Shown one piece after another: positions 1 through 64,000 of a DNA stretch of 64,000 nucleotides. The notes under the pieces are model-generated. The model was not told the origin of the DNA. It searched no databases and worked only from the letters and a program-made list of their open reading frames with translations. The stretch's first letter is position 1, and every line of letters starts with the position of its first letter. This stretch comes from Deltaproteobacteria bacterium (lineage in GTDB: Bacteria; Desulfobacterota; Desulfobacteria; Desulfobacterales; Desulfatirhabdiaceae). Location: contig JACRBZ010000072.1 of assembly GCA_016219185.1 (NCBI GenBank), forward strand, positions 1-64,000. Reading direction: 5' to 3'. Made by a program: the position numbers and the translations under genes.

Positions 1-285
1 ATTACCATCAGTCTTACGGGAGTCAATCAGGCAGGGCTCCTTGCTGACTGGTGGCTTGTCGAAAGTACACCCTCGGGTTTGTTTTCATGGGTTAATCCAA
101 TCGGATGGACCCCCGGACTCATTACAGCGATTCAGTTCCCACTGGTTGGGTTATCGACCGTAGAAATGTTTAACGGTTTGCTGCCTTCCGGGGACTATGC
201 ATTCTACTTCGGTGTGGACACAACCCCGGACAATGCTCTTAACCTGCCACTTTATTACGATTTTGTTCAGATACATGTAAATTAG
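1..285 (+). CDS. C-terminal end of a secreted-type protein (partial, runs off left edge)
   Basis: The reading frame is open from base 1 and ends at a TAG at 283-285, so this is the last ~94 residues of a protein that begins outside the window. The segment is rich in aromatic and small residues (WWLVESTPSGLFSWVNP, then a GDYAFYFGVDTT stretch), as in the beta-sandwich ends of exported or surface proteins. No catalytic or binding motif is visible. An ATG at 79 is internal and needs no separate start. Function is not recognisable from this fragment. It lies ~190 bp upstream of the porin/cytochrome pair on the same strand, but nothing shows that they are co-transcribed. Confidence 0.6.
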   Translation: MTISLTGVNQAGLLADWWLVESTPSGLFSWVNPIGWTPGLITAIQFPLVGLSTVEMFNGLLPSGDYAFYFGVDTTPDNALNLPLYYDFVQIHVN

Positions 286-473
286 AATTTATACGCACAC
301 GATCTTACCCATCGCTTTGGTTTGCCGCCCGCGTAATAAAAAGTTGCAGGCGGTAACTAATGGAAAAATAGTATAATTTCGGATAAATATATTGTTGAGT
401 GGTTGGGGCCTATGTAATGGCATGGAGCAGTGGCTCGCTGAAATTTCAATTTTACTTTGCCCAGAAAGCGGTG

Positions 474-1850
474 ATGCTCATGTCCGCCTTGCGGATGGCC
501 GCACTTGCCGCTTTTATTCTGTTCTTCCCGGCCTCGGATACCTTTTCTCAGGATGGCGAACTCTGGACATATACCCGGTTTCGCTATGAGAACGATGATC
601 GGGGTTCCCAGAATTACCTCATGATGTATAATGACCTTAAACTCACCGATATTGTTAAAGACCGGTTGGAGGCACGGTTTTCCGGTTGGTTCAATATCAA
701 TTCCGGGGGTGGGGCGGATAGTACGATTAATTACGACTATCTGAGGGTTTCCCAAGCCTACCTGCTTTTTAAATTCCCCGAGCCCAATTTGCGGTTATCC
801 CTCGGGCGACAGTACATCGAGAAGGTCGATTGTTTCAACATTGACGGGCTCCATGCGGATTTAAACCCGTCCGGAAAGCAGGAGTATTTCCTTTTTGGCG
901 GCAGGCCGGTGTCATTTTACAGTTCCACGAATGACGAGTACATGTTCGGTGGCGGGATGATCTTCAGGCCGTGGTGGCAGACCTCTGTTCAGCTCGATGC
1001 TTTTGCTCTGAAGGAAAACGATGTTCTCTATGATGCGGCGGCAATTCGCCTGAACCAGTATCTGCCCCTTAATACCCGCGCCTACGGTCGTTTGAGATTG
1101 CTTCAGGATGGGGTCCGTGACATCTATGCCACGCTCTCGAGCTTTTTTGAGGAATACGGGGTCTCTTCAAACATCAGCTATTTTGTGCAGCCGCAAACGC
1201 GGGGGACGGGCAATGACGCGGCCTCAAGGGATTTTTCCCATTATGGACAAATATTCAATGCAAGCTATGCCTTCCAACAGGCCGGTCTCCAGCTGCAAAA
1301 GTACACCGGTGACAAATGGATCATAAATGGGGGCGCCATGATCAAGCGGCTGCTTCAGGACCCCGGAACCTACGCCTGGCCTGTGGATTCAAATGTGTTC
1401 AATGCCGGTTTGACCCGGCTGGATCTGTTTATACCCGACCTGGACATGACTGTTCTGGGCAATTATGTGGATAATAAGAACGATTGGTTCTTTGATGTGA
1501 CCGGTGAACTCGACTATAAAATCACCAAGGGACTGTCTGCTGCCGTCGGCATGACCTACACCGGTTACCAGTTCGCCTATGTGGAATATCCCGATACCCT
1601 GAACGGCCAATCCGCTGTCTATAACCTGGCCGATCACGTTGGCAGCAAGATATACTTTGTTGATTTCAGGTATTCTCCAACCAAGTCGCAGCGGATAACC
1701 CTGGCTGGATCATATGAAGCCATCGACCAGCGTTATTCAGACGCAATCGTATTGCAAATAGGCTATCAGCATCGATTTGACCTTGCCGAATTGAGCAAAA
1801 AAGTTAAAAACTTGTGGAACTCTCAGTTTATGAACGGCCCCTCGAACTGA
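474..1850 (+). CDS. Outer-membrane beta-barrel (porin-like) protein upstream of a multihaem cytochrome
   Basis: About 458 residues. The ATG at 474 (or 480) gives a clean signal peptide (MLMSALRMAALAAFILFF, cleavage probably near SDTFSQ). A GTG at 399 in the same frame would add a non-signal-like extension, so the later start is preferred. The mature part is a run of alternating hydrophobic/polar beta strands ending in aromatic residues (WTYTRFRYEND, LRLSLGRQYIEKV, YFVDFRYSPTK, LQIGYQHRF). This is typical of a transmembrane barrel of 16 or more strands. The 13-haem lipoprotein gene follows after 31 bp. By analogy with porin-cytochrome conduits the barrel could hold or insulate the cytochrome for electron transfer across the outer membrane. 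The barrel fold is well supported; the conduit role is inference from the neighbour. Confidence 0.75.
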   Translation: MLMSALRMAALAAFILFFPASDTFSQDGELWTYTRFRYENDDRGSQNYLMMYNDLKLTDIVKDRLEARFSGWFNINSGGGADSTINYDYLRVSQAYLLFKFPEPNLRLSLGRQYIEKVDCFNIDGLHADLNPSGKQEYFLFGGRPVSFYSSTNDEYMFGGGMIFRPWWQTSVQLDAFALKENDVLYDAAAIRLNQYLPLNTRAYGRLRLLQDGVRDIYATLSSFFEEYGVSSNISYFVQPQTRGTGNDAASRDFSHYGQIFNASYAFQQAGLQLQKYTGDKWIINGGAMIKRLLQDPGTYAWPVDSNVFNAGLTRLDLFIPDLDMTVLGNYVDNKNDWFFDVTGELDYKITKGLSAAVGMTYTGYQFAYVEYPDTLNGQSAVYNLADHVGSKIYFVDFRYSPTKSQRITLAGSYEAIDQRYSDAIVLQIGYQHRFDLAELSKKVKNLWNSQFMNGPSN

Positions 1851-1881
1851 TCCGCCAGATGCCGGGCCAACGGAAAAAACA

Positions 1882-2937
1882 ATGAAACACGCTCATTTTC
1901 ATGCTTCTATTCTGATAATCACCGCAGCCTGTCTTGTGCTGTTCCTGAATGGGTGCATGGAGCTCCTGCGCGGCCAATTCGGAGACGAATCCGGGCTTAT
2001 TTTCAGTCATAAGCGTCACGGCGACCGAGTTCCGGAGTGTGTTTCATGCCATAAAATCGATAAAGAAGAAATAACAAGGGCTTCGCATCCGGCATGCGTG
2101 CAATGTCATGTCATCGATGAGGCCGATCCGGGAAGTGAGAAATGCCTGCTCTGTCATTTTCGGAAAGACGGACAAATTGTCCCGTCCCGGCCTGACAGAA
2201 GGCCAAATTATGCGGTTGCCCCACCTCAGCATGGGATTCATGCCGAGGAGAAAATCGGTTGCAGGGAATGCCATGGTGAAGTTACAAAGGCCAGGCGGCT
2301 GTCCGCGATAGACTTCATAAGGATGGAAGGCTGCGTTGGCTGCCACTATAAAGGAAAGACGGTTGCGGATATCGAGCAGTGCCTGTTGTGTCACGGTCAA
2401 ATGACCAGGTCCAAAAAGCCGTCCACCCATGCAAGTCCGGCATGGAATGGAACCTTGCATGGCAGGAGTTCACAGATTGAGCCTTTTATATGTTCCAGGT
2501 GTCATAACCAAAACTATTGCGACCAGTGCCACAGGGTCGCACCCCCCAAGGACCATACCAGCGTGTTCAAGCTCCGCGGACATGGCATGCATGCCGTTTC
2601 CAATCCGAACCGGTGTGACACCTGCCACAAGCAGGATTTCTGCATCCGGTGTCACACGACCACGCCGCCCAAATACCACACCACGGTTTTTAAATCATCG
2701 CGTCCTTTCCTTCATTGCGGCATGTGCCATTTTCCGCTTGAAGAGGGAAACCGCTGCCGTGCCTGCCACTTCGAACTGAAGCATACACTGGCAATAGCTA
2801 CCGCGCCGCCCCCACCGTCCTTTGTCGACAGATCACAAACCTGTTTTATTAATGGAACATGTCATCCGGTGAATCAGGTTCCGATCAAGCACCTGTATAA
2901 CACCGTCCTGGGTACTGAATGTATTCGATGTCACTAG
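1882..2937 (+). CDS. 13-haem c-type cytochrome, predicted lipoprotein
   Basis: 351 residues with a lipoprotein signal peptide (lipobox LNGC, Cys25), so probably anchored in the outer membrane. Thirteen CXXCH haem-binding motifs run from about residue 53 to the last residue: CVSCH, CVQCH, CLLCH, CRECH, CVGCH, CLLCH, CSRCH, CDQCH, CDTCH, CIRCH, CGMCH, CRACH and a final CIRCH that forms the C-terminus. An extra CFINGTCH (CX5CH) lies just before the last motif and could be a fourteenth atypical site. Two tandem units of paired haems with a PPK(D/Y)HT(S/T)VFK spacer are visible near residues 207-275. Scattered His residues can serve as distal ligands. It directly follows the porin-like gene and is probably co-transcribed. 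Expected role: electron transfer across the cell envelope. Redox partner and direction are unknown. Confidence 0.9.
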   Translation: MKHAHFHASILIITAACLVLFLNGCMELLRGQFGDESGLIFSHKRHGDRVPECVSCHKIDKEEITRASHPACVQCHVIDEADPGSEKCLLCHFRKDGQIVPSRPDRRPNYAVAPPQHGIHAEEKIGCRECHGEVTKARRLSAIDFIRMEGCVGCHYKGKTVADIEQCLLCHGQMTRSKKPSTHASPAWNGTLHGRSSQIEPFICSRCHNQNYCDQCHRVAPPKDHTSVFKLRGHGMHAVSNPNRCDTCHKQDFCIRCHTTTPPKYHTTVFKSSRPFLHCGMCHFPLEEGNRCRACHFELKHTLAIATAPPPPSFVDRSQTCFINGTCHPVNQVPIKHLYNTVLGTECIRCH

Positions 2938-2941
2938 CAGT

Positions 2942-2966
2942 CATGCCCCGTAAGGCATGGGGCATG
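2942..2966 (+). terminator. Hairpin after the 13-haem cytochrome gene
   Basis: A perfect 8-bp stem (CATGCCCC / GGGGCATG) with a 9-nt loop begins five bases after the cytochrome stop codon. It is followed by a short T-containing stretch (GGTTATTTCC) rather than a strong U-run. It may be an imperfect intrinsic terminator or a 3'-end stabilising hairpin for the two-gene unit. Confidence 0.5.
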
Positions 2967-3006
2967 GTTATTTCCTTAAAGGGAATTTTATTCGGAAAAA
3001 TTTAGT

Positions 3007-3303
3007 TTAATCCAGAGCTGAAGGCGACGGCGCCGAGGATAAGAACTTAACGACGGCATCCTTTTCCTCCGGAGTGAGTTTTGCTCCATTTATCAGCATC
3101 TTGTTAACCAGGTCGGTCCATCCGGGCATGTCGAGTTTGCCGATGTAGGCCTTAACGCGTCTGAGGTTATGGCATTTTGTGCATTGCTCCTGCACGATGA
3201 GCTTTCCATGGTCGTTCGCATCCAGGGCAAGGGGCGGATGTCCGACGACAATCAAGACACTGATTACGATCATGGAGACAAGAATAAATGTACGTTGATA
3301 CAA
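3007..3303 (-). CDS. Small periplasmic monohaem c-type cytochrome
   Basis: 98 residues with an N-terminal membrane/signal segment (residues ~6-24), then one haem motif CTKCH near residue 41 and a short helical C-terminus. A methionine in the segment MPGWTDLVNKM could be the axial ligand, as in class I cytochromes c. Length and layout fit the small single-domain cytochromes found beside sulfate-reducer electron-transfer genes. It converges on the 13-haem cytochrome gene from the opposite strand, so it is a separate transcription unit. It could be a soluble periplasmic electron shuttle for the neighbouring conduit, but only proximity suggests this. Confidence 0.8.
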   Translation of the reverse strand: MYQRTFILVSMIVISVLIVVGHPPLALDANDHGKLIVQEQCTKCHNLRRVKAYIGKLDMPGWTDLVNKMLINGAKLTPEEKDAVVKFLSSAPSPSALD

Positions 3304-3355
3304 CGCGTGCTCCTTTCATTTTCTTTAGCGCTAATGGGGTCAAATTATCATTTAT

Positions 3356-4537
3356 TTACTTGCCGTTATCGGCATGAATCAGTTCGATTACCGTTACTTC
3401 AGGCGGAGCCAGAAAACGGATCGGAGGTCCCCAGGTGCCGGTCCCTCTGCTCACGTAGAGTGCGGCGTTTTGGGAAATTAGTGAAAAACCGGTCTTTACG
3501 GGATAAAACAAATGGGTCACCAGGTTGAAGGGGAAGATCTGCCCTTTATGGACATGCCCTGAAAGTTGCAGGTCGAAAAGGCCCGGGCTTTCCCGATCCA
3601 CAACCGGGCGGTGCTTGAGAAGCAGGGTAAATCTGTCCGAGGGGAAACTCGACAAAATGGCCTTTTCCGGGGCCGGTCGGGAATGAGTGGCTCTCTCGGT
3701 CGTCGGATCGTCAACCCCCACGACATTTACCAATCCACCTGCAATTGATCCTTCATTACGAAGTACCTTGAAACCTGCCCTTTCGGTAAAATCAATGGCC
3801 TGGTCCAGTCCTGCGTATGTCTCGTGATTTCCCGTCACGGCAAATTTGCCGAATCTCGGCCGGATATCCTGCAAGAGTTCAGCCAGCCCCGTCATCCGGT
3901 TGATCTGCCCATCCACCAGGTCTCCGGTGGAAACAAGAAGATCAGGCGAGGCCCCATTGATCTCGGCAACGATCCGCTTCAGACGCGCGTTCCGGACGAT
4001 CAGTCCCAGATGCACGTCGGAAATCTGGACGATGGTGAGTTTTCCGACTTCGCGCGGAACTTTCGGCGTGTTGATGACAACCCGTTCGGTCCTGATGTCG
4101 CGGGCTTCGAAATAACCATACAGGGACGTTGTCAGTCCCCATACGAGCGGCAGGATTAAAGCGGTGCGGCTTGCCAGAAGGAGTGTTGAAAAATCCCGGT
4201 GAAAGAAAAATCCGGCGCCATGAAGAAGCCCATGGTAAATATCGATGATCAGTGAAGCGGAAAAGAAGAGGAAGATGAATCCCATCCAAAGGTACCCGGC
4301 ATAGGCCGCAATGCGTGCAAAAGCTTCCAGACCCTGATTTTCCAGCATCCTGACCAGCACCGGCGTAAAAACCATTAAGAGCAGAAAGAGCGCCAGAAAG
4401 AGGGAAGAAAGAATTCCCGGAGAAAGCGCTGCTTTCACTTTGAGGAAAAAATAGAGATGGGTACCGCCATAAATAAGGAAAAAGGTCAGGAGAAACAGGC
4501 TCATAATCACCCCACGATAAGTTGCCGCCGATTTCAT
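3356..4537 (-). CDS. Membrane-anchored metallophosphoesterase (YkuE/YaeI-like)
   Basis: 393 residues. The first ~150 residues contain four hydrophobic helices. The rest is a calcineurin-like phosphoesterase domain with the full set of metal-ligand motifs: ISDVHLG, STGDLVDG, VTGNHE, LLKHRP and LSGHVHKGQ. Relatives (YkuE, YaeI) hydrolyse phosphodiesters or UDP-diacylglucosamine-like lipids at the membrane face; the substrate here is not determined. ATG 4537 has no clear ribosome site. An internal ATG at 4504 follows GGGGTG closely and could be the true start. It stands alone between the cytochrome gene and a small membrane protein gene. Confidence 0.85.
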   Translation of the reverse strand: MKSAATYRGVIMSLFLLTFFLIYGGTHLYFFLKVKAALSPGILSSLFLALFLLLMVFTPVLVRMLENQGLEAFARIAAYAGYLWMGFIFLFFSASLIIDIYHGLLHGAGFFFHRDFSTLLLASRTALILPLVWGLTTSLYGYFEARDIRTERVVINTPKVPREVGKLTIVQISDVHLGLIVRNARLKRIVAEINGASPDLLVSTGDLVDGQINRMTGLAELLQDIRPRFGKFAVTGNHETYAGLDQAIDFTERAGFKVLRNEGSIAGGLVNVVGVDDPTTERATHSRPAPEKAILSSFPSDRFTLLLKHRPVVDRESPGLFDLQLSGHVHKGQIFPFNLVTHLFYPVKTGFSLISQNAALYVSRGTGTWGPPIRFLAPPEVTVIELIHADNGK

Positions 4538-4600
4538 ATTACACTACCATGCCGCCGCCAAATTTTCCTCCCCACTTTTCTTTGTTTTCGCACCGGCCGA

Positions 4601-4945
4601 TTATCGGTCGTCTGTTTCACTTCCGCCGCCAATCAAAGTCTCGATGCTGGTGGCGGCGATATCTCGGCCAACCTCTTTTGTGATCTCCATGAAGGACCGT
4701 TTCAAGACAATTCCCTTCAGGATCTTGTCGACAAAGACCTGCAGCAATATCGGGATCAAAATGCCAAAAACGGCCGCAAAGAAAAAAGGGTCTGTACTCT
4801 GTCCGGCCGCAATCGGGAAGGATACGCCAGATTTGCGCAGGATCAAGTTAAATAAGAATACGCCGAGCAGTATCATGCAAAGCCAGGAACATGCCCGCCA
4901 TAAAAAGGGCACTTTGACGCGTCTCACTTGATGGCTGGTTCTCAT
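4601..4945 (-). CDS. Small two-helix membrane protein, unknown function
   Basis: 114 residues with two hydrophobic segments (about 15-37 and 52-72), a basic N-terminus and an acidic, soluble C-terminal tail (EVGRDIAATSIETLIGG). The ATG at 4945 is preceded by GGGGGTG at good spacing, which supports it as a real gene. No family is recognised. It lies upstream of, and in the same direction as, the metallophosphoesterase, 63 bp away, so the two may be co-expressed. Confidence 0.55.
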   Translation of the reverse strand: MRTSHQVRRVKVPFLWRACSWLCMILLGVFLFNLILRKSGVSFPIAAGQSTDPFFFAAVFGILIPILLQVFVDKILKGIVLKRSFMEITKEVGRDIAATSIETLIGGGSETDDR

Positions 4946-5013
4946 TTCACGGTCACCCCCTGTTTATATTTACCTTCTCTGCTTCCTTCAAGAGACAATA
5001 CGGACGCGATCCG

Positions 5014-5568
5014 CTATTCCAGTCGGGTCAGATACGCATCCCTGGTCAGCCAGAGCTCCTCCATGCGGTACATGTGCCAGTAATCATGCATCAGAACATG
5101 TCTGGTCAGAATGAAGAGGGAATAGTACTCATATTCCGGGTGGGCCCCTGTCTTTTGCCATGTCATATCATCAGCGCCTTCAAGCAGCAACAGTTCTTTA
5201 TTCCGGTAGCGAGCGAACTGATCGAGGGCAGCGGTCATGTCCAAACGGGGAGGAAGAACAGGCGCGCTTTTGCAACTGCCGGGAATGAACGGGACAAATT
5301 CCGGGTGATCCTCATTCATGAACCGTTGAAAACGCTCTAATATGACCGGCTGCACCTGAGCCAGGTGGCTGACATGCTCGGCGATCGTCCAGAAGCCTTC
5401 GCCCCGTCGCAAGTCCATTTTTCCTTCCGGAATGGTTTTTACGAATTCAGACAATACGTTGGGTGTTCGTTTCAGTCCTTCCAATAAATCTTGTATGTCC
5501 CGCAAGTTTCTCCTCCCCTGTCTCATTTGAATAACGTCGGTGTAACCGGCGGCATCCGCACCCGACAT
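5014..5568 (-). CDS. DinB-like four-helix protein
   Basis: About 184 residues from the ATG at 5568, which has GGATGA upstream and lies 13 bp after the stop of the glycosylase gene. An upstream in-frame start at 5658 would overlap that gene and is disfavoured. The protein has the DinB/YfiT helical pattern: an N-terminal helix, FWTIAEHVSHLAQVQPVILERF with the first conserved His, then LTRHVLMHDYWHMYRM with two further His residues that usually bind a divalent metal. The family includes thiol-dependent transferases and stress-induced proteins of unknown chemistry. Coupling to the upstream DNA glycosylase suggests a damage-response unit, which is inference. Confidence 0.75.
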   Translation of the reverse strand: MSGADAAGYTDVIQMRQGRRNLRDIQDLLEGLKRTPNVLSEFVKTIPEGKMDLRRGEGFWTIAEHVSHLAQVQPVILERFQRFMNEDHPEFVPFIPGSCKSAPVLPPRLDMTAALDQFARYRNKELLLLEGADDMTWQKTGAHPEYEYYSLFILTRHVLMHDYWHMYRMEELWLTRDAYLTRLE

Positions 5569-5581
5569 ATTTTCATCCGTG

Positions 5582-6307
5582 TTATTTAACCGACAATGCC
5601 CACAAGTATAGAGATGCAACCGAACCGCAAGGCGAGTATTTTTTACGATACCGGTCAAATTGTTTTTTCGTAAGCTCTTTTAATCCATAGAGATTCATCA
5701 TGCCGCGCCGTATGGCTAAATCGCCCCAACTGACAACATCCGGCCGGCATAGCGAAAAAATCAACAGCATCTCGACCGTCCAGACACCGATACCAGGCAA
5801 GGAAGACAACGCTTTTATAATCTCATCATTCGACTTTTCACTTAATTCTGAAAAGTTCAGTTCACCGCGGGCCGTTGCCTGGCCTATTCCCTTAATATAT
5901 CCCGCCTTGCGCATCGACAGGCCACATTTTTGAATATCGGAAACATCGGTGTCCGCGATGCCGCGAGGGGTAATTTCCAAACATTTTTCACACAGCCTGC
6001 TCCATACGGTCTCAGCCGCCTTCCTGGAGATCTGCTGTTCCACAATACACTTGACAAGTGCGGTGAACAGATCGGGCGTAACCTGCCGCTCGATAATGCC
6101 AATATTGTCAATTGCCTTTCCAAGCTTTCGGTCGCAACATCTTAAATATTCGATTTCCGCTTGTCCGTACGAGAAGTAGTTGCATGCTGTTTTTTCGTCT
6201 TGCCTGTTGCCGTCTGTGGTTGGTGCTGCCGTCATAATCTGTCCGCTATTTATGGAGCCGATGCGCTGGTTTAGCCTGGTTGAGACGGTCATCTCCTTAT
6301 TATTCAT
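5582..6307 (-). CDS. DNA-3-methyladenine glycosylase II-like (HhH-GPD) protein
   Basis: 241 residues. The HhH-GPD signature is clear: LPGIGVWTVEMLLIF (hairpin) followed by SWGDLAIRRGM, where the Asp is the catalytic residue of AlkA-type glycosylases. The segment VKCIVEQQISRKAAETVWSR matches the helical core of the same family. It would excise alkylated purines from DNA in the cytoplasm. Length fits AlkA members lacking the N-terminal TBP-like domain. The exact start is uncertain: ATG 6307 lacks a clear ribosome site, and AAGGAG lies just inside the frame. The DinB-like gene follows directly. Confidence 0.85.
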   Translation of the reverse strand: MNNKEMTVSTRLNQRIGSINSGQIMTAAPTTDGNRQDEKTACNYFSYGQAEIEYLRCCDRKLGKAIDNIGIIERQVTPDLFTALVKCIVEQQISRKAAETVWSRLCEKCLEITPRGIADTDVSDIQKCGLSMRKAGYIKGIGQATARGELNFSELSEKSNDEIIKALSSLPGIGVWTVEMLLIFSLCRPDVVSWGDLAIRRGMMNLYGLKELTKKQFDRYRKKYSPCGSVASLYLWALSVK

Positions 6308-6458
6308 GGTCTTATCATCCTACAACTCAATGGAAGATGCAAGCTGTTTACCGGGAAAAAGCGTCTTGACGAAACCGAAACGAAGATCGGTCGGCGTTTC
6401 CGGGATACTTGCCGGAGGCCATCGGAAAGGGATTTTTGAAGCCTTTTAAAAAAAAAGA

Positions 6459-6487
6459 TTGACGTAAGTTTCGGCATGCCGTATAAG
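6459..6487 (+). promoter_or_regulatory. Promoter of the feo locus with a palindromic operator candidate in its spacer
   Basis: TTGACG (6459-6464), a 17-bp spacer and TATAAG (6482-6487) make a good sigma70-type promoter about 40 bp before the DtxR-FeoA start. The spacer contains CGGCATGCCG, a perfect 10-bp palindrome, inside GTTTCGGCATGCCGTAT (6468-6484). A related sequence precedes feoB at 8432. The position would let a metal-loaded DtxR-type protein block RNA polymerase, so this is a likely autoregulatory Fe/Mn operator. The motif assignment is inference. Confidence 0.6.
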
Positions 6488-6526
6488 TTTAGTCACTTTG
6501 AAACTTAACAACCCAAGAGGTGAGAA

Positions 6527-7285
6527 ATGACTTTGACCGATACGCTGACAGCCAGCTTGGAAGACTATCTGGAGGCCATTTTCCACATCATCGCCGAAAA
6601 ACAGGCGGTGAGGCCCAAGGATATCGCCAGGCGGCTGAAGGTCGGCAATTCGTCGGTAACAGGCGCGCTTCGCTCCCTTGCCGACAAGGAACTGATCAAC
6701 TACGCTCCTTATGATGTGATCTCCCTGACACCCACCGGCAAGACGGCTGCCAGGGATGTGGTCCGTCGCCATGAAGTCCTCCGCGATTTTTTCGTCAAAA
6801 TTCTCGCAGTGGAAGATGCGGATGCCGACAAAGCGGCTTGCCAGATGGAGCATTCCATTCCCAAAGTCATTCTGGAGCGGTTCATCCAGTTTGCCGAATT
6901 CGTCGAGGTATGCCCCCGTGGGGGGGCCAAATGGATCGCGGGATTTGGATATCACTGTGATCAGGGCGATTCACAGGAGAACTGTGAAAAATGTATCTCA
7001 ATAACCATGGAAGAAGTAAGGCAACGCAGGCAGCAAGGAGGTCGAAAAGCAATGACAATGGTGAAGTTGAAGGATTTGAAACCAGGGCAAAAGGGAAAAG
7101 TGATGAAAATCCATACCCGAGGAGAAACAAACAGGCGGATTGTCGAAATGGGCGTCACGCCCGGGGCTGTGGTTGAAGTGGAGCGCATGGCCCCGCTGGG
7201 TGATCCCATCGATATCAAGGTGAAAGGCTATCATCTCTCTCTGCGGAAGGACGAAGCCGAGGGGATCGAAATTGAAATGTTGTAG
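6527..7285 (+). CDS. DtxR/MntR-family regulator fused to a FeoA domain
   Basis: 252 residues. Residues ~8-70 form the DtxR winged helix (SLEDYLEAIFHI, then KDIARRLKVGNSSVTGALRSL). Residues ~75-140 are the metal-binding dimerisation domain (RRHEVLRDFF, ACQMEHSIP, with Glu/His/Cys ligands). Cys residues in CDQGDSQENCEKC follow. Residues 176-252 are a complete FeoA SH3-like domain (KVMKIHTRGETNRRIVEMGVTPGAVVEV). DtxR proteins repress iron or manganese uptake genes when metal-loaded; FeoA domains bind FeoB. The ATG at 6527 has AAGAGGTGAG upstream. An internal AAGGAGGT at 7035 precedes Met176, so free FeoA may also be made. It begins the feo locus and probably controls it. Confidence 0.9.
   Translation: MTLTDTLTASLEDYLEAIFHIIAEKQAVRPKDIARRLKVGNSSVTGALRSLADKELINYAPYDVISLTPTGKTAARDVVRRHEVLRDFFVKILAVEDADADKAACQMEHSIPKVILERFIQFAEFVEVCPRGGAKWIAGFGYHCDQGDSQENCEKCISITMEEVRQRRQQGGRKAMTMVKLKDLKPGQKGKVMKIHTRGETNRRIVEMGVTPGAVVEVERMAPLGDPIDIKVKGYHLSLRKDEAEGIEIEML
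7035..7042 (+). promoter_or_regulatory. Strong internal ribosome-binding site before the FeoA part of the fusion
   Basis: AAGGAGGT lies inside the DtxR-FeoA reading frame, nine bases before the in-frame ATG of Met176 (7052), at the junction between the regulator part and the FeoA domain. Met178 follows. It is a near-perfect anti-Shine-Dalgarno match in a position that would yield a 77-residue standalone FeoA from the same mRNA. Confidence 0.6.
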
Positions 7286-7318
7286 GTGGTGGTTAAATCC
7301 GGTTGAGAGGTGCTGACA

Positions 7319-7534
7319 ATGCCGTTGGTAATCGTGCAGGCAGGCAGGCGGGTGCGACTCGTTTCCGTGGAGGCGGGTCATGGGCTCCAGGGCAGGTTGG
7401 CTGCCATGGGACTGGTCCCGGGCGTGGAGATTGAAGTGCTCGGGAATTCTCTTCATGGACCATTTCTCATAGCGGTTAAAGGCAGTCGGATCATGCTGGG
7501 CCGGGGAATGGCACAAAAGATCGTAGTTGCTTAA
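7319..7534 (+). CDS. feoA: FeoA-family ferrous iron transport protein
   Basis: 71 residues from ATG 7319, which has GAGAGG eight bases upstream; a GTG at 7310 in the same frame is less likely. It is a single SH3-like FeoA domain with the typical GHGLQGRLAAMGLVPGVEIEVL core and LGRGMAQKIVV ending. FeoA is a small cytoplasmic protein that docks on FeoB and is needed for ferrous iron uptake. It is the second FeoA domain in this locus, 33 bp after the fused one. Carrying several FeoA copies is common in Desulfobacterota. Confidence 0.9.
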   Translation: MPLVIVQAGRRVRLVSVEAGHGLQGRLAAMGLVPGVEIEVLGNSLHGPFLIAVKGSRIMLGRGMAQKIVVA

Positions 7535-7539
7535 TTTTG

Positions 7540-7563
7540 GTGGCTTTTTTACGAAGCCATCAT
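7540..7563 (+). terminator. Weak hairpin after feoA
   Basis: TGGCTT and AAGCCA form a 6-bp stem around a TTTTACG loop just after the feoA stop. There is no U-run after it, so termination would be weak. The ACGAAGCC part resembles the end of the inverted-repeat element at 27107-27252, so it may be a remnant of that repeat family. Confidence 0.3.
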
Positions 7564-7639
7564 ATGAAGAGTGAGAAAAACTATTGGGTAATAGATGCGT
7601 CGTCTGCCCAGTGGTGGCCTGACTCGGGAGAAATTCATA

Positions 7640-8290
7640 GTGGATACACAAGATTCATCGATAAGTCGTCTCTATCAAAAGGCCAGTTGGCTGGCCTTGA
7701 TCACCATTTATTATAACCTGCTTGAAGGTGTGGTTTCGATTTTTTTCGGATTTCAGGATGAAACCCTTTCGTTGTTTGGATTCGGCGTGGATTCTTTTGT
7801 CGAGGTAATCTCGGGAATCGGAGTCTGGCACATGATTCACCGGCTTCGCCAATCAACGGACGGAAATCCGGACCGTTTCGAGCAGGGGGCATTAAAGATC
7901 ACGGGCACGGCATTTTACCTTCTGACAGTGGGACTGACGGCGACAGCACTGTACAATATCTATTCTGGCCACCATCCGGAGTCCACATTCTGGGGGGTCG
8001 TTATTTCCCTGATATCCATCGGGTCCATGTGGGCACTCATTCATTTCAAGGTCAAAGTGGGAACAGCCTTGAATTCCCAGGCCATTCTGGCGGATGCGGG
8101 ATGCACCCGGATCTGTTTGATCCTTTCCGGAGTTCTGCTGGGAGCCAGCCTCATTTATGAGCTGACCGGTTTTGGGTGGGTGGATTCCCTGGGTTCTATT
8201 TCCATAGCCTGGCTGTCTTTTCGGGAAGGCAGGGAAGCCGTTGAAAAAGCCAGCGGTATAGGGGGATGTGGCTGTTGTTGCGGTAAATGA
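7640..8290 (+). CDS. CDF-like multipass membrane protein with Cys-rich C-terminus, in feo locus
   Basis: 216 residues from GTG 7640, which has CGGGAG nine bases upstream; ATG 7595 in frame lacks a ribosome site. Five to six membrane helices are visible. FGFGVDSFVEVISG and ILADAGCTRICLILSG resemble helices 2 and 5 of cation diffusion facilitators, including the Asp residues that bind metal there. The cytoplasmic C-terminal domain of true CDF exporters is missing; instead the protein ends in GGCGCCCGK, a likely metal-binding tail. It lies between feoA and feoB on the same strand, so it may move or sense a divalent metal. Substrate and direction are unknown. Confidence 0.7.
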   Translation: MDTQDSSISRLYQKASWLALITIYYNLLEGVVSIFFGFQDETLSLFGFGVDSFVEVISGIGVWHMIHRLRQSTDGNPDRFEQGALKITGTAFYLLTVGLTATALYNIYSGHHPESTFWGVVISLISIGSMWALIHFKVKVGTALNSQAILADAGCTRICLILSGVLLGASLIYELTGFGWVDSLGSISIAWLSFREGREAVEKASGIGGCGCCCGK

Positions 8291-8402
8291 TTCCCCTTTG
8301 GAAAAAGGGGAAGGAAGTAAATTTTTCAGCAAGATGGCAGACTGAAGACAAGAGATCTTTTGGTCCACTTGGGCCCTCTTTTCAAAGGGGGGGATCATTT
8401 TT
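8288..8402. repeat. Dispersed REP/MITE-like element, copy A
   Basis: About 115 bp between the CDF-like gene and feoB. It starts at the stop codon of the upstream gene. Each end is a small hairpin: CCCCTTTGG...GGGG at the left and CCCTCTTTTC...GGGGGGG at the right. The centre contains CAAGAGATCTTTTGG. Its reverse complement matches the element at 39381-39475, including the shared CCAAAAGATCTCTTG and TGCTGAAAAAT, so these are two copies in opposite orientation. It has no coding potential. Confidence 0.75.
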
Positions 8403-8431
8403 AAGAAGTCGTCATTTTTTTTTGCAATAAA

Positions 8432-8449
8432 GTTTCGGCAATCCTAAAC
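8432..8449 (+). promoter_or_regulatory. Operator candidate upstream of feoB
   Basis: GTTTCGGCAATCCTAAAC is an 18-bp palindrome with one mismatch pair (GTTT.GG / CC.AAAC). It shares GTTTCGGCA with the palindrome in the promoter of the DtxR-FeoA gene at 6468. It lies ~55 bp before feoB, next to a weak TTGCAA -35-like box (8422-8427). It is probably bound by the locus DtxR protein, giving feoB its own iron-responsive promoter. That is inference from two copies. Confidence 0.5.
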
Positions 8450-8505
8450 ATATACGTTAAGCCTAATATTGCGTTAAATATAAAACAGGAGGACAAGTAA
8501 AGCGC

Positions 8506-10713
8506 ATGCAACCCAAGATAGTCGTGGCCCTTGCGGGCAACCCGAACTCCGGGAAAACCACCATATTCAATGAGTTAACCGGCGCTCGCCAGCATGTCGG
8601 GAATTATCCAGGTGTGACGGTGGAGCGAAAGGAAGGTTTCCGCCGGCATGGCGACATCGACATGCAGATCGTCGATCTGCCCGGAACATACAGCCTGACC
8701 GCCTACTCGGCTGAGGAACTGGTGGCCAGAAATTTCATCATCGACGAAAAGCCCGATGTCGTTGTCGATATCCTCGACACATCGAACCTCGAGAGGAACC
8801 TGTATCTTGCGGTTCAACTCATGGAACTCGGCGTGCCCCTCGTGCTGGCTTTCAACATGAGCGACATGGCCAGAGCGCGCGGGCACGAGTTCGATATCGA
8901 GAAATTATCGCGGTTCTTCGGAGCCCGTATCGTTCAGACCGTGGGGCACAAGGGAGCGGGAATGGATGAGCTTCTCGATGCCATCATCTTGACCGCAAAA
9001 GAAGGGGTACCGGAAGCAACGCCAAACGGGGATAAGCCATGGGCCGGCGCTCTATCCTCCAGGGCCAGCATTCGGGGACCCCACCACCCGGCCCCGGCGA
9101 TGAACTACGGACGAGAGATCGAGGAAGAGATCGCCAGGATAGAGTCTCTTATCAAAGCAAGCGGTTCCATCAATGGAAAAACCGATGCCAGGTGGCTGTC
9201 CGTGAAACTTCTTGAAAACGACAAGGAGCTGCGGGCCACGGTCGCATCTTCCGAAATCAACGATCAGATCGAGAAAAGTGCTTCGCAAATCGAGAAAATT
9301 CTCGGAGAGTACCCGGAGACCGCCATTGCCGGCCGCAGGTATGGATTTATCTCCGGGGCCTGCCAGGAAGCGGTACGTTCCACCATAGAGATCCGCCATA
9401 CGATCTCGGACAGGATAGACGCCGTGGTCACAAACCGCGTTCTGGGCATTCCGGTGTTTCTGGGGCTGATGTACCTCGTCTTTCAACTGACCTTCACCCT
9501 GGGGGAGCCGCCCATGGGGTGGATTGAAGCATTTTTCGGGTGGCTGGGCGGGGTGGTCCAGGGGTGGTGGCCGGAAGGCTCGGAAAGCCTGCTGAAGTCT
9601 CTGCTGGCGGATGGCATCATCGGCGGGGTCGGCGGGGTCATCGTATTCCTGCCGAACATTCTGCTGCTGTTTCTGGCCATCGCCATCCTTGAAGATTCCG
9701 GCTACATGGCCCGGGCGGCCTTCATCATGGACCGGCTCATGCACAAGATCGGATTGCACGGCAAGAGTTTTATTCCGATGCTGATCGGATTCGGCTGCTC
9801 GGTTCCGGCGATCATGGCCACCCGCACGCTCGAAAACCGGCGGGACAGGCTGACGACGATGCTCGTGATTCCGCTCATGAGCTGCGGCGCCCGGCTGCCG
9901 ATTTACGCGCTCATCATCCCGGCTTTCTTTCCACAGGCCTGGCATGCACCCATGCTCTGGATCATATACGTTATCGGCATTCTCCTTGCCGTCGTCAGTA
10001 CCAAAATCCTTCGAAGCACGATCCTGAAGGGTGAATCCACGCCGTTTGTGATGGAACTGCCTCCGTATCGGATGCCGACCCTAAAGGGCATACTGATCCA
10101 CATGTGGGAACGAAGCTGGCTCTATTTGAAGAAAGCCGGAACCATCATTCTCGGCATTTCCATTCTGTTGTGGGCCATGACGATATTCCCCGGTTTGCCC
10201 GATGACGAGTCCGCACGTTTTCAAATGGCGCGGCAAGTCATTCAAACCGGGAATGCAGGAGAAGAAAAGACCGATCAGCTTGCCTCCATTGACAATGAAG
10301 AGGGGGAGGCGAAGCTTCGGAACAGCATCGCCGGCGGCATCGGGCATGCCATGGAACCCGTTCTGAAGCCGATGGGATTTGACTGGAAAATCGGCACCGC
10401 GCTGATCGGCGCGTTTGCCGCAAAGGAGGTCTTTGTCGCCCAGATGGGTATTGTCTACTCCGTGGGTAAGGCGGACGAGAAATCCGAAACGCTCAGGGAC
10501 AAACTCAAGAGTACCTATACCCCATTGGTCGGCTTCTGCATCATGCTCTTCTGCCTGATCAGCGCGCCGTGCATGGCAACCATCGCCGTAACGAAGCGGG
10601 AGAGCAACTCGTGGGGCTGGGCACTGTTACAGCTTGGAGGACTCACGCTTCTGGCCTATGTGTTGACCGTGATCGTCTTTCAAGCGGGCAGCCTGCTTGG
10701 CATCGGGAAATAG
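8506..10713 (+). CDS. feoB: FeoB ferrous iron transporter
   Basis: 735 residues. The N-terminal G domain is complete: GNPNSGKTT (G1, residues 10-18), DLPGTYS (G3) and NMSD (G4). A helical spacer follows to about residue 290. The membrane part carries the two FeoB gate repeats (IAILEDSGYMARAAFIMD with IGFGCSVPAIMATRTL, and LIGAFAAKEVFVAQMGI with CLISAPCMATIAV). It imports Fe2+ across the inner membrane, driven or gated by nucleotide hydrolysis. An AGGAGG lies 13 bases before the ATG. The FeoB-associated Cys-rich gene follows within 10 bp. Normal length, no damage visible. Confidence 0.97.
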   Translation: MQPKIVVALAGNPNSGKTTIFNELTGARQHVGNYPGVTVERKEGFRRHGDIDMQIVDLPGTYSLTAYSAEELVARNFIIDEKPDVVVDILDTSNLERNLYLAVQLMELGVPLVLAFNMSDMARARGHEFDIEKLSRFFGARIVQTVGHKGAGMDELLDAIILTAKEGVPEATPNGDKPWAGALSSRASIRGPHHPAPAMNYGREIEEEIARIESLIKASGSINGKTDARWLSVKLLENDKELRATVASSEINDQIEKSASQIEKILGEYPETAIAGRRYGFISGACQEAVRSTIEIRHTISDRIDAVVTNRVLGIPVFLGLMYLVFQLTFTLGEPPMGWIEAFFGWLGGVVQGWWPEGSESLLKSLLADGIIGGVGGVIVFLPNILLLFLAIAILEDSGYMARAAFIMDRLMHKIGLHGKSFIPMLIGFGCSVPAIMATRTLENRRDRLTTMLVIPLMSCGARLPIYALIIPAFFPQAWHAPMLWIIYVIGILLAVVSTKILRSTILKGESTPFVMELPPYRMPTLKGILIHMWERSWLYLKKAGTIILGISILLWAMTIFPGLPDDESARFQMARQVIQTGNAGEEKTDQLASIDNEEGEAKLRNSIAGGIGHAMEPVLKPMGFDWKIGTALIGAFAAKEVFVAQMGIVYSVGKADEKSETLRDKLKSTYTPLVGFCIMLFCLISAPCMATIAVTKRESNSWGWALLQLGGLTLLAYVLTVIVFQAGSLLGIGK

Positions 10714-10722
10714 GAGGCTTTC

Positions 10723-10893
10723 ATGTTGGAAATCATCATTGTTATTGGAATCGTTGTCATTGTGGCTGTCATGGCGGGAAGATCGTTCTATCGAACCTTT
10801 CTGATATCTGGGACGGGCAAGAATGACGGATGCGGCTGTGCAGGCGGCTGTCAGGGCTGCGCTTGCAAGGATTCGATGTATTTGGACCGTTAA
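10723..10893 (+). CDS. FeoB-associated Cys-rich membrane protein
   Basis: 56 residues. ATG 10723 has TAGGAGG five bases upstream, overlapping the feoB stop codon. One N-terminal transmembrane helix (residues ~3-18) is followed by a short Cys-rich tail GCGCAGGCQGCACK with six Cys. This is the layout of the small FeoB-associated Cys-rich membrane proteins encoded right after feoB in many anaerobes. Known members are thought to assist iron transfer or FeoB assembly; the chemistry is unproven. Tight coupling to feoB supports a shared function. Confidence 0.88.
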   Translation: MLEIIIVIGIVVIVAVMAGRSFYRTFLISGTGKNDGCGCAGGCQGCACKDSMYLDR

Positions 10894-10925
10894 TCAAGCA
10901 ATCATAAAAGGAGGAGACCCGAAGA

Positions 10926-11708
10926 ATGGTTTTCATGAGATTTATCGGAAAGTTATTACTGATTGGAATGTTGATGTCACCGGCAACGGTCTGGGCCGCG
11001 CATCCGCTCATTACGGACGATGCGGGTACGCAGGGGAAGGGAAATTTTCAGTTTGAATTGAACGGCCAGTACGACAGTGATGAGGAAACCGTATCTGACA
11101 TCACTGTGAAGTCAACAGGGTGGCAGGTTGGAACCACATTGTCCTACGGGGTTATCGATACCGTTGATCTTGTGCTCACCCTGCCCTACCAGTGGGGGAA
11201 AGTCGAGGAAGACGGATTCACTGTCTACGATGAAAAAGGCATATCGGACACGGTTTTCGAGGTCAAATGGCGGTTTTTCGAAAAAGACGGACTGGGCCTG
11301 GCGCTCAAGCCGGGTATAACCCTTCCGACCGGTGATGATGAAAAAGGACTTGGCACCGGTAAAACCGGATATCAACTGTTTTTCATCGGTTCGCAGGAAG
11401 TCGCTCCCTGGGCGTTTCATCTGAACTTAGGATACATCGGAAACGAAAACAAGGTGGATGAAGAGAAGAACATCTGGCATGCATCTTTGGCAACGACCTA
11501 TGATGTTGTCGAAAACCTGAAAATTGTCGGAAACATCGGCGTGGAGAAGAATCCGGACAAGGCTGCAAACAATGATCCGGCCTTTATCCTCGGAGGGCTC
11601 ATCTATTCCATCACAGAGAATCTGGACATCGACTGCGGCGTCAAGTACGGATTGACTTCGTCCGAAACCGATATGTCCGTATTGGCGGGAATGAGTTTCC
11701 GATTTTAA
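10926..11708 (+). CDS. Outer-membrane beta-barrel protein of the feo locus
   Basis: 260 residues with a signal peptide (cleavage after VWA, near residue 25) and a mature start AHPLITDDAGTQGKGNFQFELNG, a hallmark of the MetA-pathway/transporter-like small barrels (PF13557-type). About ten beta strands follow, ending in the typical C-terminal aromatic SFRF. It sits 32 bp after the Cys-rich gene, with GGAGGAGAC upstream, so it is probably the last gene of the feoB transcript. It may let ferrous iron or small solutes through the outer membrane; this is inferred from position. A nearly identical C-terminal fragment exists at 22566-22850. Confidence 0.85.
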   Translation: MVFMRFIGKLLLIGMLMSPATVWAAHPLITDDAGTQGKGNFQFELNGQYDSDEETVSDITVKSTGWQVGTTLSYGVIDTVDLVLTLPYQWGKVEEDGFTVYDEKGISDTVFEVKWRFFEKDGLGLALKPGITLPTGDDEKGLGTGKTGYQLFFIGSQEVAPWAFHLNLGYIGNENKVDEEKNIWHASLATTYDVVENLKIVGNIGVEKNPDKAANNDPAFILGGLIYSITENLDIDCGVKYGLTSSETDMSVLAGMSFRF

Positions 11709-11733
11709 TTCCAGAGCACGCCTGGAGCATGAA

Positions 11734-11855
11734 GTTCCGGTGCTCGGGAAAACTCCAAACATTGGAAAACAGGCAAGACAGCCGGGCGCCGCGGCTCGTG
11801 ATCCCTCTCATGAGCCGCGGCTGTGCCGGCAACCGTCAGGGCTGCGCCGGCAAGA
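11734..11855 (+). pseudogene. Decayed feoB / Cys-rich gene remnant
   Basis: Bases 11734-11815 align collinearly with feoB around 9801-9881. GTTCCGG, GAAAAC and CTCGTGAT.CC.CTCATGAGC are conserved with one indel, corresponding to feoB residues near TLENRRD and LVIPLMS. From about 11813 the sequence switches to similarity with the tail of the FeoB-associated Cys-rich gene (GCGGCTGTGC...GTCAGGGCTGCGC...GCAAG). The two source segments lie ~950 bp apart in the intact operon, so this is a deletion-collapsed relic of a second feoB unit. A 28-codon frame (ATG 11810, stop 11894-11896) overlaps the next ATG by four bases but is probably not functional. Confidence 0.65.
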
Positions 11856-11892
11856 ATTTCACGGAAACACACATAAAACAGGACAATGACAA

Positions 11893-12159
11893 ATGACGGC
11901 TTTCGACTTATTGACCAAAAACCTCGAAGACATACAGGTGATGATCGGAAATCATGCAAATCTTCTTGGCTGCCTGAAGCAAAGCGGTGACAGCCCGGCT
12001 TTGCATCCGTGTTCTTCATCGTGCCCCTGCCGGCAAAAACTGAAGGAAACTTTGATGGAGACCATCCAGGTACTGGAAGCATCCAGAAAAGCATTCAAGT
12101 CCAAACAACTGGAGGGGTTGCGGAAAAAATTGATCGCGGCCCTGGCAGAAACCGCCTGA
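11893..12159 (+). CDS. Small helical Cys-containing protein, unknown function
   Basis: 88 residues, mostly alpha-helical, with a central Cys cluster (HPCSSSCPC) between two helical arms; the C-terminal arm is Lys-rich. The ATG overlaps the stop of the preceding remnant frame (ATGA). No strong ribosome site is visible, so expression may rely on upstream translation. No family is recognised. Position at the end of the feo locus and the CxxxCxC cluster hint at metal handling, but that is only contextual. Confidence 0.5.
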   Translation: MTAFDLLTKNLEDIQVMIGNHANLLGCLKQSGDSPALHPCSSSCPCRQKLKETLMETIQVLEASRKAFKSKQLEGLRKKLIAALAETA

Positions 12160-12342
12160 TTTGAAGTAGACCCTCATTTTCATATTCTCTTCATCCGATC
12201 AAAAGACGATTTTGTGAAGAGCTGCCGATGCGCCTATCCGACAACCTTATCTGGCGGGAAAAAACGGACACCAAGCGGCTCAATAACCGGCCCTGGATTG
12301 GCGACATTTTAAAATCATGACGACCCAAAAGGAGACAGGTAT

Positions 12343-14229
12343 ATGATCGGACGTTTCTCTCATCAGGGAGTTTACCGGGAATTGATCAAGTCCCAAGAGT
12401 TCCAGAGGATTGCCTTAGCAGGAATATTGGCTCTTGCCAGCTTCTTTTGGGGAAAAAGCGGCGCTTCACCGGAGTTTTTATGCACGGTTTTTGCGGTTTG
12501 TTCTGCTGCACTCAATGGCCTTCCCATCATCTGGGGTGCGATGAAAGGGCTTCTGGAGCGCCGGGTCAATGTGGATGAACTGGTGAGCCTGGCAGTTATC
12601 TCCAGCGTGATTCAAGGCGAGTTTCTATCCGCTGCGGTGGTAAGTTTCGTTATGGTGCTCGGGTCGCTCATCGAACAGGCAACCAGCGAATCGGCACGTA
12701 AGGCAATCCAAAGTCTTATCAACATGGCCCCTGATACTGCAACGGTAATGGCGGGGGGGCAGGCCAAAACTGTCCCGCTGGAACGGGTAAGGGTCGGCGA
12801 TTTGTTGCTGGTCAAGCCTGGCGAGCGCATCCCGGTAGACGGGCACATCTCGAAAGGGATAACGGCGATTGACGAGTCGTCCATGACCGGCGAGCCAATC
12901 CCCGTTGAAAAGAGCATCGGCGATTCCCTCTGCGCCGGCACGCTGAATCAGAACGGGGTCATTGAAATGGAGGCAACTCGCATTGGTGAAGATACCACCC
13001 TGAGCAAGGTGATAAAGCTGGTCGTGGAAGCCGAGGCGCACAAGCCTGTATCCGTAAGGATAGTCGATCGGTACGCCCGCTGGTTCACCCCCGCGATACT
13101 GATGAGCGCGGGAATCACCTGGTGGGTAACCACGGATGTGAGCCGGGCCATTGCCGTACTCATTGTCGGATGCCCTTGCGCCCTCATTCTTGCTGCTCCC
13201 ACGGCCATCATTGCCAGCATCGGACGGGCGGCAAGAGCCGGCGTTCTTATAAAGGGAGGTGTTTTTCTGGAAGAGGCCGGCCGGGCCGATGTCGTCTTCT
13301 TCGATAAGACCGGGACCTTAACCGAAGGTAAGCCACGCGTTGACGGCATTGTCACTGTCGAAGGTTTCAGCACGGATGAGGTTCTGGCAAGGTCGGCCAG
13401 TGTCGAACAGCACAGCACGCATCCCCTTGCCAGAGCTGTCCTGAAAGCTGCTCACTATGCACGGGTAACAATCCATCATGCGGAAGAGATGTTTACCGAA
13501 ATTGGTCTCGGGGTCCGCGCACAGGTTGATGGGCGGTTGATTGAGGTCGGCAGTGCCTATCTGGGCGGGGGAAGTTTGCAGTTACCCGTGAACCTCCGCC
13601 ACCATCTGGAAGCTTTCAAGGAAAATGGCGCCACGCCGCTCGTCATTTACGAGGAACGACAACCGATTGGCGTGATGAGCGTTGCAGACCACGTACGACA
13701 AACTGCACATCAAAATATTGTGCAGTTGAAATCTTTAGGCATGAAACGGATCGGCATCCTGTCCGGTGACCATGAAAAATCGGTACGGCTCCTGGCTGAT
13801 TCGGTTGGAATAGCCGATGCCTGGTCGGAATTGAAGCCGCGGGATAAGCTCAAGGTAATCGGCGAGTTTCAGGATGCCGGAAATACGGTGATCTTCGTTG
13901 GAGACGGTATTAATGATGCCCCGGCACTGGCAGCGGCCAATGTTGGAATTGCCATGGGAGCCGCCGGAACCCACGTTGCACTGGAAACCGCCGACGTCGC
14001 ACTGATGAACGACGACATCTCGAAGATACCGTTTTTGATTCGATTGAGCCGAAAAATGCTGATAACCATCAAATGGAACATCGCCTTTGCCATGCTTTTC
14101 AACGTTGTGGCGGTTGTGGCCAGTGGGACTGGTTTCCTGACCCCGATTATGGGAGCGGTTGTTCACAATATCGGCTCGGTCCTGGTTGTTCTTTCCTCGG
14201 CCAGTCTTGCCTTTGCCTCGGAAGATTAA
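12343..14229 (+). CDS. Heavy-metal P1B-type ATPase lacking an N-terminal metal-binding domain
   Basis: 628 residues with all P-type ATPase motifs: TGEPIPVEK (actuator loop), membrane motif CPC near residue 277 (VGCPCALILAAP), phosphorylation site DKTGTLT with Asp ~321, HP motif in THPLAR ~360, and hinge GDGINDAPAL ~520. The CPC motif indicates transport of Cu+, Zn2+, Cd2+ or related metals. The usual HMA domain or His-rich N-terminus is absent; the protein starts almost directly with membrane helices. It probably exports metal from the cytoplasm. AAAAGGAGACAGG precedes the ATG. It follows the feo locus on the same strand after a 183-bp gap, so it may belong to the same metal-homeostasis island. 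The exact metal cannot be read from sequence. Confidence 0.9.
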   Translation: MIGRFSHQGVYRELIKSQEFQRIALAGILALASFFWGKSGASPEFLCTVFAVCSAALNGLPIIWGAMKGLLERRVNVDELVSLAVISSVIQGEFLSAAVVSFVMVLGSLIEQATSESARKAIQSLINMAPDTATVMAGGQAKTVPLERVRVGDLLLVKPGERIPVDGHISKGITAIDESSMTGEPIPVEKSIGDSLCAGTLNQNGVIEMEATRIGEDTTLSKVIKLVVEAEAHKPVSVRIVDRYARWFTPAILMSAGITWWVTTDVSRAIAVLIVGCPCALILAAPTAIIASIGRAARAGVLIKGGVFLEEAGRADVVFFDKTGTLTEGKPRVDGIVTVEGFSTDEVLARSASVEQHSTHPLARAVLKAAHYARVTIHHAEEMFTEIGLGVRAQVDGRLIEVGSAYLGGGSLQLPVNLRHHLEAFKENGATPLVIYEERQPIGVMSVADHVRQTAHQNIVQLKSLGMKRIGILSGDHEKSVRLLADSVGIADAWSELKPRDKLKVIGEFQDAGNTVIFVGDGINDAPALAAANVGIAMGAAGTHVALETADVALMNDDISKIPFLIRLSRKMLITIKWNIAFAMLFNVVAVVASGTGFLTPIMGAVVHNIGSVLVVLSSASLAFASED

Positions 14230-14292
14230 GCATGACCCGTGTCCTTTTGCAGGAAAGAAAGCGAAGACACCCGCATCGATGTAACGGCAAAA

Positions 14293-15378
14293 TCAGTAAA
14301 TGCAAACTTGATTGCGACCTTTTTGTTTGGCCCGATACAAAGCCTTGTCAGCGGCTTTCAGCAGCGCACTCAAGCCGGTGAACCCCTCGCCGAGATGGCA
14401 CATGCCGATGCTGATCGTGATGTGAATCGTCTCCCGGCATGCGCGGATGGCTTCTGATTCCACGCTCTGACGTAACCTTTCGGCGATCTGTTCCGCCTCG
14501 GCTTGATTCACTTCAGGCAGGATCACGGCAAATTCCTCGCCTCCCAGGCGACCGAAGACATCCTTTCCACGCAGCACATTCTGGCAGGCCGCCGTTATCC
14601 GTTGGAGCACCTTATCTCCTGTGTCGTGTCCGAAGCGATCGTTGACGGATTTAAAAAAATCGACATCGATCATGATGAGAGCCAGGGTGCCGTTCCCCTG
14701 GCGTGCCCTGCGGATTTCCTGATGAAGGATTTCCGTAAAACGCCGGCGATTGAAAATTCCCGTGAGCTCATCCCTGTGGGCCAGTCGGGTGAGTTCTTCA
14801 TACAGTCTTTTCTTTTCGGTGATATCCGAAAGCAGACCGTCGATGTGCGACATGATACCGGATTCGGCATAAAAGGGCTGCGCTTGAAACTCCACCCATA
14901 TCGTATCGCCGTTTTTGCGGATCAGTTCGGTCTGGTATCGACGGTGTTCACCGCATTGCCGGACGGTTGCCAGAAGTGCCTGATACCCCTCCTGCCATTG
15001 CAATGTGCAACGATCATTTTGCCGGTGCACCATCTCCTGCGGGGACGCGTATCCCAATATCCTTGCCATGGCCGGGTTGACCTCGATCAGTTGCCCGGAC
15101 GGATCACTTCGGAAAATACCCTCGATGGCGTTTTCAAAAATATTGCGATATTTGACCTCGCTGTAATATAGACGTCGATTGAGCCGGTTCAAGTCATTTT
15201 GCATGCGGTCGCTGAATTTGATCAGGCGACGCGCCTGTTTGAACAGCTTGGTGTATTTTTCAAGCAGCCGTTCATACTCTTCCGCGGACGAACCCACGGC
15301 AATGCGGCCTTGCTCAAGCGTTTTTCGTGCATTTTCAATCACTTTCATCTCGGTATGGAACAAATCGTGTGTAACCAT
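14293..15378 (-). CDS. siaD: SiaD-like diguanylate cyclase with PAS domain
   Basis: About 361 residues. An N-terminal helical stalk (residues ~5-70, with YERLLEKYTKLFKQARRLIKFSD) is followed by a PAS domain (~75-190) and a GGDEF domain (~200-361). The active site reads GGEEF, and an RGKD inhibitory site precedes it at the usual distance, so it should make cyclic di-GMP with product inhibition. In Pseudomonas SiaABCD the SiaC protein binds the SiaD stalk to switch it on; the stalk here fits that role. The PAS domain is an addition relative to the Pseudomonas SiaD I know. The start is GTG 15387 overlapping the siaC stop, or ATG 15378 with AAGGG upstream. Last gene of the operon. Confidence 0.85.
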   Translation of the reverse strand: MVTHDLFHTEMKVIENARKTLEQGRIAVGSSAEEYERLLEKYTKLFKQARRLIKFSDRMQNDLNRLNRRLYYSEVKYRNIFENAIEGIFRSDPSGQLIEVNPAMARILGYASPQEMVHRQNDRCTLQWQEGYQALLATVRQCGEHRRYQTELIRKNGDTIWVEFQAQPFYAESGIMSHIDGLLSDITEKKRLYEELTRLAHRDELTGIFNRRRFTEILHQEIRRARQGNGTLALIMIDVDFFKSVNDRFGHDTGDKVLQRITAACQNVLRGKDVFGRLGGEEFAVILPEVNQAEAEQIAERLRQSVESEAIRACRETIHITISIGMCHLGEGFTGLSALLKAADKALYRAKQKGRNQVCIY

Positions 15379-15383
15379 CTGAT

Positions 15384-15776
15384 TCACCCTTGCATTGGAA
15401 TGACGATGAGCCGGATATCCAGAAGATCATAATCTTCCTGGAATTCTTCCCCGCTTTCCTTGATAATTTCGTTTTCAGCATGGAAGCGCCACGAGACATC
15501 GATATCCCAACCATTTTCAGATGCCGCCTGCAACAGGTCCAGCAGGTTCATGATCGCCTTGGATGTGCTGCTGTTATAATAGCGCAGCTCAAATTCGACG
15601 TTCAGTTCTTTTCGGTCCGACACTTTCAGCCATTGTCCGATACGGGTTAAGACCGGTTCATAAAAAGCGGCTGCATTTTCCGGATAGGATTCGCCCTGGA
15701 TGACGAAATCGCAGGCATCCGGGTCGAACCGGACATAAGGCGAAGATTTGGTCGGATTAATATTTAAGGAGAACAT
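15384..15776 (-). CDS. siaC: SiaC-family regulatory phosphoprotein (DUF1987)
   Basis: 130 residues matching the SiaC/DUF1987 family over its full length. Visible marks are SPYVRFD, the IQGESYPENAAAFYEP segment and ELRYYNSSTSKAIMNLLDLL. The Ser/Thr cluster NSSTSK corresponds to the region holding the phosphorylated threonine in Pseudomonas SiaC. In that system unphosphorylated SiaC activates the SiaD cyclase, SiaB phosphorylates it and SiaA removes the phosphate. Its stop overlaps the siaD start and it lies 9 bp after siaB, so the genes are translationally coupled. Confidence 0.88.
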   Translation of the reverse strand: MFSLNINPTKSSPYVRFDPDACDFVIQGESYPENAAAFYEPVLTRIGQWLKVSDRKELNVEFELRYYNSSTSKAIMNLLDLLQAASENGWDIDVSWRFHAENEIIKESGEEFQEDYDLLDIRLIVIPMQG

Positions 15777-15785
15777 GTCAGATTC

Positions 15786-16337
15786 CTAAATTACAGCTTT
15801 AACGGTAAGAAAGGCGATACGTGCGTTTATGGGCTGGATATCGAAGGCCACGGGCCCGGTGGAACGGCGGGCAATTTCGATCAGGCCCAGGCCGGCTCCC
15901 ATGCTGTCGGACGGTGGATCTGCCTTTCGCCTCTTTCTGTAAAGTTTCTGAAGAGCGTCCGGTGCCAGATCCCGGATTGTGGAAAGCTCCTGTTTGAGCG
16001 ATTCGACTTTTTCCATGGAAATATAGTTTCCACAGCATACATAATGGTGCGGTTTCTCGAATCCGAGCACCAGAACCCCGGAGCGTATGGTTTCATCCCC
16101 GTCACCTGCCGCTGGGGTGATTTCGGCCGAATAACTGAGTATGTTCTGGGCCTGTTCCACAAGAATCGAAAAAACCCGCTGTATGGTCCCGAACCCGGTT
16201 GACTCCATCTGCATCTTTTTTCGGACGGTTTCCCCGATGCTTTCCAGAATCACCTGGGACAGCGGTCCGCTGAAGCTGAAGATGATGCCATCGCTTTTCA
16301 ATTCTTCATAAAGCCGTTTCAAATGATCGAGTCGCAT
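15786..16337 (-). CDS. siaB: SiaB-family protein kinase (DUF6272)
   Basis: 183 residues from ATG 16337, which has AGGAGA upstream and is one base after the siaA stop; an earlier in-frame start would overlap siaA. The fold is GHKL-like: FSFSGPLSQVILESIGETVRKKM at the N-terminus, an N-box-like FSILVEQAQNILSYSAE, and a GAGLGLIEIARRS glycine loop. SiaB kinases phosphorylate SiaC on threonine. Gene order siaA-siaB-siaC-siaD matches the Pseudomonas system exactly, which strengthens the call. Confidence 0.85.
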   Translation of the reverse strand: MRLDHLKRLYEELKSDGIIFSFSGPLSQVILESIGETVRKKMQMESTGFGTIQRVFSILVEQAQNILSYSAEITPAAGDGDETIRSGVLVLGFEKPHHYVCCGNYISMEKVESLKQELSTIRDLAPDALQKLYRKRRKADPPSDSMGAGLGLIEIARRSTGPVAFDIQPINARIAFLTVKAVI

Positions 16338-16338
16338 A

Positions 16339-17586
16339 TTATTCTCCTGAAAATGGCGGCAGGAAAAAACCAAATACCGTCAGATCGTCCCTTTTGTTTT
16401 CATCGCCTGCATAACCTCGCCAGGCCGTCAACAACGCTTTTTTTTGTTCGGCGAACGAGAGCGCATGAACACGGCCCAATATGCGTTTGAACCGTTTTTT
16501 TCCGAACGGCAACCGATTCGGGCCGCCGATTTGATCGATAACGCCATCCGTTGACAGATATATTTTGGATATATCGGCCAGATCAATGATATGATTGGTA
16601 TAGCGCGTGTTTTCCGGAAACCGGCTGTCTCCGACTCCGGCACGATCCCCCTTGATTTCGAGTATCTCGCCATCGGATTCGTAATACAGGGGCAGTCCGG
16701 CGCCGGCAAAAACCATCCGATCATACCGCCTGCCAATGTGGCAAACTGCCGCATCAAACCCGTCATCAACAGGGTCGGCTGCATCACCGCGATGGAGAAA
16801 AGCGTTCAGCCGACGGTTCATTTGCGACAGCACCAACGCCGGATCATCGCTGATTTCGGACCGAAGACATTGTTCAAGCAAGGCATGAACGATCAGGGTC
16901 ATAAAGGCGCCGGGAACGCCATGGCCGGTGCAGTCGATGGCTGCGACAAAATACCCGTTCCGGTCTTCAGCCACGCAATAGGTGTCACCGCCCACCACGT
17001 CACGGGGTTCCCACCAGACGAAATGATCCCGAAATGCCGCCTTCAGAACCGACTCCGACGGCAGCAGCGTTTGCTGAATCCGGCTGGCGTATTCGATACT
17101 CTCCATGACCTTTGCCTGGGAAATACGCAATGCATCATGGGCGGTGATCAGTTTTTGCTCTCGGGAGGCGATGATTTGCCCCATCCAGTAGAGGTTACAC
17201 TTTGCCCTGAGGAAGTCGTTTTCATCCCCGTTTTTCGGAGGAAGATCAAAGCTCGCATGGTACATCCCTTTTTTGACTTGCCGGCAGTATGCATTGACCT
17301 TTGAAAGGTTTCGGAGCACCAGCAGATGGCTGATCAGGTTACAGGCCGGAAACTGGATGACGATCATCAGGACCAGGTACAATCCGGCAAACGGCATAAT
17401 CTTATGAATGGGAAAGCGATCCAGAACATAGAGATTCAGGCATGCGGGCAAAATTGAGAGGATAAAAAAACAGGCCAGCACTTTATAGCTTGTGTCCACA
17501 TCCGCGATCCGGTCGAGAATTCGACGGATCGTCATCTTTTTGGGAGTTTCCGTATTCCGGGGTGATTGTTGCATACTGTCATCCAT
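16339..17586 (-). CDS. siaA: SiaA-like membrane PP2C/SpoIIE-type phosphatase
   Basis: 415 residues. Two membrane helices (~35-57 and ~67-90) are followed by a linker (~95-160) and a SpoIIE-type PP2C phosphatase domain with the metal motifs GDTYCV, AIDCTGHGVPGAFMT and LSTDGVIDQIGG. The domain includes DDLTVFGFFL at its end. It should dephosphorylate the partner SiaC and so raise SiaD activity. Unlike Pseudomonas SiaA, no large periplasmic sensory domain is present: the loop between the two helices is only a few residues. The input may therefore be membrane or cytoplasmic. First gene of the four-gene operon. Confidence 0.85.
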   Translation of the reverse strand: MDDSMQQSPRNTETPKKMTIRRILDRIADVDTSYKVLACFFILSILPACLNLYVLDRFPIHKIMPFAGLYLVLMIVIQFPACNLISHLLVLRNLSKVNAYCRQVKKGMYHASFDLPPKNGDENDFLRAKCNLYWMGQIIASREQKLITAHDALRISQAKVMESIEYASRIQQTLLPSESVLKAAFRDHFVWWEPRDVVGGDTYCVAEDRNGYFVAAIDCTGHGVPGAFMTLIVHALLEQCLRSEISDDPALVLSQMNRRLNAFLHRGDAADPVDDGFDAAVCHIGRRYDRMVFAGAGLPLYYESDGEILEIKGDRAGVGDSRFPENTRYTNHIIDLADISKIYLSTDGVIDQIGGPNRLPFGKKRFKRILGRVHALSFAEQKKALLTAWRGYAGDENKRDDLTVFGFFLPPFSGE

Positions 17587-17655
17587 TTTTCAGAGGCTAC
17601 TGACGGGCTCTTGCGACGCCAGCAGCCGGATTGTCGCCAACCGTGGGGGATTCTT

Positions 17656-19746
17656 TCAGGCCTGGGTTCGGACCTGATTCACCAACTGCGCCAGCCGGAG
17701 CGAACTGAATGGTTTGCGCAGAAACGCCCGTATCCCGATGGACTGGAGGTTTGCCGGCGTTATCTGGGGGCTGTAACCGGAGCAGAGGATGATGGGTATC
17801 TCCGGCCGGACTCCCCGTATCTCCCGGGCCAGCTCAAGACCGGTCATCCGGGGCATCGTCTGGTCGGTAATCACCAGATGAAATCCATTCGGATCCCGCC
17901 GAAATATCTCCAGCGCCTCCGTACTGCTGTGAGTTGCCACAACCCGATATCCCAGAGAATGCAGCAGCACCTTACCCATATCAATCAGATCCACCTCATC
18001 ATCCACCAGCAGGATACTGCCCTCCCCCGAAGGCATGGTCGCCTGCAAGGGAAGGCTGTGATCCTCCGGCTGACCGGCAGCACTAGGCAGATAAACACGG
18101 AAGGTTGTCCCCACCCCCACCTCGCTTTGCACCGTAATACCGCCCCCGTGGTCCAGCACGATCCCTTTCACCACAGACAGCCCCAGACCGGTTCCATGGC
18201 CTTTTTCCTTTGTGGTGAAATAAGGGTCGAAAATCCGTTCCATGATGTTCGCCGGTATGCCCATGCCCGTGTCCGCCACATCGATCTGGAGATAGTCGCC
18301 GGCTGCCAGCTCAGCAAGGCATGGATCCTGATCGGGAATATGTCGATGGCGGACCAGGCTCACCCGCAGCGTACCTCCTTTTTCGGTCATGGACTGGGCT
18401 GCATTGGTACAAAGATTCATGATGAGCTGATGTATCTGGGTGGCATCAGCCCGAACCGTGTCCCAATCAGCAGCCAGATGGCTGTCTATTGAGATCGTGG
18501 TGGGCAGCGAGACCCTGATGAGTTTCAGCGCCTCCTTGATCACCACGGTCACGAACATCGGTTTTTTTTCATGTTCGCTCTGGCGGGAAAAGGTCAGAAT
18601 CTGCTGCACCAGGTCCCTGGCACGATAAGCCGCCTTCAGCATCTGACCCAGTGGCTTCTGGGCCTTGCTGTCCCTGGGCAATGAAAACATCTCCATAATT
18701 TCGCCGTAACCGATGATCCCGGAAAGGATATTATTAAAATCATGGGCGATCCCGCCAGCCAGGGTGCCGAGGGCTTCCATTTTCTGGGCCTGAGCCATCC
18801 GTTTTTCAAGTTCCACCTCATTGGAGATATCTCTTGAAATCCAAACGAAATTCAAGATGCCGCCATCCCTGTCTTTTACCGGTGAAATGGCACATTCCGA
18901 AGTATAGAGGACTCCATCCTTACGCCGGTTTATGAAACGACCCGTCCATCGCTTCCCGGACAGAATCGTGCGCCACAGATCCCCGTAGAAAAACTGGTCA
19001 TGATCGCCGCTTTTCAGGATGTGCGGGTTATGTCCGATGGCTTCCTCTTGTGAATAGCCGGTAACGCGTACAAATGCCGGATTGACATATTGAATGGTGC
19101 CATCGGGACCGGTAATGGCAATGCTCTCACCCGCCTGTTCTATCGCTGTCGTCAACCGTTCATGCTCCACTTCCCGATTGGCTTCGCGCAGAGCGATGGC
19201 CGCCAGTTTTCCAAATGTAGACGCAATCCGTGCATCCCTGGCATCAAAATCGCATGATTTGTTGGCCAGCCCCAATAATCCCACGACCTTTCCATCATGA
19301 ACCAGGGGGGCCAACATCACGTTTTTCAGATTTATATCCCCATGGGACATGAATTTCATCCACTCACTGTGTTTAAAATCATTGTGATATGCCGGTTCCG
19401 CGCAGGTATATACCGGTGCTCTCAGGTCCGGCATCGGCATGGGCAGCTCGGAATTGACGGTACCAGGCAGTTCATCGGAATCCAGAAACAACACCTCATT
19501 TTCAGTTCCATTTTCGCTTAACAAGGCAACGTAACCGGACCGGGCACCGATCTGTTTTTTACAGAGTTCAAAAAGGGACCGGGCGGTGTCGGTAAATCCC
19601 TGGTACTTCAAAACGCTTTGCGAACCCTCGATAAATGCATCGAGGATGGAATCCAGACTGGCTTTTTCTTCCCGGGACCGCTGCAACTCGGATTCAAGGG
19701 TTTTCAGCCGTCTCCGCAGATCCTGACAAGACAGGTTGTCGATCAT
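17656..19746 (-). CDS. Hybrid sensor histidine kinase (GAF-PAS-HisKA-HATPase-REC)
   Basis: 696 residues, with no transmembrane helix. Order: coiled coil (~5-30), GAF domain (~32-190), PAS domain (~200-315), dimerisation domain with phospho-His ~333 (GGIAHDFNNILSG), HATPase domain (~430-555, with DTGMGIP and GTGLGLSVVKGI), and a C-terminal receiver (~575-690) with phospho-Asp ~627 (VITDQTMPRMTG) and Lys in LRKPF. GAGGAAAAG precedes the ATG. It lies upstream of siaA in the same direction with a 69-bp gap, so it may feed the Sia operon or share its signal. No output domain or cognate regulator is adjacent. Confidence 0.9.
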   Translation of the reverse strand: MIDNLSCQDLRRRLKTLESELQRSREEKASLDSILDAFIEGSQSVLKYQGFTDTARSLFELCKKQIGARSGYVALLSENGTENEVLFLDSDELPGTVNSELPMPMPDLRAPVYTCAEPAYHNDFKHSEWMKFMSHGDINLKNVMLAPLVHDGKVVGLLGLANKSCDFDARDARIASTFGKLAAIALREANREVEHERLTTAIEQAGESIAITGPDGTIQYVNPAFVRVTGYSQEEAIGHNPHILKSGDHDQFFYGDLWRTILSGKRWTGRFINRRKDGVLYTSECAISPVKDRDGGILNFVWISRDISNEVELEKRMAQAQKMEALGTLAGGIAHDFNNILSGIIGYGEIMEMFSLPRDSKAQKPLGQMLKAAYRARDLVQQILTFSRQSEHEKKPMFVTVVIKEALKLIRVSLPTTISIDSHLAADWDTVRADATQIHQLIMNLCTNAAQSMTEKGGTLRVSLVRHRHIPDQDPCLAELAAGDYLQIDVADTGMGIPANIMERIFDPYFTTKEKGHGTGLGLSVVKGIVLDHGGGITVQSEVGVGTTFRVYLPSAAGQPEDHSLPLQATMPSGEGSILLVDDEVDLIDMGKVLLHSLGYRVVATHSSTEALEIFRRDPNGFHLVITDQTMPRMTGLELAREIRGVRPEIPIILCSGYSPQITPANLQSIGIRAFLRKPFSSLRLAQLVNQVRTQA

Positions 19747-19859
19747 CTTTTCCTCAGATTGTGAACCCCTTTTTGATTAAATCCTGAATGCGGATATTTC
19801 CACGCACAGCCGCTTTCTCATTTTTCATAATCGATCCTCAGAATATTGTATTATCGGGG

Positions 19860-20228
19860 TTAATGCGGTTTTGCTTTTCCTTTGCACAAACAATTGGCGC
19901 AATTTCCGGTGCAACGATGCTTTTTCTTTTCCGGAGGCACAATGACCCTGCTTCCATCAGGCGCCAATTCAAACCCGTTTTTCCCTTTGAAATAAAGTCT
20001 GTCGGCCGGCAATTGTTTCCGGTTCAGTCGGCACTTGAATGTGCTGCAACCAAAAGGGTGGATCTGCCGCAGGCGGCTGGTATCGATAAAGACATTGCCC
20101 TGCCCCCTGTACTGATCATGGAGTAAGTTGAGCAGTTCCCAGGCCGACGCGCCGTCAAAATCACCATTGGGCTGGACATGCAGGTTGCCGTTGCTCTTTT
20201 TGAATTCGATATGAAATGTTTTGTTCAT
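19860..20228 (-). CDS. STAS-like protein with Cys-rich C-terminal tail
   Basis: 122 residues. Residues 1-75 read as a STAS-type fold: short beta strands, GDFDGASAWELLNLLHDQ and GNVFIDTSRLRQIHPFG, where anti-anti-sigma proteins carry the conserved loop. The tail HRCTGNCANCLCKGKAKPH holds four Cys, probably binding metal or an Fe-S cluster. CAGGAGAAAAC precedes the ATG. It lies 43 bp after the DUF2325-like gene, so both are likely on one transcript that starts at the leader RNA. The role is unknown; a metal- or redox-sensing partner switch is a guess. Confidence 0.65.
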   Translation of the reverse strand: MNKTFHIEFKKSNGNLHVQPNGDFDGASAWELLNLLHDQYRGQGNVFIDTSRLRQIHPFGCSTFKCRLNRKQLPADRLYFKGKNGFELAPDGSRVIVPPEKKKHRCTGNCANCLCKGKAKPH

Positions 20229-20271
20229 GTTTTCTCCTGTTGTAATGAGGTTACAGGTCCCGACTGGACCA

Positions 20272-21519
20272 TCAATTCCCGGCAGCCTGCCTGGCGCCGC
20301 CTGTGCTAATTACCTGCGAGACAGCGTTCAGGCTGAAGTTTGCCAGCATGTGAACGGGTTTGTTGTGCTTTTTCCCAAGATTTTTGACCAGGGTGCAGGC
20401 TGCGTGGCTGTTGCAGTTGACCGGACAGAGCACGATGTCCGAGCGCTTCAGGCTGCTCTCAAGCTGTTTTGCGCCGCCCTTCATATACCCGTCATGGTAT
20501 TCGAGAACACCGCCGTTGTTTTCGATGATCTGACGGTAGAGCGCTTCCATGCGGGCGATGCCGCCGACGATCAGCACGCGCTTGCTGCACAAGTCAAATG
20601 ACGGGCAACCGGCATCGCAGCGGTTCATTTCAATGAAGGTGCGCAAGGTTTCCTGAGCCTCTTTCCTGAACTGGGTTTCCGATTGTCTCTGATCTTCCAA
20701 TTGTTTTGAAATCCGGGCAATGTGCTCGATCAGCGACAGCAGCTCGCGGTCTTTGGTTTTGAGTTGCCCGACATGGTCGGCAAGGGTCGCGCCAAGCCGT
20801 TGATTCTTTTGTTCCAGTGCCATCACGTGGCGGTGCATCTTCATAATAGCCGGTTCGCTTCCCATGCGCTCCTTCTCTTGTTCAGCGCCGAGCAGACTGC
20901 TCTTTGCCTCCCCAAGCATGCGCTTCAGCGCTTCGTTTTCCTCCTGCAAGGCCCGACGGTCCAGATTGATTTCCTTGTTTTTCCGATTCTGTTCGATCGC
21001 CTTGCTTTTCAGTTGCTCCAGACGGCGGGTCGCATGGGCCGATTGATCGGCATTGGCGTGCATGGCCATATGGATGGCACCGAAAATTTCCTTTCTGGAC
21101 ACAACCGACAAATCGCGCCTGCTGACCGCGGCCCAGAATTCCGCCAGGTATTGTCCGGCTTCGAAAGCGGCTTTCCAGCAGTTCATGAATTCCTGCTCAC
21201 TCAACGGATGCAGTACTGCCGCACGACTGCCGAATTTGTGATTCAAAAGGCGATCCACTTTTTGAGACAGGCGATTTTCGGATTCCGCGCAGGCTACTAT
21301 GGTTTCGTGAACATCGTAAGGGCTTTTGTTTTTTATGGAAATTCCCGCTTTTTTCAGCACCTGATTTTGCTCGCAGGGCATCAGACACATACCGATGACG
21401 GGGCATCTGAAAAAATGCTCGATCTGCCAGAATTTAAGCCCGGTCATGTCCGAAGACGTGATTTGCGGCATTTCAATTTCCCGGACGCTTTCCGGTGCAA
21501 TTTGGTGTAATGTACACAT
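20272..21519 (-). CDS. DUF2325-like protein with coiled coil
   Basis: 415 residues from ATG 21519, which has AAAGGAGAT upstream. Residues ~1-110 contain a Cys-bearing region (FFRCPVIGMCLMPCEQ). Residues ~145-300 form a long coiled coil (EENEALKRMLGEAKSS, ELLSLIEHIARISKQ). Residues ~312-405 are a Rossmann-like DUF2325 domain (KRVLIVGGIARMEALYRQII, DIVLCPVNCNSHAACTLVK). A Cys trio CDAGCPSFDLC precedes that domain. DUF2325 proteins have no established activity. It follows a structured leader with a terminator and a DtxR gene, so metal-dependent expression is plausible. Confidence 0.75.
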   Translation of the reverse strand: MCTLHQIAPESVREIEMPQITSSDMTGLKFWQIEHFFRCPVIGMCLMPCEQNQVLKKAGISIKNKSPYDVHETIVACAESENRLSQKVDRLLNHKFGSRAAVLHPLSEQEFMNCWKAAFEAGQYLAEFWAAVSRRDLSVVSRKEIFGAIHMAMHANADQSAHATRRLEQLKSKAIEQNRKNKEINLDRRALQEENEALKRMLGEAKSSLLGAEQEKERMGSEPAIMKMHRHVMALEQKNQRLGATLADHVGQLKTKDRELLSLIEHIARISKQLEDQRQSETQFRKEAQETLRTFIEMNRCDAGCPSFDLCSKRVLIVGGIARMEALYRQIIENNGGVLEYHDGYMKGGAKQLESSLKRSDIVLCPVNCNSHAACTLVKNLGKKHNKPVHMLANFSLNAVSQVISTGGARQAAGN

Positions 21520-21669
21520 GGGTTTGGCATCTCCTTTCTTCATACATCGCCAGGTGCGACCACATCCGCGCCTGGCATGAAACACTTGATTTTATTTTCG
21601 ACAAGATATTGATTTACTTTCGCATCCGATCCGTTGTGACATTCGGCTATCAGGCCCGGAATTTTGCAT

Positions 21670-21711
21670 AAAAAAAAGCGCAACCCAATTCTTTTCAAAA
21701 TCGAGTTACGC
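21670..21711 (-). terminator. Intrinsic terminator in the leader of the DUF2325-like gene
   Basis: Read on the minus strand, GCGTAAC (21705-21711) pairs with GTTGCGC (21678-21684) and the inner TCGATT/AATTGG continue the stem, with a TTGAAAAG loop. A run of eight U follows at 21670-21677. This is a textbook Rho-independent terminator placed ~150 nt before the DUF2325 start. It either ends the dtxR transcript or works as the expression platform of the upstream structured RNA. Confidence 0.85.
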
Positions 21712-21714
21712 CTT

Positions 21715-21822
21715 CACTTTTTCCATGCCTATTTGTAAGGCATGGAACCCGTAAGACATCCCTTCAGGTCCTATTCCGTTTCCATGAACACCGGGTCAGC
21801 CGCCCGGTTACGGAATATCCAA
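21715..21822 (-). ncRNA. Structured 5' leader, riboswitch-like, class unassigned
   Basis: On the minus strand between the dtxR stop and the terminator. ATTCCGT (21810-21816) pairs with ACGGAAT (21773-21779), enclosing a CCGGG/CCCGG hairpin (21791-21807). Downstream, a perfect 10-bp hairpin (21721-21747, TTCCATGCCT/AGGCATGGAA) competes with a GGACC...GGTTCC pairing that uses the same GGAA bases. Nested stems, mutually exclusive pairings and a following terminator are what a metabolite- or metal-sensing leader looks like. I could not match it to a known riboswitch consensus with confidence. Confidence 0.5.
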
Positions 21823-21868
21823 CAATGTTTATAACAAAAACGATACGGACGACCTCACCCGAAGCACG

Positions 21869-22420
21869 TCATGCCGGCATCCTGTTACACTTGAGATCCT
21901 TGGGATCAAGATCACAACAAATAACCTCAGCGCAACCATTGCATTCTTCAGGCCTATGTCCGATATTGCGATATTTTTCAAAATAGTGCAGCCAACTGCC
22001 TCCGGTTCGCGGGCAGGTCTGGATGAATTCCATGAAATCGGTCAGGCTCTCCAACGTGTTAATGCTGAGCTTGTGTTCCATCTTGCACGCCTCGGCATCT
22101 GCGGTTTTTACATCAATTTTCAAGATAGTCGTCAAAAACCTGAACAACGCCTGATGCCTGCGACGCATTTCGCGGCCGACATCGGCCCCTGTGTCCGTCA
22201 ACGCCACATATTCGTATTTTTCATAATTGATCAGCCCCTTGTCATTCAAGGACCTGAGCATACTGGTTACCGTGGGCATTTTGACATCCAGCCGCTTGGC
22301 GATGTCCTTGACACGGACCACTTTTTTTTCTGTGTCCAGATCGAAAATTGCCTCAAGATAGTCCTCCATGGTTGAGGTTAGAGGCTTTTCCACTGTTTGA
22401 TCTTTGGCGGATGCTATCAT
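21869..22420 (-). CDS. DtxR/MntR-family metalloregulator
   Basis: 183 residues from ATG 22420; a TTG at 22450 in frame is possible. It has the DtxR winged helix (STMEDYLEAIFDLD, KDIAKRLDVKMPTVTSMLRSL) and metal domain (RRRHQALFRFLTTIL, ACKMEHKLS). The end is Cys-rich: CPRTGGSW, then EECNGCAEVICCDLDPKDLKC. The C-terminal SH3/FeoA domain is absent, unlike the fused regulator at 6527. It would sense Fe2+ or Mn2+ and bind DNA. It heads the leader/DUF2325/STAS locus and is the likely regulator of it. Confidence 0.9.
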   Translation of the reverse strand: MIASAKDQTVEKPLTSTMEDYLEAIFDLDTEKKVVRVKDIAKRLDVKMPTVTSMLRSLNDKGLINYEKYEYVALTDTGADVGREMRRRHQALFRFLTTILKIDVKTADAEACKMEHKLSINTLESLTDFMEFIQTCPRTGGSWLHYFEKYRNIGHRPEECNGCAEVICCDLDPKDLKCNRMPA

Positions 22421-22565
22421 TGTGCCCACGAATTTATTTAGTTGATCCAAAATTTGTTTTATATTTCTAATAAACTATGCGACAACCGCAGTCAAGTTAT
22501 TTTTATTCATCCGGAACACCTGATCATGGGTATGAAAATCCTTCCTGCGTGGCTGCACGCTGCTT

Positions 22566-22867
22566 ACCTTAGGATACATCGGAAACGAAAACAAGGTGGA
22601 TGAAGAAAAGAACATCTGGCATGCGTCTCTGGCAACGACCTATGATGTTGTCGAAAACCTGAAAATTGTCGGAAACATCGGCGTGGAGAAAAATCCGGAC
22701 AAGGCTGCGGACAATGACCCCGCCTTTATCCTCGGCGGGGTCATCTATTCAATCTCAAAGAGTTTCGACATCGACTTCGGCCTCAAGTACGGATTGACCT
22801 CGTCCGAGACCGATATGTCCATGATGGCGGGAACGTGTTTCCGATTTTAATTCCAGAGCATGTCTGG
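22566..22867 (+). pseudogene. Truncated copy of the feo outer-membrane protein gene
   Basis: From 22566 the sequence is nearly identical to 11426-11725, the last ~94 codons of the feo outer-membrane gene plus ~15 bp after its stop (TTCCAGAGCA). The residues match almost throughout (for example NIWHASLATTYDVVENLKIV), with changes mainly in the last third. The first ~165 codons, the signal peptide and a ribosome site are missing; an internal ATG at 22596 is not a credible start. It is a relic of duplication or recombination, placed next to the second DtxR gene. Confidence 0.8.
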
Positions 22868-22916
22868 GACTCAGGGTCGCATGTTATGTTTAATTTCAAA
22901 AATAACAAGAAGATAC

Positions 22917-23333
22917 TCATTGTGCGGGCAGGTTGCGACTGCTCCAACCCGATTCAATGAAGCTATATAATTGAGAACGTATCATGTCCGGCAAATTCCG
23001 GAACTCGCAACCAAAGCCGACATGCTTCATTAATCGATAGTCAAGCACCCATTTTATCTCTGTTTCAACATCGGTAACAATCCGTAAAGGAGAGTTTCCC
23101 ATTAGTTTTGTAAGTATCAATCGATCACCGGTTTTAAGTGAAATCATTTCTTTTCGTTTTATTGTAAAGTGGAGTCCGCCAACACTGATATTCATGACAT
23201 GGGCTTCCAATATTTTTTTTTTATATCCCGGAAAGACAAATAAACCAATCATTCGATCTTCGGCAGAGTAAAATACACGTTTACAGCATCTTCTTTCCTT
23301 GTCTTCTATCTTTAATTTTATCTCGTTCATCAT
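22917..23333 (-). CDS. PilZ-domain protein
   Basis: 138 residues, essentially one PilZ domain. The N-terminal KERRCCKRVFYSAE supplies the RxxxR cyclic di-GMP contact, and ISVGGLHFTIK supplies the (D/N)xSxxG motif; here the first position is Asn (MNISVGG), which is common. LKHVGFGCEF-type residues end the barrel. It should bind cyclic di-GMP, so it is a possible receiver for the SiaD cyclase encoded 7 kb away. TGGAGG lies eight bases before ATG 23333. Single gene. Confidence 0.8.
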   Translation of the reverse strand: MMNEIKLKIEDKERRCCKRVFYSAEDRMIGLFVFPGYKKKILEAHVMNISVGGLHFTIKRKEMISLKTGDRLILTKLMGNSPLRIVTDVETEIKWVLDYRLMKHVGFGCEFRNLPDMIRSQLYSFIESGWSSRNLPAQ

Positions 23334-23909
23334 CTACTGAGCCTCCAATTTGGTGGTGGACCCCAAAGGAAGGGGTATATATGCTCTAAGCCGATTCGTG
23401 GCGGGAGGCATCGGGCCGCCACCGCGAATGGATGCGTTAACATTATAATAAACCTCATCCAAGGCCAGATTGTCAAGAGATTGGTGAAGGCGATTCATGT
23501 TTTTAAATCGAACCCATGGCCGGGCCCGATCCGCAGCACTGACCCGGTGTCAAAAGAAGGGCTTAAATAGACATGGAACGGGCGTGCCGGGACTGCTCCA
23601 GAACCGGGGTGGCATAGCGCGAGTATTTCCATACATTGCCGTTATCGAACCGCGCAATCACAGTCTCTATGTGGCTCGATCGGTCATATTCAAGTGCCGC
23701 GGCAAAAACGCGCTTTTCCTTGATCTTGCTAAATGGGGGTGTTATACGGCAGGTAATCAAGAGGGCCCGTAACCCCTATTGATTGCGTCTTTTCTTGCGG
23801 TCGAAAACTCCCAGGGCTGCTGTTTGAGGAAAGGAACAGACGATTTGTTCGGTTGGAAGCATCCGTGTGAAAATGGTATGGTAGCGCAGGCTTGAAAGAT
23901 AAATAATCC
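23334..23909. other. Long gap between PilZ and GT-C genes, no convincing gene
   Basis: About 576 bp. A 65-codon minus-strand frame (23563-23760, TTG start) contains NGNVWKYSRYATPVLEQ and could be the end of a decayed gene, but it has no ribosome site and no family I recognise. The remainder shows no repeat, tRNA or clear promoter. GGTGTCAAAAGAAGGG and similar runs look like ordinary intergenic sequence. Confidence 0.4.
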
Positions 23910-26012
23910 ATGAATATCCATGCTGATTTGTCAAAAAAAATCGGAATTTCATTGGCGCTGTTATTCCTGGCGTGCAATCTCTTGTTGCTTTGCTGGTATC
24001 TTTTTGTCGGCTATATACCGGGCTTCCATTCAGACAGCGCGGCCAAGGTACTGCTAGCCAGAGAGATAGTCGAAACCGGCCAGTATTTTCCGCACGATTG
24101 GAATTATGTTAATGGAGATCTTTTTGTCCTGTTCGGGCACACATTTATTATCCCGCTGCTCGCATTCATGCCTGCGGGCTATCTGTCACACGCAATTTCG
24201 GGGTTGATTTCCGCAGTGCTCATTCTGTCCGGGGTCTGGTTTTTGACGGGACTGACCCGGGTTGGTATTTCGCGTCGCATATTGATCGTTGCAATCGTAG
24301 CTTCGGGAATCTCCGGTTGCATGGCGGAGAATCTTTACGGACAGGTATCCTATGGGGTGTTTGTTTATTTTTCATGCTATATCCTGTTTTTCTCATACAA
24401 ATTTCTTCATGCGAGCCAAAAGCAAAGAAAATTTCATGGATTTGCGCTTTTTTGCATTCTATGTCTTGTATTCTGGTCAAATCCGCAGCGTGCAATCGTG
24501 TCGTATGGTATTCCAATAATAGCTGCAATTGTTTGGTATATGCTGGGGTTGGCTCATACCGAATATCTCGATCGGAAAAAAACCGGTTGGTATTTGATTG
24601 TGATTGTTTTTGCGGGCATTATGCTCGGTGCTGTCCTTCATGCCGTTACCTTGGCTGGATTCAATTACGATTTTGCACCACCTCACGCATGCTGGCTTTC
24701 CTATGATAACATGCTGAGAAACGTTACCCTCGTTCCAGAAGGCTTTCTTGCCTTATTCGGCGGACTGCCAACCGCTGACGGAGAAGTGGTGAGTATAGTA
24801 GGCATTTATGAAGCAGCCAGGTTCGCGGCAAGCCTGGCTCTGTTATGTTTGATACCATACTCAATCCACACGTCGTTGCGGCAAAAGGGGAGCGGCGTCG
24901 CCTTCCTTGCGTCATTTGCTTTTACGGCGCTTGCCGGCGTGCTTTTTGTGCAGGTTGCTACCACCGTGCCGGACATGACCGACCCCATTTTGGTCTCTCG
25001 TTATTTTGTGCCTTCCCTGGTGCTGTCGTTGATACTATCACTCTCACAAAAACTGGATTGGCCCAAGGCACCGATAGTCTCGCTTTCCACTGCGGCCGTG
25101 GCAATATGCTTTGTGGCAAGTGCTTACCCGGCGTTTGTGAAGATGGGGAATACTTCGGAATATGACCGAAGCATCACTGTGCAGCACCAAAATGCTCTGG
25201 ATGGACTCAAGAATTTCCTCCTGGAAAATGGGTTGCACTATGGTTATGCAAAATTTTGGAATGCAGGTGTCCTGAGCGTTCTCAGTGACGAAAAACTTCT
25301 CGTTCGTCAAATCGTGATCGATCATGGGTTGCCGATGCCGGATCGCTGGTTATCCTCGAACCGATGGTATCGTCCCGGCGCATGGCAAGGGGAGACATTT
25401 CTTCTGTTGACCACCCAAGAAGATGAAGAAGAAGGAGATGAAGCCGTTGATTGGGATTTGCTGGGACGCTATCACTGCAAACCAGTTCGAAAACTCTCAT
25501 ATGAGGGGTTCAAGGTTTTTGTGTTCCCGCAGAATTTGGCGAAATATCTATCCAGATGGGATAGGCGTTTCGAGGTTCCCGGGAGTTTTCCTGCTTCAAG
25601 GGAATCGCTGCACCAAGTGGGCAAACTCTATGACGACTACGAGTACGCCGGCAGCGCCGTGGTCGTGGAAAAGGGAGAAGCGGGTGCGCTGCACTATGGG
25701 CCGTATGTCGATGTCGAACCCGGCACCTACACGGTCAGCTTTGATGTGGCGGTTGAATCAGCACCTGAGGGTTCAGCTCGGTTGGATGTCGTGGCATCAC
25801 CCGACCAGAAATTACTGGCCGAAACGGTTTTAATGGATAATACTTCTTCGCGCCGGCTTAGATTTACCCTGGACAGATTGGCAACGCTCGAATTCAGGGT
25901 TTGGAGTTTGGGTAATGCGCGGGTTGTATTTAAAGATGTGAGCATTGTCAGAGATAACGCGACATGGGCTGCCGGATCACGGTCTTCCATTTCCCGGGAT
26001 CAGCCTTCCTGA
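23910..26012 (+). CDS. Large polytopic membrane protein with C-terminal beta-sandwich (GT-C-like)
   Basis: 700 residues. About eleven hydrophobic helices fill residues 10-410. An early loop carries IPGFHSDSAAKVLLAREIVETGQYFP, like the first periplasmic loop of GT-C/ArnT-type glycosyltransferases where acidic residues are catalytic. Residues ~420-560 are soluble, and ~565-690 look like a carbohydrate-binding beta-sandwich (ALHYGPYVDVEPGTYTVSF, RLRFTLDRLATLEFRVW). It may transfer sugars from a lipid carrier to a surface polymer or protein. No polysaccharide cluster is nearby. The gene looks more AT-rich than its neighbours, so recent acquisition is possible. Function is inferred from architecture only. 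Confidence 0.65.
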   Translation: MNIHADLSKKIGISLALLFLACNLLLLCWYLFVGYIPGFHSDSAAKVLLAREIVETGQYFPHDWNYVNGDLFVLFGHTFIIPLLAFMPAGYLSHAISGLISAVLILSGVWFLTGLTRVGISRRILIVAIVASGISGCMAENLYGQVSYGVFVYFSCYILFFSYKFLHASQKQRKFHGFALFCILCLVFWSNPQRAIVSYGIPIIAAIVWYMLGLAHTEYLDRKKTGWYLIVIVFAGIMLGAVLHAVTLAGFNYDFAPPHACWLSYDNMLRNVTLVPEGFLALFGGLPTADGEVVSIVGIYEAARFAASLALLCLIPYSIHTSLRQKGSGVAFLASFAFTALAGVLFVQVATTVPDMTDPILVSRYFVPSLVLSLILSLSQKLDWPKAPIVSLSTAAVAICFVASAYPAFVKMGNTSEYDRSITVQHQNALDGLKNFLLENGLHYGYAKFWNAGVLSVLSDEKLLVRQIVIDHGLPMPDRWLSSNRWYRPGAWQGETFLLLTTQEDEEEGDEAVDWDLLGRYHCKPVRKLSYEGFKVFVFPQNLAKYLSRWDRRFEVPGSFPASRESLHQVGKLYDDYEYAGSAVVVEKGEAGALHYGPYVDVEPGTYTVSFDVAVESAPEGSARLDVVASPDQKLLAETVLMDNTSSRRLRFTLDRLATLEFRVWSLGNARVVFKDVSIVRDNATWAAGSRSSISRDQPS

Positions 26013-26568
26013 TGTCACTCAGGTAAATCTCGTGATGCTTTCCGATGCGCTTGCATCCGCACGCATCGATGAACCGATGCACTTTCGCCACGGCCGGCCC
26101 TTCTTCGGTAAAGGGGCCTATGTGCATGATCTGTGCACAAACCCCTTCTGGCCATGCCACGAAGCGGACGTTTGCAAGCGCGGCCGGATTTTTCTTTTTT
26201 CTCACTTCCGAAATGGCGGCAGCAACCATTTCTCCGGTGATCACATCGGGCTGCATGATCATCAGCGTCCATTTCCAGTTGGTCTTATCAATAACGGAAA
26301 ACATTGACATGTCATCGGCCCACCAAAGCCCTTCAAGTGGCATGACCCCGTAGTCAATCGCCGGTGTGCCTTTTTTGACCATGAACTTCAATGCATAAGA
26401 AAGTGGAAACACCACCTCCACGGCATCCTTGAATGCCTGAGATGTGTTGGGGTCTCCTTCTCCGTCTATCATCAGAAAGTTCATTGCCGGCACCTCGACC
26501 CGAGCAACATCCTTTGCCGATGGTTGGTACAGATGCTTAAGCGTTTTCTTAAAGTCGATTTTCTCCAT
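25948..26568 (-). CDS. GyrI-like small-molecule-binding protein
   Basis: 206 residues from ATG 26568 with GGGAG upstream. It has the duplicated SHS2-type fold of GyrI-like/AraC-effector domains: VEVPAMNFLMIDGEGDP near the start, YGVMPLEGLWW in the middle, and a final MHIGPFTEEGPAVAKVHRFI with HEIYLSDIRKADPGKWKT. The last motif is typical of the family that binds or hydrolyses hydrophobic cyclic compounds. It has no DNA-binding domain. Its 3' end overlaps the convergent membrane-protein gene by 65 bp. Confidence 0.85.
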   Translation of the reverse strand: MEKIDFKKTLKHLYQPSAKDVARVEVPAMNFLMIDGEGDPNTSQAFKDAVEVVFPLSYALKFMVKKGTPAIDYGVMPLEGLWWADDMSMFSVIDKTNWKWTLMIMQPDVITGEMVAAAISEVRKKKNPAALANVRFVAWPEGVCAQIMHIGPFTEEGPAVAKVHRFIDACGCKRIGKHHEIYLSDIRKADPGKWKTVIRQPMSRYL

Positions 26569-26686
26569 TATTGCTCCCGAAGGCAAATTGCCTGACACAG
26601 AGGAGACGTCGACTTGCCGCCTTTCGCACGATGAAAGGGCTGGGCGGCAAGATGTCTGGCTTCCATACGCATCCGATCCCGTGGGA

Positions 26687-27076
26687 CTATTGCATGTTTG
26701 TATACGTAATGGCGTTGATTACGGCACCTTGCGGGTCTTGAATCACGCAAAATCGTCCGACGTTTGGAATGTCCGTGGGTGGCACCAATAGCTTGGCGCC
26801 AAGCTCTTCGGCGGTTCGCGCCGTCAAGTCAACATCATCGACGGTGACGTAGGCGCCCCACATCGGCGGCATCCCCTGGGCTTCTTTCGGAATCGCCATG
26901 ATTCCGCCGACTCCCTTGTTTCCCGCTTTGAGCACGGTGTAGGTCATTCCCGGCATTGACATGTCCTCGGTGTCCCATCCGAACAACTTGGTGTAGAAGA
27001 CTTTCGCCGCATTCACATCAGTTGTTATCAGCTCGCACCAACTGAAGGCCCCGTGTTGTTTGAATTGCTCGTCCAT
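26687..27076 (-). CDS. VOC-family (glyoxalase/bleomycin-resistance-like) protein
   Basis: 129 residues with two beta-alpha-beta-beta-beta repeats: WCELITTDVNAAKVFYTKLFGWD begins the first and WGAYVTVDDVDLTARTAEELGAKLL the second. CVIQDPQGAVINAI closes it. The protein belongs to the VOC superfamily, which uses metal for glyoxalase, dioxygenase or drug-binding roles; the activity here is not readable. AGGAGGAAAG precedes the ATG. It is upstream of the GyrI-like gene in the same direction with a 118-bp gap holding a palindrome. Confidence 0.88.
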   Translation of the reverse strand: MDEQFKQHGAFSWCELITTDVNAAKVFYTKLFGWDTEDMSMPGMTYTVLKAGNKGVGGIMAIPKEAQGMPPMWGAYVTVDDVDLTARTAEELGAKLLVPPTDIPNVGRFCVIQDPQGAVINAITYTNMQ

Positions 27077-27106
27077 GGTCTTTCCTCCTGTTTTCGGTTA
27101 AGGTTT

Positions 27107-27252
27107 GATGGCTTCGCAAAAAGTCCGGATGCTGCGTTGCCTGGCAACATGCTCAACTATCGAGCGCATTGCAGCGTACGACAAGTACGCAAGGCGGAAC
27201 GCCGGTCCTCAGGATTTGCGCGCCTTGCCTGCGAACTTTTTACGAAGCCGTC
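27107..27252. repeat. Small inverted-repeat element (MITE-like), 146 bp
   Basis: The ends are 18-bp inverted repeats with two mismatches: GATGGCTTCGCAAAAAGT at the left and, at the right, the complement of GACGGCTTCGTAAAAAGT. Inside lies a perfect hairpin GCGTAC-GACAA-GTACGC. No transposase is encoded. A second, related end-like sequence (GACTTTTTACGAGTTCATCA) lies just beyond at 27260-27279. Such non-coding elements are frequent between genes in sulfate-reducing Deltaproteobacteria. Confidence 0.7.
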
Positions 27253-27403
27253 CGAATTTTGACTTTTTACGAGTTCATCAGGTTTAACAACTCTGTTTTT
27301 TTAACGACAGGCATTGTCCCCTGAATTTCAATCCTGTTAAAAATGAAATGAATGGAAGGCGCCGATCTCCCTGTTCCGGAAACGGATCTTTTGCCGCTGT
27401 TTA

Positions 27404-27431
27404 TTGACAAAAATAAAGCGTGAAATATGTT
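27404..27431 (+). promoter_or_regulatory. Candidate promoter for the Cys-rich peptide and selO
   Basis: A consensus TTGACA (27404-27409), a 16-bp spacer and TATGTT (27426-27431) lie ~90 bp before the Cys-rich peptide start, in an AT-rich stretch downstream of the inverted-repeat element. This is the only good promoter-like sequence before the two genes. Confidence 0.5.
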
Positions 27432-27518
27432 TTATATGGGATTCATCTCTTTTAACAGACGCTGAGAATCTGAGATGAAACTTCAGGCGAACATCGATTC
27501 ATAAGGAGGGTTGTTACT

Positions 27519-27680
27519 ATGGAAAACGAAGATAAATCAATAGAAAAAAAAGAACAGGATGCGTGTGCCATGGATGTTAAGGATGCCAATGGAAACACAA
27601 ACATGTGCTGTTGCTATGTGATGAATCCGGATGGCAGCTATGAAGATCCCTGCTTTTATCCGGCAGGTAGTTGTTGTTGA
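27519..27680 (+). CDS. 53-residue Cys-rich peptide upstream of selO
   Basis: ATG 27519 has a strong AAGGAGGG eight bases upstream and the frame ends at TGA 27678-27680. The first ~17 residues are charged (MENEDKSIEKKEQDACAMD). The rest is compact and Cys-rich, with a triple Cys in NMCCCYVMNPDGSYEDPCF and a C-terminal AGSCC. Seven Cys in 53 residues suggest metal binding or disulfide cross-linking. No signal peptide is visible. It lies 39 bp before the selO start on the same strand, so the two are likely co-transcribed. No family is assigned; it could be a redox peptide or a SelO partner. Confidence 0.7.
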   Translation: MENEDKSIEKKEQDACAMDVKDANGNTNMCCCYVMNPDGSYEDPCFYPAGSCC

Positions 27681-27719
27681 ATTAAAAGGTTAAGGCAACC
27701 CTTGGAGATAACGGAACCC

Positions 27720-29339
27720 ATGAATACCCGACCCAAAAACGGCACGATGTCGTCATTGATCTTTGATAATCGTTTCACCCGTGAGCTGCCTGCGGATCCG
27801 GAGACCGCCAACCGGCGTCGTCAGGTGACGGGGGCGTGCTATTCCAGGGTGTATCCGACCCGGGTTGCAGCTCCCCGGTTGGTTGCTTACTCGGAAGAAA
27901 CGGCGTCGCTGCTCGATCTTTCGGTTGAGGCCTGTGAATCCGGGGAGTTCACGCAAGTATTTTCCGGCAATGACCTGCTTGCGGGAATGGACCCCTACGC
28001 CACTTGCTACGGCGGCCATCAGTTCGGCAATTGGGCCGGACAACTCGGGGACGGACGCGCGATCAATCTTGGCGAGATCATCAATCAACGCTCGGAGCGA
28101 TGGGCGCTGCAACTCAAGGGTGCGGGCCCCACACCTTACGCTCGCACGGCGGACGGCTTGGCGGTATTGCGTTCATCCGTGCGGGAGTTTTTGTGCAGCG
28201 AGGCCATGTTTCATCTGGGGGTGCCCACCACCCGCGCGCTAAGCCTGATTGCAACCGGCGAACCCGTGGAACGGGACATGTTTTACGACGGTCATCCCAA
28301 GGAAGAGCCGGGCGCGGTGGTGTGCCGCATCGCGCCATCTTTCACGCGTTTCGGCAGTTTCGAGATTTTTACATCTCGAGGTGACATCAAGGTTTTGAAG
28401 CAACTGCTGGATTACACGATCCGCACCGATTTTCCCCATCTCGGCGATCCGTCACCGGCTGTCTATCTTCGGTGGTTCGAGGAGGTGTGCCGCAAGACCG
28501 CCGACATGATCGTGGAGTGGATGCGTGTCGGTTTTGTCCACGGCGTGATGAATACGGACAATATGTCCATTCTTGGTCTCACCCTGGATTACGGCCCTTA
28601 CGGGTGGCTGGACAATTACGATCCCGACTGGACTCCGAACACCACAGATGCGGCCGGCAGGCGCTATCGTTTCGGCCAACAGCCGCAAATCGCCCATTGG
28701 AACCTTGCGCAGCTCGCCAACGCCATTTATCCGCTGATCGAGGATGCCAAACCCTTGCAGCAGGCATTGGATCTTTATGTTGAATGCTATCATCGGGAAT
28801 GGAAATCCATGATGGCCCGAAAGCTTGGCTTATCTGCCTTTGAACCCCACACGGATGAAGCGCTGATCGCCGAACTTCTCTCTATTTTGCCATCAATCGA
28901 GACGGACATGACGATTTTTTACCGCAGGCTTTCCTCCATGGACACCTCCATAGAATCATTGGCTTCCATCAGCGATGACGCCCTCATATCCCCGCTGATG
29001 GAAGCCTATTACGTTTCCGCGCAGGTAACCAGGGAGTATAAGGCCGCCATCGGGCATTGGCTGCGCGGATATATCGCCCGTGCGCGAAAGGACAATACAT
29101 CCCTCGAAACGCGGCGTCTGCAAATGAACGCCGTGAATCCGCAATATGTACTGCGCAACTACCTGGCTCAAGAATCCATCGACAAAGCGGAAGCAGGGGA
29201 TTTTTCCCTGATTCACGATTTGCTCGATCTGCTTCGTCGTCCCTATACCGAACAACAGGGAAAAGAAAAATTTGCTGAAAAACGCCCGGACTGGGCACGC
29301 CACCGGGCGGGCTGTTCGATGCTGTCATGCAGCTCCTGA
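27720..29339 (+). CDS. selO: SelO (YdiU) protein adenylyltransferase
   Basis: 539 residues from ATG 27720 (GGAG 12 bases upstream; an in-frame TTG at 27702 is less likely). The protein is a pseudokinase-fold AMP transferase: GGHQFGNWAGQLGDGRA (glycine loop), LQLKGAGPTPYAR, then HGVMNTDNMSILG with the catalytic Asp and Asn. SelO transfers AMP from ATP to hydroxyl side chains of target proteins in redox homeostasis. The C-terminus ends GCSMLSCSS; the second Cys stands where selenocysteine occurs in vertebrate SelO. Full family length. The Cys-rich peptide gene is just upstream. Confidence 0.95.
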   Translation: MNTRPKNGTMSSLIFDNRFTRELPADPETANRRRQVTGACYSRVYPTRVAAPRLVAYSEETASLLDLSVEACESGEFTQVFSGNDLLAGMDPYATCYGGHQFGNWAGQLGDGRAINLGEIINQRSERWALQLKGAGPTPYARTADGLAVLRSSVREFLCSEAMFHLGVPTTRALSLIATGEPVERDMFYDGHPKEEPGAVVCRIAPSFTRFGSFEIFTSRGDIKVLKQLLDYTIRTDFPHLGDPSPAVYLRWFEEVCRKTADMIVEWMRVGFVHGVMNTDNMSILGLTLDYGPYGWLDNYDPDWTPNTTDAAGRRYRFGQQPQIAHWNLAQLANAIYPLIEDAKPLQQALDLYVECYHREWKSMMARKLGLSAFEPHTDEALIAELLSILPSIETDMTIFYRRLSSMDTSIESLASISDDALISPLMEAYYVSAQVTREYKAAIGHWLRGYIARARKDNTSLETRRLQMNAVNPQYVLRNYLAQESIDKAEAGDFSLIHDLLDLLRRPYTEQQGKEKFAEKRPDWARHRAGCSMLSCSS

Positions 29340-29545
29340 AGCAAATCTTTAGCTTGTCATATTCGTTTTCAGGCTAACTTGCCCGTTCTCTACTCAACCC
29401 ATACCCAGAACTCTCTCAAATAAAGTCAAATGTGTTCACTCTGGAATGGATGTGCGTTTGCGCATTACTCATTAGATGTTTCATATGATATAACAAAAAT
29501 ATGATATTATGAAATACACTACTATCCATTCTCGGCAGTCCGTAC

Positions 29546-29834
29546 ATGCCTCCCGCGCCCTATCAGGAGGTTAATCGTCGATTGCTGGCCGATCTTACCG
29601 TGCGCGGTTTGCAGGTAACCGTCCTGACCAGCGTGCGACGTTGCGGCAAAAGCATCTTGCAGACACAGCTCATGCGTTTTGCTGCAATTTCGAGGACACC
29701 CGTCTTTTTGGAATGAGGCCCGATGATTTCCCCGCTTTTTTGTCGGTCAGGATGAACTGGCCGGTCCGGAGCAGCCGGTATTTTTGGACGAAGTTCAGGA
29801 AATTGAGCAATGGCAACAGTTAGTTCGAACGTGA
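29546..29834 (+). pseudogene. Decayed AAA ATPase of the DUF4143 type
   Basis: A single ATPase reads across three frames. Frame 1 gives PPAPYQEVNRRLLADL, then TSVRRCGKSILQTQLMRF with the Walker A. A frameshift leads to NFEDTRLFGMRPDDFPAFL. A second leads to PEQPVFLDEVQEIEQWQQL with the Walker B. The order and spacing fit the N-terminal part of the archaeal-type ATP-binding proteins followed by DUF4143. The C-terminal two thirds are missing. It is a clear non-functional remnant in the 29.3-30 kb gap. Confidence 0.75.
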
Positions 29835-29982
29835 GGATGGCGTGGATATTGAAGTGATCCTTACCTTGGCGTTGGATGCCCTGATTCGTCTGCCATGCCC
29901 TTGGCTTCATCGACGCTTTAGCTACACTGACAACGCATGAAACGAAGCAGCGTTCCCCTGGCCCTGCTTGTAAGCCGAGAGT

Positions 29983-30759
29983 TCAAGATTCCGTCCGCAG
30001 TGGTCTGAGCCAGTCACCCACATACTCTGCGATCTCTTCCCAATGAGGCTCGGTTACGACCCAGTGAGCGTGATTCTCGAACTCTTTGTAGGTCGATACA
30101 GCCCTGTACTTCCTCGCCACTCGGCGGACGACCGATGCAGGGGTGATGCGATCTTGAGCGCCAGCAACCACCAAGACGGGGCAGGTAATCCTGGACTCAT
30201 CGACCCTCGACGCGCCTCTTGAGTCGAAGAGCCAGTAGCCGATCTCGAACGCAGCCCTCCCCGACTCAAAGACAAATTTTTCGTATGTTTTCCTCTGTTC
30301 TTTTTCCGGCAGCAGGTGCAGCATCGAGTAGACTGCTTCGCAGAATGGTTGGCGCATCGGCTTTCTCCAGAAGCCCCACTTTTTTTGCACGCTCCAGAAG
30401 CTCTTGATCACTGAGGGCGTGAGAGCCATGATACCTGCAGGAGATGCGGGAGTGAGCAGGACAAGTGCTTTTGCCAGTCCGCGCGCGCCCAGAATCTGCG
30501 CCAGCAGACCTCCCATGGAATGGCCCATCACGATCGGCTTTTCGCCTAGTTGCCTGATCTCCCGCTCGAGGGCTTCGGCGTAATCCAATAGACTGGTCGT
30601 CCCGAGACGAGGGTCTGGAAGATCTTGCGGGTCCATGTTGTGGTAAGACAACGTCGTAGCGACACAACGGTAACCATCCGCCTCAAATACGCTCCGGTAG
30701 TTCGCCCAATACGACGGCCCGCCCCACATTCCGTGAATCATGAAAATCGTATCCGCCAC
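29983..30759 (-). CDS. Alpha/beta-hydrolase
   Basis: 258 residues. GHSMGG holds the nucleophilic Ser, GAQDRITP the Asp and ENHAHWV the His, so the triad is complete. The oxyanion region HGMWGGPSYW lies at the start. Small lid between ~130 and ~190. It is a cytoplasmic esterase/lipase-like enzyme without a signal peptide; substrate unknown. The start is a GTG with GGGAGG five bases upstream. It lies in the accessory gene patch, reading the same way as GrpB and GNAT. Confidence 0.9.
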   Translation of the reverse strand: MADTIFMIHGMWGGPSYWANYRSVFEADGYRCVATTLSYHNMDPQDLPDPRLGTTSLLDYAEALEREIRQLGEKPIVMGHSMGGLLAQILGARGLAKALVLLTPASPAGIMALTPSVIKSFWSVQKKWGFWRKPMRQPFCEAVYSMLHLLPEKEQRKTYEKFVFESGRAAFEIGYWLFDSRGASRVDESRITCPVLVVAGAQDRITPASVVRRVARKYRAVSTYKEFENHAHWVVTEPHWEEIAEYVGDWLRPLRTES

Positions 30760-30902
30760 TTTTCACCTCCCGACGCATCTGAGTGCAGCCCCAAAATAAT
30801 TAGATTCATCCACATAACGTGCCTTGGGATTACTTTCCGAAGGGTTGTTAATTCCTTTGTATCCAATTGTTTTCTGCCTGTCCAGCGGTTTATTGCGACA
30901 TC

Positions 30903-30920
30903 TTATGCGGATCGGCATAA
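30903..30920. repeat. Perfect inverted repeat between hydrolase and GrpB genes
   Basis: TTATGC-GGATCG-GCATAA: 6-bp arms around a 6-bp centre. The size and arm/spacer layout resemble core sites of tyrosine recombinases (XerC/D- or lox-like), but no recombinase gene is near. It may be a leftover recombination site in this accessory region. Confidence 0.35.
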
Positions 30921-30942
30921 TCGTTAATGGAAATGAAAAGCC

Positions 30943-31536
30943 TTATGGGTTTGGCCTGTTGTAGTACCGTTTTGCTTCTACAGTAATCCTCCTGATGAAG
31001 TCACTCTTGGCCTGCGTGTAGGCAACTCGGTCACAATGATGCGCATCGGAGAGTTTCTTTTTGAGATTGCCATATTCCCGGGCAATGTCTGGATGCGCAA
31101 TGAGGTAATCCCGAAACAGGAGCCTGTCCCAATGCTCGAACCAGGCTTCAACCATGTGGATGTGATGCGTCCGGCTTCCATTCCCATCGCGCTTGATAAA
31201 CCAGGCATAGAACGGTGGCGTATCATCGCCCCACGATGGCCGCCAAAAATAGTCATACCCCTGCGCTTCGAGGATGGGCGCAATTCTACGTTTGGTTTCT
31301 TCAAGACGCGTTACCTCGACCAGAATGTCCACAATGGGTTTGCTCAAGAGGCCGGGTACGGCGGTGCTGCCGAAATGCTCGATTCTCTTAACCAAATCAG
31401 CAGGCAGGCAGGATTGCAAATGAAGGCGTTCCCGCTCAAACACAGCCGGCCAGCAAGGATCGTATGGCACCATGGCCACTTCCTCTTTCACCACGCGGGC
31501 AATCTTTTCTTCAAGCGTTTCCATTCGTTTTTTCAT
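30943..31536 (-). CDS. GrpB/UPF0157-family nucleotidyltransferase-fold protein
   Basis: About 197 residues from ATG 31536; in-frame TTG 31545 and ATG 31524 are alternatives. GrpB marks are the HFGSTAVPGLLSKPIVDILVEV segment, with the Gly-Ser and the two Asp-type positions of a polymerase-beta-like fold, and a later HHIHMVEAWFEHWDRLLFRDYL. Family members are fused to or stand beside CoaE-like domains in some bacteria; activity is not established. It is followed by the hydrolase gene after 183 bp. Confidence 0.88.
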   Translation of the reverse strand: MKKRMETLEEKIARVVKEEVAMVPYDPCWPAVFERERLHLQSCLPADLVKRIEHFGSTAVPGLLSKPIVDILVEVTRLEETKRRIAPILEAQGYDYFWRPSWGDDTPPFYAWFIKRDGNGSRTHHIHMVEAWFEHWDRLLFRDYLIAHPDIAREYGNLKKKLSDAHHCDRVAYTQAKSDFIRRITVEAKRYYNRPNP

Positions 31537-31604
31537 ACAGTCCAATTTTTGGAATGTGCGGGGCAGATGCCGGCTTGCCGGTGGATGTTCGCCCGATGAA
31601 AGGG

Positions 31605-32093
31605 TTAGCCGCCTTGTAGCGCATAGGACATGTACTTTACAGAGAACGGCAGATGCGGGAATCGCTTGGTCTCGCCGTCCTTGAAGCCGAGCTTGCGGTA
31701 CCAGCGTTGCAGATCGGTGTGCTCACCGATTACCCCGATGCTGATGGTTTGAATTGACGCGAACCGAGCGTGTTGGACGATGTGCTGAACAAGACGGGCG
31801 CCCACTCCGTGGTTGCGATGCAATGGAAGGACCGACAGGCGATTCAGGTACGCGAGTCCGGCGCTCGGATTCTCGTATGCGACACAACCGATGGGCAGAC
31901 CGTCTTCTTCGAGGATGAAGTACGTCTCACCGCGTGCAAGATCGGCTTCGATCCAGCTTTCCGTGCAGAACGACGGGTGCTTGGGGCAGTTCCCATCGTT
32001 CAAGCCGAACTTCACCGCGACATCCTTATTTGATTCGCTGACAAGCATTGCAATCGCTGCCAGATCTTCGCGCGTGGCGTTTCTTATTGTCAT
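31605..32093 (-). CDS. GNAT-family N-acetyltransferase
   Basis: 162 residues. Beta-alpha GNAT core: IRNATREDLAAIAMLVSE at the start, then LNRLSVLPLHRNHGVGARLVQHIV, which is the V-(x)n-R-x-x-G-x-G/A acetyl-CoA pyrophosphate loop. RWYRKLGFKDGETKRF closes the fold. It transfers an acetyl group to an amine on an unknown small molecule or protein. Its ATG overlaps the stop of the upstream QueG-like gene (ATGA), so translation is coupled. The sequence after its stop resembles that near the VOC gene. Confidence 0.92.
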   Translation of the reverse strand: MTIRNATREDLAAIAMLVSESNKDVAVKFGLNDGNCPKHPSFCTESWIEADLARGETYFILEEDGLPIGCVAYENPSAGLAYLNRLSVLPLHRNHGVGARLVQHIVQHARFASIQTISIGVIGEHTDLQRWYRKLGFKDGETKRFPHLPFSVKYMSYALQGG

Positions 32094-32902
32094 TTTGATG
32101 TCATACTCCTGGCTTCATCGATGCTTTCAGCTTGGAGTTTTTTCTTCACAGGATTGATATGGGAGCATGGGACCGCAACGAGACATTTGCCGCATACGTC
32201 GGCGTACCCTATGGAACTGAGCTTTTTTACATTTTCAAGCAGCAAGTCATAGCATTTGAACCTGTTGAAGGAATCTTCAAAAAGGGCTTCATTCACACAT
32301 CTCTGGACACATTTCCTGCAGCTCCCGTCATATTTGAAAAGGCAGGCGGGAACATCGGCACGAATATCCGGCGCAATCTTTGCGGATGTAATAAAACTTC
32401 CGACTCTCCCGCAGCATCCTTTGTCCGTGATCAGCATATTGTTTAAACCGAAGTTGCCAACCCCTGCGATATAAGCAATATGCCGATGCGACCAGTCACT
32501 GATCAGCTTCTCTTCATCCCAGTTATGGGTGGCGGGGATGCTGTGGGATTGAAATCCCCGGGAATTAAAAAATTCCAGTAAATACATGCTGAGCTGCCGA
32601 ATCAGCTCGTTCGTTTCGATATAAGCAACGCCCCACTCCACAGAACTATTGCGGTTTTTTATATTTGTACAGGTCAGCGATTTTGGAAACGGAATAAAAA
32701 AGGCGATTACGGTTTTCGCGGTTGCAAGAAAATCTTTTGGAACTGCGTGAGTCGGGCTCGCAACCGAACGCAGTTGATCGAACATCGTGTCATCAGCCGA
32801 GGCAAACCCGACTATCGGCACTCCCCATCGGGTGGAGATATTCTGACTGGTTTGATAATCTTTCAAAAAATCCTGTATTTTCTTAATTACAATTTCTTTC
32901 AT
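32090..32902 (-). CDS. QueG-like 4Fe-4S protein (epoxyqueuosine reductase-related)
   Basis: 270 residues from ATG 32902 with GGGAGGT 12 bases upstream. It resembles the Fe-S epoxyqueuosine reductase family: an N-terminal domain with KTVIAFFIPFPKSLT and an IAGVGNFGLNNMLITDKGCCGRVGSFITSAKI segment, then eight Cys in two ferredoxin-like clusters (CLFKYDGSCRKCVQRCVNEA and YADVCGKCLVAVPC). Many of these proteins are not true QueG and act in corrinoid reactivation or unknown redox steps. No queuosine or cobalamin gene is adjacent. Cytoplasmic; coupled to the GNAT gene. Confidence 0.75.
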   Translation of the reverse strand: MKEIVIKKIQDFLKDYQTSQNISTRWGVPIVGFASADDTMFDQLRSVASPTHAVPKDFLATAKTVIAFFIPFPKSLTCTNIKNRNSSVEWGVAYIETNELIRQLSMYLLEFFNSRGFQSHSIPATHNWDEEKLISDWSHRHIAYIAGVGNFGLNNMLITDKGCCGRVGSFITSAKIAPDIRADVPACLFKYDGSCRKCVQRCVNEALFEDSFNRFKCYDLLLENVKKLSSIGYADVCGKCLVAVPCSHINPVKKKLQAESIDEARSMTSK

Positions 32903-32966
32903 GTCGCTTTGCCGACCTCCCGCCCTTATCCAGGTGTGGGCAATAACCGCCACACCCAACAACGGA

Positions 32967-33754
32967 TTATTTCAACCACTTATCGAAGAGAACATCAAGG
33001 TCTCCCCGGAGTTTTGCGTCGATCCATAAAAAGTTCATGATCTTTGTGAACTGCGGATCATCCTGCTGGATCATGAATCCAATAAAGCTTTTTTTCGTCA
33101 AAGGCTTGTCGGTAAAGGCCGGATAGAGTCTTTCGTCCTTTTTGGAGTACACCACGGCCTCATAAGCCTCGGTAATCATCACGTCTCCCTTGCCTTCGGC
33201 GATCATAGCCGGAATTTCAGCATTGCTCGGGTGAACAACAACCCTGGCCTTTTTAATATTCGCCTGAACGAATTTTTCGTTCGTTCCGCCGGGATTGAGA
33301 ATGATCGTCGTTTCCGGAACGTCAATTTTCTCAAGGGAGCTGAACTTGTCTTTGTCCGCCTTCCTTATCAAAGCAACCTTACCGTTGGGAGCGTAAGGCG
33401 GAAGGAAATCGGCTTTCATCATGCGAGCAAGGTTTCGGGTAATACCTCCCACGGCGATATCGAAATTACCGGCAAGGTAGTCATCCATCAGCTTGGGCCA
33501 ACTGGTTGGAACAAACTCTACAGCAACTCCCAGATCAACTGGACAAGGTCAATATCGTGCCCCTCATATTTCCCCGTGGTTTTGTCAAGCATGGAAAAAG
33601 GCCGATAATCACCAGGAGTTCCCACCCGCAGAACTTTATTTTCGAGTATCCGGTTCAGCCGGGTCGATTCGGCGGCTTCCGCCGACAAGGAAAGGATCGT
33701 GGCCAGACAGATAACAGCAACAAGAACAGATATTATACCTTTAATTCTTAACAT
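32967..33754 (-). pseudogene. Frameshifted periplasmic solute-binding protein, cyclohexadienyl dehydratase (PheC)-like
   Basis: The frame starts at ATG 33754 (GGGAGG upstream) with a signal peptide, then LRVGTPGDYRPFSML and YEGHDIDLVQ. It hits a stop at 33518. The rest continues in another frame from about 33535: GVAVEFVPTSWPKLMDD, DIAVGGITRNL, LNPGGTNEKFVQANIKKA and VMITEAYEAVVYS, down to the stop at 32967. Together they make one full-length SBP_bac_3 protein like PheC (arogenate/prephenate dehydratase), with one frameshift. Either a recent pseudogene or a sequencing error. The NPGGTNE and TSWP motifs favour the PheC-like branch over amino-acid transport. Confidence 0.8.
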
Positions 33755-33911
33755 CAGCAGCACCTCCCGTTATTAAATTTACCGGATATCGATAGTTATC
33801 TCCAAAGCTGGATGTGAAGATTATGTAGATCGGCTTTGTATGTCAATGGAAAAGAATCCGTTGGAAATTGGTACCGCTTGACAATACTATCGAGCAGGGA
33901 CATGGTAAGTC

Positions 33912-34193
33912 ATGATCAAGCCTTTTAAATGCAAGGAAACCGAGAGGATTTTTTGGCGGCTTTTTTCTAAAAAGCTTCCGCAGAATATCCAGCGTTCAGC
34001 ATTAAAAAAGCTGTGGATGATTAATCGTTCCGTATCGCTGGATGATTTAAATATACCACCCAATAACAAATTGGAGTCATTGTCGGGAGACAGAAAAGGC
34101 CAGCACAGTATCAGGATCAACGAGCAATGGCAGATTTGCTTTAAATGGAAAGGAAATGACGCCTTTGACGTGGAAATAGTGGATTATCATTAA
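33912..34193 (+). CDS. higB: HigB-type toxin (RelE superfamily)
   Basis: 93 residues. FKCKETERIFWRLFSKKLP at the start, the LESLSGDRKGQHSIRINEQWQICFKW core and VEIVDYH at the end match the HigB/RelE mRNA interferases, including the conserved RINEQWRI-type strand. It cleaves mRNA on the ribosome when free of antitoxin. The partner higA follows after 12 bp, giving the reversed toxin-first order typical for higBA. Confidence 0.93.
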   Translation: MIKPFKCKETERIFWRLFSKKLPQNIQRSALKKLWMINRSVSLDDLNIPPNNKLESLSGDRKGQHSIRINEQWQICFKWKGNDAFDVEIVDYH

Positions 34194-34205
34194 GGAGATC
34201 AGAAA

Positions 34206-34499
34206 ATGAACCGGATTCCCCCTATTCATCCCGGAGAGATATTAAAGGAAGAATTTTTGCTGCCGATGGGTATCAGTCAATATAAACTGGCAAAGGCCAT
34301 TCGCGTGCCGGACATGCGCATCAGTGAAATTGTACGATGTAAGCGATCTCTGTCTCTGGATACTGCCTTGCGACTTTCGGTATATTTTGGGAATTCACCC
34401 CAATTCTGGATGGGGCTCCAAATGGATTATGACCTGGCGGTCGCGGAAGACACGGTGATGAACAAGATTCAAAAAGAAGTTTTGCCGCACGCTGCGTAA
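34206..34499 (+). CDS. higA: HigA-type antitoxin (XRE helix-turn-helix)
   Basis: 97 residues with IHPGEILKEEFLLPMGISQYKLAKAIRVP and ISEIVRCKRSLSLDTALRLSVYFGNSPQFWMGLQ, the standard HigA/VapI helix-turn-helix. It neutralises HigB and represses the operon. AAGGAGATC precedes the ATG. The pair lies between the PheC-like remnant and mobB, in a more AT-rich stretch, consistent with horizontal acquisition. Confidence 0.93.
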   Translation: MNRIPPIHPGEILKEEFLLPMGISQYKLAKAIRVPDMRISEIVRCKRSLSLDTALRLSVYFGNSPQFWMGLQMDYDLAVAEDTVMNKIQKEVLPHAA

Positions 34500-34601
34500 A
34501 GGAATGGAGCTCCGTCATTTGAGGCATCGACACGGTTGTCTTGCTGTCACAATAATTCGCTGGTGTTTTGAAGGGCTGTGAACAGAGTTCTGCAATTCTC
34601 A

Positions 34602-35096
34602 TTATTCAAGTCCAAGCTTTGAATGAGTTTCAATCAAATTGCAGATTGCCTGAATATCCTCGAATTGAAACACCGGAACCCTTGCGGAATATGGGGAATC
34701 CGTGACAATTGCCACAAGAAGGTCATCTTCCGGAAAAAGCGTAGTTTGATTTATTTGTGATCGGAAGACTTCAATTTTGGTCTTTTTTTCCTGTTTAAAC
34801 CCTTCCACCAGAACGATATCCATGTCCTGAAAATAGGGCAGCAGACTGTCCAGACCGTTCCTTGCCATGGATTTCACCAGGGCAATCTGACCTGGTGATG
34901 CTGCCAGAACGGCATCCGCGCCGGCGGCGCGGTGACGATAGGTGTCTTTTCCTTTTTGATCCATCGAAAAACCATGATGGGCGTGCTTGATGGTTCCAAC
35001 GCGATATCCCCGGCGTTTCAGCTCGGGAATGAGCTTTTCAATCAGGGTGGTCTTTCCGGAATTTGAATGGCCAACAATCGTGATTACAGGCGGCAT
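34602..35096 (-). CDS. mobB: MobB, molybdopterin-guanine dinucleotide biosynthesis adapter
   Basis: 164 residues from ATG 35096 (ATG 35102 also possible; a longer frame into the next gene is not credible). Walker A GHSNSGKTTLIEKL, then KHAHHGFSMDQKGKDTYRHRAAGADAVLAAS and DIVLVEGFKQEKKTKIEVFR are diagnostic of MobB. It is a GTP-binding helper in formation of the bis-MGD cofactor for formate dehydrogenases and related enzymes. No mobA or other cofactor gene is adjacent. It is 71 bp downstream of the transporter-rhodanese gene in the same direction. Confidence 0.93.
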   Translation of the reverse strand: MPPVITIVGHSNSGKTTLIEKLIPELKRRGYRVGTIKHAHHGFSMDQKGKDTYRHRAAGADAVLAASPGQIALVKSMARNGLDSLLPYFQDMDIVLVEGFKQEKKTKIEVFRSQINQTTLFPEDDLLVAIVTDSPYSARVPVFQFEDIQAICNLIETHSKLGLE

Positions 35097-35166
35097 GATC
35101 ATTCCAATATTAAATCGATATGTGGATAAGGGTTCATAAACACTCCATGACAGGAACAAAGTCGTT

Positions 35167-36864
35167 TCATTGTTCGATCGGCAGCTCCGGCCTTGCGGCC
35201 CACTCGGTCCAGCCGGCGTCGTACCAGTAAACATTCCGGTAGCCCAGCAGATGCTTCAGGACAAAAAATGTCTGGCTGGCCTGATGGCCGGTATGGCAAT
35301 AGACCACAACCGAGGTATCCAGGGACGGGATGATTTTGGCATAGTTCTCGGTCAGCTCAGGCAGCGGCTTGAACCCGGTGTATGCACTGGTCGTGGCCAG
35401 GTCCGCGCTGAAAACCCGGTTGACGGCTCCCGGAATATGCCCGGCACGGGCTTCGTCTGATATCTTGCCGGTGAAATATTCCTCCGGCCCGACATCCATA
35501 ATCAGGGCGGTTTTATTCTGAACATGGGCAAGAACTGTTGCATACGAAACGCTGAAGTTGTCTGTATCCGGTTTTGCGGGGTAAGCCGATCTCTGAACCC
35601 GGGGCAGGGTATTATCAATTGTTTTGCCTTCGGCCATCCACTTGTCGAATCCGCCATCCAGAATCGCGTACCGGTAGTGCCCGACCCGTTCCAGGGCCAT
35701 GGCGATCAGGCCGGCATTCCGGATTCTATCGCCGTCATACACCAGAACGATCATGTCCTTTGGCTGGATTCCCATCAGGGATAATTTGGCGGCGATGATC
35801 TCCGCCGGCATCAGCATGGCGGGAACGCCGTCCACAACGCCAATGAAGCTTTCCGGGGAAACGGAAAACGAGCCGGGAATGTGCCGGGTGTTGTAATCCG
35901 GCTGATTTCTGGAATCGATGATTCGGATGTCCGGGCTGGTGAGGTGGTCTGCCAGCCAGTCCGTATCGAGCATGGCCGGAAGCCTCAGTCCCTGAATCAC
36001 CGGATTCGGCGCTTCCGGGGTCGCATGGTCCGGTGCCGAAACCACATCGGAAGGAAGTGCATGCTCAGAAACTGCTGGGGGCGTCGTTTCAACAACGGGA
36101 GGCTTCGTTTCAGCAGTGGTCGGCTTAATTTCAATCACAGGCGGCTTTAATTCCGCGGCGGGCGGCTGCTTTTCCGGGATCAGATAAAGAACGCCGGCCG
36201 CCAGAATCAGCGCCAGGCTGAACCGGGCCAGAAAAGGGCTGTTAAAAAGGACTTTCCTGCCTTTTCTTACTTCGATATATTCCGCGCCCCAGAAACAGGC
36301 CACGGCAATAAGGGTGATTCCCGGAATCATCATACGCCGGGATACGCCCAGGCTGTCATTCAAAAAGGCAAGGCCCGGCTGGCCATATGCCTGAAGGCTG
36401 CTTTGTCCCCAGGTGCAGATCGGTTTAAGGATGAAAAAGAGTTCATTGAACAGGATACTGCCGATCACGGTGCCGCCCAGAAAAACAACGGCGTCAATTT
36501 TGCCGGAAGCCAGACCGACAACGGCGGTTCCCGGACACCACCCGCTCATAGCAAATCCGGCGCCGAACAGCAGGCCGGCTACCACATAGGTGCCGTAATA
36601 CGTCTGCATATAGTAGATCTGAGTGGCGGGGGCCACAATGCCGGTCCATATGGCGATGGAAAGTCCCATCATGGCGGTGACAATGGCCGTGAGCATTACC
36701 TTGAGAACCGCCATGTCCCTGAAATAGAAAATGCCGGCCAGCCGTTTCGAACTTCCGAAACCGGCCTTTTCCAGGGAAACGCCGAACAAAACGCCGATGA
36801 CCAGGGACGCGATCCATGCGCCGAGAGAACCCAGGGAATTTGCACCAAAGAAGGTATTAATCAT
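35167..36864 (-). CDS. YeeE/YedE sulfur transporter half fused to two rhodanese domains
   Basis: 565 residues. Residues 1-235 are a YeeE/YedE (DUF395) membrane unit with FGVSLEKAGFGSSKRLAG and GAGFAMSGWCPGTAVVGLASGK, whose Cys binds sulfur in the thiosulfate transporter TsuA/YeeE. A Pro/Lys-rich linker (~238-285) with repeated TKPP and TTPP motifs follows. Two rhodanese domains occupy ~300-415 and ~430-560; only the second has the catalytic Cys (~523, in VVYCHTGHQAS). The linker should place the rhodaneses outside the inner membrane. Expected role: handling of thiosulfate or polysulfide, with sulfur passed to the transporter. Partner half at 36857. Confidence 0.88.
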   Translation of the reverse strand: MINTFFGANSLGSLGAWIASLVIGVLFGVSLEKAGFGSSKRLAGIFYFRDMAVLKVMLTAIVTAMMGLSIAIWTGIVAPATQIYYMQTYYGTYVVAGLLFGAGFAMSGWCPGTAVVGLASGKIDAVVFLGGTVIGSILFNELFFILKPICTWGQSSLQAYGQPGLAFLNDSLGVSRRMMIPGITLIAVACFWGAEYIEVRKGRKVLFNSPFLARFSLALILAAGVLYLIPEKQPPAAELKPPVIEIKPTTAETKPPVVETTPPAVSEHALPSDVVSAPDHATPEAPNPVIQGLRLPAMLDTDWLADHLTSPDIRIIDSRNQPDYNTRHIPGSFSVSPESFIGVVDGVPAMLMPAEIIAAKLSLMGIQPKDMIVLVYDGDRIRNAGLIAMALERVGHYRYAILDGGFDKWMAEGKTIDNTLPRVQRSAYPAKPDTDNFSVSYATVLAHVQNKTALIMDVGPEEYFTGKISDEARAGHIPGAVNRVFSADLATTSAYTGFKPLPELTENYAKIIPSLDTSVVVYCHTGHQASQTFFVLKHLLGYRNVYWYDAGWTEWAARPELPIEQ

Positions 36865-37378
36865 TCCATTGCCTCCTTACCAGCCAGGCCGTTGTATAAC
36901 CGCTGGCAAACACGCAGATCAGGAACACGATGCTGCCGGAAAGAAGCTGTGCGCCGGCGGAAAGGGCAAGGTCGGACGCGCTGCCGCCGATAAGCTGGCT
37001 GGCAAAGCCGGAAAGAACGCCGCCCGAAGCCGCGAAAATAAGACGCAACCGCAAAGGGCTTGCCTTTCCGCGTTCCACACCTGGCTTGATCCGGCGGGAT
37101 AAAACGGCGGAAAAAAGACCGCCGATAAAGACACCGATCAGCATGAAGACCGAATAATATTTCAGGGGAGTTGCCCCCCAAGCCCCGAAATATTCAGTGG
37201 CCTGCGTATGGGCCGGAAACATGCGGCCTTCCAGAAAGGCGCTGATCCGGGCAAGTCCCCCGGATGCGCCAAGACCTTCGCCCAGAATCAAAAAAGACGC
37301 CAGAAGCGTCAGCCCCAGAAAAATCCCGGCGATGTAGGGATTGATCGGGGGCATGGTTTCTTTGGACAGCAATTTCAT
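36857..37378 (-). CDS. YeeE/YedE sulfur transporter, second half
   Basis: 173 residues with five membrane helices. FLILGEGLGASGGLARISAFLEG and an FASQLIGGSASDLALSAGAQLL segment match the DUF395 repeat, but in place of the usual Cys in the last motif there is no SGWCPG. It overlaps the fused gene by eight bases and carries that gene's ribosome site in its last codons, so the two halves are made together and probably form one transporter. GGAGGTCACACG precedes its ATG. First gene of the unit that may include mobB. Confidence 0.85.
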   Translation of the reverse strand: MKLLSKETMPPINPYIAGIFLGLTLLASFLILGEGLGASGGLARISAFLEGRMFPAHTQATEYFGAWGATPLKYYSVFMLIGVFIGGLFSAVLSRRIKPGVERGKASPLRLRLIFAASGGVLSGFASQLIGGSASDLALSAGAQLLSGSIVFLICVFASGYTTAWLVRRQWND

Positions 37379-37544
37379 CGTGTGACCTCCAATTATTTAC
37401 ATGAATCCTTACTCAGGCGAGTTGATCATCCAAAATGGGCTGCCTGTCAAGAATTATTTCAACGGGTGCCCATGGATTCAGCACCGATCCATTGCGGGGA
37501 TTCCTCCTTGACACCAGCAGGGGTTTTTCATAAACTGCGACAAC

Positions 37545-38327
37545 ATGACGATTCATTCACAACCAAACACCGCTCACATGCCCATGACCCCGCTTCTGGA
37601 AGTCAGGCATCTTAAAAAAAACTACAAATCCCTTACAGCAGTTGATGATGTCAGCTTTGCCATTTCAAAGGGAACCTGTTTCGGACTGCTGGGCCCCAAC
37701 GGCGCCGGCAAAACCACCACCATCGAGATGATGGAAGGCATCCTTTCCGCAACTTCCGGCGATGTGTATTACAAGGGAAGTCCCAGAACCAACGATTTCA
37801 ACGAGGAAATCGGCATTCAGTTTCAGCATACGGCCCTGCTGGCTTTTTTAACGGTCCGGGAAACCCTGAAAACATTTCAGAAACTGTACCACAAGACGGC
37901 CGATATTGACAGCCTTCTGGCAATGTGCAATCTTCTGGACATTCAAAATCAGTACAATGACCGGATTTCCGGGGGTCAGCGCCAGCGTCTGCTTCTGGCC
38001 CTGGCTCTGGTGAACCAGCCGGAACTGCTCTTTCTGGATGAGCCGTCAACGGGCCTGGACCCTCAGGCCCGGCGAAATCTTTGGGACATCGTGCTGAATA
38101 TCAAATCTCAGGGAAAAACCATCATTCTCACCACCCATTACATGGAAGAGGCCCAGTTGCTCTGCGACGAAATTGCGATCATGGATTATGGCCGCATCAT
38201 TGCCCGCGGCACCGTAGCGGATCTGATCGGCCAGTATTGCCGTGAAGACGGTACTGGCCAGCCTTGCCCGGAGGAGAATCTGGAAACCGTGTTTATCAAA
38301 TTAACCGGCCGGCAACTGCGGGAGTAA
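37545..38327 (+). CDS. ABC-2 type exporter, ATP-binding protein
   Basis: 260 residues. GPNGAGKTTTIEMMEG (Walker A), a Q-loop QFQHTALL, the signature SGGQRQR, LLFLDEPSTGLDPQ (Walker B with catalytic Glu) and THYMEEAQ (H-loop) are all present. It powers the membrane protein encoded next. Start is ATG 37545 or 37578; no clear ribosome site decides. ABC-2 pairs of this kind export drugs, lipids or polysaccharide precursors; the substrate is not apparent. Confidence 0.93.
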   Translation: MTIHSQPNTAHMPMTPLLEVRHLKKNYKSLTAVDDVSFAISKGTCFGLLGPNGAGKTTTIEMMEGILSATSGDVYYKGSPRTNDFNEEIGIQFQHTALLAFLTVRETLKTFQKLYHKTADIDSLLAMCNLLDIQNQYNDRISGGQRQRLLLALALVNQPELLFLDEPSTGLDPQARRNLWDIVLNIKSQGKTIILTTHYMEEAQLLCDEIAIMDYGRIIARGTVADLIGQYCREDGTGQPCPEENLETVFIKLTGRQLRE

Positions 38328-38330
38328 CGG

Positions 38331-39380
38331 ATGCGCTTTAAACGTCTGTGGGCCATGTTTGCCGCCAGAAATATGGAGTTTTTCCGGGATCGCGCGGCAT
38401 TCGGCTGGAATTTCCTGTTTCCTTTTTTGATTGTTGCCGGGTTTGCCATTATTTTCGGCGGAAAATCCTTTTCGGAATACAAAGCAGGGGTGTTCCCCGT
38501 TGACACCCCCACGATCATTCATCACAGGGTTGAAATTCCCGAAGGCTTTCAAGCATCGAGATATGTCGAATTTGTGGGCGTTCCGTCCCTGGAGGCTGGG
38601 CTTTTGCTGTTGAAACAGCACAAAATCGATCTTCTGATTCAGCAGGGAACAGCGCCTTATGCCTACTGGACCAATGCGTCTTCTCCCAAAGGCTATATTC
38701 TGGAAAAGCTGCTGATCGCATCCCTTCAGCCCAAAGATGCCGGGAAACAATTGGACCGACGGGTGATTCAGGGAAAGGAAATTCGTTATATCGACTGGCT
38801 TTTTCCCGGCATTCTGGGCATGAACATGATGTTCAGCGCGTTGTGGGGAGTCGGATACGTGGTGGTACGGTACCGGAAAAACGGCGTTTTAAAGCGCCTG
38901 AAGGCAACGCCTCTTACGGCAATGGAATACCTCAGCGCACAAATGCTCTCGCGGATATTCCTGCTCATGTTCACCCTGATCGTCGTCTGGGTCGGATGCG
39001 ATATCGTTTTATCTTTCGAGGTGGCGGGTTCTTATTTCGATCTGGCCGTGGTCTTTTTCCTGGGATGTCTCAGCCTGACTTCCATGGGCCTTGTCCTGGC
39101 GTCCCGGGGGACCAGCGAGGAATTCACCAGCGGGGTCCTGAATTTTATCTCCTGGCCCATGATGTTCTTGTCCGAGGTTTGGTTTTCCATTGAAGGCGCG
39201 CCCCAATGGGTCAAATGGATTTCCGCCACCTTTCCCCTGACCCATCTTCTGACGGCAGCGCGAAAAATCATGAATGACGGGGCAGGCCTTTCCGATGTCA
39301 TGCCGGAAGTGATGATTCTATCGGCAACGACGGTTGTGTGCCTCATTCTGGGAGCGACCCTTTTCTCATGGAATGAATAA
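38331..39380 (+). CDS. ABC-2 type exporter, membrane protein
   Basis: 349 residues. One N-terminal membrane helix, a ~130-residue external loop, then five helices near the C-terminus (GILGMNMMFSALWGVGYVVV onward), the standard ABC-2 permease layout. FPLTHLLTAARKIMNDG near the end is family-typical. GGAG precedes the ATG, three bases after the ATP-binding gene. Its stop codon directly abuts a copy of the dispersed repeat at 39381. Confidence 0.92.
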   Translation: MRFKRLWAMFAARNMEFFRDRAAFGWNFLFPFLIVAGFAIIFGGKSFSEYKAGVFPVDTPTIIHHRVEIPEGFQASRYVEFVGVPSLEAGLLLLKQHKIDLLIQQGTAPYAYWTNASSPKGYILEKLLIASLQPKDAGKQLDRRVIQGKEIRYIDWLFPGILGMNMMFSALWGVGYVVVRYRKNGVLKRLKATPLTAMEYLSAQMLSRIFLLMFTLIVVWVGCDIVLSFEVAGSYFDLAVVFFLGCLSLTSMGLVLASRGTSEEFTSGVLNFISWPMMFLSEVWFSIEGAPQWVKWISATFPLTHLLTAARKIMNDGAGLSDVMPEVMILSATTVVCLILGATLFSWNE

Positions 39381-39475
39381 ATTCCCCCCTTTGGAAAGGG
39401 GGGGCCAAAAGATCTCTTGGCTGACGGCTACCCTGCTGAAAAATCCCCCTCGATCCCCTTTTCCCAAAGGGAGAA
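39381..39475. repeat. Dispersed REP/MITE-like element, copy B
   Basis: About 95 bp starting right after the ABC permease stop codon. Left hairpin CCCCCCTTTGGAAAGGGGGG, central CCAAAAGATCTCTTGG, then TGCTGAAAAAT and the right inverted end CCCAAAGGGAG. It matches the reverse complement of copy A at 8288-8402. Both copies begin at or within three bases of a stop codon. Confidence 0.75.
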
Positions 39476-39526
39476 GATATCTTTTTCATTCTTGGGAGGG
39501 GCCCAGAACGCTATGGCCATGCCCGG

Positions 39527-40066
39527 TTACAAGTTCATCTTTCCGGGCCGTGCATCCCAATTCATCAGAAATTGCAGAAATGCGACGCCATTTTTCACTA
39601 CCACGTGGGTTCCGGTGCGCCGGGCAAAGTCCTCGTCATATTGAAATGCCGGGCCTCCGGCAATCAGCAGGGTCGATGGAGGGAGCCCACGGACAATTTC
39701 CGCAACCCAATCGTCCGAATCAAGCTGCAGAACCGTCAGCCCCAGAAAACGGGGGTTCAGTTTCCGGCAGGCTTCGCTGATACTTTCCGGAGACTGAAGC
39801 AGGCCCAGGGAATGAATCCGCACCCCTGCTGCCTCGGCCAGTTTTTCGATCACTTCAAGACCATGACCCAGGCCATCGTCGATGGTTGCCGTCACCATGA
39901 GCGGCGGTAATGCCCAAAGTCCGGGATGATTGTGGTCGGATCGCCACATCGTCAATTCCCTTGCCGCATTCAGATAAGCTTCCCGCGTTGGCGAAACACG
40001 TTCCCAGCCGTGAAGACAGTCCAGGAGTTTTTGTTCAAATTCCGTGGATACGCATGTGTTTGGCAT
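39527..40066 (-). CDS. B12-binding-domain-like protein lacking the usual cobalt-ligand His
   Basis: 179 residues. An N-terminal helical part (~1-50) is followed by a Rossmann-like domain (~55-170) that matches cobalamin-binding domains: TIDDGLGHGLEVIEKLAEAAGV in place of GDxHxxGxN, then LGLLQSPESISEACRKL, FLGLTVLQL and LLIAGGPAFQ. The standard DxHxxG motif is altered to DDGLGHG, so lower-axial His binding is uncertain. Similar proteins are corrinoid carriers or sensors. No methyltransferase gene is adjacent. Single gene next to the repeat element. Confidence 0.75.
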   Translation of the reverse strand: MPNTCVSTEFEQKLLDCLHGWERVSPTREAYLNAARELTMWRSDHNHPGLWALPPLMVTATIDDGLGHGLEVIEKLAEAAGVRIHSLGLLQSPESISEACRKLNPRFLGLTVLQLDSDDWVAEIVRGLPPSTLLIAGGPAFQYDEDFARRTGTHVVVKNGVAFLQFLMNWDARPGKMNL

Positions 40067-40163
40067 AATGTCAATTCCCGGATCAAAATCATTGAGTTAG
40101 GGTAAGTTGAGCTGTTTTCGGCTGCGGTTCATGGGCTGATACAATGAAAAAATGGCGTGTTGG

Positions 40164-40619
40164 TTATTCTGTTTGTTTGGAAGCAAGCCATGCAATTCGG
40201 ATAAGGCCTTTTTTTTCGAGGGGCTCAAATTCCGGATCGCCGGTAAGTAGCTGGCAGTGGTTTATTTCGGCCAGAGCGGCAGCAAAGGAATCGGCATACG
40301 AAATCGGAAACGTGGCTTTGAAGGAGCATGCTTTTTTAAGCAGTCTCTCTTCGATATGTTCGATGATTATAACAGGAAGGGCTTTAATACGGTCATATGC
40401 CAAATCTGCCAACTGCTGGCCTTTTTCACGCAATATAATATAATAAACTTCACTCAGGTGAATACAGTGTAAAAACAAAACAGCTCGATCTTTTTGGGCC
40501 TGACGAAGAAGTGCTTCAATTTGATCGGAAAACAGTTCATTTTCCAGAAAACCGATTATCGCAAAACTATCCAGCACATACCGATTTCCGCCTGGCAGCG
40601 TTTTTATTCTCCCGCTCAT
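40164..40619 (-). CDS. vapC: PIN-domain ribonuclease toxin (VapC-like)
   Basis: 151 residues. The acidic PIN residues are in place: YVLDSFAIIGFLENE (Asp ~16), IHLSEVYY (Glu), SYADSFAAALA (Asp) and LTGDPEF (Asp). It is an RNase toxin in a type II system. It overlaps the antitoxin gene by 53 bases; its ATG is inside the antitoxin tail, with GGAGG just upstream. Cognate antitoxin is AbrB-like rather than RHH. Confidence 0.9.
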   Translation of the reverse strand: MSGRIKTLPGGNRYVLDSFAIIGFLENELFSDQIEALLRQAQKDRAVLFLHCIHLSEVYYIILREKGQQLADLAYDRIKALPVIIIEHIEERLLKKACSFKATFPISYADSFAAALAEINHCQLLTGDPEFEPLEKKGLIRIAWLASKQTE

Positions 40620-40842
40620 TTTCCTCCGCTTTTGCTTCTTTGAAGGCTTTTAAGAGGCCTGAGCCCTGCAGCATACCTCGAACCGCAAGGATCGGGTCGC
40701 GCGTTTCGGGAACCATCAGCATGCCGTCTTCTTTATCAATCCAGCGAATTAAAGTGGTTGGAACAATGGCATATTTTTGTCGTAATTGTTTGGGAATTAC
40801 AACCTGCCCTTTTGAAGTAACCCGTGTTACGATTGATTCCAT
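40567..40842 (-). CDS. vapB: AbrB/MazE-like antitoxin
   Basis: 91 residues. The N-terminal swapped-hairpin DNA-binding domain reads TRVTSKGQVVIPKQLRQKY, a clear SpoVT/AbrB motif. The C-terminal half (~50-91) is charged and would wrap the toxin. It represses its own operon and blocks the PIN toxin. TGAGG lies before the ATG. Confidence 0.9.
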   Translation of the reverse strand: MESIVTRVTSKGQVVIPKQLRQKYAIVPTTLIRWIDKEDGMLMVPETRDPILAVRGMLQGSGLLKAFKEAKAEENERENKNAARRKSVCAG

Positions 40843-40955
40843 TGTACGGCCTCATGGTGATTTTTGAATTTTCACAGAAAATTTAGTATCAAGAATAGTA
40901 AAAAAGTAAGATATTGTCAATTATCAATTCTTACTTTATTGGGCTCTCTTCAATT

Positions 40956-41810
40956 TTATGTCCTTGGCGATGGTTTCTTTTTCGGCTTTGGACTTTTTGC
41001 TTTACCAGCGACTTTCCGGGGTTGTTTGGTGGATTTCGGGGCTTTTGCGGATACGGCGGGCGGGGCATCTGCAGCCAGTGAAACACCGAACAGCGCGCTG
41101 ATATCGGACAGGCGGTTATCGGAAGACCGGATGATTCTGTCGGATTTCCCGGGTTGTTTGCGCAGCAGCTTTTCGGTTTCTTTTTTAGCCACCTGACCGA
41201 TGAGATCAATCATGTTGACTCCGCGGAGCGTGAAAAACAGCTCCGGAGAAGTGTCCAGACGGGCGCCGACGCCGTACAGAACCGCCGCGACATGCTTGCA
41301 CATGGATGCCCAGTCCGGACAGGAGCAGTCAAACTTGATTTCATTGGGTGCGGGGAAAAGCCCGGCGCCTTTGGCAAAAAACAACTCCTTGAGATCTTCC
41401 GGAAATTTGCCTTCAAGCAGCGTCTGCAGGGTCTCAACCTTTCCCAGGGCCTTTTCGACCAGGCGTTTCCAGACCGAATCGGAAATCGAGTTGATACGGA
41501 TGGTGATCTGGTAGGGTGTGCTGGCTGTTCCGGCGACAATGCCTTTGATCACTTCCTTGTCGATCCGCAGATCCAGCACCATGCCATTGCTCAGATAGGA
41601 GCGGCCCCGGGGGAGACGGTTGGCATAGTCCGCGTAGCGTTCCAGGTTCTGGTTCCAGGATTTTCCCCACCAGGATTTGGCTGGGGTTCGCCCGGCAATT
41701 GCAACCGGTTCCAGATTGCCGAGCTTCTTTTTGAGTTTTTCAGCCTGTCGCAGCGCTTTTGCGCGTCGCTCCGCCACTGACACATAGGGAGGAAAGCCGC
41801 CATACCGCAT
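40956..41810 (-). CDS. SWIM zinc-finger protein
   Basis: 284 residues from ATG 41810 (a GTG at 41813 overlaps the SNF2 stop). The SWIM motif is CSCPDWASMCKHVAAVLYGVG (CxC-xn-CxH) near residue 160-180. Before it is the family region WWGKSWNQNLERYADYANRLPRGRSYL with VLDLRIDKEVIKGIVAGT. The C-terminal tail is Lys/Pro-rich and basic. SWIM proteins paired with SNF2 helicases are common and probably form a DNA-remodelling or repair unit; the partner is encoded directly upstream. Confidence 0.88.
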   Translation of the reverse strand: MRYGGFPPYVSVAERRAKALRQAEKLKKKLGNLEPVAIAGRTPAKSWWGKSWNQNLERYADYANRLPRGRSYLSNGMVLDLRIDKEVIKGIVAGTASTPYQITIRINSISDSVWKRLVEKALGKVETLQTLLEGKFPEDLKELFFAKGAGLFPAPNEIKFDCSCPDWASMCKHVAAVLYGVGARLDTSPELFFTLRGVNMIDLIGQVAKKETEKLLRKQPGKSDRIIRSSDNRLSDISALFGVSLAADAPPAVSAKAPKSTKQPRKVAGKAKSPKPKKKPSPRT

Positions 41811-41812
41811 CA

Positions 41813-44500
41813 CTATTTTTCTCCTGTTAATGTCAAGGTAAACAGCTTTCGGATCTGATCGTTCGACATCTCGGTGATCCAGGATTCGGCGCCAGATGAA
41901 AGCAGTTTCTGGGACAATTCGATTTTGCTTTCGATCATGTCGTCAATTTTTTCCTCGACGGTTCCCTTGCAGACGAATTTATGAACAACAACGCTGCGCT
42001 TCTGCCCGATCCGGAACGCCCGGTCCTCGGCCTGTTTTTCCACGGCTGGATTCCACCAGCGGTCAAAATGGATGACATGATTGGCTGCGGTCAGATTCAG
42101 TCCCACGCCGCCGGCTTTTAGGGACAGCACAAAATAGGGGACATATTCGTTTTCGTTCTGAAACGCCGCGACAATCTCTTTTCGTTTGCCCACGGCGGTT
42201 CCGCCGTGAAGCTGAACGCCCGGACGCCCGAACACGGACTTCAGGAACTCATCAAGCGGCCCCACCATTTCCCGAAACTGGGTAAAGATCAGCACGCGCT
42301 CCCGCTTTTCATGAATGGATTCGCAGATTTCGCGCAGGCGCTGGAGCTTTCCGCTGTCTTCTTCCCGGAACCGGCCGGATCCGGCAACCTGGTCCGGATG
42401 ATTACACACCTGTTTGAATTTCATCAAAAAGGACAGGATCAGGCCTTTTCGTTTCATGCCCTCGGACTCCGGAACCGCATCCGACAATTCATCCACGAAG
42501 CGCTGATAGAGAACCCGCTGTTTTTTGGATAGAATGGCCCAGGTCTTCATCTCGATTTTTTCCGGAAGGTCCGAAATGATGGATTTGTCCGTTTTCATCC
42601 GCCGTAGAATATAGGGCTGAATCACCTGACGCATCCGTTCGTATCCTTCGGGCCGGTCGCTGAGCGATTTTGCAAATTTCTTGAAGCTCTGGGCGGATCC
42701 CAGAAGCCCCCTGTTGGTAAAGTCAAACAAAGACCAGATATCGCCGATCCGGTTTTCAACGGGCGTTCCGGTCATGACAATTCGGTGGGCCGCCGGAATT
42801 TCCTTGACGCTTTTGGTCTGGGATGATCCGGGGTTTTTGATGGCCTGGGCTTCGTCCAGAATCAGGAAATACCAGCGCCGCTCCTTTAGCCAGGCCAGCT
42901 TGCGTGCCATGGCATATGTGGTGATCGCAAGATCGAAGGTTTGCTTGGACAGTGTTTCAGGCCCCAGGTCTTCGGCGTATTGCGGGTGTACCACAAGGGT
43001 TTGAAGGCCGGGTGTAAAGCGGCGGATTTCGGTCAGCCAGTTGTCGATAAGAGACGCGGGCACGATCAGGAGCGAAGGCCCGTACAAGCTGTCAGCCAGT
43101 TCTTTTCTGGACTGAATAAGGGAAAGGATCTGAATGGTTTTCCCCAGCCCCATGTCGTCCGCCAGGCAGGCCCCGAACCCCAGGTCATGCAGATACGTCA
43201 GCCAGTTGAGTCCGGTTTGCTGATAAGGTCGCAGTGCCGTCCGAAGCCCCTTGGGAACGCTAACGGCCTGAAGAGAAGCGGGCGAGCGGAGTTTGCCGAG
43301 CACATCCTTTATCCAGTCTCCGCAGAGCACATCTCCCTGCCACGGGGTTTTGTCGTCAATTTTTGCGGACTGAAGTCCCAGTAGCATCCGGATGGCATCC
43401 GGAAACGAAATCCGCATGTCTCTGCTCATTTTTCTGGCTTTTTCAAACAAATCCAGGTTCTGTTGAAGCGACTGGCGGTCGACAACCGTCCATTTGCCCT
43501 TGATCATCGCCAGTCCGTCATACTGCTCTAAAATCTCCCGCGCTTCATCATAGGATATTTCTTCCCCGTTGATATGAAGGAGCGGCGCGCAGCTTAACAG
43601 CGCCTGAATACCCAGTTTTCCACCGGCGCTGTCGCCGATGGACAGGGCAACGGAAATCTTTCTGGGCGATGCGCTCCACCATCTCGGAATGCGGCACAGG
43701 ATTCCGGCCTGTTCATATTGCGGAGCTTGGTGAAGGAACTGAAAGGCTTCCGCGGGAGTGAACCGGAGCGGGTGAAAAATCTCTCCGGAATCCAGGATGG
43801 AGCGAATCAGATCGCTGCCGGCTGCGGCCGTGTGCACGGAGGACAGCAGCGAAACCAGCCTGCGGGTATCGTCGCCAAACTCCTTCAGTGCATGGCCCAG
43901 CGGCAGATGCCTCAGCCCGCCCTCAGCATCGCTGTGCGTGGAATACGTTGCCAGAAACGCAAACGGCGTTTTTTCTTCCTGTCTGTTTTCAACGAGATGA
44001 AAATGGATCCGATGCTCCAGCAGGGCCTGTCCGGGGGCCAGCAGGCGCAGAATCTCCTCGACGGACTCTCTGCGGTCGCGAGCCTCGCGGACAAATGCGT
44101 TATGAAAAAGCGTCCAGACAGCGGCGATAAAGTCTGCGTCAACCCACTCCGCGCCAACCATCGCCGGTACAAGGCCTGCCCAATGGGCGGCTTTTTCAGG
44201 CGGCAGATCGATGACCTGTTTTTCACGGAGCACTTCGGTTTGGGGATCCACGAGGAGTTCGTGAACATAAGCCGCACTGATCGAGCGCCAGTACTCAATG
44301 GACGGCGACAGCCGAAACGATCGGCTGATGCATCCTATTGCCAGAAATGCCCTGGCGTGATCCGCGGCATAAATTTCATGGATACGGGCCTCAACCTGCC
44401 GACGGTCGGAAGAAACAACATCCTCGCAGGCCTCAAATTCAAGCGCCAGTCTTCCCGTGGGCAAAACGGCAACCGTAAGGGTTTGATCGGATAAAGCCAA
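41813..44500 (-). CDS. SNF2-family DNA translocase/helicase
   Basis: 895 residues. The N-terminal ~420 residues are family-specific. The SNF2 motor starts at LADDMGLGKTIQILSLI (motif I, ~455), with LDEAQAIKNPGS (motif II, ~550), MTGTPVENRIGDIWSLFDF (motif III), QLHGGTAVGKRKEIV (IV), SLKAGGVGLNLTAANHVIH (V) and DRAFRIGQKRSVVVHKF (VI). It uses ATP to move along double-stranded DNA. Its stop overlaps the SWIM gene start, so they are co-translated. It is the bacterial RapA/HepA-like or SNF2-N_2 type; no restriction or DISARM-like genes are beside it. Confidence 0.95.
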   Translation of the reverse strand: MALSDQTLTVAVLPTGRLALEFEACEDVVSSDRRQVEARIHEIYAADHARAFLAIGCISRSFRLSPSIEYWRSISAAYVHELLVDPQTEVLREKQVIDLPPEKAAHWAGLVPAMVGAEWVDADFIAAVWTLFHNAFVREARDRRESVEEILRLLAPGQALLEHRIHFHLVENRQEEKTPFAFLATYSTHSDAEGGLRHLPLGHALKEFGDDTRRLVSLLSSVHTAAAGSDLIRSILDSGEIFHPLRFTPAEAFQFLHQAPQYEQAGILCRIPRWWSASPRKISVALSIGDSAGGKLGIQALLSCAPLLHINGEEISYDEAREILEQYDGLAMIKGKWTVVDRQSLQQNLDLFEKARKMSRDMRISFPDAIRMLLGLQSAKIDDKTPWQGDVLCGDWIKDVLGKLRSPASLQAVSVPKGLRTALRPYQQTGLNWLTYLHDLGFGACLADDMGLGKTIQILSLIQSRKELADSLYGPSLLIVPASLIDNWLTEIRRFTPGLQTLVVHPQYAEDLGPETLSKQTFDLAITTYAMARKLAWLKERRWYFLILDEAQAIKNPGSSQTKSVKEIPAAHRIVMTGTPVENRIGDIWSLFDFTNRGLLGSAQSFKKFAKSLSDRPEGYERMRQVIQPYILRRMKTDKSIISDLPEKIEMKTWAILSKKQRVLYQRFVDELSDAVPESEGMKRKGLILSFLMKFKQVCNHPDQVAGSGRFREEDSGKLQRLREICESIHEKRERVLIFTQFREMVGPLDEFLKSVFGRPGVQLHGGTAVGKRKEIVAAFQNENEYVPYFVLSLKAGGVGLNLTAANHVIHFDRWWNPAVEKQAEDRAFRIGQKRSVVVHKFVCKGTVEEKIDDMIESKIELSQKLLSSGAESWITEMSNDQIRKLFTLTLTGEK

Positions 44501-44855
44501 TGCCGGTATTTCCTTTCGTTCCGAAACAGTAAAATTCCGGATCCGTGATCCTGAAAATCCGAAACTGATGCGGGATCTGCTTTCATGTTCACATCCATTT
44601 CACCATACCGGTTTTTGATGATGGGGGCAATGCAGATCTCATGCTTCGGAAAAATTCATCATCCCGGGATGCTTCTCCCCATTTTATATTGACAGATGCC
44701 AGTGAAGACTTGTACGAAAAAGAAGACTGATTCACGGCGGAGAGTGCTTTCCGAAATCCGGATCGAGGTATGGGAATCGGTGGTGCTCTAAAAACAGGAT
44801 TCGCACCAGCAGGCGCAAGTCAATCTGAATGTCAGAAACAGAGAAAGGATGATCG

Positions 44856-45191
44856 ATGTTCAATAAATGCAGCAGCAGTGGATATAAACAGGTTCTGGAT
44901 GGTATCAAACTGAAAACGCTGGTTCATGGCGATAAGACGCTATTTGCGGAATTTCACCTGGAAAAAGGCAGTCAGTTACCCCGTCACGCTCACCCGCAGG
45001 AGCAAACAGGGTATCTGATATCCGGTCGAATCCGGCTTTCCATCGGAGAGGATATATTTGAAGTGGAACCCGGCGATAGCTGGTGCATTCTCGGAAATGT
45101 TGAGCATCGGGCCGAGATTCTGGAAGATTCTCTTGCCATCGAAGTTTTCTCGCCGGTGCGGGAAGATTATTTACCGGACAGACCGGCCTGA
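44856..45191 (+). CDS. Cupin-domain protein
   Basis: 111 residues, one cupin barrel. LEKGSQLPRHAHPQEQTGYLISGRIRLSIG carries motif 1 (two His, Gln/Glu) and VEPGDSWCILGNVEHRAEI motif 2 (His). It likely binds a divalent metal and acts on, or senses, a small molecule. AGGATGATCG precedes the ATG. It is a single gene; convergent with the exported protein at 45204. Confidence 0.88.
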   Translation: MFNKCSSSGYKQVLDGIKLKTLVHGDKTLFAEFHLEKGSQLPRHAHPQEQTGYLISGRIRLSIGEDIFEVEPGDSWCILGNVEHRAEILEDSLAIEVFSPVREDYLPDRPA

Positions 45192-45203
45192 GCCGCATTA
45201 ACC

Positions 45204-45521
45204 TTACCAAATGCGGATACTGACCCCCGGGAGGAAAACACCTATGCCCGGATACCAGGGGGATGGGGCATAGTATACAGGCGCAGGCTGCTGAACCACT
45301 ACTGGCGGCGGAGAATAATACGTCACTGAAGGAGCGGAATAATACACCGTCGGCCGAGGGGCATAATAGTAGTGGCGATAAGGCCGTGGGCTGACCACGA
45401 CGGCAGGTCCTGCACAGTAAGTCGCCCTACTATATCTCCTGTAGTAGTCTGCATGCGAATCAACAACCAAAAAGCCTGTAACCAAAAAAAACGTCAGTAT
45501 GGTCAATATGATTTTTCTCAT
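45204..45521 (-). CDS. Small exported Tyr/Pro-rich protein
   Basis: 105 residues from ATG 45521 with AGGTGGG upstream. A signal peptide (MRKIILTILTFFLVTGFLV, cleavage near SHA) is followed by a low-complexity mature part with many Tyr and Pro (YYAPRPTVYYSAP, TYYSPPPVVVQQPAPVYYAP) and an end PGVSIRIW. Such YxxP-repeat proteins are frequent in Deltaproteobacteria and are probably surface or periplasmic, but their role is unknown. It is a single gene. Confidence 0.75.
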   Translation of the reverse strand: MRKIILTILTFFLVTGFLVVDSHADYYRRYSRATYCAGPAVVVSPRPYRHYYYAPRPTVYYSAPSVTYYSPPPVVVQQPAPVYYAPSPWYPGIGVFLPGVSIRIW

Positions 45522-45796
45522 GGGTCCCACCTATTATCAAACCGTTAAGAATAAGACACTGTCGATTTTCACGAAGTCGTCCACTACGACCCGTCCAACA
45601 ATCGCTTAATAGAGCAAAACCAATGCCATTTTATTTTAACAATAATATATGCATGTTATAAAGAATGTTCAACAGTGAGCTGTAATCTATATGGATAATA
45701 AATATCCACTGCTGGTTATTATGCACCCATTCTCATGTGAGAAGGGCTCCGGCGGAAAAATAAATAGCCAGAGTTGGCCCGGTTGTCGTGACCGTG

Positions 45797-48700
45797 CTAT
45801 GCCACAATCGTGATGCGGGTGGATCCGTCCTGTCCTTTTTCCAGACGGATCTGGGTGGGGATTTCCTCGGCCAGACGCTTTACATGAGAGACGATTCCCA
45901 CTGTCTTGCCGCTGGCCCGAAGACTCTTGAGGGCGGACATCACTTTGTAAAGCATCTCGTCGTCCAGTGCACCGAAACCTTCATCCAGGAAAAGGGATTC
46001 GATATTGCGATGTTGTCCGGCCATATCCGACAGCCCCAGAGCAAGGCAAAGACTTACCAGGAATGTTTCTCCGCCCGAAAGTGTTTTCACGGATCGGAGC
46101 GCTCTTGCCTGAAGGGCGTCTTCGATATACAGCCCCAGGACGTTCTCCCTGGACGGCCTCAGGGAATAGCGGCCGCTGCTCAGTGCGGTCAGATGTCGGT
46201 TGGTTTCTTCCATGAGCTGCTTCAGCAAGAGCTGTTGCAGCTTTCCGCCGGCTTCGCCTTGCCCTTCAACACTTTGACGCACTTCCATGGCCTCTGCATA
46301 TGCCTTTTCCTGAACGGCAATGGCCTGGAGCAGTTCGCGATACTCCTGCTGCGCCTGTTGCTGTTGTTCCAGGGCACGTTCACAGCCGTCGATATCCTGT
46401 TCCAGGGTTTTTTGACGCCTGATGGCATCGGAAATTTTCCAACGGACCGTATCAAGAGAATCCTGCGTGGTGTGTTTGGGTCGGAGTGCTTCCAGCGCTT
46501 CGCGCGACGCTGTCAATGCCCTCTCGGCGCCGGCCAGGCGACTCATGACTTCCTGCTCGCCCTGAAGAATTGCGAGTCCGTCCCGAATGTCGTTCAACGA
46601 GAGAAAACCGGCGGCACTGGATTGTTCCAGGAGGTCCCGCTCCGCGTCATCCGCCTCTTTTCGGGTTTGCAGTGCCTGGTCGGCCAATTGCTGAAATGCT
46701 TTCCGATCTGCCGCCATACCCTGACGAAGGGCGTCGACTTCTCGGGTCAGGGACTGCTCCTCGGCATTGATGGCGGCCACCTCGCTTTCCAGAGTTTGGC
46801 GCTCTCGGGTAGGATCCAGGATGCCGTATCGGGCTTTGCGATCGGCTTTGAGTGTATTCAGCCGCGTCTGGATGGCCTCGCTTTCCGTGGATAGAGGCTG
46901 CGCTTCCTCCTGAAGCCGCTGAAGAACTCCGGAGAACGTTTGCCGCTGTATTTGGAGCAACCGCAGTTCGTCTGCCGCAGCCGTTCGCTCCCGGCGTTTC
47001 AGGCTGTACATTTCAGATCGTTCCCTGAGGCGCTCCACCGGCAAGTTCTCGCTCCCCGGGTCCGGCAGCGGCTCCTGCCAACGCTGAAGGTGGCCGGAAA
47101 GCTCCGAGCGGACAGAATCCGCGTTTTCGCCCAGACGATCCATGTCGCCATTGATCTGTGCCAGCGACTTTTGACGGGTTTCATGCTCATCCCGTGCCAA
47201 CTCCAGGAGTTTCTCCCGTTTGGAGAGTTTTTCCAGTTTCCGTTCCAGACCGCGGTCCGTCCACTTTGCCCGCCATAGATGCCACCAGGCGGTACGCATT
47301 CGGGACCGGGCGCTCCGGATTTCCTTTCGGACGATACGTATACTTTCCGAAGGCGAATTTATATCTCCGAAATCCCATGCCTCACCAGCCACGGCGCATT
47401 GTCCGGCCCATTCCTGCTGCAGTTCCTCAAGAGCCTTGATGCGTGATCGAAGTGCCATGTCTTGGGTTTGAAGGGACTCAAGTTCGATCCGGAGGGTCCG
47501 GATTTTATCTTCCCGCTCTCTTACGATATGATCCAGTTCCGTGAAATCGATTCCCCCATTGTCCAAAAAAGGATGAATCGATGCGCCGCAAAGGGGACAG
47601 GGTTCTTCCGGCTGTAGCAAGCCTCTGTCCGGGTCGAACCGGCGAATGGTGTCGCGCTGTCGGATCTGTCCTTCCAGGGCCTGAAGGCGTGATTGTTCCA
47701 TGGAGATGGACTCGGTCAGGGCTTCCATCCGGGAGTTGTTTTCCGGCAATTCATCCCGGACGTTTCCGAAAGCATCGGCTTTGCGGCCGATGCGAATCAG
47801 GGCCTTGCAGACGGCCAGTTTTTTTATGCCATGGTCAATGCCGGCTTTCAGGCTGTCTTGCGTCTCTCCTCCGAAAACAGCCTGAAGACGGGCATCCCGA
47901 TCTGTTTTGCGGTCTTTCAGCAAATCGGCCTTGCTTTGGGCCTTTTGGACCGCTGTTTCGGCATGCCCGAGCGCCCTGGCCGCGCGTCGGTCGGCCTTGA
48001 ACGCATCGCTCCGGGTGTTTTCGTATTTTTCCATCTGTTGGCGAATCGCGGTGAATCGCGTCAGAAGAGATTCCATGGCAGGAATCTCCGCCTCCAGGTT
48101 TTTCTCCCCCGCGTGTGCTTCGATCCACTGCAGAAGGTCCTGAATCCGTCCGTCCAGATCCTTTGTCCTTTCTTCCAACTCCGATTGCTTGAGGGAAGTG
48201 TCCCGCTGCTCACGCGAAATGGCTTCGAGACGGGAGACGGTCTTTAGGAAACGCTCCCCCGTGGCGACGATCTCGCGATCCAGGGTTGCGGCTTCTATGA
48301 ACACCCCGTTTCGCGCAGCCAGACGCTCCCTGGCTGCGTCGAGTTCTGTGCGAATGCCGCTGAGCCGCTTCTCCAGTTCCCCGATCCGTTCTTCCCGGGC
48401 CGGAACCTGAGCTTCCAGGCGCAAGCCTTCACGCTGAATCTCCTCTGCCCTTGCCTTTAACGTCTCCCCACGTGCCAGGGCTTTTTTGTAACGTTCTGCA
48501 GGTCGCGCTAGTTCCAGTTGCTGAAGACTTTGCCGAGCCTCGGTAAACCGTGTTTCCGCCATCCGGAGCGCCTCGACGGCATCTTGTTCGGCCATGGGCT
48601 CTTGCTCCATCCGTTCCAGCCAAGCTTCCAGGTCCCGAAGCGTTTCCAGGGTCCGGTCAATTTCCCGGCTATCTTCCCGCGCCTGTTCCATGGACAGCCG

Positions 48701-49345
48701 GATTTCATCCATGTGGGCCCTGCCCGGGGTCTGGAACCCGGCTGCTTCCTCCTTGAGCTGATGCAGCCGCTCGGATTCAATGTCGGCCCGCGTGCGGATG
48801 GATTTTTCCAGGTCTTGGAGCATTTCCGGGCCGATGATCTTCTCAAGAATATCCGCTCGCTCGTTTTCCAGGGCATCCAAAAAGGCTGAAAACTCACCTT
48901 GTGCCAGGAGAATGGAGCGGCAGAAGCGCTTGAAATCGAGCCCTGTCAATTCGGCGATGCGATTTCGAACCGGAATCGTTCGGCTTTCCAGCAGGGTTTT
49001 TCCGCCGTTCAGGGCGAAAAGCGACATTTCGGGAGGCTCCGGGTTATCGCCGGTCTTTTGCACGGACCACCTGCTGCAATAGCGATGGTCCATCACCGAA
49101 AAAGTCACTTCCGCGTAGGATTCTTTTTCCGAAAGGTTCTGTATGCCCGTTTCGGGACTTCCGAGACGCGCCGTTTCTCCGTAAAGCCCGAGGGTGATGG
49201 CATCCAGGATGGAGGATTTGCCCGAACCATTGGGACCCACAATGGCAAAAAGCCCCGTGTCGGAGATCGGAGACCGGTCAAAACGGATCTCCCATGCTCC
49301 GGTCAGTGAGTTGATGTTCTTAAAATTGACGCCCAGTATCTTCAT
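45797..49345 (-). CDS. sbcC: SbcC-type SMC-like nuclease ATPase subunit
   Basis: 1182 residues. N-terminal ATPase half: MKILGVNFKNINSL and IVGPNGSGKSSILDAITLGLYG (Walker A). Long coiled-coil arms follow, with a zinc hook CPLCGASIHPF at ~583. The C-terminal ATPase half has LSGGETFLVSLCLALGLSD (signature) and LFLDEGFGALDD (Walker B). With SbcD it opens DNA hairpins and processes broken ends. sbcD is absent from either side: the upstream neighbour is a CoA transferase gene. So SbcD is encoded elsewhere or this is an orphan. Normal length for SbcC. Confidence 0.95.
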   Translation of the reverse strand: MKILGVNFKNINSLTGAWEIRFDRSPISDTGLFAIVGPNGSGKSSILDAITLGLYGETARLGSPETGIQNLSEKESYAEVTFSVMDHRYCSRWSVQKTGDNPEPPEMSLFALNGGKTLLESRTIPVRNRIAELTGLDFKRFCRSILLAQGEFSAFLDALENERADILEKIIGPEMLQDLEKSIRTRADIESERLHQLKEEAAGFQTPGRAHMDEIRLSMEQAREDSREIDRTLETLRDLEAWLERMEQEPMAEQDAVEALRMAETRFTEARQSLQQLELARPAERYKKALARGETLKARAEEIQREGLRLEAQVPAREERIGELEKRLSGIRTELDAARERLAARNGVFIEAATLDREIVATGERFLKTVSRLEAISREQRDTSLKQSELEERTKDLDGRIQDLLQWIEAHAGEKNLEAEIPAMESLLTRFTAIRQQMEKYENTRSDAFKADRRAARALGHAETAVQKAQSKADLLKDRKTDRDARLQAVFGGETQDSLKAGIDHGIKKLAVCKALIRIGRKADAFGNVRDELPENNSRMEALTESISMEQSRLQALEGQIRQRDTIRRFDPDRGLLQPEEPCPLCGASIHPFLDNGGIDFTELDHIVREREDKIRTLRIELESLQTQDMALRSRIKALEELQQEWAGQCAVAGEAWDFGDINSPSESIRIVRKEIRSARSRMRTAWWHLWRAKWTDRGLERKLEKLSKREKLLELARDEHETRQKSLAQINGDMDRLGENADSVRSELSGHLQRWQEPLPDPGSENLPVERLRERSEMYSLKRRERTAAADELRLLQIQRQTFSGVLQRLQEEAQPLSTESEAIQTRLNTLKADRKARYGILDPTRERQTLESEVAAINAEEQSLTREVDALRQGMAADRKAFQQLADQALQTRKEADDAERDLLEQSSAAGFLSLNDIRDGLAILQGEQEVMSRLAGAERALTASREALEALRPKHTTQDSLDTVRWKISDAIRRQKTLEQDIDGCERALEQQQQAQQEYRELLQAIAVQEKAYAEAMEVRQSVEGQGEAGGKLQQLLLKQLMEETNRHLTALSSGRYSLRPSRENVLGLYIEDALQARALRSVKTLSGGETFLVSLCLALGLSDMAGQHRNIESLFLDEGFGALDDEMLYKVMSALKSLRASGKTVGIVSHVKRLAEEIPTQIRLEKGQDGSTRITIVA

Positions 49346-49435
49346 AATGGTTTTCCTTGGGTGACCGCATTCCCAGGGCCAGACTCCCGAAGCCCGTTGT
49401 ACCCGGCAAGATGAATTTTGGCCGATCCGCCCGTT

Positions 49436-50203
49436 TCAACCCAGGATCAGGCGCTGAGGATCACATTTTTCCCGCAGGATTTTCAGCTCGAAATCGGTTG
49501 GCGGCGCCACTTCCGTTGCCCGTGACACATCGATGTCAAACCCCATGTTGTCCAGAATCTGTTGCGGCGTGATGCCGGGGAAAAAGCCGGTCAGATACAT
49601 TTCCCGGGTGACATCGTCAAATCCCATCGTTGCCATGTTGGTAATGACGGATTCAGGTCCGCCGTCGGGAAGCCCTGCTTTTTTGCGACCTTCGGGGCCG
49701 TCCAGCCAGCCGGGGCTGGTGATGTAATCCACTTTGGGGACGAATTTTCGCTTTTCATGCTGCATGAAGGTGATGGTTCTGCCCACGAACGAGGCCACAT
49801 CGCAGGCACCGCCGCTTCCGGAAAAACGGACCCTGGGTTTGAAATAATCCCCGATGGCCGTTGAATTCAGGTTCCCGAACCTGTCAATCTGGGCCGCGCC
49901 CATGATACCCACCACGTGCGGGCCGGTGATCCGGTTCTGCATGGTGGCAAAGGCATCGGCCAGGTTTCCGTTCACCGATGTCCAGAACATCACCCTGGAG
50001 TCTGCCACGGCCAGCGGGACTTCTTCCAGAAGGGAGTCAATGGCCCCGGTTTCAAAGAAAATGACGCTGTTCGGGGCGCAGATGTGCTTGGCGGCCATGG
50101 CGGCCACCATGGAAATGCCCGTGCCGCAGAAGACGATATCGCCGTCTTTGATCTTGCGCGCGGCGGCAAGGGTCATCAGTTCTTTTAAGGTATAATCCGG
50201 CAT
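49436..50203 (-). CDS. CoA transferase subunit B (GctB-like)
   Basis: 255 residues, class I CoA transferase beta fold. FFETGAIDS places a catalytic Glu at ~51, as in glutaconate CoA transferase. SGGACDVASFVGRT and YLTGFFPGITPQQILDNMGFD follow the family. Together with subunit A it moves CoA between carboxylic acids. It follows subunit A after 15 bp and lies downstream of the kor genes. The substrate is unknown; branched-chain, aromatic or dicarboxylic acyl groups are possible. Confidence 0.9.
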   Translation of the reverse strand: MPDYTLKELMTLAAARKIKDGDIVFCGTGISMVAAMAAKHICAPNSVIFFETGAIDSLLEEVPLAVADSRVMFWTSVNGNLADAFATMQNRITGPHVVGIMGAAQIDRFGNLNSTAIGDYFKPRVRFSGSGGACDVASFVGRTITFMQHEKRKFVPKVDYITSPGWLDGPEGRKKAGLPDGGPESVITNMATMGFDDVTREMYLTGFFPGITPQQILDNMGFDIDVSRATEVAPPTDFELKILREKCDPQRLILG

Positions 50204-50218
50204 GTTCGCTTTCTCCCC

Positions 50219-51196
50219 CTATCTTCTGTCCAGCCCCACGGCATAGCCGGTTCTGGGATCCGCCTTGATGGCATTCAGTTGCCCGTTTCCGATCTTGTCC
50301 AGAAGCCCCTGGTGATCGGTTACGCCATAAACGAATTCTTCAAGATAGGCTTTGTAGCGCGCATCGTCTTCGGCGCTCTTTCGGTACGCGTTGAGATATG
50401 CCGGATCATAGTCGTAATACCGGTAACAGGCCGTGGGGTAGGCGCCGTAGGGCACATGGACAACGGCGTCCACGCAGAAAGAGGGTATCTGGTTCTGGTC
50501 TGGACCGGCCTTGAGAACATCGGATGACACCAGCTCCTCGCAGGTGACGATCACATGCCTGGCGCATTTGGCCTGCTCGACATCGGAAAAGGACAGCCCT
50601 TCCATGCGCACGGTGCCTTCCCGGTCCGCCTTCTGAACATGAATGATGGTGACATCGCAGTTGATGGCCGGAACCAGGACGAGTTTCGGGACATTTCCCC
50701 ATGATCCGAAGGGATTGTCCATAACCCGAAGTTTTTGATCCGGAAGCCGGGGATCAATTGCCCGCACCTGCCTTGAAAACCCCCATTTTTCGATGATATC
50801 GGTTCCCAGAGACGACCGTGTGGGCAGAAACGGCACGCCCATGGCGCCTGCCATAAATCTTAACGTCATCTGATAATTGGAATAATCTTCGATGGCAAGG
50901 GTGCCGGACTGGGCGGCTTTTTTAAACCGGACGCAGGTCGGGGCGAACCGACCGCTTCCGGCATAGGCGATCTCCAGTCGGGACACGCATCCGGCGCCAA
51001 TCAACTCGTCCACGCCCTGGCCGTTGGAGTGGGCATAAAGATGGATGCCGCTGATTTTCTGGCGGATGATTTCATAGACCGCTGCCATCGGATTCCGGCT
51101 GGTTGTAAATCCGCCGATGGACAGATGGCAGCCGCTGAAGACGAATTTATTCACAGCCGCTGAAAGGTTGGTTGTTTTATCTTGATTGATGTTCAT
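50219..51196 (-). CDS. CoA transferase subunit A (GctA-like)
   Basis: 325 residues from ATG 51196 (a TTG at 51217 is possible). The glycine-rich CoA loop reads HLSIGGFTTSRNPMAAVYEII. Further marks are GQGVDELIGAGCVSRLEIAY, GVPFLPTRSSLGTDI and DVTIIHVQKADREGTVRMEG, all typical of glutaconate CoA-transferase-like alpha subunits. It lies 131 bp after korC and 15 bp before subunit B, in the same direction, so it is probably part of the kor transcript. Confidence 0.9.
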   Translation of the reverse strand: MNINQDKTTNLSAAVNKFVFSGCHLSIGGFTTSRNPMAAVYEIIRQKISGIHLYAHSNGQGVDELIGAGCVSRLEIAYAGSGRFAPTCVRFKKAAQSGTLAIEDYSNYQMTLRFMAGAMGVPFLPTRSSLGTDIIEKWGFSRQVRAIDPRLPDQKLRVMDNPFGSWGNVPKLVLVPAINCDVTIIHVQKADREGTVRMEGLSFSDVEQAKCARHVIVTCEELVSSDVLKAGPDQNQIPSFCVDAVVHVPYGAYPTACYRYYDYDPAYLNAYRKSAEDDARYKAYLEEFVYGVTDHQGLLDKIGNGQLNAIKADPRTGYAVGLDRR

Positions 51197-51327
51197 GCAT
51201 ACTTTGTCCAAATTCAAAAAAATAATATTTTACGAGTGAATGGGCGATGTCGGTCTGCCTTTGACTTTCCCAGCGCAAAAAGTGGAGCAGAATCCAATCT
51301 GTCAAAGCGGAAATGAAAGGCGAAATC

Positions 51328-51879
51328 TCACGATGGGCTATTGAGATCCTGAACGATTTTGATTCCGATATCCAAGGCCTTTCGGTTCATCTCCAGAAAG
51401 CTGGGGGGAATGCGGGTTTCCAGCACGCGAATGATGGATTCGGGCCTGACCAGGCCGGTGATGGCGATCACCGCTCCCAGCATGCAGATATTAAAGACAA
51501 TGGGCTTTCCAATGGCCTTCATCACCGCCTGATACATGCCAAGCTCGAGCTGCCGGGCATCCACCTTCAGCTCGGTCTTTACAAAGCGGGAGTCCGTGAT
51601 CAGCGTGCCGCCGGGCCGGATGATGGGATAGAACTTGTTGTAGGCCTCCTGGGTCAGGCAGACCAGGAAATTGGGCTGGGTGACCTTGGGAAAATAGATT
51701 TCCGAATCCGCGATGATGACATCCGTGCGGGTGGAGCCGCCTCTGGCCTCCGGTCCGTAGGACTGGGACTGTACGGCAATCAGGTTTTCAAACAGCACCG
51801 CGGCTTCGGCAAGGATAATGGCCGCGGTAATCACGCCCTGGCCCCCGGAGCCTGAAAAAACCATTCTGCATCTTTCCAT
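51328..51879 (-). CDS. korC: 2-oxoacid:ferredoxin oxidoreductase gamma subunit
   Basis: 183 residues. VFSGSGGQGVITAAIILAEAA, AVQSQSYGPEARGGSTRTDVIIAD and LVCLTQEAYNKFYPII are hallmarks of KorC/PorC-type gamma subunits that bind CoA. It completes the four-subunit D-A-B-C enzyme and lies 2 bp after korB. The operon order korDABC is usual for 2-oxoglutarate or related oxidoreductases. Confidence 0.93.
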   Translation of the reverse strand: MERCRMVFSGSGGQGVITAAIILAEAAVLFENLIAVQSQSYGPEARGGSTRTDVIIADSEIYFPKVTQPNFLVCLTQEAYNKFYPIIRPGGTLITDSRFVKTELKVDARQLELGMYQAVMKAIGKPIVFNICMLGAVIAITGLVRPESIIRVLETRIPPSFLEMNRKALDIGIKIVQDLNSPS

Positions 51880-51881
51880 GG

Positions 51882-52700
51882 TTAACGACCTTTCCTTATT
51901 GCCTCTTTCTGTGCGTGTTCGATGATTTTATTATATTCGCTGCAGTACTCCGGCAACTCCTTTCGAACAAAAATACCCCGCTCGATCAGCTCCGGATGCG
52001 CCTCTTTGGCTTTGGAGCCAATGGGCGTCGTCATATCCTTCATCCGTTTCATCATCTCAACGGCCCCGCCTTCCTTGTTCTTTCTGCCGAAATACGTGGG
52101 GCACTGGGACATGACCTCCACAACGGAAAAACCCTTGTGCAGGATGGCCTCCTGAAGAATGTCGGCAGTCTGCTGAACATGGTAGGTGGTGGTGCGGGCC
52201 ACAAAGGTGGCGCCGGCGGCCTTTGCCAGCTCCACGATATCAAAGCCCTGATCGATATTGCCATAGGGGGCGGTTGTGGCGGAGATGCCATATCCGGAAA
52301 GCGGAGAGTACTGGCCGCCGGTCATCCCGTAGATTCGGTTGTTCATCACAACGGCCGTCATGTCGATGTTGCGCCGGGCCGCGTGAATAAAATGGTTGCC
52401 GCCGATAGCCAGCGCATCCCCGTCACCCATGGGAACAATCAGGTGAAGCTCCGGCCGGCTCATCTTGACACCGGTGGCAAAGGCAAGTGCCCGTCCGTGA
52501 ACCGTGTGAAGGGTGTGAAAATCCACATATCCGGAGATACGGGACGAGCACCCGATGCCCGAGACCATGACGATGTCGTTCTTGTTGAGCCCCAGATTCT
52601 CGATGGCCCTCAGCATGGCGTTCAGCACCACGCCGTGCCCGCACCCCGGGCACCACATATGGGGAAAGAACCTTTCCCGGATGTAATCTTTGATCGCCAT
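51882..52700 (-). CDS. korB: 2-oxoacid:ferredoxin oxidoreductase beta (TPP-binding) subunit
   Basis: 272 residues. WCPGCGHGVVLNAMLRAI opens the TPP domain; MGDGDALAIGG and NNRIYGMTGGQYSPLS form the GDG...NN pyrophosphate/metal site. It decarboxylates the 2-oxoacid on thiamine diphosphate and passes electrons to ferredoxin. The start overlaps the korA stop (TAATG). Confidence 0.95.
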   Translation of the reverse strand: MAIKDYIRERFFPHMWCPGCGHGVVLNAMLRAIENLGLNKNDIVMVSGIGCSSRISGYVDFHTLHTVHGRALAFATGVKMSRPELHLIVPMGDGDALAIGGNHFIHAARRNIDMTAVVMNNRIYGMTGGQYSPLSGYGISATTAPYGNIDQGFDIVELAKAAGATFVARTTTYHVQQTADILQEAILHKGFSVVEVMSQCPTYFGRKNKEGGAVEMMKRMKDMTTPIGSKAKEAHPELIERGIFVRKELPEYCSEYNKIIEHAQKEAIRKGR

Positions 52701-53848
52701 TATATTCCCCTTCCCTGTATGAGCCGCAGAATATTTCGAATGTCCGTGGGATTTATAAAGACCCCGTCCATCCGGTTGGCCAGAAACACCCGTTCCGGGC
52801 GGTCCACGGCCAGTTTGACCTGCTCAAGCACCTGACCCATGTTCATTTCCACCACCACGATCGTCCGGGCGCGCCTGCATCTTTCCCGGACAATGTGATC
52901 GGGAAACGGCCACAGGGTCTGAAGCTCCAGAAGTCCCAGCCGCTCTCCGCGTTTTCTGCGGTTCTCCACCACGTGAAGGCTGGATCTGGCCGATGACCCG
53001 TAAGAAATAAGAATGCAGTCCGCATCCTCCAGGTAATACTCCCGGGTCCGGGCGATCTCGGCAGCATTGTTTTGAATCTTATCGATCAGATGCCGCATCA
53101 GCCCGTGAACCACCTGGGGATTATCCGAGGGAAAACCCCACATGTCATGCGCAAGTCCCGTCACGTTGTAGCGGTGAACCCCCCCGAAATCCGACATGGG
53201 CAGCCGGCCGTCCTCGCGGGGAAGGTAAGGGTGATAGTCCACCCCGCTCTTTACGGCCGTCCGAAGCCGCTCCACCAGCGCCAGTTCGCCTTTTTCCGGA
53301 ATCGCCACCCGCTCCCGCATGTGCCCCACGACTTCATCAAAGAGCAGAATGACCGGCGTGCGGTAGGTTTCGGCCAGATTAAAGGCATCCACGGTCATGG
53401 CAAATACATCCTGATGGTTGGATGCGGTCAGGGTGATGATGGCATGGTCCCCATGGGTCCCCCATCTGGCCTGATTCACATCCCCCTGACTGACATGGGT
53501 GGGAAGACCGGTGGACGGGCCCCCGCGCTGCACGTTTACGATCACCGAGGGGATCTCCGCCATGACGGCATAGCCCAGGGCTTCCTGCATCAGGGAAAAG
53601 CCGGGGCCGCTGGTTGCGGTCATGACCTTGTTGCCGGTAAGGGATGCGCCGATAATGGCGCAAATGGAGGCAATTTCATCTTCCATCTGAATGAATCTGC
53701 CGCCGATTCTCGGCAGCCGGGAGGATAGAATCTCGGCGATTTCCGTGGAAGGGGTAATGGGGTAGCCGGCAAAAAAATTCAGCCCCGCATAGAGGGCGGC
53801 TTCCACGCAAACCTCGTTGCCTTGAATAAATTTGATGGTCTTGCTCAT
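52700..53848 (-). CDS. korA: 2-oxoacid:ferredoxin oxidoreductase alpha subunit
   Basis: 382 residues. EAALYAGLNFFAGYPITPSTEIAE, ATSGPGFSLMQEALGYAVMAEIPSVIVNVQRGGPSTGLPT and VILLFDEVVGHMRE are typical of KorA. It binds the substrate side of the active site with KorB. The enzyme makes acyl-CoA, CO2 and reduced ferredoxin from a 2-oxoacid, or runs in reverse for CO2 fixation. Substrate specificity (2-oxoglutarate versus branched-chain) cannot be read with certainty. Confidence 0.93.
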   Translation of the reverse strand: MSKTIKFIQGNEVCVEAALYAGLNFFAGYPITPSTEIAEILSSRLPRIGGRFIQMEDEIASICAIIGASLTGNKVMTATSGPGFSLMQEALGYAVMAEIPSVIVNVQRGGPSTGLPTHVSQGDVNQARWGTHGDHAIITLTASNHQDVFAMTVDAFNLAETYRTPVILLFDEVVGHMRERVAIPEKGELALVERLRTAVKSGVDYHPYLPREDGRLPMSDFGGVHRYNVTGLAHDMWGFPSDNPQVVHGLMRHLIDKIQNNAAEIARTREYYLEDADCILISYGSSARSSLHVVENRRKRGERLGLLELQTLWPFPDHIVRERCRRARTIVVVEMNMGQVLEQVKLAVDRPERVFLANRMDGVFINPTDIRNILRLIQGRGI

Positions 53849-53857
53849 GTCTTCGCC

Positions 53858-54064
53858 CTATTCTTCAGTAAGAATTTCGATGGCCAGATCCGGACACCTG
53901 AGTTCGCAGAGTTTGCAGCAGATACAGTCCTCGGGGCGAGCCGCAACCGCCTTTTCCCGGTCATCCAGCTCCAGAACGCTTTTTGGGCAGAATTCCACGC
54001 AAATCCCGCATCCCTTGCACCAGTGGCGGTTAATGACGTGCTGTTTCAATTTGGGTTTTCCCAT
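53858..54064 (-). CDS. korD: 2-oxoacid:ferredoxin oxidoreductase delta (ferredoxin) subunit
   Basis: 68 residues with two 4Fe-4S motifs, CKGCGICVEFCPKSV and CICCKLCELRCPD. It is the electron-carrying subunit and the first gene of the kor operon, 9 bp before korA. Confidence 0.93.
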   Translation of the reverse strand: MGKPKLKQHVINRHWCKGCGICVEFCPKSVLELDDREKAVAARPEDCICCKLCELRCPDLAIEILTEE

Positions 54065-54194
54065 TCATTCATCCTTTGCCATGACGAATATGAATCCGCG
54101 CTCCCCGTCTTCGATATAGGGGGGAGGCCGATCCGTTTTTTATCTGATTTCACCCATGCGTAATGCGATCAAAGCCATTTTTAATATATTATTA

Positions 54195-54223
54195 AGATTA
54201 GTAATATTTGCCAATGAAGTCAA
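54195..54223 (-). promoter_or_regulatory. Weak promoter candidate for the kor operon
   Basis: On the minus strand TTGACT (54218-54223) and TAATCT (54195-54200) are separated by 17 bp, about 130 bp upstream of korD in an AT-rich stretch. The -10 match is poor, so this is only a suggestion. Confidence 0.3.
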
Positions 54224-54363
54224 TAAAAAGGAGATTCCCGGTCGTTGATTTTGCCGTTGACCTCCATGGCCGCCTCAGGGTACAAGGCAGTAAAAAAAAC
54301 AGCAACTATCGAATATCGCCGGGGTGAAGCATCCAGCGGTATCCGGCAACCCGGCAGGTGATT

Positions 54364-56436
54364 ATGTTGAATCGCATGATGAAAATGACCCTTGCCTACG
54401 GCGTGATCCTGGCAGCGGTCTATGGCTTCTGGTATGCCGTCGGCCATCCGCGCCTGGTAAAGGAACCGGCCCTGAGCATTGATCATAAATTACAGAGTGT
54501 GTCCTACGCCCCGTTTGAAAAAGATCAGTCGCCGCTGGACATCGGCCTGAAGGGGCTGACCATTTCAGACCGTCGGATTGACGCGGACCTGGCCATTCTC
54601 TCACGCCGGTTTGACGGTATCCGTACCTATTCCGTTGCCGGATTGGAAGCTGTACCGGCCTTTGCCGAAAAATACGGATTGAAGGTCTTGCTGGGCGCAT
54701 GGGTCAGCGGCGATCCCGTTCTCACTCAGAAGGAATTGACAAAAGTCATTGAACTCGCCAGACGCCACCCGTCCAGCGTGCGGGGGATCGTGGTGGGAAA
54801 CGAAGCCCTGCTGCGCCGTGAAGTTACCGGTCCCCAGCTTGTCGAATATATCCGCCAGGTCAAATCCGCCCTGCCCGATATGCCGGTCACCTATGCCGAT
54901 GTCTGGGAATTCTGGCTCAAACACCCGGAGGTGGCGCCGGCCACCGATTTTGTGATGATCCACATTCTGCCCTACTGGGAAGATGATCCGGTTTGCATCG
55001 ATCAGGCCATGGCCCATGTCCGGAAAATCCGGGAAGAGCTTGCCCGAAAAATTCCGGGCAGGGAAATTGTCATCGGAGAAACCGGATGGCCTTCGGAAGG
55101 ACGCATGCGGGAAGGCGCGCTTCCCAGCCGCGAAAACCAGGCGCGTTTCATGCGCGGCTTCGTTAGCCTGGCAGAGCAGGAACAATGGCAGTACAACCTG
55201 ATCGAGGCGTTTGACCAGCCGTGGAAACGGGCCAAGGAAGGCGCCGTGGGAGGGTATTGGGGACTCTACGACAAGGACCGGGCTGATAAAACGGTGTTTT
55301 CCGGACCGGTTTCGAATTTTCCGAACTGGCCGGTATGGTTCTGTCTGTCCGCCGGCATCATCCTGCTCACCTTGTTTATCACGGGCCGCCATTCCGGTAT
55401 GAGCGGGTTTCAATGGCTGCAATTTTCAGGGGTTGCGGCTGCAGGCGCTGTTTTAATCGTGATGCAGGGCCATCAGTTTTCGATCATTTCACGAAACGGC
55501 TGGGAATACCTCTGGGCCGTCATGGTTCTCGGGCAGGCAGCCATCGTCTATTTTATGGCGCTTTCCGCCATTGCCTTCGAAACCCTGCCCCAATATCTCA
55601 GTCTGAAGGCTTCCATGGATTTGCTGCGGAACCCGTCCAGCCCCGTGATCGATGACATCAGTTTGAAGGCATCGGACCGCTGGCGGTTCCCACCTTCATT
55701 TATCCTTCGCCATCTGCCGTCGGTGATTTCCATCAATCGTCTGGCCGTTGTCACATTTGCCTTGATTGCGGTGATCGGCCTGTTCTTTGATGCCCGCTAT
55801 CGCAGCTTCAACAATTGCGGGTTTATTATTCCCGCCCTGGGCTATGCCTGGTTCTCACGCAAAGATGGCCGACCGGCTCAAGCGGGTGGGCTCGAACGGT
55901 TCAGCGCTTTAATGCTGGTCATTGCGGGCCTGGGGGTTTTTATCAAAGAAACGCCACTGAACTGGCAGGCCGATGTGTGGGTGGGCATCTGCATGCTGCT
56001 GGCGTATCCGCTTTGGCGGCAAGGAAGAACTGGCTCGCTTCGCCCCCTGCTTTTCGATGGCATGCTGCTGGTTGCGGTGTATGCGGCCTTTGCGGTCATG
56101 CGCTATGTCATTCTAGATTCGAACATGGTCATGAACCTGTGCGCGGAAAAACCAGCAGGGGTCTATTGTCTGATCCGAACCATACTGGGAAAGCTGATGT
56201 ACCATCAGGTATTTGGCCTGACGAGCCTGGTCCTTGCAGGGCTTGCAATCTGGCGGAACACCGTGTGGCTGTGTATCCTTGCGATGATCGCAAGCCTTAG
56301 CAGCTTTGCGTTCTATAATGTCAGCATGGGCGCCATTGCCTTTATTCTTACCGGACTCACGCTGGCGCATAAAAGGCTCGTACCGTTCCCGATTCACAGC
56401 CGGTCCGGAGTTAAAGAACGCATGAGAACCGATTAA
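54364..56436 (+). CDS. GH17-domain membrane protein (beta-glucan synthase/transferase-like)
   Basis: About 690 residues from ATG 54364. One N-terminal membrane helix, then a glycoside hydrolase 17 domain (~45-310) with VVGNEALLRREV (acid/base Glu) and IGETGWPSEG (nucleophile Glu), then about nine membrane helices (~325-680). The layout matches the NdvC-type proteins that make beta-1,6 branches on cyclic glucans in rhizobia, or related exopolysaccharide enzymes. It would act on glucan at the outer face of the inner membrane. No glycosyltransferase gene is adjacent. Convergent with the CoA synthetase, with a shared terminator. Confidence 0.8.
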   Translation: MLNRMMKMTLAYGVILAAVYGFWYAVGHPRLVKEPALSIDHKLQSVSYAPFEKDQSPLDIGLKGLTISDRRIDADLAILSRRFDGIRTYSVAGLEAVPAFAEKYGLKVLLGAWVSGDPVLTQKELTKVIELARRHPSSVRGIVVGNEALLRREVTGPQLVEYIRQVKSALPDMPVTYADVWEFWLKHPEVAPATDFVMIHILPYWEDDPVCIDQAMAHVRKIREELARKIPGREIVIGETGWPSEGRMREGALPSRENQARFMRGFVSLAEQEQWQYNLIEAFDQPWKRAKEGAVGGYWGLYDKDRADKTVFSGPVSNFPNWPVWFCLSAGIILLTLFITGRHSGMSGFQWLQFSGVAAAGAVLIVMQGHQFSIISRNGWEYLWAVMVLGQAAIVYFMALSAIAFETLPQYLSLKASMDLLRNPSSPVIDDISLKASDRWRFPPSFILRHLPSVISINRLAVVTFALIAVIGLFFDARYRSFNNCGFIIPALGYAWFSRKDGRPAQAGGLERFSALMLVIAGLGVFIKETPLNWQADVWVGICMLLAYPLWRQGRTGSLRPLLFDGMLLVAVYAAFAVMRYVILDSNMVMNLCAEKPAGVYCLIRTILGKLMYHQVFGLTSLVLAGLAIWRNTVWLCILAMIASLSSFAFYNVSMGAIAFILTGLTLAHKRLVPFPIHSRSGVKERMRTD

Positions 56437-56439
56437 AAA

Positions 56440-56474
56440 AAATCCGCCGGCATAAAAAACATACCGGCGGATTT
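56440..56474. terminator. Bidirectional terminator between converging genes
   Basis: An 11-bp perfect stem (AAATCCGCCGG / CCGGCGGATTT) with a 13-nt loop, flanked by A-runs on one side and T-bases on the other. It lies between the GH17 protein gene and the CoA synthetase gene and can end both transcripts. Confidence 0.85.
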
Positions 56475-56533
56475 GAGGTTCTTACCCTGCCCGGTTCACA
56501 TGAGTATGGGGGCAGGGGGCATGCCTTGAAAGG

Positions 56534-58438
56534 TTATTTTCTGGCTTTTGCATAACCAATGGATGTCAACGCCACCGCCATTTCATCCAGGGTCGCCGGA
56601 TCATCAATGGTTGCCGGCAGTTTGAACTCTTTGTTGTCCGCAATCTTCTGAATGGTGCCTCTCAGAATCTTCCCGGAACGGGTCTTGGGAAGCCGTTTTA
56701 CCACCGTGGCGGTCTTAAACGATGCCACCGGCCCGATGCGGTCCCTGACCATCTGAACGACTTCCTTGACAATATCCTTATGATCACGGGTCACGCCGGC
56801 GTTCAAGACAAGAAATCCGATGGGAACCTGACCTTTCAAGCTGTCCTCCACACCCAGAACCGCGCATTCGGCCACCTGGGGATGATCCGCGAGAATTTCT
56901 TCCATGGCGCCCGTGGAAAGTCTGTGCCCGGCGACATTGATGATGTCATCGGTTCGGGACATGACATAGATATAACCGTTTTCATCCATATATCCGGCGT
57001 CCGCAGTCTTATAATATCCGGGGAATTCATCGAGATAAGATTTCACAAATCCGTCATCATTGTTCCACAGCGTGGGCAGGCTTCCGGGCGGAAGCGGAAG
57101 CTTAACCACAAGCGCTCCGATATCTCCGGCTTTTACCTGCTCATTTTCCGGATTCACCACCTGAACATCCCATCCCGGAACCGCTTTGGTGGGCGAGCCA
57201 TAGACAACCGGATAGTGATGCAGCCCCATGCAGTTAGCGGCAATGGCCCATCCGGTTTCCGTCTGCCACCAGTGGTCAATGACCGGAACCTTGATGTTGT
57301 TTTCCGCCCATTTCAGGGTATCGGGATCGGATCTTTCTCCTGCCAGGAAAAGCGTGGCAAATTTGGATATGTCATAATTCTTCAGCAATTTTCCTTCCGG
57401 ATCTTCTCTTTTAATGGCCCGGAAGGCCGTGGGCGCGGTAAAAAGAGCCTTGACCTTGTGCTGGGAAATCACGCGCCAGAACGCGCCGGCATCCGGGGTC
57501 CCGACGGGTTTGCCTTCATAAAATATGGTGGTGCAGCCCTTTAATAGCGGCCCGTAAACGATATAGGAATGCCCCACGACCCAGCCCACGTCCGAGGCCG
57601 CCCACCACACGTCTCCGGCATCCACGTTGTAGACCGCCTTCATGGTCCATTTGAGTGCCACCATATGGCCGCCGTTGTCGCGGACAACGCCTTTGGGAAC
57701 TCCGGTGGTGCCGGAAGTGTAAAGAACATACAGGGGATCGGTGGCGGCAACCGGCACGCAGTCATGCGGCTTGACGCCCTTGATGGCGGTCGCCCAGTCA
57801 ATGTCGCGGCCGGCAATCAGCGTTGCGGTTTCCATGGGGCGCTGAAAGATGATGCAGGTCTCGGGTTTTGAGGCGGCCATTTCAATGGCGCCGTCCAGCA
57901 GGGCTTTATAGGGGATCACTCTTTTGATTTCAATGCCGCAGGATGCCGAAACAATCACCCTGGGTTTGGCATCGTTGATACGGGTTGCCAGTTCGTTTGC
58001 CGCAAACCCGCCGAAAACCACGGAATGGACGGCTCCCAGCCTTGCGCAGGCCAGCATGGCAATGGCTGCTTCCGCGATCATGGGCATATAGATCAGGACC
58101 CGGTCTCCTTTTACAACCCCGCGTGCTGCCAGGGCACCGGCGAATATCGCAACTTCATCCCTGAGCTGCGCATAAGTATATTTTTTGATGGTGTCTGTGA
58201 CGGGGCTGTCGAAAATCAGGGCAGTCTGATCGGCCCTGCCATTTTCGACATGATAGTCCAGCGCATTGTAACAGGTATTGACGATCCCGCCCGTAAACCA
58301 GCGGTAAAACGGCTTTTTCGAGTCATCCAGCACTTTGTCCCATTTCTTGTACCAGAACAGATCTTCGGCTGCTTTTGCCCAGAATACATCCGGGGATTTG
58401 ATGGAGGATTCAAATGCTTCGACATAGGGGTTACTCAT
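56534..58438 (-). CDS. prpE: Propionyl-/acetyl-CoA synthetase (AMP-forming)
   Basis: 634 residues. YTSGTTGVPKGVVRDNGGH (AMP-binding P-loop), ASDVGWVVGHSYIVYGPLL, HWWQTETGW and KTADAGYMDENGYIYVMSRTDDIIN match acyl-CoA synthetases; KTRSGKILR holds the catalytic/acetylation Lys near the end. GWVVGHSY and the overall sequence favour PrpE (propionate) over Acs. It activates a short-chain acid to its CoA ester. AGGAGTATGAACC precedes the ATG. It follows the OFA transporter after 85 bp in the same direction, so uptake and activation are likely co-expressed from the sigma54 promoter. Confidence 0.92.
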   Translation of the reverse strand: MSNPYVEAFESSIKSPDVFWAKAAEDLFWYKKWDKVLDDSKKPFYRWFTGGIVNTCYNALDYHVENGRADQTALIFDSPVTDTIKKYTYAQLRDEVAIFAGALAARGVVKGDRVLIYMPMIAEAAIAMLACARLGAVHSVVFGGFAANELATRINDAKPRVIVSASCGIEIKRVIPYKALLDGAIEMAASKPETCIIFQRPMETATLIAGRDIDWATAIKGVKPHDCVPVAATDPLYVLYTSGTTGVPKGVVRDNGGHMVALKWTMKAVYNVDAGDVWWAASDVGWVVGHSYIVYGPLLKGCTTIFYEGKPVGTPDAGAFWRVISQHKVKALFTAPTAFRAIKREDPEGKLLKNYDISKFATLFLAGERSDPDTLKWAENNIKVPVIDHWWQTETGWAIAANCMGLHHYPVVYGSPTKAVPGWDVQVVNPENEQVKAGDIGALVVKLPLPPGSLPTLWNNDDGFVKSYLDEFPGYYKTADAGYMDENGYIYVMSRTDDIINVAGHRLSTGAMEEILADHPQVAECAVLGVEDSLKGQVPIGFLVLNAGVTRDHKDIVKEVVQMVRDRIGPVASFKTATVVKRLPKTRSGKILRGTIQKIADNKEFKLPATIDDPATLDEMAVALTSIGYAKARK

Positions 58439-58523
58439 GGTTCATACTCCTTTCTGATAAGGTATATAGGTTAATAAAAACATTGTGATGGCAGTTTTCG
58501 ACATATTATTCATAAATGATGCA

Positions 58524-60053
58524 TCAGCTTTTTGCAGTTTCTTGAATTTCCGCCCAAAGCGGCCGCTTGGTCATGAATGCCAGAATGACGCCGACGACCA
58601 GAAGTGCACCTGAAATATAAAATGCATAGTTGAGGCTTCCGGTAAGGTCCTTGATGGTGCCTCCCAGTCTGGCCATGAAAAAGCCAAGGCCCCAGCCCAT
58701 GAATACCAGTCCATAATTAAAACCTAGATTTTTTGGGCCATAAAAATCGCCGACGAATGACGGCATCAGTGAAAGCCCGCCGCCGTATTGCCAGTAGGCA
58801 ACGCCGACAGCCAGAAACAGAAGGAAGATATTCTCGGATCCGATGATGTAGGGAAGGGTAAACAGGCACAGGGCGGACAGTCCGCAGTTCAGACAATAGG
58901 CGTTCAGTCGTCCGATCTTATCCGAATAAAATCCGGTTCCCACACGGCCCGCGGCATTGACCAGTCCCCCGAAAGAAACCAGCAGCCAGGCATTGGCGGC
59001 AAAGAAGGGAATCTTGGCGCCTGTTTTGCTCAGGAGCCCTGCGGCATTGGCAATGATCAGAAGGCCGGACTGGGTGGTCAGGATGAACATGAACACCAGC
59101 GCATAAAACTGCCAGGTTTTGATCATCTCGCCGGCTTCCCAGTTATGTTTGGTCGAGGCGGCCAGTTGTTTGGCGGTTTGCGCAACCCTGGGCGGGGCAG
59201 GTACATAACCCGGACCGGGAATCTTAATGAGCTGGCCGGCAACGATCACCACGGTGGCAAAGGCAATCCCGAGAATTACAAAGCTCTGGGTGATGCCGAA
59301 ATCGGTGATCAGGTATTTTGCCAGGGGACCGATATAAAGCGCTGCGCCGCCGTATCCGCCAACCACCAGGCCTGCGATGAGCCCGCGGCGATGGGGACCG
59401 AACCATTTAAGCGCGGCCGGGGTCGGCGCGGCATATCCGATTCCCATGCCGATGCCGCCGAAAATACCGAATCCGATAACCAGGCCCGTATAGCTTTTCA
59501 TCATGCCGGCGATGATACACCCAACGGCCAGAAACAGTCCGCCCACGGTGGCTCCGAATTTAGGGCTGATTCGATCCTGAATTCTTCCTCCGGGGATCAT
59601 CAGGACCGCGAACATAATCACGCAGAGCGAAAAAGGCGTGGCCGTCTCCGCATTGTTCAGGTAAATCCAGCCGACATTTTTACCTGTCATCGGCTCTCCG
59701 GCTTTTGTGATAATATCGCCGGCTCTGAGATCGCCCTTAACGCCACTCAGCAGTTCATAGCCTTCTTTTGGATTTGTTCCGAATTTAACTTTCAGTGCTT
59801 CGGCTCGGGGAACAGCCTCTTTTGCCTTTACCACCATGTTTCCAGGTAGCATTTTATCTGCTTCTGTCGCCTTGGCGGCGGCAATTACCGCTGTTTTGCT
59901 CACAACATCTCCGGTGGCCAGCGTGACCTCGCTGACCAGGGCCGCGCCCCACATGCTCCAGGCATAGAGTATTCCCAGGCAGAGATTGATGGCTGTGCCT
60001 GCAAAGGTTGTTATCCAGGCCTGCGCAGGTTCCTTTTCATAAGCATCCGACAT
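58524..60053 (-). CDS. OFA-family MFS transporter with a ~90-residue inserted loop
   Basis: 509 residues, twelve MFS helices. AGTAINLCLGILYAWSMWG and GFGIFGGIGMGIGYAAPTPAALKWFGPHRRGLIAGLVVGGYGGAA identify the oxalate/formate antiporter family. Between helices 1 and 2 (residues ~44-132) lies an extra domain on the outer side. It contains GTNPKEGYELLSGVKGDLRA and then GDIITKAGEPMTGKNV, which looks like the end of a PDZ-type fold. Family members in anaerobes carry oxalate, lactate, formate or short-chain acids. Here the downstream acyl-CoA synthetase suggests propionate or acetate. AAAGGAGATGAG precedes the ATG. Confidence 0.88.
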   Translation of the reverse strand: MSDAYEKEPAQAWITTFAGTAINLCLGILYAWSMWGAALVSEVTLATGDVVSKTAVIAAAKATEADKMLPGNMVVKAKEAVPRAEALKVKFGTNPKEGYELLSGVKGDLRAGDIITKAGEPMTGKNVGWIYLNNAETATPFSLCVIMFAVLMIPGGRIQDRISPKFGATVGGLFLAVGCIIAGMMKSYTGLVIGFGIFGGIGMGIGYAAPTPAALKWFGPHRRGLIAGLVVGGYGGAALYIGPLAKYLITDFGITQSFVILGIAFATVVIVAGQLIKIPGPGYVPAPPRVAQTAKQLAASTKHNWEAGEMIKTWQFYALVFMFILTTQSGLLIIANAAGLLSKTGAKIPFFAANAWLLVSFGGLVNAAGRVGTGFYSDKIGRLNAYCLNCGLSALCLFTLPYIIGSENIFLLFLAVGVAYWQYGGGLSLMPSFVGDFYGPKNLGFNYGLVFMGWGLGFFMARLGGTIKDLTGSLNYAFYISGALLVVGVILAFMTKRPLWAEIQETAKS

Positions 60054-60179
60054 GTCTCATCTCCTTTCATTAAGAGTTCCGTTATGCGTTAATCACTGAA
60101 AAAAATGTTTACATAACCCACTTTGCTTCTCATAAACGCATTCGCTAAACTGTTCGCTGAAACGTTTTGGCAAATCCAG

Positions 60180-60195
60180 AGCAACATGCGTGCCA
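60180..60195 (-). promoter_or_regulatory. Sigma54 (-24/-12) promoter for the OFA transporter
   Basis: On the minus strand TGGCACGCATGTTGCT fits the RpoN consensus TGGCAC(G)-N4-TTGC(A/T) exactly. The GG is at 60193-60194 and the GC at 60181-60182. It faces the OFA gene, with an untranslated leader of ~115 bases. The adjacent NtrC-type activator has the GAFTGA loop needed for sigma54. Confidence 0.88.
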
Positions 60196-60283
60196 GGGCC
60201 GGTCTAAACGCGGTATCTCACTCAATTGATGACAAATATAAATAATTTTGAAGATAAAGTAATGACTGAATATAAATAATTTT

Positions 60284-60301
60284 TAGGACATAATTGTCCC
60301 A
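60284..60301. promoter_or_regulatory. Upstream activator site, copy 1
   Basis: On the minus strand TGGGACAATTATGTCCTA, holding a perfect GGACA-TAAT-TGTCC palindrome. It lies ~90 bp upstream of the -24 box. It matches copy 2 at 14 of 18 positions. Confidence 0.65.
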
Positions 60302-60352
60302 TTGTTGGGGAATTTAATGAGAAAATTATTTAATGCAGGATAGTTACACACA

Positions 60353-60370
60353 TGGGGCAATAATGACCCA
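60353..60370. promoter_or_regulatory. Upstream activator site, copy 2
   Basis: TGGGGCAATAATGACCCA, part of a 20-bp imperfect palindrome (60352-60371). It is ~160 bp upstream of the sigma54 -24 box and just after the activator gene stop. With copy 1 it gives the consensus TGGGRCAATWATGWCCYA, most likely bound by that activator. Confidence 0.65.
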
Positions 60371-60378
60371 TAAAATGA

Positions 60379-62196
60379 CTACAATAGCCCATGCAACTTC
60401 ATTTTTCGAAAGAGGGTCCGTCGGTCGATACCGAGAATCTGCGCCACCCGACCCCGTTTCCACTGGTGGGCTTGCAGACTCTGCACGATAACCGATTTCT
60501 CGGCGTCGTTAAGGGCTTCGGCGAGCGATGCCAACGGATTGTTCCTGAAGGGCGGCATGGATGAGGCGATTTCGTGCGCATGCGGCGTGTCCGGTGCCAG
60601 GGGCAGGTCGATTTCCCGGAGAGTGACATAGCGATGGATGACGTTTTGCAGCTCCCGGACATTGCCTGGCCAGTTGTAGCACTGAATTTCACGCATTACC
60701 GACTCCGGCAGCGCGTGCAGGGAGTTGCCATGGCCGAGGGTATTCAGAAAATGGTGAACGAGCAGGGGCAGGTCTTCCTTGCGTTGCCGTAGCGGAGGCA
60801 TAAAAAGGGGGATCAGGTGAATGCGGTAATAAAAATCCTGGCGCATCTTTTGCTGTTCCACCCGTTCCCGCAGATCCCGGTGGGTGGCGGCAACGACCCT
60901 GAAATCGGTTTTCACCAGTTTGTCCCCCCCGACCGGTGTGTATCCTCCCCCTTCAATGGCTCGCAGGAGCTTGACCTGAAGGCTCAAGGGGATTTCACCC
61001 ACTTCGTCCAGAAACAGGGTGCCTCCGTGGGCGGAGTCGAGGAACCCGGGCTTGTCCGTGGCCGCCCCGGTAAACGCCCCTTTTCTGTACCCGAAAAACT
61101 CGCTCTCGATGAGGGTGTCGGGTATGGCCCCGCAATTCACCGTTACAAAGGGCCCGGGGCTGCGATCGCTCAATTCGTGAATGGTTTTGGCCACCAGTTC
61201 TTTACCGGTACCCGATTCTCCGTATATGATCACGCCGGCGTCCGCCTGAGCGGCCTTGAGGATGGTTTCGTAGACTTTCTGCATGGCGGCGCTTTTGCCG
61301 ATGATCCGGCCGAACTGCCCGCTGCCCTTCAGGGAAGAGCGCAGCCGCGTGTTTTCCTCCCGCAACCGGACTTCCCGCTCTCGCATGGCTTCTTCGGCTT
61401 CCTTGCGATCGGTAATATCCAGGGCAATGGATTGGACCTTCAAGACTTGCCCGTCCGGTCCGAAGATGGGGGTATTGATTCCGTAATACCATCGGTTGTC
61501 CCGGGGATTTCGGGTTTCCCAGCGGGTGGTTTCTCCCTTAAAGACCTGCGTGTTGACGCACCAGGGGCAGGTGGAAGTCAGATCAAAGAGCGCCGCATGA
61601 CATTTTTCACCGGTGGCATCCCGGCCGATATGGTCCATGAGTTTACGGTTCATGAATTCGATCCGGTGGTCCCGGGTGCTGGTGTAAATCAGGCCTTCGA
61701 ACAACTCGATGATGGCCGATAGCTTGGCTTCGCTCTCTTGCAGGGCTCGGGTGCGCTCCACCAGGTCAATGGTCCGGCAACGGATCTCCTCTTCCAGGTG
61801 TTCCCGGTAGCGCCGATTTTCCACCCGAAGCCGGGCCCGTTCCAGCGCCGTTTTCGCCGCATGCTCCAGAACGGCCATGTCCAGGATCGGTTTGGTGATA
61901 AAGTCCAGTGCCCCCATCCTCAGGGCTTCGATCGCATCCTGAATCACGCCGGTACCGGAAACCACAAGGGTCGGTGTATCCGGGGATTCGGCAATTACCG
62001 TTGACAATACCTCCAGACCATCGATTCCCGGCATTCTCAGGTCCACCACGACCAGATCGGGTTTCTCTGTGCGAAAAACCGCAAGTCCCTCTCTGCCGTC
62101 TCTGGCCTGGCAGACCACACAGCCACTGTCTTCCAGATAGGCGGTCATGCTTTCGCGGATGATCGATTCATCGTCGATGACGAGGATTTTTTCCAT
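60379..62196 (-). CDS. Sigma54-dependent response regulator (REC-PAS-AAA+-Fis HTH)
   Basis: 605 residues from ATG 62196, 10 bp after the kinase stop; a longer frame upstream overlaps the kinase and is not used. Receiver (~3-118) with phospho-Asp 52 (VVVDLRMPG); helical linker; PAS (~155-270); AAA+ domain (~290-525) with GESGTGKELVAKTIHE, ESEFFGYRKGAFTGA (sigma54 contact) and TLFLDEVGEIPLS; Fis-type HTH at the C-terminus (QILGIDRRTLFRKMK). It needs RpoN and ATP to open promoters. The consensus sigma54 promoter and paired palindromes lie just downstream of this gene, before the OFA transporter. Confidence 0.95.
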   Translation of the reverse strand: MEKILVIDDESIIRESMTAYLEDSGCVVCQARDGREGLAVFRTEKPDLVVVDLRMPGIDGLEVLSTVIAESPDTPTLVVSGTGVIQDAIEALRMGALDFITKPILDMAVLEHAAKTALERARLRVENRRYREHLEEEIRCRTIDLVERTRALQESEAKLSAIIELFEGLIYTSTRDHRIEFMNRKLMDHIGRDATGEKCHAALFDLTSTCPWCVNTQVFKGETTRWETRNPRDNRWYYGINTPIFGPDGQVLKVQSIALDITDRKEAEEAMREREVRLREENTRLRSSLKGSGQFGRIIGKSAAMQKVYETILKAAQADAGVIIYGESGTGKELVAKTIHELSDRSPGPFVTVNCGAIPDTLIESEFFGYRKGAFTGAATDKPGFLDSAHGGTLFLDEVGEIPLSLQVKLLRAIEGGGYTPVGGDKLVKTDFRVVAATHRDLRERVEQQKMRQDFYYRIHLIPLFMPPLRQRKEDLPLLVHHFLNTLGHGNSLHALPESVMREIQCYNWPGNVRELQNVIHRYVTLREIDLPLAPDTPHAHEIASSMPPFRNNPLASLAEALNDAEKSVIVQSLQAHQWKRGRVAQILGIDRRTLFRKMKLHGLL

Positions 62197-62206
62197 GGAT
62201 CGGCTT

Positions 62207-64000
62207 TCAGGTTTGAGTGTGACGGGGAAATTCCCGGCTGGACGACAGCGCCGATTCCGAATCAATCGGAATCCGGATAAGGAATTGTGCTCCGTCCTCG
62301 GGACTCGAAACCACGGACAAGGTGCCGCCATGATTGCTGGTGATAATAAAATAGGATACGGACAGCCCCAACCCCGTACCGATGCCCACATCCTTTGTTG
62401 TAAAAAAAGGTTCGAACACGCGTTTACGCGTTCTTTCGTCCATGCCCGGGCCGTTGTCTATCACTTCGATGCAAGCGGCGTTCTCTTCACGGAACAGGCG
62501 CAGGGTGATTCGCGGCGGTTTTTTGGCCGGCTCCGATCCGGTCATGGCCTGGGCCGCGTTTCGAAGCAGGTTCAGAATCACCTGCTCGATTTCCGACGGG
62601 GTGCAGAATACCGGCGGCAGGTCATGGGGATATTCCCGAACGATTTCGATACTGCGAAAGTCGTATTTTTTCTTCAAGTCGTAGTCGTGTGCAGCCAGCG
62701 CCACGGTCCGGTCCAGGAGTTCCGACAGACAGGCGAATGTTTTCCGGGAAGGGCTCTTTCGGCTGAAATTGAGCATATCGCTCACGGTTTTGGAGGCCCG
62801 TTCCCCGGACTCCCGAATGCCTTCGATGAATCGGATGATCCCCCGCTGTTCCAGATAATTCCTGACCCCTTCCAGTGTCACACCGCAGTCTCTGGCCGCC
62901 TGCAGGTTGGCGGGAATATTCGGGGAAATCCGTCGCAGAATATTCTGGGCGCTCTGAAGCATGCCGCCCAGGGGATTGTTGATTTCATGAGCCATGCCGG
63001 CGGCCAGTCCCCCGACAGAGACCATCTTCTCGGTCTGAACCATCATATCCTCCATGCGAATCCGGGCCGTGACATCGTCCAGACGAATCACGGCCCCTTC
63101 GACCCCTTCCACGTGGATGGGATAGATGACGATGTCTGAATATCGCAGATCCTGACCCATCCGGTCCGGTACTTTTTCGAGCTTTTTTACGGATTTTTCA
63201 GCCATGGCCTGTCCCACCACGCTCATTTGATTTCGAAGCCGGGGAAACAGCGCGTCCGGCCGCTGTCCCAGGGCCTGTTTCCGGGACACGCCCTGAGCCC
63301 TTTCCGCTTCCTGATTCCAGAAAGTGATGCGATGGTCCTGATCCACCCCCACCAGGATGGACGGCATGGAATCGATGATGGCCTGAAGATATTTTCGAAG
63401 CCGGTGCATTTCCCTCTGGGACTGAACGGCATCGGTAATGTCGTTGCCGATGCAGAGATATTCCATGACATGCCCTGAGGGATGACGGATGGCCTTTCGG
63501 GTCCAGGATATCCAGACCGTCTGGCCGTTCCGCAGGATATTTTCCGTGCCGTGGTAGCGGTACCCATGCTCGGGCCCGCCGATGACATCCGGAATGGTGC
63601 CCGGTGTATCGGTTCCCCACTTGTTTTCCGGTACAATGATACCCACAACTTTTTTGCCGATGACATCTTCTTCGCTGTAACCGAAAAAAATCTGGGCGAA
63701 TTCATTAAAAAAAGTGATCCGACCATAGGTGTCCATCCGCAGGATGATGCTGTTGGCGTTCTGGACCAGCTCGCGGTATTTGGCTTCGCTCTCCCGAATG
63801 GTCGCCTCTGCTTTTTCCCGGTCGCTGATTTCATTTTCAAGGTCCGTGCGATAGGCCTGAAGGCGATCCATGAACAAATTGAAATAGCGGGACAATTGGC
63901 CGACTTCGTCCTGACTGCGCAGGTTCATGCGAACGGAGATATCGCCCCTGGCACCGGTGGCAAAATGACGCATGAGTTCCTGAAGGGGGTTGGTGATGGA
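62207..64000 (-). CDS. Sensor histidine kinase (HAMP-PAS-PAS-HisKA-HATPase), partial at right edge
   Basis: The frame is open to the end of the window, so at least the sensor/membrane part is missing. Visible order: HAMP (SITNPLQELMRHFATG at the edge, then SQDEVGQLSRYFNLFMDRL), coiled coil, PAS (~65-190), PAS (~195-310), HisKA with phospho-His ~334 (AAGMAHEINNPLGGML) and HATPase (~430-580, with DNGPGMDERTRKRVFEPFFTTK and GTGLGLSVSYFI). Ten bases before the sigma54 activator, so it is its cognate kinase. The missing part probably senses an extracytoplasmic signal linked to the transported acid. Confidence 0.93.
   Translation of the reverse strand, partial: SITNPLQELMRHFATGARGDISVRMNLRSQDEVGQLSRYFNLFMDRLQAYRTDLENEISDREKAEATIRESEAKYRELVQNANSIILRMDTYGRITFFNEFAQIFFGYSEEDVIGKKVVGIIVPENKWGTDTPGTIPDVIGGPEHGYRYHGTENILRNGQTVWISWTRKAIRHPSGHVMEYLCIGNDITDAVQSQREMHRLRKYLQAIIDSMPSILVGVDQDHRITFWNQEAERAQGVSRKQALGQRPDALFPRLRNQMSVVGQAMAEKSVKKLEKVPDRMGQDLRYSDIVIYPIHVEGVEGAVIRLDDVTARIRMEDMMVQTEKMVSVGGLAAGMAHEINNPLGGMLQSAQNILRRISPNIPANLQAARDCGVTLEGVRNYLEQRGIIRFIEGIRESGERASKTVSDMLNFSRKSPSRKTFACLSELLDRTVALAAHDYDLKKKYDFRSIEIVREYPHDLPPVFCTPSEIEQVILNLLRNAAQAMTGSEPAKKPPRITLRLFREENAACIEVIDNGPGMDERTRKRVFEPFFTTKDVGIGTGLGLSVSYFIITSNHGGTLSVVSSPEDGAQFLIRIPIDSESALSSSREFPRHTQT

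Follow-up and report, generated by a model that had tools for sequence, protein, structure and literature searches.

An apparently undescribed RNA switch ahead of iron-acquisition genes in Desulfobacterota and the small protein that may act on it

The element described here is apparently an undescribed RNA switch in Desulfobacterota, a group of mostly anaerobic bacteria. It was found in a 64,000-nucleotide stretch of a Deltaproteobacteria contig (hereafter the window), in the leader between a dtxR-type repressor gene and a DUF2325 gene. Judged from sequence comparison, this leader is quite probably an attenuation element of an iron regulon, in which a small protein carrying an invariant FKSKxLExLR signature (the FKSK protein) would bring about antitermination.

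Structure of the leader

The sequence-only reading of this region had proposed a leader that switches and has a terminator of its own, a minus-strand stem around CCGGG/CCCGG, mutually exclusive pairings and a strong intrinsic terminator about 150 nt before the coding start, and all of these were recovered (Table 1). The stem measures 8 bp, with UAUUCCGU (21817-21810) pairing with ACGGAAUA (21779-21772) and enclosing ACCGGG/CCCGGU (-16.1 kcal/mol, minus strand), and the terminator, followed by its U run, lies about 150 nt upstream of the likely ATG of the DUF2325 gene. The whole leader folds far better than shuffled sequences (z -6.3, 0 of 200), and in alternative folds region 21772-21817 (minus strand) pairs with the 5' strand of stem P1. 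The aptamer, however, had been placed in the wrong hairpin: the 21817-21772 stem has no counterpart in related leaders and looks like a local 5' extension, whereas the conserved part lies just downstream (21764-21675).

The conserved element, about 50 nt long, consists of stem P1, a GG/AA internal loop and a covarying hairpin P2 (21747-21721, minus strand). In the window, P1 is formed by GUCUUAC (21757-21751) and GUgAAGGC (21717-21710), with a bulged G, and thus occupies the 5' arm of the terminator. Since the 3' strand of P1 doubles as this arm, P1/P2 is an antiterminator; the two structures are equally stable in isolation (-21.5 vs -21.6 kcal/mol).

Table 1. Coordinates of the leader and of associated genes in the window
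Feature	Position	Strand	Basis
Hairpin of the sequence-only reading, apparent local 5' extension	21772..21817	-	Without conservation in relatives
Conserved antiterminator element plus terminator, whole	21675..21764	-	Covariance models R1 and R2: 60.1 and 55.3 bits
Antiterminator: P1, GG/AA loop and P2	21710..21757	-	Covariance model alignment; fold -21.5 kcal/mol
Intrinsic terminator	21675..21714	-	5' arm AAGGC is the P1 3' strand; then U run; -21.6 kcal/mol
FKSK small protein, 88 aa, candidate antiterminator factor	11893..12159	+	FKSKxLExLR signature
DUF2325 gene, 415 aa, ATG 21519	20272..21519	-	PF10087, E 9.7e-26
122-aa gene	19860..20228	-	Without Pfam match; relatives follow DUF2325 in element operons (order kept in L216, L227, L233)
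dtxR/mntR-type metal-dependent repressor gene, ATG 22420	21869..22420	-	PF01325, PF02742
feoB, same iron cluster as the FKSK gene	8506..10713	+	PF02421, E 8.9e-63

Occurrence and covariation of the element

No Rfam match at gathering scores could be found anywhere in the window, and in a scan of the leader region the only matches at E<=10 were chance-level sRNA or miRNA models, in line with the earlier description of the leader as unassigned. A molybdenum-cofactor aptamer, one of the options then raised, is unsupported, as no Rfam Moco model matched at its gathering score or at E<=10; the Rfam NiCo riboswitch model did not match the element either.

Relatives of the DUF2325 protein provided the starting material: they were collected from the phylum and from named genomes, and their upstream DNA was compared. 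Upstream of several of them, and also elsewhere in L038 and L039, DNA similarity was detected at and just before the terminator but not at the 21817-21772 hairpin, with the common core GUCUUACGG, a hairpin, AAGUGAAGGCG and the terminator. A DNA search within the same genus and family returned nothing but chance matches in coding DNA. By scanning 395 genomes with the pattern, 18 true sites were identified in 10 genomes, compared with 2 matches for a reversed-pattern control; 11 pattern matches in viral contigs lack the hairpin and were attributed to chance. Covariance model R1 gave matches in 26 genomes, four weak ones being due to chance (weak model matches discarded as chance are L129-L132); model R2, built from 41 members, added 3 genomes. 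The 70 aligned members are those of R2, including members from an 85-genome order (that of G191). One copy is found in Desulfacinum infernum DSM 9756 (NZ_FQVB01000033.1, about 33170-33220), with an FKSK gene immediately upstream.

Covariation was found in these homologous leaders. Among the 70 members, 96.3% of pair cells are paired, compensatory changes occur in 9 of 13 pairs, and 144 cells are double-changed (42 in shuffles), with a covariation score reached in 0 of 500 and far lower values in slid controls; these alignments were fitted to the covariance model and are hence biased in its favour. In A2, the initial alignment made without such fitting, 33 cells are already double-changed, compared with 9.7 in shuffles. 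Covariation is strong in P2, and that of P1 appears in divergent members, with the variants GUCUUAC/GUGAAGGC, GUCCUAC/GUGAGGGC, AUCUUAC/GUGAAGGU and GUUUUAC/GUGAAAGC. The 3' arm of the terminator tracks the changes in P1 (UCU/AAGGC/GCCU to UCC/AGGGC/GCCC). Moreover, 62 of 70 members have a terminator whose start falls on the P1 3' strand (61 at offset 0), against 1.3% in a shuffled control. Mutually exclusive antiterminator and terminator structures are thus conserved in homologues, as in a transcription attenuator. The terminator hairpin is the more stable of the two in 54 of these 62, so that the default state of the leader is probably off. Beside the variable P2, the core UACGG/AAGUGA is nearly invariant; a kink-turn or CsrA site in this core was considered and rejected, the GGGAU flank being missing in the AGGGC group.

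Genes led by the element

The genes that follow the elements encode FeoA/FeoB, TonB receptors, ExbB/ExbD, OprB-type and other porins, flavodoxin, a Nitro_FeMo-Co protein, peroxiredoxin and DUF2325. By their predicted functions they form an iron-acquisition regulon, the usual set being that of the iron-starvation response, which gives substance to the metal link suggested earlier. Several promoters combine TTGACA-N(16-18)-TATTAG with a DtxR-like palindrome (TTAG-N6-CTAA); the dtxR promoter of the window has the TTGACT/TATTAG part and only half of the palindrome. Two other regulators were considered and set aside: Fur genes, present in almost every genome tested, fail to distinguish the carriers of the element, and DUF2325 is missing from many element genomes.

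Some loci depart from the common arrangement. Tandem elements are present at L106:14804-14941 and L110:3262-3394, the second having no terminator and immediately preceding the ribosome-binding site of a DUF2325 gene. Terminator-less elements also lie directly before feoA (L217:4532-4581 and L232:3103-3152), where they possibly act on translation. A partial duplicate lies next to dtxR in the window: an 84-aa fragment (22596-22850, plus strand) almost identical to the C-terminal end of the outer-membrane protein encoded at 10926-11708.

The FKSK protein and its co-occurrence with the element

The FKSK protein has about 90 aa, no Pfam match and no PDB relative by sequence. Its AF2 model shows three helices at moderate confidence (pLDDT 76), and a Foldseek search against the PDB gave nothing significant. 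Its Cys residues are not conserved throughout, and therefore iron sensing need not be a property of the protein itself. In the window its gene, at 11893-12156 on the plus strand, adjoins feoB and an outer-membrane protein gene, 9.5 kb from the element and on the opposite strand. Within the 450 nt upstream of the element, 42 of 70 loci carry the FKSK gene or the 3' part of it, a frequent order being dtxR, FKSK gene, element, and feoAB or DUF2325. A 26-kb contig (G127:C17; L103, L104) bears four elements, several with FKSK gene copies or 3' fragments attached, and here the gene end and the element seem to have been duplicated as a unit. At L122 and L126, immediately before the element, the FKSK genes seem to be truncated or to carry a frameshift.

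In the 395-genome sample, element and protein occur together in 23 genomes, the element alone in 2 (G009, G091) and a protein match alone in 2 (receiver-domain fusions). The 85-genome order, which overlaps this sample in about 16 genomes, gave the same counts (23 with both, 2 with the element only, G419 and G447, and 2 with the protein only, again fusions). Fisher tests yielded 8e-33 and 2e-16, respectively, with genomes treated as unrelated though species are not independent. Part of the co-occurrence reflects linkage, because gene and element are often adjacent; it is strong also where the two are unlinked. As for the exceptions, the FKSK gene of G091 appears internally deleted, G009 is 66% complete, and the protein was not detected in G447 (95% complete; 4 elements, L211-L213) or G419 (87% complete). 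Several genomes, G166 and G259 among them, have one FKSK protein and several unlinked elements, which suggests that the protein acts in trans.

In addition, a receiver domain is joined to the FKSK domain in response regulators of two genomes (L165, L210). A variant element (GCCUUGUCG...CGAAGGC) comes after each of these fusions, with its P1 strand again shared with a terminator; the variant pattern occurs nowhere else in the 2.3 Mb of sequence scanned. A further fusion, L209, has no element within 420 nt, and L166 is likewise without a clear one. The fusion genes of L165 and L166 adjoin histidine-kinase-like genes.

Proposed mechanism and alternative explanations

Unaided, the nascent RNA would tend to fold the terminator, and transcription would end before the iron genes. 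If P1/P2 were held together, the terminator could not form and transcription would continue. The likeliest factor to hold them would be the FKSK protein, supplied from the same or another operon and acting in trans on other element-bearing operons. Initiation at several of these promoters is probably under DtxR control, and low iron would then raise both transcription and the supply of the antiterminator. The structure, its covariation, the overlap of P1 with the terminator, the gene context and the co-occurrence are observed; we infer the binding of FKSK to RNA, the resulting readthrough and the link to low iron. There is also a reasonable case that FKSK is an RNA-binding antiterminator domain not described before and paired with an RNA element of its own. 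It would work alone as a factor of the iron regulon in Desulfobacterota and, when fused to a receiver, would form a two-component antiterminator whose variant element has co-evolved with it.

The earlier reading, with a metal-ion riboswitch among its options, was right about a link to metal, as shown by the iron genes downstream; such a riboswitch is the weaker model of control, given that the conserved structure is an antiterminator, precedes genes of iron uptake and follows the distribution of a small protein family. In such a switch P1/P2 would itself bind Fe2+ or a metabolite of iron shortage, with FKSK as an operon neighbour or accessory, and its near-invariant core beside a variable P2 does resemble small aptamers. 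However, a ligand that stabilises P1/P2 would turn the genes on, the opposite of what Fe2+ should do to genes for its uptake, and neither the strong co-occurrence with one protein, unlinked cases included, nor the receiver fusions followed by a variant element fit it well, which makes direct sensing unlikely. Protein-dependent antitermination could also have its sign reversed, with FKSK as a repressor or terminator-promoting factor, since co-occurrence alone carries no sign; what is conserved is nevertheless the antiterminator, and the terminator has to be excluded once P1/P2 is held together, so that this version is very improbable. An ordinary dtxR terminator accompanied by unrelated hairpins might be suspected from the position of the window element, about 105 nt past the dtxR stop. 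It is refuted by the homologous, covarying elements before many iron genes, with 62 of 70 terminators overlapping P1: feoAB, TonB, porin and flavodoxin genes have the same element ahead of them with no dtxR immediately before it, and the terminator is therefore not merely the 3' end of dtxR.

Relation to known systems

Protein-dependent antitermination is of a known kind, whereas the RNA element and the FKSK domain have no match in the Rfam, Pfam and NCBIfam entries tested. The closest precedent may be the GnfK/GnfR two-component system for antitermination of nitrogen-fixation genes in Geobacter sulfurreducens, reportedly described by Ueki and Lovley in 2010. GnfR is a response regulator reported to antiterminate at terminator-bearing leaders and may be comparable to the receiver-FKSK proteins beside histidine-kinase-like genes (L165, L166); in contrast, the iron-regulon FKSK protein is stand-alone and lacks a receiver domain. 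The LicT/GlcT/BglG proteins and their RAT elements share with the present system an imperfect hairpin overlapping the terminator 5' arm and a regulator gene that precedes the RNA element within one operon, as in glcT-ptsG. On the other hand, the RNA here differs in sequence and shape, the genes are iron genes, and the small protein is predicted to be all-helical, with no Pfam match to the CAT RNA-binding and PRD domains. ANTAR proteins (AmiR, NasR, EutV) resemble what is predicted for FKSK in that they act on leader RNA through a helical RNA-binding domain, which may be fused to a receiver, but a single hairpin with covarying P2 takes the place of their paired hexaloop hairpins; kinship was rejected, with no Pfam ANTAR match and an hhalign profile probability of 0.04%. 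The NiCo (czcD) riboswitch, for which Fe2+ sensing has been proposed as well, is another metal-linked leader controlling transporter genes; unlike it, the present element precedes uptake rather than export genes and has a different structure and no Rfam match.

Iron control in these anaerobes has been described as Fur and DtxR acting at promoters. Fur boxes were predicted upstream of delta-proteobacterial feoAB by Rodionov et al. 2004 (PMC545781), in the searched parts of which such a leader is not mentioned. No paper on a feoAB leader RNA, a DUF2325 riboswitch, the element or the FKSK protein was found in the open-access papers searched; novelty is bounded by Rfam 15 and those papers, and an earlier description is possible. 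If the proposed reading is true, an RNA antiterminator served by a dedicated protein would constitute a second layer of iron control, a new RNA-binding domain would be named, and DUF2325 and several porins would gain a role in the iron regulon.
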